DNA of 15,251 nt from Lachnospiraceae bacterium (lineage in GTDB: Bacteria; Bacillota; Clostridia; Lachnospirales; Lachnospiraceae). The position numbers and the translations under genes are program-made. Below are positions 1 through 15,251 of this stretch, piece after piece. Where the stretch lies: contig CAAFTS010000069.1 of assembly GCA_900765975.1 (NCBI GenBank), positions 1 to 15,251 of the forward strand. Reading direction: 5' to 3'. The notes under the pieces are model-generated. The model was not told the DNA's origin. It did no database searches and saw nothing but the letters and a program-made list of their open reading frames with translations. The number at the start of each line of letters is the position of its first letter. The first letter of the stretch is position 1.

Positions 1-84
1 CTCCATCATTATACAGCTTAAGCAACAAGATGGATAATTCCTTACTGGCTGTAAGGGATATTAACCATAAAAATATTGTAGTAG

Positions 85-438
85 AAAGGCGGTGCATTCT
101 GCAGCTCCACATTTCGATGCCGAATGAAAAAGCTGTGTGAAACATACCAGATAGGAGATGGAACATATATGTTCCAGGCACATGGGTATCGGCACACATT
201 GGCTACTGTATTTTATGATGAGGGAGTGCCGCTTCAAAGTGTGAGAGATTATCTGGGGCATGCCTATGAAGAAATGACACAGCAATATATAGATTACATG
301 CCGCGCCGGATTGAGGAAGCAAGCAAAGCATATTTTAAGGAAACAGATAGTTCACTGGCAGCCGGATTGAAAGAGAGGTGGAAGCATGGAAGAAGCCATA
401 GACATAAGGACGCTACAGTGCTACCAAAAAGCGACTGA
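85..438 (+). pseudogene. tnpA: TnpA-like tyrosine recombinase, C-terminal remnant
   Basis: This is the catalytic C-terminal part of a Tn554 TnpA-type tyrosine recombinase, which cuts and rejoins DNA through a covalent phosphotyrosine bond. In frame 1 the family motifs are visible: KGGAFCSSTF at 85-114, HxxRH at 181-195, LGH at 253-261 and the nucleophile Tyr codon at 286-288 in QQYIDYMP. The catalytic first Arg and the N-terminal DNA-binding domain are missing. Two adjacent TAG codons at 79-84 close the frame upstream. A start at ATG 124 would leave only 104 residues, far short of the usual ~360. In frame 3, bases 3-84 read a fragment ending DINHKNIVV, which loosely resembles the strand pair after the first catalytic Arg of recombinases, so an internal deletion plus frameshift is possible. 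The 3' end overlaps tnpB. Confidence 0.75.
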
Positions 439-2310
439 AGAACAGCGGGGAAAAATACCAATAAACGATATTTTGAAATAGGGAAACTGCCAACTTTAAA
501 ACTTCAAGAAGAATGGGGCATCTATATTAGACACTGCGGAGAAGTAAAATCTTTAAGCAGCGTCCAACAGGAAACGGTATATTTCAAACGGGTGTGTGAA
601 TTTATAAATTGCCTACGGGTAGAGAGTATGAAGGAACATACAAAAGAAGCGTGGGGACAGCAGTTTGAAAGCTGGGTTTCATCACAAGGATTGAAAGCGT
701 ATCGGGAATCCAATAAAAATAAAAACTGGAGAGAACGAACACCTATCATTTTATACTTTTTGCATATGCTGGATTTTATTGAATCAGAAATGTCAGGACA
801 GAGAATCTACTTCAAAGACCTGGTATGTTATCAAGAAGCCAGTGAAGAGGAACGTAAGAAGTGTGGACGAGATCCATACTTTGATCTGAGTTTACTGCCA
901 ACGGAACAGATTCGGAAGGAATGGGCTGCCTACATTAGAGAAAGTACCAGAATTTATACACTGGGAACATCATTCCAGCATCGGGTGTATTATAATCAAA
1001 TCTGTAGATTTTTAAACAGCAGAATTGTTTGTGTGGAAAGTATGCGGGAGCAGTCAAAAGAGAAATGGGAGCGTCAGTTTAAACGATGGTTGCTGACAGA
1101 AGGAATTCAGATAAACAGAAAAAGCCCAAGCGCATATAGTAAAGAGGGTATGACCAGGAATCCTAATATTTCTTATCTGCTGCGGATGCTGGATTTTACT
1201 TATGCGGATATGTGGAAAGATGAGACAGAAAAGGATGTCTGGGAATTAGAAAACCTTTCCATTGAGATAAAAAACAATCCAATCAAGAAATACAAAACAC
1301 TGAATTTCACAAATATCCGTCAGTCCGACATAAAAAATGAAATAAAAAAAGGAATTTATCTACTGCTTCAAAAGGAAGCAATCGCTACGGTTTCAAAGGA
1401 AATGACCGCAGGAAAACGCTTGACGGAATACCTGTATAAGAAACATCCGCAAATACAATCGCTGGGAGAGTTAGACAGAGACATTTTTGAGGAATATCTG
1501 ATTCATTTGAAAACGGACAGGACAAGAACAAAGTCACTGCATGCGGAGCTTACAAGATTGCGGGCATTGCTGGAAGCGGTTGGAAAAACTTATAAGTACC
1601 CTGTTTTGGAAAATCTGATCATTAACAGAGATATTCCACCAACTGCAAGAGCAGAATTCAGAACCTATTCTGATGAGGAATTAAAAAGACTGAATGCAGA
1701 AATCGTAAAAATGAATGAGCAGATAGCCAGACTAATAATCATACATCAGATGCTTGGGACACGAATCTCGGACACACTTACCCTTCGGACAGACTGCCTT
1801 AGAGGGAAAACGGGAGACAGAGTAGTTCATATCCGACAGATGAAAACACACCCGTATGAGAAGCCTGTTAGTGAAGAAGTGGCAATACTGATCGAGCGAT
1901 CCATACAATATACAAAGGAAAAATATGGAGAGACCGAATACATTTTTGTGAGGGATTCCGACCCGTCTTTACCAGCACAATATAACTGGATACAGACACA
2001 GGTTGTACAGATGATACGAGAGAAAGACTTGAGGGATGATTATGGGAGATTATTCGGCTTCGGAACACATATGTACCGCCATTACTATGGTGTAAAGCTG
2101 ACAGAAATGCATTTGGATGACTGGACCATCGCAAGATTGCTGGGACACAGCAGCGTTCACAATGTAAAATATTACCGTAAAATGAGCAATCAGATTCTGG
2201 CAGATGAAACAAGAAAAGTACGAGAAAGGTTATCGCAGATGATCTTGGAAAATTTAGATGGATGGGGCGAGGAATATGAACAAGTACGATACGATGTTAG
2301 CTGTAAATAA
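386..2310 (+). CDS. tnpB: TnpB-like tyrosine recombinase, frame switch near 448
   Basis: Second tyrosine recombinase of the Tn554-type module. The catalytic residues are all present: Arg at 1762 (GTRIS), HxxR at 2068-2079 (HMYRH), His at 2146 (LGHSS) and Tyr at 2170 or 2173 (KYYRKM). An ATG at 592 opens a clean 572-residue frame, but the homologous protein starts earlier. ATG 386 has a GAGG site seven bases upstream, inside the tnpA end, and its frame gives MEEAIDIRTLQCYQKATEEQ before stopping at 479-481. Frame 1 carries on the same domain from about 454. Joining the two at the GGGAAAA run at 448-454 (a -1 shift) gives about 641 residues, close to the ~630 of Tn554 TnpB. The join could be programmed -1 frameshifting, a one-base deletion in the G4A5 run, or a sequencing error. 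Residues ~10-275 hold a duplicated N-terminal domain. The gene ends 32 bases inside tnpC. Confidence 0.8.
413..1212 (+). repeat. Tandem duplication of the TnpB N-terminal domain
   Basis: Two copies of a ~130-residue unit lie head to tail in tnpB, at about 413-792 and 820-1212. Shared landmarks in order are CYQ(K/E)A(T/S)EE, YF(E/D), LPT, EW..YIR, VESM(K/R)E, (K/E)(A/K)W..QF..W and MLDF. The first 27 positions align without a gap once the frame switch near 448 is allowed. The copies have diverged clearly, so the duplication is not recent. The unit sits where the arm- or core-binding domains lie in other tyrosine recombinases, so it probably contacts DNA; that role is inferred. Confidence 0.75.
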
Positions 2311-2659
2311 GAAGAGAAATAAGAGAAAAATTGATACAGCGAAGAAAGAAATTTATAAAATGCTGGAAAATGGAGAAAAAGTCACCGTAACAAAGCTGAT
2401 AGAGCAGACAGGTTTATCGAGAGGATTTTTTTACAAAAATGAAGAAGTACGAGCTTTGTTAGACCGAGCAGTGGAACAGCAGGCGGGTATGGTAAGTCCC
2501 AAGCGTTACATAGGCAATATCGCACAAAAAAGAAAAATTGAGTTATTAGAGGAACAGAATGAAAAGCTGTTAAAAGAAATAGCAGCGTTGCAGGAAGAAA
2601 ACAATAGGTTAAAAAAGGCACTTGGAAAACGTGCATTGAATACGATTAAAAATTTGTAA
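2276..2659 (+). CDS. tnpC: TnpC-like small accessory transposition protein
   Basis: Small basic protein in the position and of the size (127 residues, against ~125) of Tn554 TnpC, which in that family influences the efficiency and orientation of transposition. The N-terminal half contains a helix-turn-helix-like stretch (VTVTKLIEQTGLSRGFFYKN) typical of the family. The C-terminal third is a charged coiled coil with leucines at regular spacing (KIELLEEQNEKLLKEIAALQ, then ENNRLKKALGK). I prefer ATG 2276 because GGGGCGAGG lies just upstream and the protein then begins MNKYD. An ATG at 2258 in the same frame would add six residues. The gene overlaps the end of tnpB, consistent with translational coupling, and is followed by a hairpin. 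Confidence 0.8.
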   Translation: MNKYDTMLAVNKKRNKRKIDTAKKEIYKMLENGEKVTVTKLIEQTGLSRGFFYKNEEVRALLDRAVEQQAGMVSPKRYIGNIAQKRKIELLEEQNEKLLKEIAALQEENNRLKKALGKRALNTIKNL

Positions 2660-2687
2660 AGAATGTAAAATAGCAAATTCTGGATGG

Positions 2688-2715
2688 CAGACGCAAATAT
2701 ATGCGTCTGTTGGTC
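2688..2715 (+). terminator. Hairpin after tnpC, probable terminator
   Basis: CAGACGCA and TGCGTCTG form an 8-bp perfect stem around a 6-base AT loop, followed by a moderately T-rich run (TTGGTCTTT). It lies 28 bases after the tnpC stop, as expected for the end of the tnpABC transcript. The T tract is weak. Confidence 0.5.
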
Positions 2716-2761
2716 TTTCATATAAATTTTACTTTGATTTAACAAACTGGTGGTAGTTGAT

Positions 2762-2790
2762 TTTACATGATTTTCGTACAATGGTATCAC
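2762..2790 (+). promoter_or_regulatory. Possible sigma-A promoter facing phoU
   Basis: TTTACA and TATCAC are separated by exactly 17 bases and match the -35 and -10 consensus at five and four of six positions. If active, it would drive the pstB remnant and phoU-phoB-phoR from inside the junction, replacing the lost pst promoter. Based on sequence match only. Confidence 0.35.
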
Positions 2791-2968
2791 AGCAGTAAAA
2801 TGTAATGTTGTGAAAAATGAAGAAAAGATAGAAGGTATGAAAAGCAAAATGAGAACAAATTATCGCCTTAAAAGAGAAAAAATACCCCAAAAAGAGTACA
2901 CAAAACACGCAATTGTACACCGTACAGCCCAGTGTTTACAAGGGGTTGAGGGTACCCTACTAGAAATG

Positions 2969-3214
2969 GTGGATGAGCCGACATCTGCGTTGGATCCGAT
3001 TTCTACTTCAAAAATAGAAGACCTTGCGATGGAACTAAAAAAAGATTATACTATTATCATGGTTACACATAATATGCAGCAAGCAGTACGTGTGTCAGAT
3101 AATACAGCATTTTTTCTCCTTGGTGAGGTTGTGGAGTACAATGATACAGAAAAATTGTTCTCTATTCCGGCAGACAAAAGAACAGAAGATTATATCACAG
3201 GGAGGTTTGGTTGA
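2969..3214 (+). pseudogene. pstB: PstB phosphate ABC transporter ATPase, C-terminal remnant
   Basis: PstB is the cytoplasmic ATPase of the PstSCAB high-affinity phosphate importer. What remains starts at the Walker B/D-loop ([13 protein letters not shown]) and runs through the His switch (MVTHNMQQA) to the typical end [11 protein letters not shown]. That is about 81 of the usual ~250 residues. The Walker A motif, Q-loop and LSGGQ signature are absent, so it cannot hydrolyse ATP by itself. The residues before DEP differ from the family's usual LLMDEP, which places the breakpoint at about 2969-2971. Its stop lies four bases before phoU, the normal pstB-phoU spacing, so the downstream end is native. 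Truncation by insertion or deletion linked to the adjacent Tn554-like module is the simplest explanation. Confidence 0.85.
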
Positions 3215-3217
3215 TCA

Positions 3218-3883
3218 ATGCGGAACAGATTTGACAGACAGTTACAATTATTGGATGAACAGCTTATTCATATGGGTGAGTTATGTGAGATTGCAATTGC
3301 AGATGCAACAAAAGCATTGCAGGATGGAAATGTACAGCAGGCAAAAGCTGTAATGGAAGCAGATGAAGAAATAGATCAGATGGAAAAGGATATAGAAAGA
3401 CTCTGCTTAAAATTATTGTTGCAACAACAACCTGTAGCAAGGGATTTACGAAGAATTTCGGCAGCGCTGAAGATGATCACAGATATGGAAAGAATTGGAG
3501 ATCAGGCTTCTGATATTGCAGAAATCGTGATTTCTACAGAAAAGGTAACCAAATCAGATATTGATGAGATTGGAAATATGGCAAGTGCTGTAAGTAAGAT
3601 GGTTCGAGATAGTGTGTTGGCATATGTTTCGAAAAATCTTGAGCTTGCTCAGAATGTGATTCTGGAAGATGACACAGTAGATCAATATTTTGAGGATGTA
3701 AAAGAACGAATGATTGCTTTTATAAAAGAAGAAAAAGGAAATCATGGAAAACAGATTTTTGATTTGATTATGGTAACAAAATATTTAGAACGAATAGGTG
3801 ACCATGCAACCAACATTGCAGAATGGGTGGAATTTTCAATTACCGGGGTCCATAGAAATAATGCAGAACTGGAGTTGAAATAG
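3218..3883 (+). CDS. phoU: Phosphate signalling regulator PhoU
   Basis: PhoU is a cytoplasmic, metal-binding, all-helical protein that links the Pst transporter to the PhoR kinase and keeps the Pho response off when phosphate is plentiful. The 221 residues match the family length and show its two symmetric three-helix bundles. The metal-binding E/DxxxD-type motifs appear twice, as ERIGDQASD at residues 91-99 and ERIGDHATN at 191-199. The start ATG follows GGGAGG by 12 bases, with the site inside the end of pstB, indicating coupling to pstB in the ancestral operon. With pstB broken here, its signalling partner must come from elsewhere in the genome or be missing. The phoB homologue follows after 31 bases. 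Confidence 0.95.
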   Translation: MRNRFDRQLQLLDEQLIHMGELCEIAIADATKALQDGNVQQAKAVMEADEEIDQMEKDIERLCLKLLLQQQPVARDLRRISAALKMITDMERIGDQASDIAEIVISTEKVTKSDIDEIGNMASAVSKMVRDSVLAYVSKNLELAQNVILEDDTVDQYFEDVKERMIAFIKEEKGNHGKQIFDLIMVTKYLERIGDHATNIAEWVEFSITGVHRNNAELELK

Positions 3884-3914
3884 AGAAAAATAGTAAGAGA
3901 ATAGGAGAGGGCAG

Positions 3915-4595
3915 ATGATATATTGTGTAGAAGATGATGATAATATTCGTGAACTAGTGATTTACACATTGGAAACAACCGGATTAAAGGCAAAAGGCTT
4001 TTCAGAGGGGACTTCATTTATGGAGGCCTTGGCTTTTGATACACCAGAGTTGATTTTGCTGGATATCATGCTGCCAGGAGAGGATGGAATGGAGCTTTTA
4101 AAAAAATTAAAAGGCTCTTCCAAAACAAAAAATATTCCTGTTATTATGGTGACTGCTAAGGGAACAGAATATGATAAGGTTATGGGGTTGGATTCCGGAG
4201 CAGATGACTATGTGACAAAACCATTCGGTATGATGGAACTTGTTTCTCGAGTTAAGGCAGTTTTGCGTAGATCAGGGCAAGTTCCAGATCGTTCAGAAGT
4301 AGAACTTCATGGTGTAAAAATGAATGTAAAAAAGCATGAAGTAACGGTAGATGGAGTACCGGTAACTTTAACATTAAAGGAATTTGAATTATTAGAGCGA
4401 TTAATGAGAAATAGAAATATCGTGCTTACCCGAGATCAGCTTCTGGAAGATATCTGGGGATATGATTTTGACGGAGAAACGAGAACGGTTGATGTGCATG
4501 TCAGAACACTGCGGCAGAAATTAGGTGAAAAAGGTGCGATGATTGAAACTGTACGTGGTGTTGGATATCGGATAGGAGAAGATTATGAAGGCTAA
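3915..4595 (+). CDS. phoB: PhoB/PhoP-type response regulator
   Basis: OmpR/PhoB-family response regulator of 226 residues that binds DNA when phosphorylated by its partner kinase. The receiver domain (residues 1-~118) has the acidic pocket D7-D8, phosphoacceptor D50 (LLDIMLPGEDG), T80 and K102 (VTKPF). The C-terminal winged helix (about 128-224) contains LTLKEFELLERL, a recognition-helix segment TRTVDVHVRTLRQK, and the closing VRGVGYRI. AGGAG stands seven bases before the ATG. Placement between phoU and a PhoR-type kinase identifies it as the phosphate regulator rather than another OmpR-type protein. Its expected target, the pst promoter, is not in the window. Confidence 0.92.
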   Translation: MIYCVEDDDNIRELVIYTLETTGLKAKGFSEGTSFMEALAFDTPELILLDIMLPGEDGMELLKKLKGSSKTKNIPVIMVTAKGTEYDKVMGLDSGADDYVTKPFGMMELVSRVKAVLRRSGQVPDRSEVELHGVKMNVKKHEVTVDGVPVTLTLKEFELLERLMRNRNIVLTRDQLLEDIWGYDFDGETRTVDVHVRTLRQKLGEKGAMIETVRGVGYRIGEDYEG

Positions 4596-5952
4596 GATAC
4601 GTCGGAGTATGGTGCTGATTCTTGGGATTACATTGCTGGTGTCATACGGCCTTCTTTCCCTTTTTTTCTATAAACAAGGGATGCAGACTCTTCGGGAAGA
4701 GGTACGGCAGGAAGCACGCTATATCTGTGAAGCGGTCAGAATCGGGGGACCTGAGTATCTGGAAGAACTGGATAAGGTAGAAGTACATACACGTGTAACA
4801 TGGATCGCTGAAGATGGAACGGTTTTCTATGATTCGGGAGAGAACGAGAGTTATCTTGAGAATCATAAAGACCGGGAAGAGGTAGAGGAAGCGATGAAAA
4901 ACGGAAGTGGAGAAAAGACAAGGATGTCTTCCACGAAAAAAACAGAAATGTACTATTATGCGCTTCGAATGGATGATGGAACAGTACTTCGGGTGTCTAA
5001 AGAGATGGACAGTCTTGCAAGTACAGCATTTCGTATGCTGCCGGTTGTTTTTTTGATTGCAGCGACGATGATGGTATTTGCATATATGCTTGCCAGATGG
5101 CAGACTGCCCGCTTAATTGAACCGATCAATAAATTAGATATTGAACATCCTCTGGAAAATGATATTTATGAGGAATTGACCCCGCTTTTAGAAGCGATGG
5201 ATCAAAGGAATAAAGAAAAAGATGCAGTGTCCAATATGAGAAAAGAATTTTCGGCAAATGTGTCTCATGAGTTAAAGACTCCTCTAACTTCAATTTCCGG
5301 GTATGCTGAGATTATGAAGAACGGACTTGTGAGGGAAGAGGATATTCCGGTCTTTTCAGAACGGATTTATAAAGAGGCAAGACGTTTGATTCATCTGGTA
5401 GAAGATATTATTAAACTTTCCAAGCTGGACGAAGAATCTGTAGAACTTGAAAAAGAGGATGTCGATCTTTATGGGTTATGCAGAGAAATTATTAGTCGTC
5501 TGGCTCCTCAGGCACAGACGCGACGCGTGCAGATTGTGTTAGAAGGAGAGCCGGTGTGCTATCATGGAATTCGGCAGATTCTGGACGAGATGATTTATAA
5601 TATTTGCGAAAATGCAATTAAGTATAATGTTGACGGTGGAAAGGTAGAGGTTTGGGCAGGAAATACGTTGAGCGGTCCCAAAGTGATGGTTTCTGATAAT
5701 GGGATTGGTATTCCTCAGGAACATCTGGGACGTATTTTTGAACGGTTCTATCGGGTGGATAAAAGCCATTCAAAGGAACGTGGAGGAACCGGTCTGGGAC
5801 TTTCTATAGTGAAACATGGTGCAATTTTACATGGAGCAAAAGTGAATGTGGAGAGTAACGTCGGAAAAGGAACAAGGATGGAGATTCTCTTCACAAGAGA
5901 AGAAAGAGAATGTAATATGGAATCTAAAAAAGAAATCGATGCTGAGATATAA
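4585..5952 (+). CDS. phoR: PhoR-type membrane sensor histidine kinase
   Basis: Sensor kinase of 455 residues that phosphorylates the adjacent regulator. Transmembrane helices are at about 9-29 and 150-170, enclosing a ~120-residue extracellular sensor domain with a PAS/Cache-like RVTWIAEDGTVFYDSG segment. The cytoplasmic part has the H-box with His228 (VSHELKTPL), N-box (NICENAIKYN, 339-348), G1 (DNGIGIP, 371-377), F-box (FERFYRVDKS) and G2 (GGTGLGLSIV, 400-409). The stretch after the second helix is short and HAMP-like only at best, and I see no cytoplasmic PAS domain. The start overlaps the phoB end by 11 bases and has AGGAG six bases upstream, so the pair is translationally coupled. The last eight codons also encode the left arm of the terminator. 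Confidence 0.93.
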   Translation: MKAKIRRSMVLILGITLLVSYGLLSLFFYKQGMQTLREEVRQEARYICEAVRIGGPEYLEELDKVEVHTRVTWIAEDGTVFYDSGENESYLENHKDREEVEEAMKNGSGEKTRMSSTKKTEMYYYALRMDDGTVLRVSKEMDSLASTAFRMLPVVFLIAATMMVFAYMLARWQTARLIEPINKLDIEHPLENDIYEELTPLLEAMDQRNKEKDAVSNMRKEFSANVSHELKTPLTSISGYAEIMKNGLVREEDIPVFSERIYKEARRLIHLVEDIIKLSKLDEESVELEKEDVDLYGLCREIISRLAPQAQTRRVQIVLEGEPVCYHGIRQILDEMIYNICENAIKYNVDGGKVEVWAGNTLSGPKVMVSDNGIGIPQEHLGRIFERFYRVDKSHSKERGGTGLGLSIVKHGAILHGAKVNVESNVGKGTRMEILFTREERECNMESKKEIDAEI

Positions 5953-5971
5953 AAGCATCGATTTCTTTTTT
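5932..5971 (+). terminator. Rho-independent terminator overlapping the phoR stop
   Basis: GAAATCGATGCT and AGCATCGATTTC form a perfect 12-bp stem around a 10-base loop that contains the phoR TAA stop, followed by TTTTTT. The A-run before the left arm can pair with the T-run, making the element nearly symmetric, so it could also stop transcription from the other strand. Confidence 0.9.
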
Positions 5972-6012
5972 AGAAATAAAAAGTAAAATAATTGCTTGAA
6001 ACTATTATATTA

Positions 6013-6040
6013 TTGTTTGGTTTTGATGAAAATCTATACA
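6013..6040 (+). promoter_or_regulatory. Probable promoter of the GH84 gene
   Basis: TTGTTT at 6013-6018 and TATACA at 6035-6040 are 16 bases apart in a very AT-rich stretch, about 80 bases before the GH84 start and after the phoR terminator. The match is moderate, but some promoter is required here because the gene is separated from phoR by a strong terminator. Confidence 0.45.
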
Positions 6041-6070
6041 ATTTATGTACAAAATGTTAAAATACGACTA

Positions 6071-6087
6071 ATATGGGTAATCCATAT
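6071..6087. promoter_or_regulatory. Inverted repeat in the GH84 leader, possible operator
   Basis: ATATGG, five bases, then CCATAT form a perfect 6-bp inverted repeat between the likely promoter and the ribosome binding site (AGGAG at 6109-6113). The size and placement fit a repressor operator for a glycan-responsive regulator. No regulator gene is adjacent, and a short AT-rich palindrome can occur by chance. Confidence 0.3.
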
Positions 6088-6121
6088 GGGAAACATGTAA
6101 ACCAATATAGGAGAAGAGTTT

Positions 6122-9100
6122 ATGAGAAGAGGATTATGGAAAAAAATTGCTGCCTGCATGTTGGCGACAGCAATGGTACTGACGTTGTTTCCAACACCGG
6201 AAGTACAGGCAAAAGAAGGATCTGTGGTGGAATATGAGATTTATCCGCAGCCTCAAAAAGTGACATATTCCGATGGAGATTTTATTATTCGGAAAGATGT
6301 TAATGTTGTGTATGAAGATGGAATTGATAAGTACACAAAACAAAAAGTACAGGATGTGCTCAAGAACAAAGGAATTTCAGCGCCTTCTGTTACAGGGAAG
6401 ATTGACAAAAAGAAGACCAATATTCTGATAGGAACAAAAGGTTCTGAAGGATATGTAGAACAGTATGCGAAGGAAAAGAAGCTTCTGGATGACACAGTGT
6501 TTCAAGAGCATTTGAATCCGTATGTACTGGATGTTAATGAAAATGTAATTACGATTGTCGGTAAAGATACCGATGCTGCATTTTATGGAGTGGTATCCCT
6601 GATGCATATTTTAAATCAGCTGGATGGGCGCACAATACGGAATCTACGGATTGAGGATTACGCAGATACAAAAACCAGAGGATTTATCGAAGGATATTAT
6701 GGACTTCCATGGTCTAATGCAGATCGTATGTCGTTGATGGAGTTTGGCGGACAGTTTAAGATGACTTCTTATATTTTTGCTCCGAAGGACGATCCTTATC
6801 ATTCGTCTCAGTGGAGAACGCCGTATCCGGAGGACAAGCTTGCAGAAATCGCAGAGATGGCAGAAGTTGGAAATGCGAATAAGTGCCGTTTTGTATGGAC
6901 GATTCATCCGTTTATGTACGGTGGAATGACAGAAGCAACTTATGATGCAGATATTGAAGCGATTAAAGCAAAGTTTGAGCAGTTATATCAGGCAGGTGTA
7001 CGTCAGTTTGGAGTGTTGGCGGATGATGCCGGAAATCTTCCGAGAACAGTAATTGTCCGGGCAATGAACGATCTTCAGAAGTGGGTGGATTCTAAAAAGG
7101 ACGTATACAATCTTGTATTCTGCCCGGGTGGTTATAATGATTCCTGGCAGAAAGATTATTCCGAGCTGAATCAGTATGATGATGGCTTTCCGGAGGATAT
7201 TCAGATTTTCTGGACTGGACAGGCAGTGTGTCAGCCGGTCGAGCAGTTGACTTTAAATAACTTTAGAAGAAAAAACCTTCCACAAGGAGCAGAAGACCGA
7301 AGAAGTCCGTTATTCTGGCTGAACTGGCCGGTGAATGATATCAATATGAACCGTCTTTTGATGGGAGAGGGAACGCTGCTGCATAATGATGTAAATGTAG
7401 AAGATTTGTCCGGTGTAGTGACGAACCCGATGCAGGATGCAGAGCCTTCTAAGGTTGCAATATTTGCAGTTGCGGATTATGCATGGAATGTCAGCTCATT
7501 TGATTCTGCTGAGAGTTGGAAAGATTCATTTAAATATGTGGAACCAGATGCGTCCGCGGCTCTGTATGAATTGGCAAAGCATATGTCAGACCCATCTCCA
7601 AATGGACACTGGCTGGTTCTGGAAGAGAGTAAAGAGCTGCAGCCGTTGCTGGACGGTTATGCACAAGCACTGGAAAGTTCTGCTGTGACAAAAGAACAGG
7701 GAAATACTCTAATCGAAGAATTTGAGAAAATCGTGAACGCTTGTGACGAGTTTGAGATGAAGTGCAAAAATGAACGGATGAAAGAACAGGTAACTCCGTT
7801 CTCGGATTCGCTGAGAGATCAGGCTGAGGCTGCAATTGCATTTATAGAGACTGAGCAGGCAATAGAAAAAGGGAATGTATCTGAAATCTGGAAGTTTTAT
7901 TCTCAAGCGACAGCAAAGCTGGCGGATAGCAAAACACATTTGAGACCAAAACTCCAAAACGGTCAGAAAGTGATGACAAATGCTCTTCCTGGTTCCAAGA
8001 GAATCACTCCATTTTTAAATAAGGTAAATGAGCTGGTGTCACCGACTGTAAATTCTATGATTGATGAAAATAAAATCATTACTAGTCTGATTACTAACAG
8101 AACAGATACACCGGATGGAGCTTTGGATAAAATTACAGATGGTAAGGATTCTACAATTGTGACATGGCAGAATCCGAATACACTGGCAAAGGATACATAT
8201 ATCGGCTTGCGCTATAGCAAACCAATTCATTTGGAGAAAGTAACCTTCAAGATGGGAGCGGACAATCCGAGAGATACTTTTGATGCAGGTAAGCTGCAGT
8301 ATACGGAGGACGGAACAACCTGGCTGGATCTTGCAGGAACAGAGTATACAGATACAAGAGCAGAAATTACTGCAGAAAATCTGAATTTGCAAATAAGAGG
8401 TATTCGGTTGATTTCTACAGCAGAGACACCAAACAGATGGCTCAGCTGTAAAGGAATTGAAGTAAATAAGACAGAAGAAACGCAGCAGCCGCAAGTTGAA
8501 AAACTAGTGGGTACCGGATTTTATAATGAAGAATTGATGGTAGTCCGCAATGGAAATGTCGGAATGATGATTGATGGTGCGGTTGATAAGTCTGGTAATA
8601 ATTATATCGGATTTTCCAAATCTAATGAAGGCAGTGATCCTGACAAAGATAAAACAGTAGTAGACGCTTATGTCGGATTACAGTTTGAAGAGCCGGTAAC
8701 AGTAGGGCGTTTTGTAGTAAGTCAGGGAACTGGAGATCACATTTCCAAAGGAAAACTGGAATATCAGAATGAGAAAAATGAGTGGGTAGAAATTAGATCC
8801 TATGACAATATCGGAGAAGACTTTGACGAGACGTTTTCTCCTGTCAAGGCTAAGGCAATCCGTTTGGTAAATACGGAAATTGCTGCAATCTGGTGGAGAG
8901 TTTATGAGGCGGAAGCATATGCGGGTGATGATGCAGAGGATACGGAGCCACTGAATAAGACGATAATAAAGACTCCAATCTGGACGGTTTATGATGGGCA
9001 GGAAACGAATCTGACTGATGGGAACGAAGACAGTATTGTATGGTACAACACCGGAAAGAATGCAGAAGAAGAAAGAGATGATGATACACTGGTTGGAGAT

Positions 9101-12100
9101 TATCTCGGTATGGATCTCGGAAGAGTGACCAAGGTTGGTGTGGTAGAGTTTGTCGTTGGACAGGACGAAAACGGAGATAAGTGGGAGAAATACAAACTGG
9201 AATATTCTGCGGCTGATGTAGCTGCTGTAGATCAGGTTCCGGCTGACAGTTGGAAAACATATAAAGAATATACAGGCGTTGCCAGTGGAAAAGATGTTCA
9301 TCAAGAAAATCTAAATGGAATAGAAGCGAGATACGTCCGCTTGGTAAATCAGCAGAAAAAACATGCGTGGGTGAAGTTTGGTGAGTTCAATGTAGAAAAA
9401 TATAAGAAGCCAAGCGGTGATAATCCAAATGTATATACAAATGTAGATGCGTTGAAGAAACTTGAAACTGAAAATGAGATGGACCGAATTGCATTTGCTC
9501 CAGTAAAAAAACTGACATTGCAAGCCGGAGAGTATGTAGGTGTTGTATTTGATAGAATCCGGGATATTACCGATATTCAAGTAGATACGACAGAAACGCT
9601 GAAGCTGGAATCGTCTTTGAATGGAGTTGTCTGGAAAACAGTGAAAGAAAAATCATTTGAAGATGCAAGATATGTCCGGGTAATCAATGATACAAAGAGT
9701 GCAGTGACCTTTGATTTGAATACTTTTGTAGTAGAAACATATGAAATAGAACCTATTTCTGTAGAAGATACAAACTTTGGGTCTTATGACGGCGGAGATC
9801 ATCTGAATGCATTTGATAAAGACAGAACAACACAGGCAATGTATACAGGCAGTCAAACTCAGGGGCTTTTCATTACTTATGATCTGGGGCAGAAAATTGA
9901 TTTACAGACTTTGAAAATTGTTCTTCATGATGGAATGAGCGATTTTCCGCGTCATGCAAAAGTATCGGTATCAGCCGATAATAAGACATGGAAAGAGGTT
10001 ATGCTGATTGGGGCACAGGATGGACCGAATGCTGGAGAGGCAGAGAATCAGGATAATATTGCAGATTTATTTCCGGTTCATGAAACGTCTTATTATACAA
10101 AAGAAACAACAAATATTAATACGCAGGCAAGATATGTGAAATTTGAAATTACCAGAACAAAAGCAGGAGATAATAAATGGGTCAGAATCAATGAAATTGA
10201 GTTGAATGGAGGCCAGTTATATCTCCCGGAGGTGAATGATCCTACAATTGTTGGAGAAAATGTGACAGAGACAGATGGAAACGTGCTGGTGAATATGATT
10301 GACGGAGAGGTTTCTACCACATATCAGTGTGAAAGCGATAAGGCGGGAAGTTTTACCTATCGTTTATCTGATCGTACAAATGTAACTAAGCTTGTTTTTC
10401 TGCAGAGTCCGAATACGATTTCAAACGCAGAAGTGACTGCAGAAGTAATGCAGGATGGACAGATAAAGACAGTAACTCTGGGAACACTCAATACAAGTAT
10501 GAATGAATTTAATACATCAGCGTTTGAACATGTATTGTCAGTGACAGTATCCTGGGAAGCCGGAAAAGCGCCGGAAATTCATGAAATTCTGACATCTACT
10601 GGGAAAGTGGCAGCTGTAGATAAAGAGACATTAAGAACGTATTATAACGATCACAAAGAAGAAGATACATCTGCATGGACACCGGAAAGTGCGAAGATAT
10701 ATCGAGAGGCAGTGAAATTTGCAAAATCTGTTCTGGATAGTGAATACGCAACACAGGCAATGGTTAATACAGCGTTAGCTGAGCTTCAGGAAGCAGTAGA
10801 AAATAAAGTGGAAAAGGCAGATATGAATGCATTTGCCGATAAAGTAAAAGAAATTACGGATAAGGTAATTGCAGAAGAAAACTATTTACCGAGAACCTGG
10901 ATTGTGTATGCGGAGAGATTAGCGGCGGCTGAGGCGGCGAAAGAAAATGAGAATATTTCTCAGGCTGAATTGGATGAGCTTTTGAAAAATCTGCAGAGTG
11001 CGGCAAATGGACTTGTTTATGAAGTAAATAGTATAGAAGAACTGCAGGTTCTGTTAAGTGATGTGAAAGAGTATGATTTAGAGGTGGATTATGCTGAAAA
11101 TTCTCTAGCAGAATTAAAGGAAGCGATAAAAGCTGGGGATGCCATGGTTGCGGCTGATGCAGAAGTGCGTCAGAATCCGAAAGATGTCAAAGCTGCTTTG
11201 ACAAGACTTGAGAAAGCAGCAGAAAGATTTCATACATGGACAGCGTTGGAAAACACGCTAAAAGAAGCGAAAGACATTGATATAACCAAGTATACACCGG
11301 CAAGTGTAAAGAAACTGCAGGATGCGATAAAAGCGGCAGAAGCTCTGAATGATACAGAAACAACGACAAATGAGAACATTGCAGAAGCAATTACAGCGTT
11401 GCAGGAGGCGATTAAGGGAATGACTCCTGTAGAAGAGACCTCGGGCGTATTGGCAGAAATTGAAAGATTAGAAAAACTTCCGGCAGAAGAATACACCGAA
11501 GAAAGCTATGCTGATTTACAAACAGTTCTTACAGAAGTGAAAGCGGAATTAGAAGCCGGAAAAACAGAGTATAAGGCTTATCTGGAAAAGATGAAAAAGG
11601 CAGAAAGTGGTCTGGTTTCAATCATAGAACTGAAGAACGTGGTAGACGCCGCGAAAGAAATGGATTTGAGTATTTATACGGAAACAAGTCAGAATTCATT
11701 AAATTCGAAAGTAGCAGAAGCGGAAGCACTTTATCAAAACGGAACGAAAAAGACAATAGAGGAAATGATAAAATCGCTTCAGGAAACAATAGAACAAATG
11801 ATTTTGACAGTTGAGTATGTACAGACTCAGACACAGGAATATGCAGATGTGCTGGAAGGAAATTATACAACTTCATCCAGAGAAATACTGCAAAAGACAT
11901 TAGATGAAGTCGCTCAAAAGGCGCAGGATGAAGTCTTGACACTTTCTGTATTTGCAGAATATCAGGCAAAACTGCAAGAGCAGAAGGAATTATTGATTGA
12001 TACAACAGAACTTCTGGCGGCGATCAATCAGGCAGAGCAGGTAAAAGGAGATGGATATACGAGCGTTTCCTTTAAGAAATATACAAATTTGATTGCGCGT

Positions 12101-12562
12101 GCAAAAGAACTGCTTGAAAACGGAAAAGTAACCGAGATTGCAGATGCGGTAAATGCCTTGAATCATCCGGAAGAAGTTTTGGTAAAACGAGGAGATTTCG
12201 GTAAGCTGCAAAGTCTGGTCAGTGAGTATAAAAATATGGATTTGTCCGGCTATACGAAAGAATCTGCTGATAATTTAAAGGCAGAACTTATGATGGCGGA
12301 ATTCATGATCCAGCAAGGAGATTATGGACAGGATCAGATTGACGCACAGGCAGAAGCAATTAAAGTGGCAGTAAAAGCATTGAAAAAGGTAACAGAAAAC
12401 GACGGAAATGGAAATGAAAACAGTAGTGCTTCTCAACAAAGTGGTGGAGATAAAACTCCGACAACGGGAGATACCAAAACACCAGTTTTCTGGGTTGCCA
12501 TGTTGATATTATCAGGATTTGTACTGGTAGAAAGAGATAAGAGAAGGAGATTCCATAGATAA
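6122..12562 (+). CDS. Wall-anchored GH84 beta-N-acetylglucosaminidase (hyaluronidase NagH-like)
   Basis: Secreted multidomain family-84 glycoside hydrolase of 2,146 residues, expected to release beta-linked GlcNAc from mucin O-glycans, hyaluronan or O-GlcNAc proteins. A signal peptide covers residues 1-30 (cleavage likely after VQA). A GH20b-type alpha/beta domain spans ~38-180. The GH84 barrel spans ~185-480, with GFIEGYYG at 187-194 and the catalytic pair D301-D302 in GVLADDAGN, as in substrate-assisted GH84 enzymes. A helical domain follows (~485-640). Then come about six beta-sandwich, discoidin/CBM32-like units at roughly 645-783, 796-934, 945-1094, 1100-1206, 1208-1364 and 1370-1490. 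About nine FIVAR repeats cover 1501-2090. The C terminus has TPTTGD (2112-2117), a hydrophobic helix and a basic tail, a sortase signal with Thr in place of the usual Leu. AGGAG is eight bases before the ATG. The gene is transcribed alone, between two terminators. Confidence 0.92.
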   Translation: MRRGLWKKIAACMLATAMVLTLFPTPEVQAKEGSVVEYEIYPQPQKVTYSDGDFIIRKDVNVVYEDGIDKYTKQKVQDVLKNKGISAPSVTGKIDKKKTNILIGTKGSEGYVEQYAKEKKLLDDTVFQEHLNPYVLDVNENVITIVGKDTDAAFYGVVSLMHILNQLDGRTIRNLRIEDYADTKTRGFIEGYYGLPWSNADRMSLMEFGGQFKMTSYIFAPKDDPYHSSQWRTPYPEDKLAEIAEMAEVGNANKCRFVWTIHPFMYGGMTEATYDADIEAIKAKFEQLYQAGVRQFGVLADDAGNLPRTVIVRAMNDLQKWVDSKKDVYNLVFCPGGYNDSWQKDYSELNQYDDGFPEDIQIFWTGQAVCQPVEQLTLNNFRRKNLPQGAEDRRSPLFWLNWPVNDINMNRLLMGEGTLLHNDVNVEDLSGVVTNPMQDAEPSKVAIFAVADYAWNVSSFDSAESWKDSFKYVEPDASAALYELAKHMSDPSPNGHWLVLEESKELQPLLDGYAQALESSAVTKEQGNTLIEEFEKIVNACDEFEMKCKNERMKEQVTPFSDSLRDQAEAAIAFIETEQAIEKGNVSEIWKFYSQATAKLADSKTHLRPKLQNGQKVMTNALPGSKRITPFLNKVNELVSPTVNSMIDENKIITSLITNRTDTPDGALDKITDGKDSTIVTWQNPNTLAKDTYIGLRYSKPIHLEKVTFKMGADNPRDTFDAGKLQYTEDGTTWLDLAGTEYTDTRAEITAENLNLQIRGIRLISTAETPNRWLSCKGIEVNKTEETQQPQVEKLVGTGFYNEELMVVRNGNVGMMIDGAVDKSGNNYIGFSKSNEGSDPDKDKTVVDAYVGLQFEEPVTVGRFVVSQGTGDHISKGKLEYQNEKNEWVEIRSYDNIGEDFDETFSPVKAKAIRLVNTEIAAIWWRVYEAEAYAGDDAEDTEPLNKTIIKTPIWTVYDGQETNLTDGNEDSIVWYNTGKNAEEERDDDTLVGDYLGMDLGRVTKVGVVEFVVGQDENGDKWEKYKLEYSAADVAAVDQVPADSWKTYKEYTGVASGKDVHQENLNGIEARYVRLVNQQKKHAWVKFGEFNVEKYKKPSGDNPNVYTNVDALKKLETENEMDRIAFAPVKKLTLQAGEYVGVVFDRIRDITDIQVDTTETLKLESSLNGVVWKTVKEKSFEDARYVRVINDTKSAVTFDLNTFVVETYEIEPISVEDTNFGSYDGGDHLNAFDKDRTTQAMYTGSQTQGLFITYDLGQKIDLQTLKIVLHDGMSDFPRHAKVSVSADNKTWKEVMLIGAQDGPNAGEAENQDNIADLFPVHETSYYTKETTNINTQARYVKFEITRTKAGDNKWVRINEIELNGGQLYLPEVNDPTIVGENVTETDGNVLVNMIDGEVSTTYQCESDKAGSFTYRLSDRTNVTKLVFLQSPNTISNAEVTAEVMQDGQIKTVTLGTLNTSMNEFNTSAFEHVLSVTVSWEAGKAPEIHEILTSTGKVAAVDKETLRTYYNDHKEEDTSAWTPESAKIYREAVKFAKSVLDSEYATQAMVNTALAELQEAVENKVEKADMNAFADKVKEITDKVIAEENYLPRTWIVYAERLAAAEAAKENENISQAELDELLKNLQSAANGLVYEVNSIEELQVLLSDVKEYDLEVDYAENSLAELKEAIKAGDAMVAADAEVRQNPKDVKAALTRLEKAAERFHTWTALENTLKEAKDIDITKYTPASVKKLQDAIKAAEALNDTETTTNENIAEAITALQEAIKGMTPVEETSGVLAEIERLEKLPAEEYTEESYADLQTVLTEVKAELEAGKTEYKAYLEKMKKAESGLVSIIELKNVVDAAKEMDLSIYTETSQNSLNSKVAEAEALYQNGTKKTIEEMIKSLQETIEQMILTVEYVQTQTQEYADVLEGNYTTSSREILQKTLDEVAQKAQDEVLTLSVFAEYQAKLQEQKELLIDTTELLAAINQAEQVKGDGYTSVSFKKYTNLIARAKELLENGKVTEIADAVNALNHPEEVLVKRGDFGKLQSLVSEYKNMDLSGYTKESADNLKAELMMAEFMIQQGDYGQDQIDAQAEAIKVAVKALKKVTENDGNGNENSSASQQSGGDKTPTTGDTKTPVFWVAMLILSGFVLVERDKRRRFHR
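10622..12391 (+). repeat. About nine tandem FIVAR-type helical repeats in the GH84 protein
   Basis: Residues 1501-2090 divide into about nine units of 60-67 residues, each a three-helix FIVAR-like module. The common core is an aromatic residue, Thr, and a Ser followed by a hydrophobic helix: WTPESAKIY, YAENSLAEL, YTPASVKKL, YTEESYADL, YTETSQNSL, YTTSSREIL, YTSVSFKKY and YTKESADNL. One unit (NYLPRTWIVY) is more diverged. They probably form a stiff stalk or a carbohydrate- or protein-binding arm lifting the catalytic end off the wall. The copies differ strongly from each other at the DNA level, so this is an old expansion. Confidence 0.8.
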
Positions 12563-12576
12563 AATATCTGGAAGGA

Positions 12577-12612
12577 ATAACAGGTCAGCTTCGGCTGACC
12601 TGTTATAATTTT
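12577..12612 (+). terminator. Terminator of the GH84 gene with a UUCG tetraloop
   Basis: ATAACAGGTCAGC and GCTGACCTGTTAT form a perfect 13-bp stem closed by C(TTCG)G, the extra-stable tetraloop, 14 bases after the stop codon. The T run after it is short (AATTTT), but the stem is very strong. Confidence 0.88.
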
Positions 12613-12659
12613 GAGGTGTAATTTGTCTGTATTCTGATGGTAATTTTCTTACGAGAATC

Positions 12660-12688
12660 TTTTCAAAGGGGAAATTATTTGATACAAT
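12660..12688 (+). promoter_or_regulatory. Promoter of the dapF-like/dapF unit
   Basis: TTTTCA and TACAAT are exactly 17 bases apart and match the sigma-A consensus at four and five of six positions, 43 bases before the GTG start of the first gene and after the GH84 terminator. Confidence 0.6.
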
Positions 12689-12731
12689 AACAGAAGACTT
12701 ACACAGATTTTATCAAATGGAGGTAGGAATT

Positions 12732-13592
12732 GTGAAGATTGTATTAGAACGATATCATGGACTGGGAAACGATTACCTTGTATTCGACCCAAATAAAAAT
12801 GAACTAAAGCTGAGCAAAGACAATGTAGAGATGCTTTGTAATCGAAATATGGGACTTGGTTCTGACGGGATTCTGGAAGGTCCTTATATAGGCGAAAAAC
12901 AGATGACTTTAAAAATCTGGAATCCAGACGGAAGTATTGCAGAGAAGAGTGGAAATGGTGTACGTATCTTTGCAAAATATTTAAAAGATGCAGGATATGT
13001 GCAGAAGAAAAAATATGATTTAATGACAGATGGTGGAGCAGTAGAGATCACATATCTCAATGAGGATGGAAGTAGACTTCGTGTTTCTATGGGAAAGGTT
13101 TCTTTTTGGAGTGATGAGATTCCAGTGACAGGAGAACGCAGAGAAGTCATCAATGAAGATATGGTATTCGGTAGCACCTTGTATCCGGCTACTTGTGTAT
13201 CTGTGGGCAATCCACATTGCGTGATTCCGATGCGGGAAATCTCCAAGCCACTGGTATGTAAGATCGGTAATTTTTCAGAAGTTGCAAGATATTTTCCGGA
13301 ACGTGTAAATACAGAGATTATGAAAGTGATTGACAACAACCACATTGCAATTGAGACTTTTGAGCGAGGCGCAGGATATACAATGGCAACCGGAACCGGA
13401 GCGTGTGCTGCGGCAGCAGTTGCATACAAACTGGGGTCTACAGGCAATAAAGTAATTGTACAGATGCCGGGTGGAGAATTGCAAGTGGAGATTGGAGAAG
13501 ATTGGGAAGTATATATGACAGGTGATGTGTTCTATGTTGCGAAGGTAACATTGAGCAGTGAATTTGCAGAAAAGCTGCGTGCATTGCAGTAA
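12732..13592 (+). CDS. DapF-family protein lacking both catalytic cysteines
   Basis: A 286-residue protein with the two-lobed diaminopimelate epimerase fold. GTG 12732 is the better start: GGAGG lies eight bases upstream, and the protein then begins MKIVLERYHGLGNDY, level with the next gene. ATG 12717 would place the binding site inside the gene. Conserved are GLGNDY at 10-15, GLGSDG, N-x-DGS, SGNGVR, GNPHC, RVNTE and the FERGAG substrate loop. The two residues that abstract and return the alpha proton are changed. The first Cys is Ser73 (AEKSGNG) and the second is Thr220 (MATGTGAC). DapF needs two thiols, so this is unlikely to be an ordinary DAP epimerase. It could be an isomerase or dehydratase on a related amino acid (trans-3-hydroxyproline dehydratases of the neighbouring proline racemase family use Cys/Thr), a binding protein, or a partner of the DapF encoded 25 bases downstream. 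The fold assignment is firm; the function is unknown. Confidence 0.85.
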   Translation: MKIVLERYHGLGNDYLVFDPNKNELKLSKDNVEMLCNRNMGLGSDGILEGPYIGEKQMTLKIWNPDGSIAEKSGNGVRIFAKYLKDAGYVQKKKYDLMTDGGAVEITYLNEDGSRLRVSMGKVSFWSDEIPVTGERREVINEDMVFGSTLYPATCVSVGNPHCVIPMREISKPLVCKIGNFSEVARYFPERVNTEIMKVIDNNHIAIETFERGAGYTMATGTGACAAAAVAYKLGSTGNKVIVQMPGGELQVEIGEDWEVYMTGDVFYVAKVTLSSEFAEKLRALQ

Positions 13593-13617
13593 GAATATGC
13601 TTAGAAGAGGTTAAAAG

Positions 13618-14451
13618 ATGAAGTTTACAAAAATGCAGGGACTTGGAAATGATTACGTGTATGTGAACTGCGTAGAGAAAAAGTTAGAAAACGCATCTCA
13701 GATTGCAATTGCAGTCAGCGACCGACATTACGGAATCGGTTCAGATGGATTGATTTTGATTAATTCTTCGGAAGTGGCAGATTTTGAGATGGAGATGTAC
13801 AATGCAGACGGCTCCCGTGGGGAGATGTGTGGGAACGGTATCCGCTGCGTCGGAAAATATGTATATGATTATGGATTGACCGATAAGACCCATGTTACCA
13901 TAGAGACACTTGCGGGAATCAAATATTTGGATTTGCAGGTAGAGAACGGAAAGGTCAAACAGGTGCGGGTGAATATGGGAAGTCCGTTACTGAAGCCGGA
14001 AGAGATTCCGATTGCTTTGGAAGGCGAGAATGTGATCGATGTGCCAATCTCTATCAATGACACTGCGTATCGTATGACAGGCGTGGGAATGGGAAATCCG
14101 CATACTGTTGTATTTTTGGATGATATAGAGCAGATGAAGATTGAAGAAATCGGTCCGAAGTTTGAAAATCACAGTTATTTTCCGAATCGAGTGAATACAG
14201 AATTTGTGAAAGTCATAGATCGAACGCATGTAAAAATGCGGGTATGGGAGAGAGGTTCAGGCGAGACGCTTGCCTGCGGAACCGGAGCATGTGCGGTTGC
14301 TGTTGCCTGTATTTTGAATGGATTGACAGAAGAAGATGTGACGGTGAGCCTTTTAGGCGGTGATTTGCAGATACAGTGGGAACGAAAAGAGAACATTGTA
14401 TATATGACAGGTCCGGCAGAAGTAGTCTTTGAAGGGGAATGGAATCAATAA
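13618..14451 (+). CDS. dapF: Diaminopimelate epimerase DapF
   Basis: Converts LL-diaminopimelate to meso-diaminopimelate in the cytoplasm, the last step before lysine and before MurE adds meso-DAP to peptidoglycan. The 277 residues match the family length. Both catalytic cysteines are present, C71 in EMCGNGIRC and C220 in TLACGTGAC. The substrate motifs GLGNDY (8-13), YNADGS (61-66), GNPHTV (159-164), RVNTE (191-195) and WERGSGET (210-217) are also intact. ATG 13618 has GAGG seven bases upstream. It follows the cysteine-less paralogue by 25 bases with no terminator between, so the two are cotranscribed. A terminator follows. Confidence 0.97.
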   Translation: MKFTKMQGLGNDYVYVNCVEKKLENASQIAIAVSDRHYGIGSDGLILINSSEVADFEMEMYNADGSRGEMCGNGIRCVGKYVYDYGLTDKTHVTIETLAGIKYLDLQVENGKVKQVRVNMGSPLLKPEEIPIALEGENVIDVPISINDTAYRMTGVGMGNPHTVVFLDDIEQMKIEEIGPKFENHSYFPNRVNTEFVKVIDRTHVKMRVWERGSGETLACGTGACAVAVACILNGLTEEDVTVSLLGGDLQIQWERKENIVYMTGPAEVVFEGEWNQ

Positions 14452-14485
14452 ATATAGAGTAAAATGATGAAAATACAGGAAACTA

Positions 14486-14521
14486 AAATGCGCTAGCTTG
14501 AAAAGTTGGCGCATTTATTTT
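14486..14521 (+). terminator. Rho-independent terminator after dapF
   Basis: AAATGCGCTAGCTT pairs with AAGTTGGCGCATTT over 14 positions, two of them G-U, around a three-base loop, followed by ATTTT. It lies 34 bases after the dapF stop codon. Confidence 0.85.
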
Positions 14522-14593
14522 GAACAAATAGAAATTGTCGAAAAATAAAAGGAAAAAGAAGGAAAAATCTAATGATAAAAAATGAAAAAGGGG

Positions 14594-14621
14594 TTGATTT
14601 TTTTGTCCAGTTTGATATAAT
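14594..14621 (+). promoter_or_regulatory. Strong promoter of the tRNA unit
   Basis: TTGATT and a perfect TATAAT are 16 bases apart, with an extended -10 (TGA before TATAAT), 43 bases before tRNA-Gln. A small CTTAC-GACAA-GTAAG hairpin lies in the leader. The near-consensus form fits a stable-RNA promoter. Confidence 0.75.
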
Positions 14622-14664
14622 AACCATGTTGCTTACGACAAGTAAGAAAAACGCAGCAAGACAA

Positions 14665-14736
14665 TGCGGAATGGTGTAATTGGCAGCACAGCAGACTCTG
14701 ACTCTGTTAGTAGGGGTTCAAGTCCCTTTTCCGTAG
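14665..14736 (+). tRNA. tRNA-Gln (anticodon CUG)
   Basis: A 72-base cloverleaf. The acceptor is TGCGGAA/TTCCGTA with one G-U pair and G as the discriminator base. The anticodon stem GCAGA/TCTGT at 14691-14707 encloses the loop CTCTGAC, with CTG at 14698-14700. The T arm AGGGG-TTCAAGT-CCCTT is at 14712-14728. The 3' CCA is not encoded. CUG reads CAG codons; the UUG isoacceptor must be elsewhere. Confidence 0.93.
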
Positions 14737-14739
14737 CTT

Positions 14740-14768
14740 AGGAATCTGGATAACAGATTCCTTATTTT
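14740..14768 (+). terminator. Hairpin between the two tRNAs
   Basis: AGGAATCTG and CAGATTCCT form a 9-bp perfect stem with a five-base loop, followed by TATTTTAT. It has the form of an intrinsic terminator but stands between two tRNAs only 34 bases apart, with no obvious second promoter. It may cause partial termination or act as a processing signal. Confidence 0.6.
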
Positions 14769-14770
14769 AT

Positions 14771-14844
<74 letters not shown>

Positions 14845-14850
14845 TTTACT

Positions 14851-14883
14851 TCCCTCGTATTTACGGGGGATTTTCATTTTTAT
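14851..14883 (+). terminator. Terminator of the tRNA unit
   Basis: TCCCTCGT and ACGGGGGA form an 8-bp stem (one G-U) with loop ATTT, followed by TTTTCATTTTTAT. It starts seven bases after tRNA-Pro. Confidence 0.85.
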
Positions 14884-14914
14884 AAGGGTAAAAAGCTAGT
14901 TGGCTTTAGTTGGG

Positions 14915-14972
14915 ATTATCCGGCGCATGTCAGATTTTAGAATTTGGCGTTGTGTGTCCGGATAATTTTTTT
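14915..14972 (+). terminator. Large-loop hairpin with T tract, possible terminator or attenuator
   Basis: ATTATCCGG and CCGGATAAT form a 9-bp perfect stem enclosing 34 bases, followed directly by seven Ts. The inside can add only weak G-U-rich pairing. The GC-poor stem and big loop are unusual for a plain terminator. It could be the end of a leader RNA or a leftover from an upstream gene now lost, since no gene precedes it except the tRNAs, which already have a terminator. Confidence 0.5.
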
Positions 14973-14981
14973 ATTAAAATT

Positions 14982-15011
14982 TTGACTAAGATGATTGTAA
15001 CAAAATAACAT
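14982..15011 (+). promoter_or_regulatory. Possible promoter of the right-end remnant
   Basis: TTGACT and TAACAT are 18 bases apart, five and four of six consensus matches, about 40 bases before the GTG at 15051. Confidence 0.35.
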
Positions 15012-15050
15012 AATTTGGTACTAATGAGTAGAAGGAGGTTGAAAGCGTAA

Positions 15051-15164
15051 GTGATTGAAGAAATATATGAGATGTATTCAAGAAAAGTATTTTTATTGAG
15101 CAAGACAAATAATGTGGATATTGCAGAGGAAATGTTCAATGGGAACAAAAAGAAATGTATTTAA
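15051..15164 (+). pseudogene. Short remnant resembling the start of an ECF-type sigma factor
   Basis: A GTG-initiated 37-residue frame with AGGAGG at 15033-15038, twelve bases upstream. It reads VIEEIYEMYSRKVFLLSK, then NNVDIAEEMFN. The pattern (I/F)EE(I/L)Y..Y.R.VF.....  .. .DIAEE resembles region 2.1-2.2 of ECF sigma factors, where it would continue into QETF.(K/R)A. Here it breaks off into a lysine-rich end and a stop, and no continuation is evident in the last 87 bases. Those bases hold only an imperfect palindrome (TTATCTT at 15179-15185 against AAGATAA at 15207-15213). The good ribosome binding site suggests recent decay, or a small gene of another kind. Identification is tentative. Confidence 0.35.
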
Positions 15165-15251
15165 GGTTAATTAGCAACTTATCTTTTACTAATACTACTT
15201 ATAAGGAAGATAATTAGTGTCTGCTGAGCAAACTGAAAACACTTGATTTTA

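Follow-up and report, generated by a model that had tools for sequence, protein, structure and literature searches.

Gene content of the locus

The window analyzed here, a stretch of 15,251 nucleotides from a Lachnospiraceae bacterium, carries on its forward strand a DapF-like gene at positions 12732–13592, recognized from its open reading frame, family models and an AlphaFold prediction, that encodes a protein of 286 amino acids. The gene opens with a GTG codon at 12732, preceded by GGAGGT at 12719–12724, and ends with TAA at 13592. An in-frame ATG is present at 12717, and because it overlaps the GGAGGT, the GTG is the likelier start. The next gene in the 3′ direction is a canonical dapF (13618–14451, forward strand; TIGR00652), which has its catalytic cysteines in MCGNG and ACGTG motifs and groups with Cys-type DapF in trees. 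A gap of 25 bases separates the two genes, a terminator scan found none between them, and their cotranscription is a plausible prediction. The gap on the other side (12563–12731, forward strand) lacks the operator pattern of related loci, and the divergent araC-type gene is also missing. A promoter-like TTTTCA-17-TACAAT at 12660–12688 (forward strand) aligns its −10 element with the TATAAT that follows the operator of relatives, but the site is weak when taken alone, with 7 promoter-like sites in the scanned region compared with 5.1 expected.

Elsewhere in the window, positions 6122–12562 (forward strand) encode a 2146-residue GH84-type beta-N-acetylglucosaminidase (PF07555, 325.9 bits) with F5/8-type, FIVAR and GH20b domains and a PTTGD-hydrophobic-basic tail that, judged by eye, resembles a sortase signal. 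Two tyrosine-recombinase-type ORFs and a DUF6262 protein (124–3214, forward strand) sit directly 5′ of a fragment that clusters with the ends of PstB-like ATPases of relatives, although it has no Pfam match and the PstB name was given by eye; the arrangement suggests an insertion into the pst operon. Genes for tRNA-Gln(CTG) (14665–14737) and tRNA-Pro(CGG) (14770–14845) lie 3′ of dapF on the forward strand.

A DapF-like protein lacking both catalytic cysteines

A first-pass annotation of this DNA claimed that both catalytic cysteines of DapF are replaced in the product of the upstream gene, and the sequence bears this out: codon 73 (12948–12950, forward strand) is AGT, placing Ser within an SGNG motif, and codon 220 (13389–13391, forward strand) is ACC, placing Thr within an ATGTG motif. 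The motifs around both positions, described there as intact, were all found in the translation (GLGNDY, GNPH, RVNTE, FERGAG, SGNG, and TGTGACA). Against the TIGR00652 DapF model (cut-off 114.65) the protein scores 238.8 bits, and the downstream Cys DapF 308.1. Its predicted structure (mean pLDDT 94.0, pTM 0.89) adopts the two-domain DapF fold with the catalytic positions at helix N-termini, helix 74–86 starting directly after Ser73 and helix 221–233 directly after Thr220. Residues of the distal L-centre (N64, N157, N190, E208, and R209 in H. influenzae) are present as N64, N160, N193, E211, and R212, and equivalents of these three Asn, Glu and Arg are described as gripping the distal amino-acid end of DAP (PMC12039745, PMC8225329). 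Ser73 and Thr220 occupy the places of the catalytic C73 and C217 of H. influenzae, and a protein that matches the DapF model and fold without either cysteine is thereby set apart from ordinary DapF.

Pfam assigns the window protein to PF01678 alone at E values up to 1, with no match to PF05544 of the proline racemase superfamily. Neither PF02567 nor TIGR00654 matches it; these models describe the PhzF family, DapF-fold isomerases that are not known to use catalytic thiols. An Asn at +3 of the catalytic Ser is also absent, as the SGNG motif has Asn at +2 and Gly76 at +3.

Conservation and phylogeny of the Ser-type subfamily

Three database searches each supplied 120 proteins among the matches listed, one set nearest to the window protein and two distant. 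Ser73 is found in all 360 of these listed homologues, as are N64, N160, N193, E211, R212, and His162. Residue 220 is Thr in 108 and Asn in 12 of the nearest 120 listed, and Ser in 240/240 of the distant listed proteins. Tyr216 was considered as a general replacement base and rejected, since it is Phe or Trp in 88 of the 120 listed proteins of one set. Four non-catalytic cysteines that vary in Cys-type DapF are near-invariant in the Ser clade among the matches listed (C36 in 359/360, C155 in 358/360, C163 in 360/360, and C225 in 356/360).

The 263 rows read at fetched loci and the window comprise 164 Cys/Cys, 80 Ser/Ser, 13 Ser/Thr, 5 Ser/Asn, and 1 Gly/Ser pairs at positions 73 and 220, and none is a mixed Cys/Ser pair. 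The Gly/Ser row is a Lachnospiraceae gene (L064, 4001–4843) that carries GGNG and other motif changes and is possibly decaying. Serine codon-class switching was rejected as a proof of constraint because no switch was seen, all 98 Ser73 codons in these rows being AGY and all 81 Ser220 codons TCN. Between the window and its nearest relative among the fetched loci, in Mediterraneibacter agrestimuris (L001), dN rises from 0.020 for the paralogue to 0.105 for Cys dapF in the same pair of genomes; dS is saturated (2.3 and 1.7, respectively), and the dN contrast alone is therefore used. A decaying dapF duplicate, to which the loss of both textbook catalytic residues might point, is a practically negligible explanation given this low dN, the conservation across phyla and the fully open frame in the window. 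The random residues and general decay expected of a pseudogene do not appear among the 360 listed homologues, and in the closest 120 of these Ser73 is universal. Sequence comparison supports the first-pass view that the window gene is under selection and shows it to be neither decayed nor unique.

Phylogenetic trees were determined with columns 73 and 220 masked, using quick searches without bootstrap, for 118 rows and then for 69 rows that included later finds. In both trees the Ser rows form one side of a single branch (SH-aLRT 100), a clade apart from Cys DapF that spans Bacillota, Bacteroidota, Planctomycetota, and Poribacteria. Besides column 73, 23 columns hold one residue in at least 90% of the Ser clade and that residue in less than 20% of Cys DapF, among them Ile79, Val266, Pro65, Gly50, and Pro166; Cys occupies position 79 in 163 of the 164 Cys-type rows, where the Ser clade has Ile. 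Copies from Poribacteria join Desulfosporosinus (98), and those from Tannerella fall among Clostridiales copies, groupings that make gene transfer likely. Ser73/Ser220 is most likely the ancestral pair of the subfamily, and the pattern in Lachnospiraceae and the window indicates that Thr220 is probably a late change within an ancestrally Ser/Ser family.

Thirty-two plasmid records matched, and the two that were read carry Ser/Ser in Agrobacterium vitis and Cys/Cys in Paenibacillus. The Agrobacterium protein (L331, 6956–7852, plasmid pRvVAT039a) is a divergent DapF-like member on a long branch of the Ser side of the tree, with the distal Asn160 changed to Thr, and its gene neighbors a haem-oxygenase-like redox enzyme, a 2OG-Fe dioxygenase and a fatty-acid-desaturase-type protein in a biosynthetic-looking cluster.

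An extra copy with an AraC-type regulator in Lachnospiraceae

The Ser form occurs in 20 of 100 Lachnospiraceae genomes (21 genes, 49–87% identity). All 20 carriers keep a Cys DapF-like gene, which is also present in 67 of the 80 other genomes, so there is no displacement in the window's own family. The ten Lachnospiraceae Ser genes that were fetched all encode Ser73, followed by Thr220 in 3 and Ser220 in 7, and in all 17 Lachnospiraceae genomes of the family-model set the residues read for the second gene are C/C. Both Lachnospiraceae genomes that were checked (G001, G012) also hold DapL and Ddh. Another genome (G559) has two Ser-type copies by identity, at 53% each (G559:C17:5524-6363 and G559:C44:24456-25295), and a Cys DapF-like gene.

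An AraC-type gene is present in 57 of 80 related loci, immediately upstream of the Ser gene and divergent from it in 55, and the one AraC-type protein scanned contains HTH_18 and AraC_binding domains. Between the two genes lies a predicted operator, a direct repeat of GCA-N5/6-TGCAA that by eye is partly repeated ~21 bp further on and is followed by a TATAAT-like −10. The pattern occurs in 39 of 55 intergenic regions compared with 0.14 in single-base shuffles, a count that is not an independent test because the motif was first read off 15 of the 55 loci; some of the misses may reflect a mis-called araC start that swallows the intergenic region. Neither regulator nor operator was found at the window or at L001, where only the −10 persists (within 12660–12688 in the window). 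Beyond the AraC-type gene no functional operon was seen in Lachnospiraceae; the other neighbors, named by eye as HflX-like, AddAB, ClpC, and PhoU/PhoR-like, look positional.

Pairing with dapF, which the first-pass annotation proposed to check in homologues, is not conserved. A Cys dapF lies in the flanks (up to 4 kb, some shorter) of 1 of 80 related loci, and direct adjacency was seen in the window alone: in L001 two genes intervene and dapF lies ~2.2 kb off, and no other of the 80 loci shows one. Among the 20 Lachnospiraceae carriers, which were sampled separately, there is one (G612) in which ~2.2 kb separate the Ser-type gene from a Cys DapF-like gene (G612:C3:248442-249293 and G612:C3:251428-252195), with the AraC-type gene still in place (L330). 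As judged from gene content and the predicted operator, the Lachnospiraceae Ser form is probably an extra isozyme beside Cys DapF that is switched by the adjacent AraC-type regulator.

Missing Cys DapF and linkage to LL-DAP synthesis in other bacteria

In four clades outside Bacillota, Ser-form carriers were compared with other genomes for whether they have a further DapF-like gene whose identity is clearly lower (25–51% by segment). Neither of the 2 carriers among 58 Poribacteria genomes has such a gene, compared with 56 of 56 non-carriers (Fisher 0.0006). The corresponding counts are 3 of 6 carriers and 46 of 53 others in a Planctomycetota order (59 genomes; 0.055), 0 of 3 and 44 of 56 in Tannerellaceae (59 genomes; 0.014), and 1 of 5 and 68 of 75 in a Bacteroidota order (80 genomes; 0.001). 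Overall, Cys DapF was not found in 12 of 16 carriers compared with 26 of 240 non-carriers, in assemblies of unestablished completeness, and the pooled Fisher value of 2.6e-8 overstates independence because genomes within each clade are related. The Ser residues were read in 16/16 carriers; the Cys side was read at fetched loci (all C/C) and otherwise assigned by identity. Against displacement, half of the six Planctomycetota carriers keep both the Ser form and Cys DapF, and Desulfosporosinus also carries both.

Three further samples were left out of these counts. In the clostridial order around G018 only that genome carries the Ser form among 78, so the order adds nothing to displacement; in the class around G030 (60 genomes) the 30 loci read are all C/C and the rest are unread; and a Bacillota phylum sample (119 genomes) yielded a single clear carrier, which has both forms, besides a fragment of 69% identity. 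The DapF family model was run on 34 carrier genomes and matched once in 11, at the Ser form, twice in 22 and three times in one (G019), the multiple matches being partly fragments. Among the 11 sole-Ser genomes, of which those named are metagenome assemblies, none has Ddh above the cut-off, 7 exceed the LysA cut-off, 3 have DapL by TIGR03542 and another (G027) by NF004937; in the remaining 7, searched for DapL with TIGR03542 alone, none was found (8 of 11 counting G027).

These counts bear on the first-pass suggestion that the protein is a subunit modulating the neighboring DapF, and on the broader idea of a catalytically dead DAP-binding sensor or modulator of Cys DapF. The absence of both thiols and the presence of an AraC-type regulator beside the gene in 55 of 80 loci would suit such a role, but a Cys dapF is nearby in just one of those 80, the 12 carriers in which no Cys DapF was found leave nothing to modulate, and Ser specifically, rather than small residues in general, is conserved at position 73 throughout the 360 listed proteins, the Gly73 of L064 being the sole exception at fetched loci. 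We accordingly set the modulator claim aside and consider a sensor or modulator very unlikely.

In all 5 carriers of the Bacteroidota order, the Ser gene has an immediate same-strand neighbor that encodes LL-DAP aminotransferase and lies 5′ in two and 3′ in three. Four of the aminotransferases match NF004937 (645.5–671.1 bits, cut-off 585) and the fifth is of the other DapL type (TIGR03542, 561 against 364.7). No DapL was found within ~1.5 kb of Cys dapF in 25 fetched loci of the same order, a few of which are cut short. The five dapL-linked Ser genes fall in three places among the deeper Ser-clade branches, whose order is poorly supported, and these deep placements would make the linkage old. 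A dapA-type gene (TIGR00674, 261.8 bits) lies 0.6 kb upstream of the Ser gene on the same strand in Desulfosporosinus (L078). In Tannerellaceae it is the Cys dapF, not the Ser gene, that DapL adjoins (27/27 fetched loci), and neither DapL (TIGR03542) nor Cys dapF was found in Tannerella G020; since the two are neighbors in its relatives, one assembly gap could remove both, and without DapL by TIGR03542 in this genome Tannerellaceae are ambiguous. Among the Planctomycetota and Poribacteria loci, none showed DapL next to the Ser gene. The neighbors considered as partners there, pyrB-like (by eye) in Poribacteria and PhzF-family and QueG-like (below its cut-off) in Planctomycetota, look unrelated. 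The PhzF-family gene lies ~0.8–2.5 kb upstream of the Ser/Ser gene in L074, L075, and L080, called by TIGR00654 (220.5 bits) in the first and by clustering in the other two.

The same evidence weighs on the possibility that the subfamily racemizes or epimerizes an amino acid other than DAP whose side chain also has a zwitterionic end, such as lanthionine, and that the link to DAP is coincidental. DapF-fold racemases of histidine, O-ureidoserine and diaminobutyrate are described as typically annotated putative DapF (PMC12039745, PMC11602996), DAP epimerization is already covered in Lachnospiraceae, and the Agrobacterium vitis Ser/Ser member combines Asn160 to Thr with an oxygenase-rich cluster. 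However, the 360 listed proteins retain every distal DAP-binding residue, whereas the Arg and all three Asn are reported to be lost from diaminobutyrate racemase (PMC8225329), and the DapL linkage and the missing Cys DapF outside Bacillota also count against a coincidence. We therefore rate a different amino acid substrate as quite unlikely. Ser/Ser members instead look like replacement DAP epimerases in other bacteria, to judge from gene content. The Ser/Ser pair in nearly all of the remaining clade, the cross-phylum span and the LL-DAP aminotransferase linkage are new beyond the first-pass annotation.

Proposed function and mechanism

Of the options raised in the first-pass annotation, an enzyme without thiols is the best predicted reading, and the double replacement itself is real. 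We propose, with confidence that is evenly balanced, that the window protein belongs, as a derived and accessory form, to an old cross-phylum DapF-fold subfamily of hydroxyl-based DAP epimerases. In a fuller scenario, which we advance tentatively, these cofactor-free and thiol-free DAP epimerases would be widespread and of single origin, would have stood beside an LL-DAP aminotransferase gene at an early stage, moved between phyla by gene transfer, taken the place of Cys DapF more than once, and been kept in gut Lachnospiraceae as a second, AraC-controlled isozyme. The subfamily would convert LL-DAP to meso-DAP through two serine hydroxyls at helix N-termini that perform a 1,1-proton transfer, a step taught as the work of a thiol/thiolate pair. 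Ser73 and residue 220 each sit at the N-terminus of a central helix; the former would be the base on one face, the latter a donor or relay on the opposite face. In the window lineage the gene encodes Thr at 220, lacks the regulator and operator, and is placed before dapF. One possible benefit is insensitivity to oxidation: C. glutamicum DapF is reported to be inactivated in H2O2 by a disulfide between its catalytic cysteines (PMC5296763), which a Ser pair cannot form, and we offer this advantage as a hypothesis only.

Two observations count against epimerization. Cys-to-Ser mutants of DapF-type enzymes are described as having <0.1% of their activity left or a strongly lowered turnover (PMC8225329, PMC11602996); a mutant is not equivalent to a family in which evolution has fixed more than 20 columns together, yet the objection still stands. 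In addition, the Asn220 found in 12 of the 360 listed proteins cannot be an acid/base. The restriction of position 73 to Ser (except Gly in L064) alongside Ser, Thr or Asn at 220 fits a catalytic Ser73 and a less demanding residue 220.

This asymmetry also suits a one-base lyase or dehydratase, in which Ser73 would deprotonate a beta-substituted DAP-like amino acid and then protonate the leaving group while residue 220 packs. The drift at 220 beside an invariant Ser73 in the listed proteins looks as if one face were catalytic, the dehydratase B9K4G4 offers an exact Ser/Thr precedent (Ser90/Thr256; PMC4113996), and a review describes a Cys-to-Thr substitution that converts an epimerase into a dehydratase (PMC8142540). 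However, the catalytic Ser of B9K4G4-type enzymes is described as held by an Asn at +3 (PMC4113996), where the window protein has Gly76, and a Cys/Thr aspartate/glutamate racemase is said in that review to invert its substrate (PMC8142540), so Thr by itself does not denote a dehydratase. A lyase also leaves unexplained the DapL linkage (5/5) and the missing Cys DapF (12/16) of Ser/Ser members. Sharing its 73/220 pattern with B9K4G4 keeps the lyase under consideration, although we think it unlikely.

Significance and comparison with known systems

DapF is described as a standard example of cofactor-free racemization and has long been an antibacterial target (PMC12039745). Paired thiols underlie its mechanism, and the Ser subfamily, if our proposal is true, would represent another chemical solution to the same reaction, which suggests that two-thiol chemistry may not be the sole route to DAP epimerization. 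In the protein lists, labels that are descriptive read 'diaminopimelate epimerase' or 'dapF', and such automatic labels would then hide a thiol-free subfamily. No description of a Ser/Ser or Ser/Thr DapF was found in the titles and abstracts among the matches listed, which cover open-licence PMC text. With one purified protein, the subfamily allows a precise question of mechanism to be tested.

Compared with DapF itself (TIGR00652, PF01678; H. influenzae 1gqz and Anabaena 9mro), the Ser clade has replaced both catalytic cysteines. CntK and O-ureidoserine racemase (7vdy) use two cysteines. The window protein shares 15% identity with 4k7g and differs further in having neither a PF05544 match nor Asn at +3 of the Ser. 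PddB and HisR are each described with two catalytic cysteines (PMC8225329, PMC11602996), unlike the Ser clade, and PddB is reported to have lost the distal DAP site (PMC8225329) that the Ser clade keeps. The 4-hydroxyproline 2-epimerase B9JQV3, a Ser93/Cys236 member of the proline racemase superfamily, keeps one cysteine (PMC4113996) and shows that Ser can serve as one of two bases in this fold. Finally, the 'DapF2' of staphylococci and other bacteria has also been proposed to displace DapF, but it is described as a PLP-dependent, alanine-racemase-like enzyme and not a DapF-fold protein (PMC9026213), in contrast to the Ser subfamily, which retains that fold.
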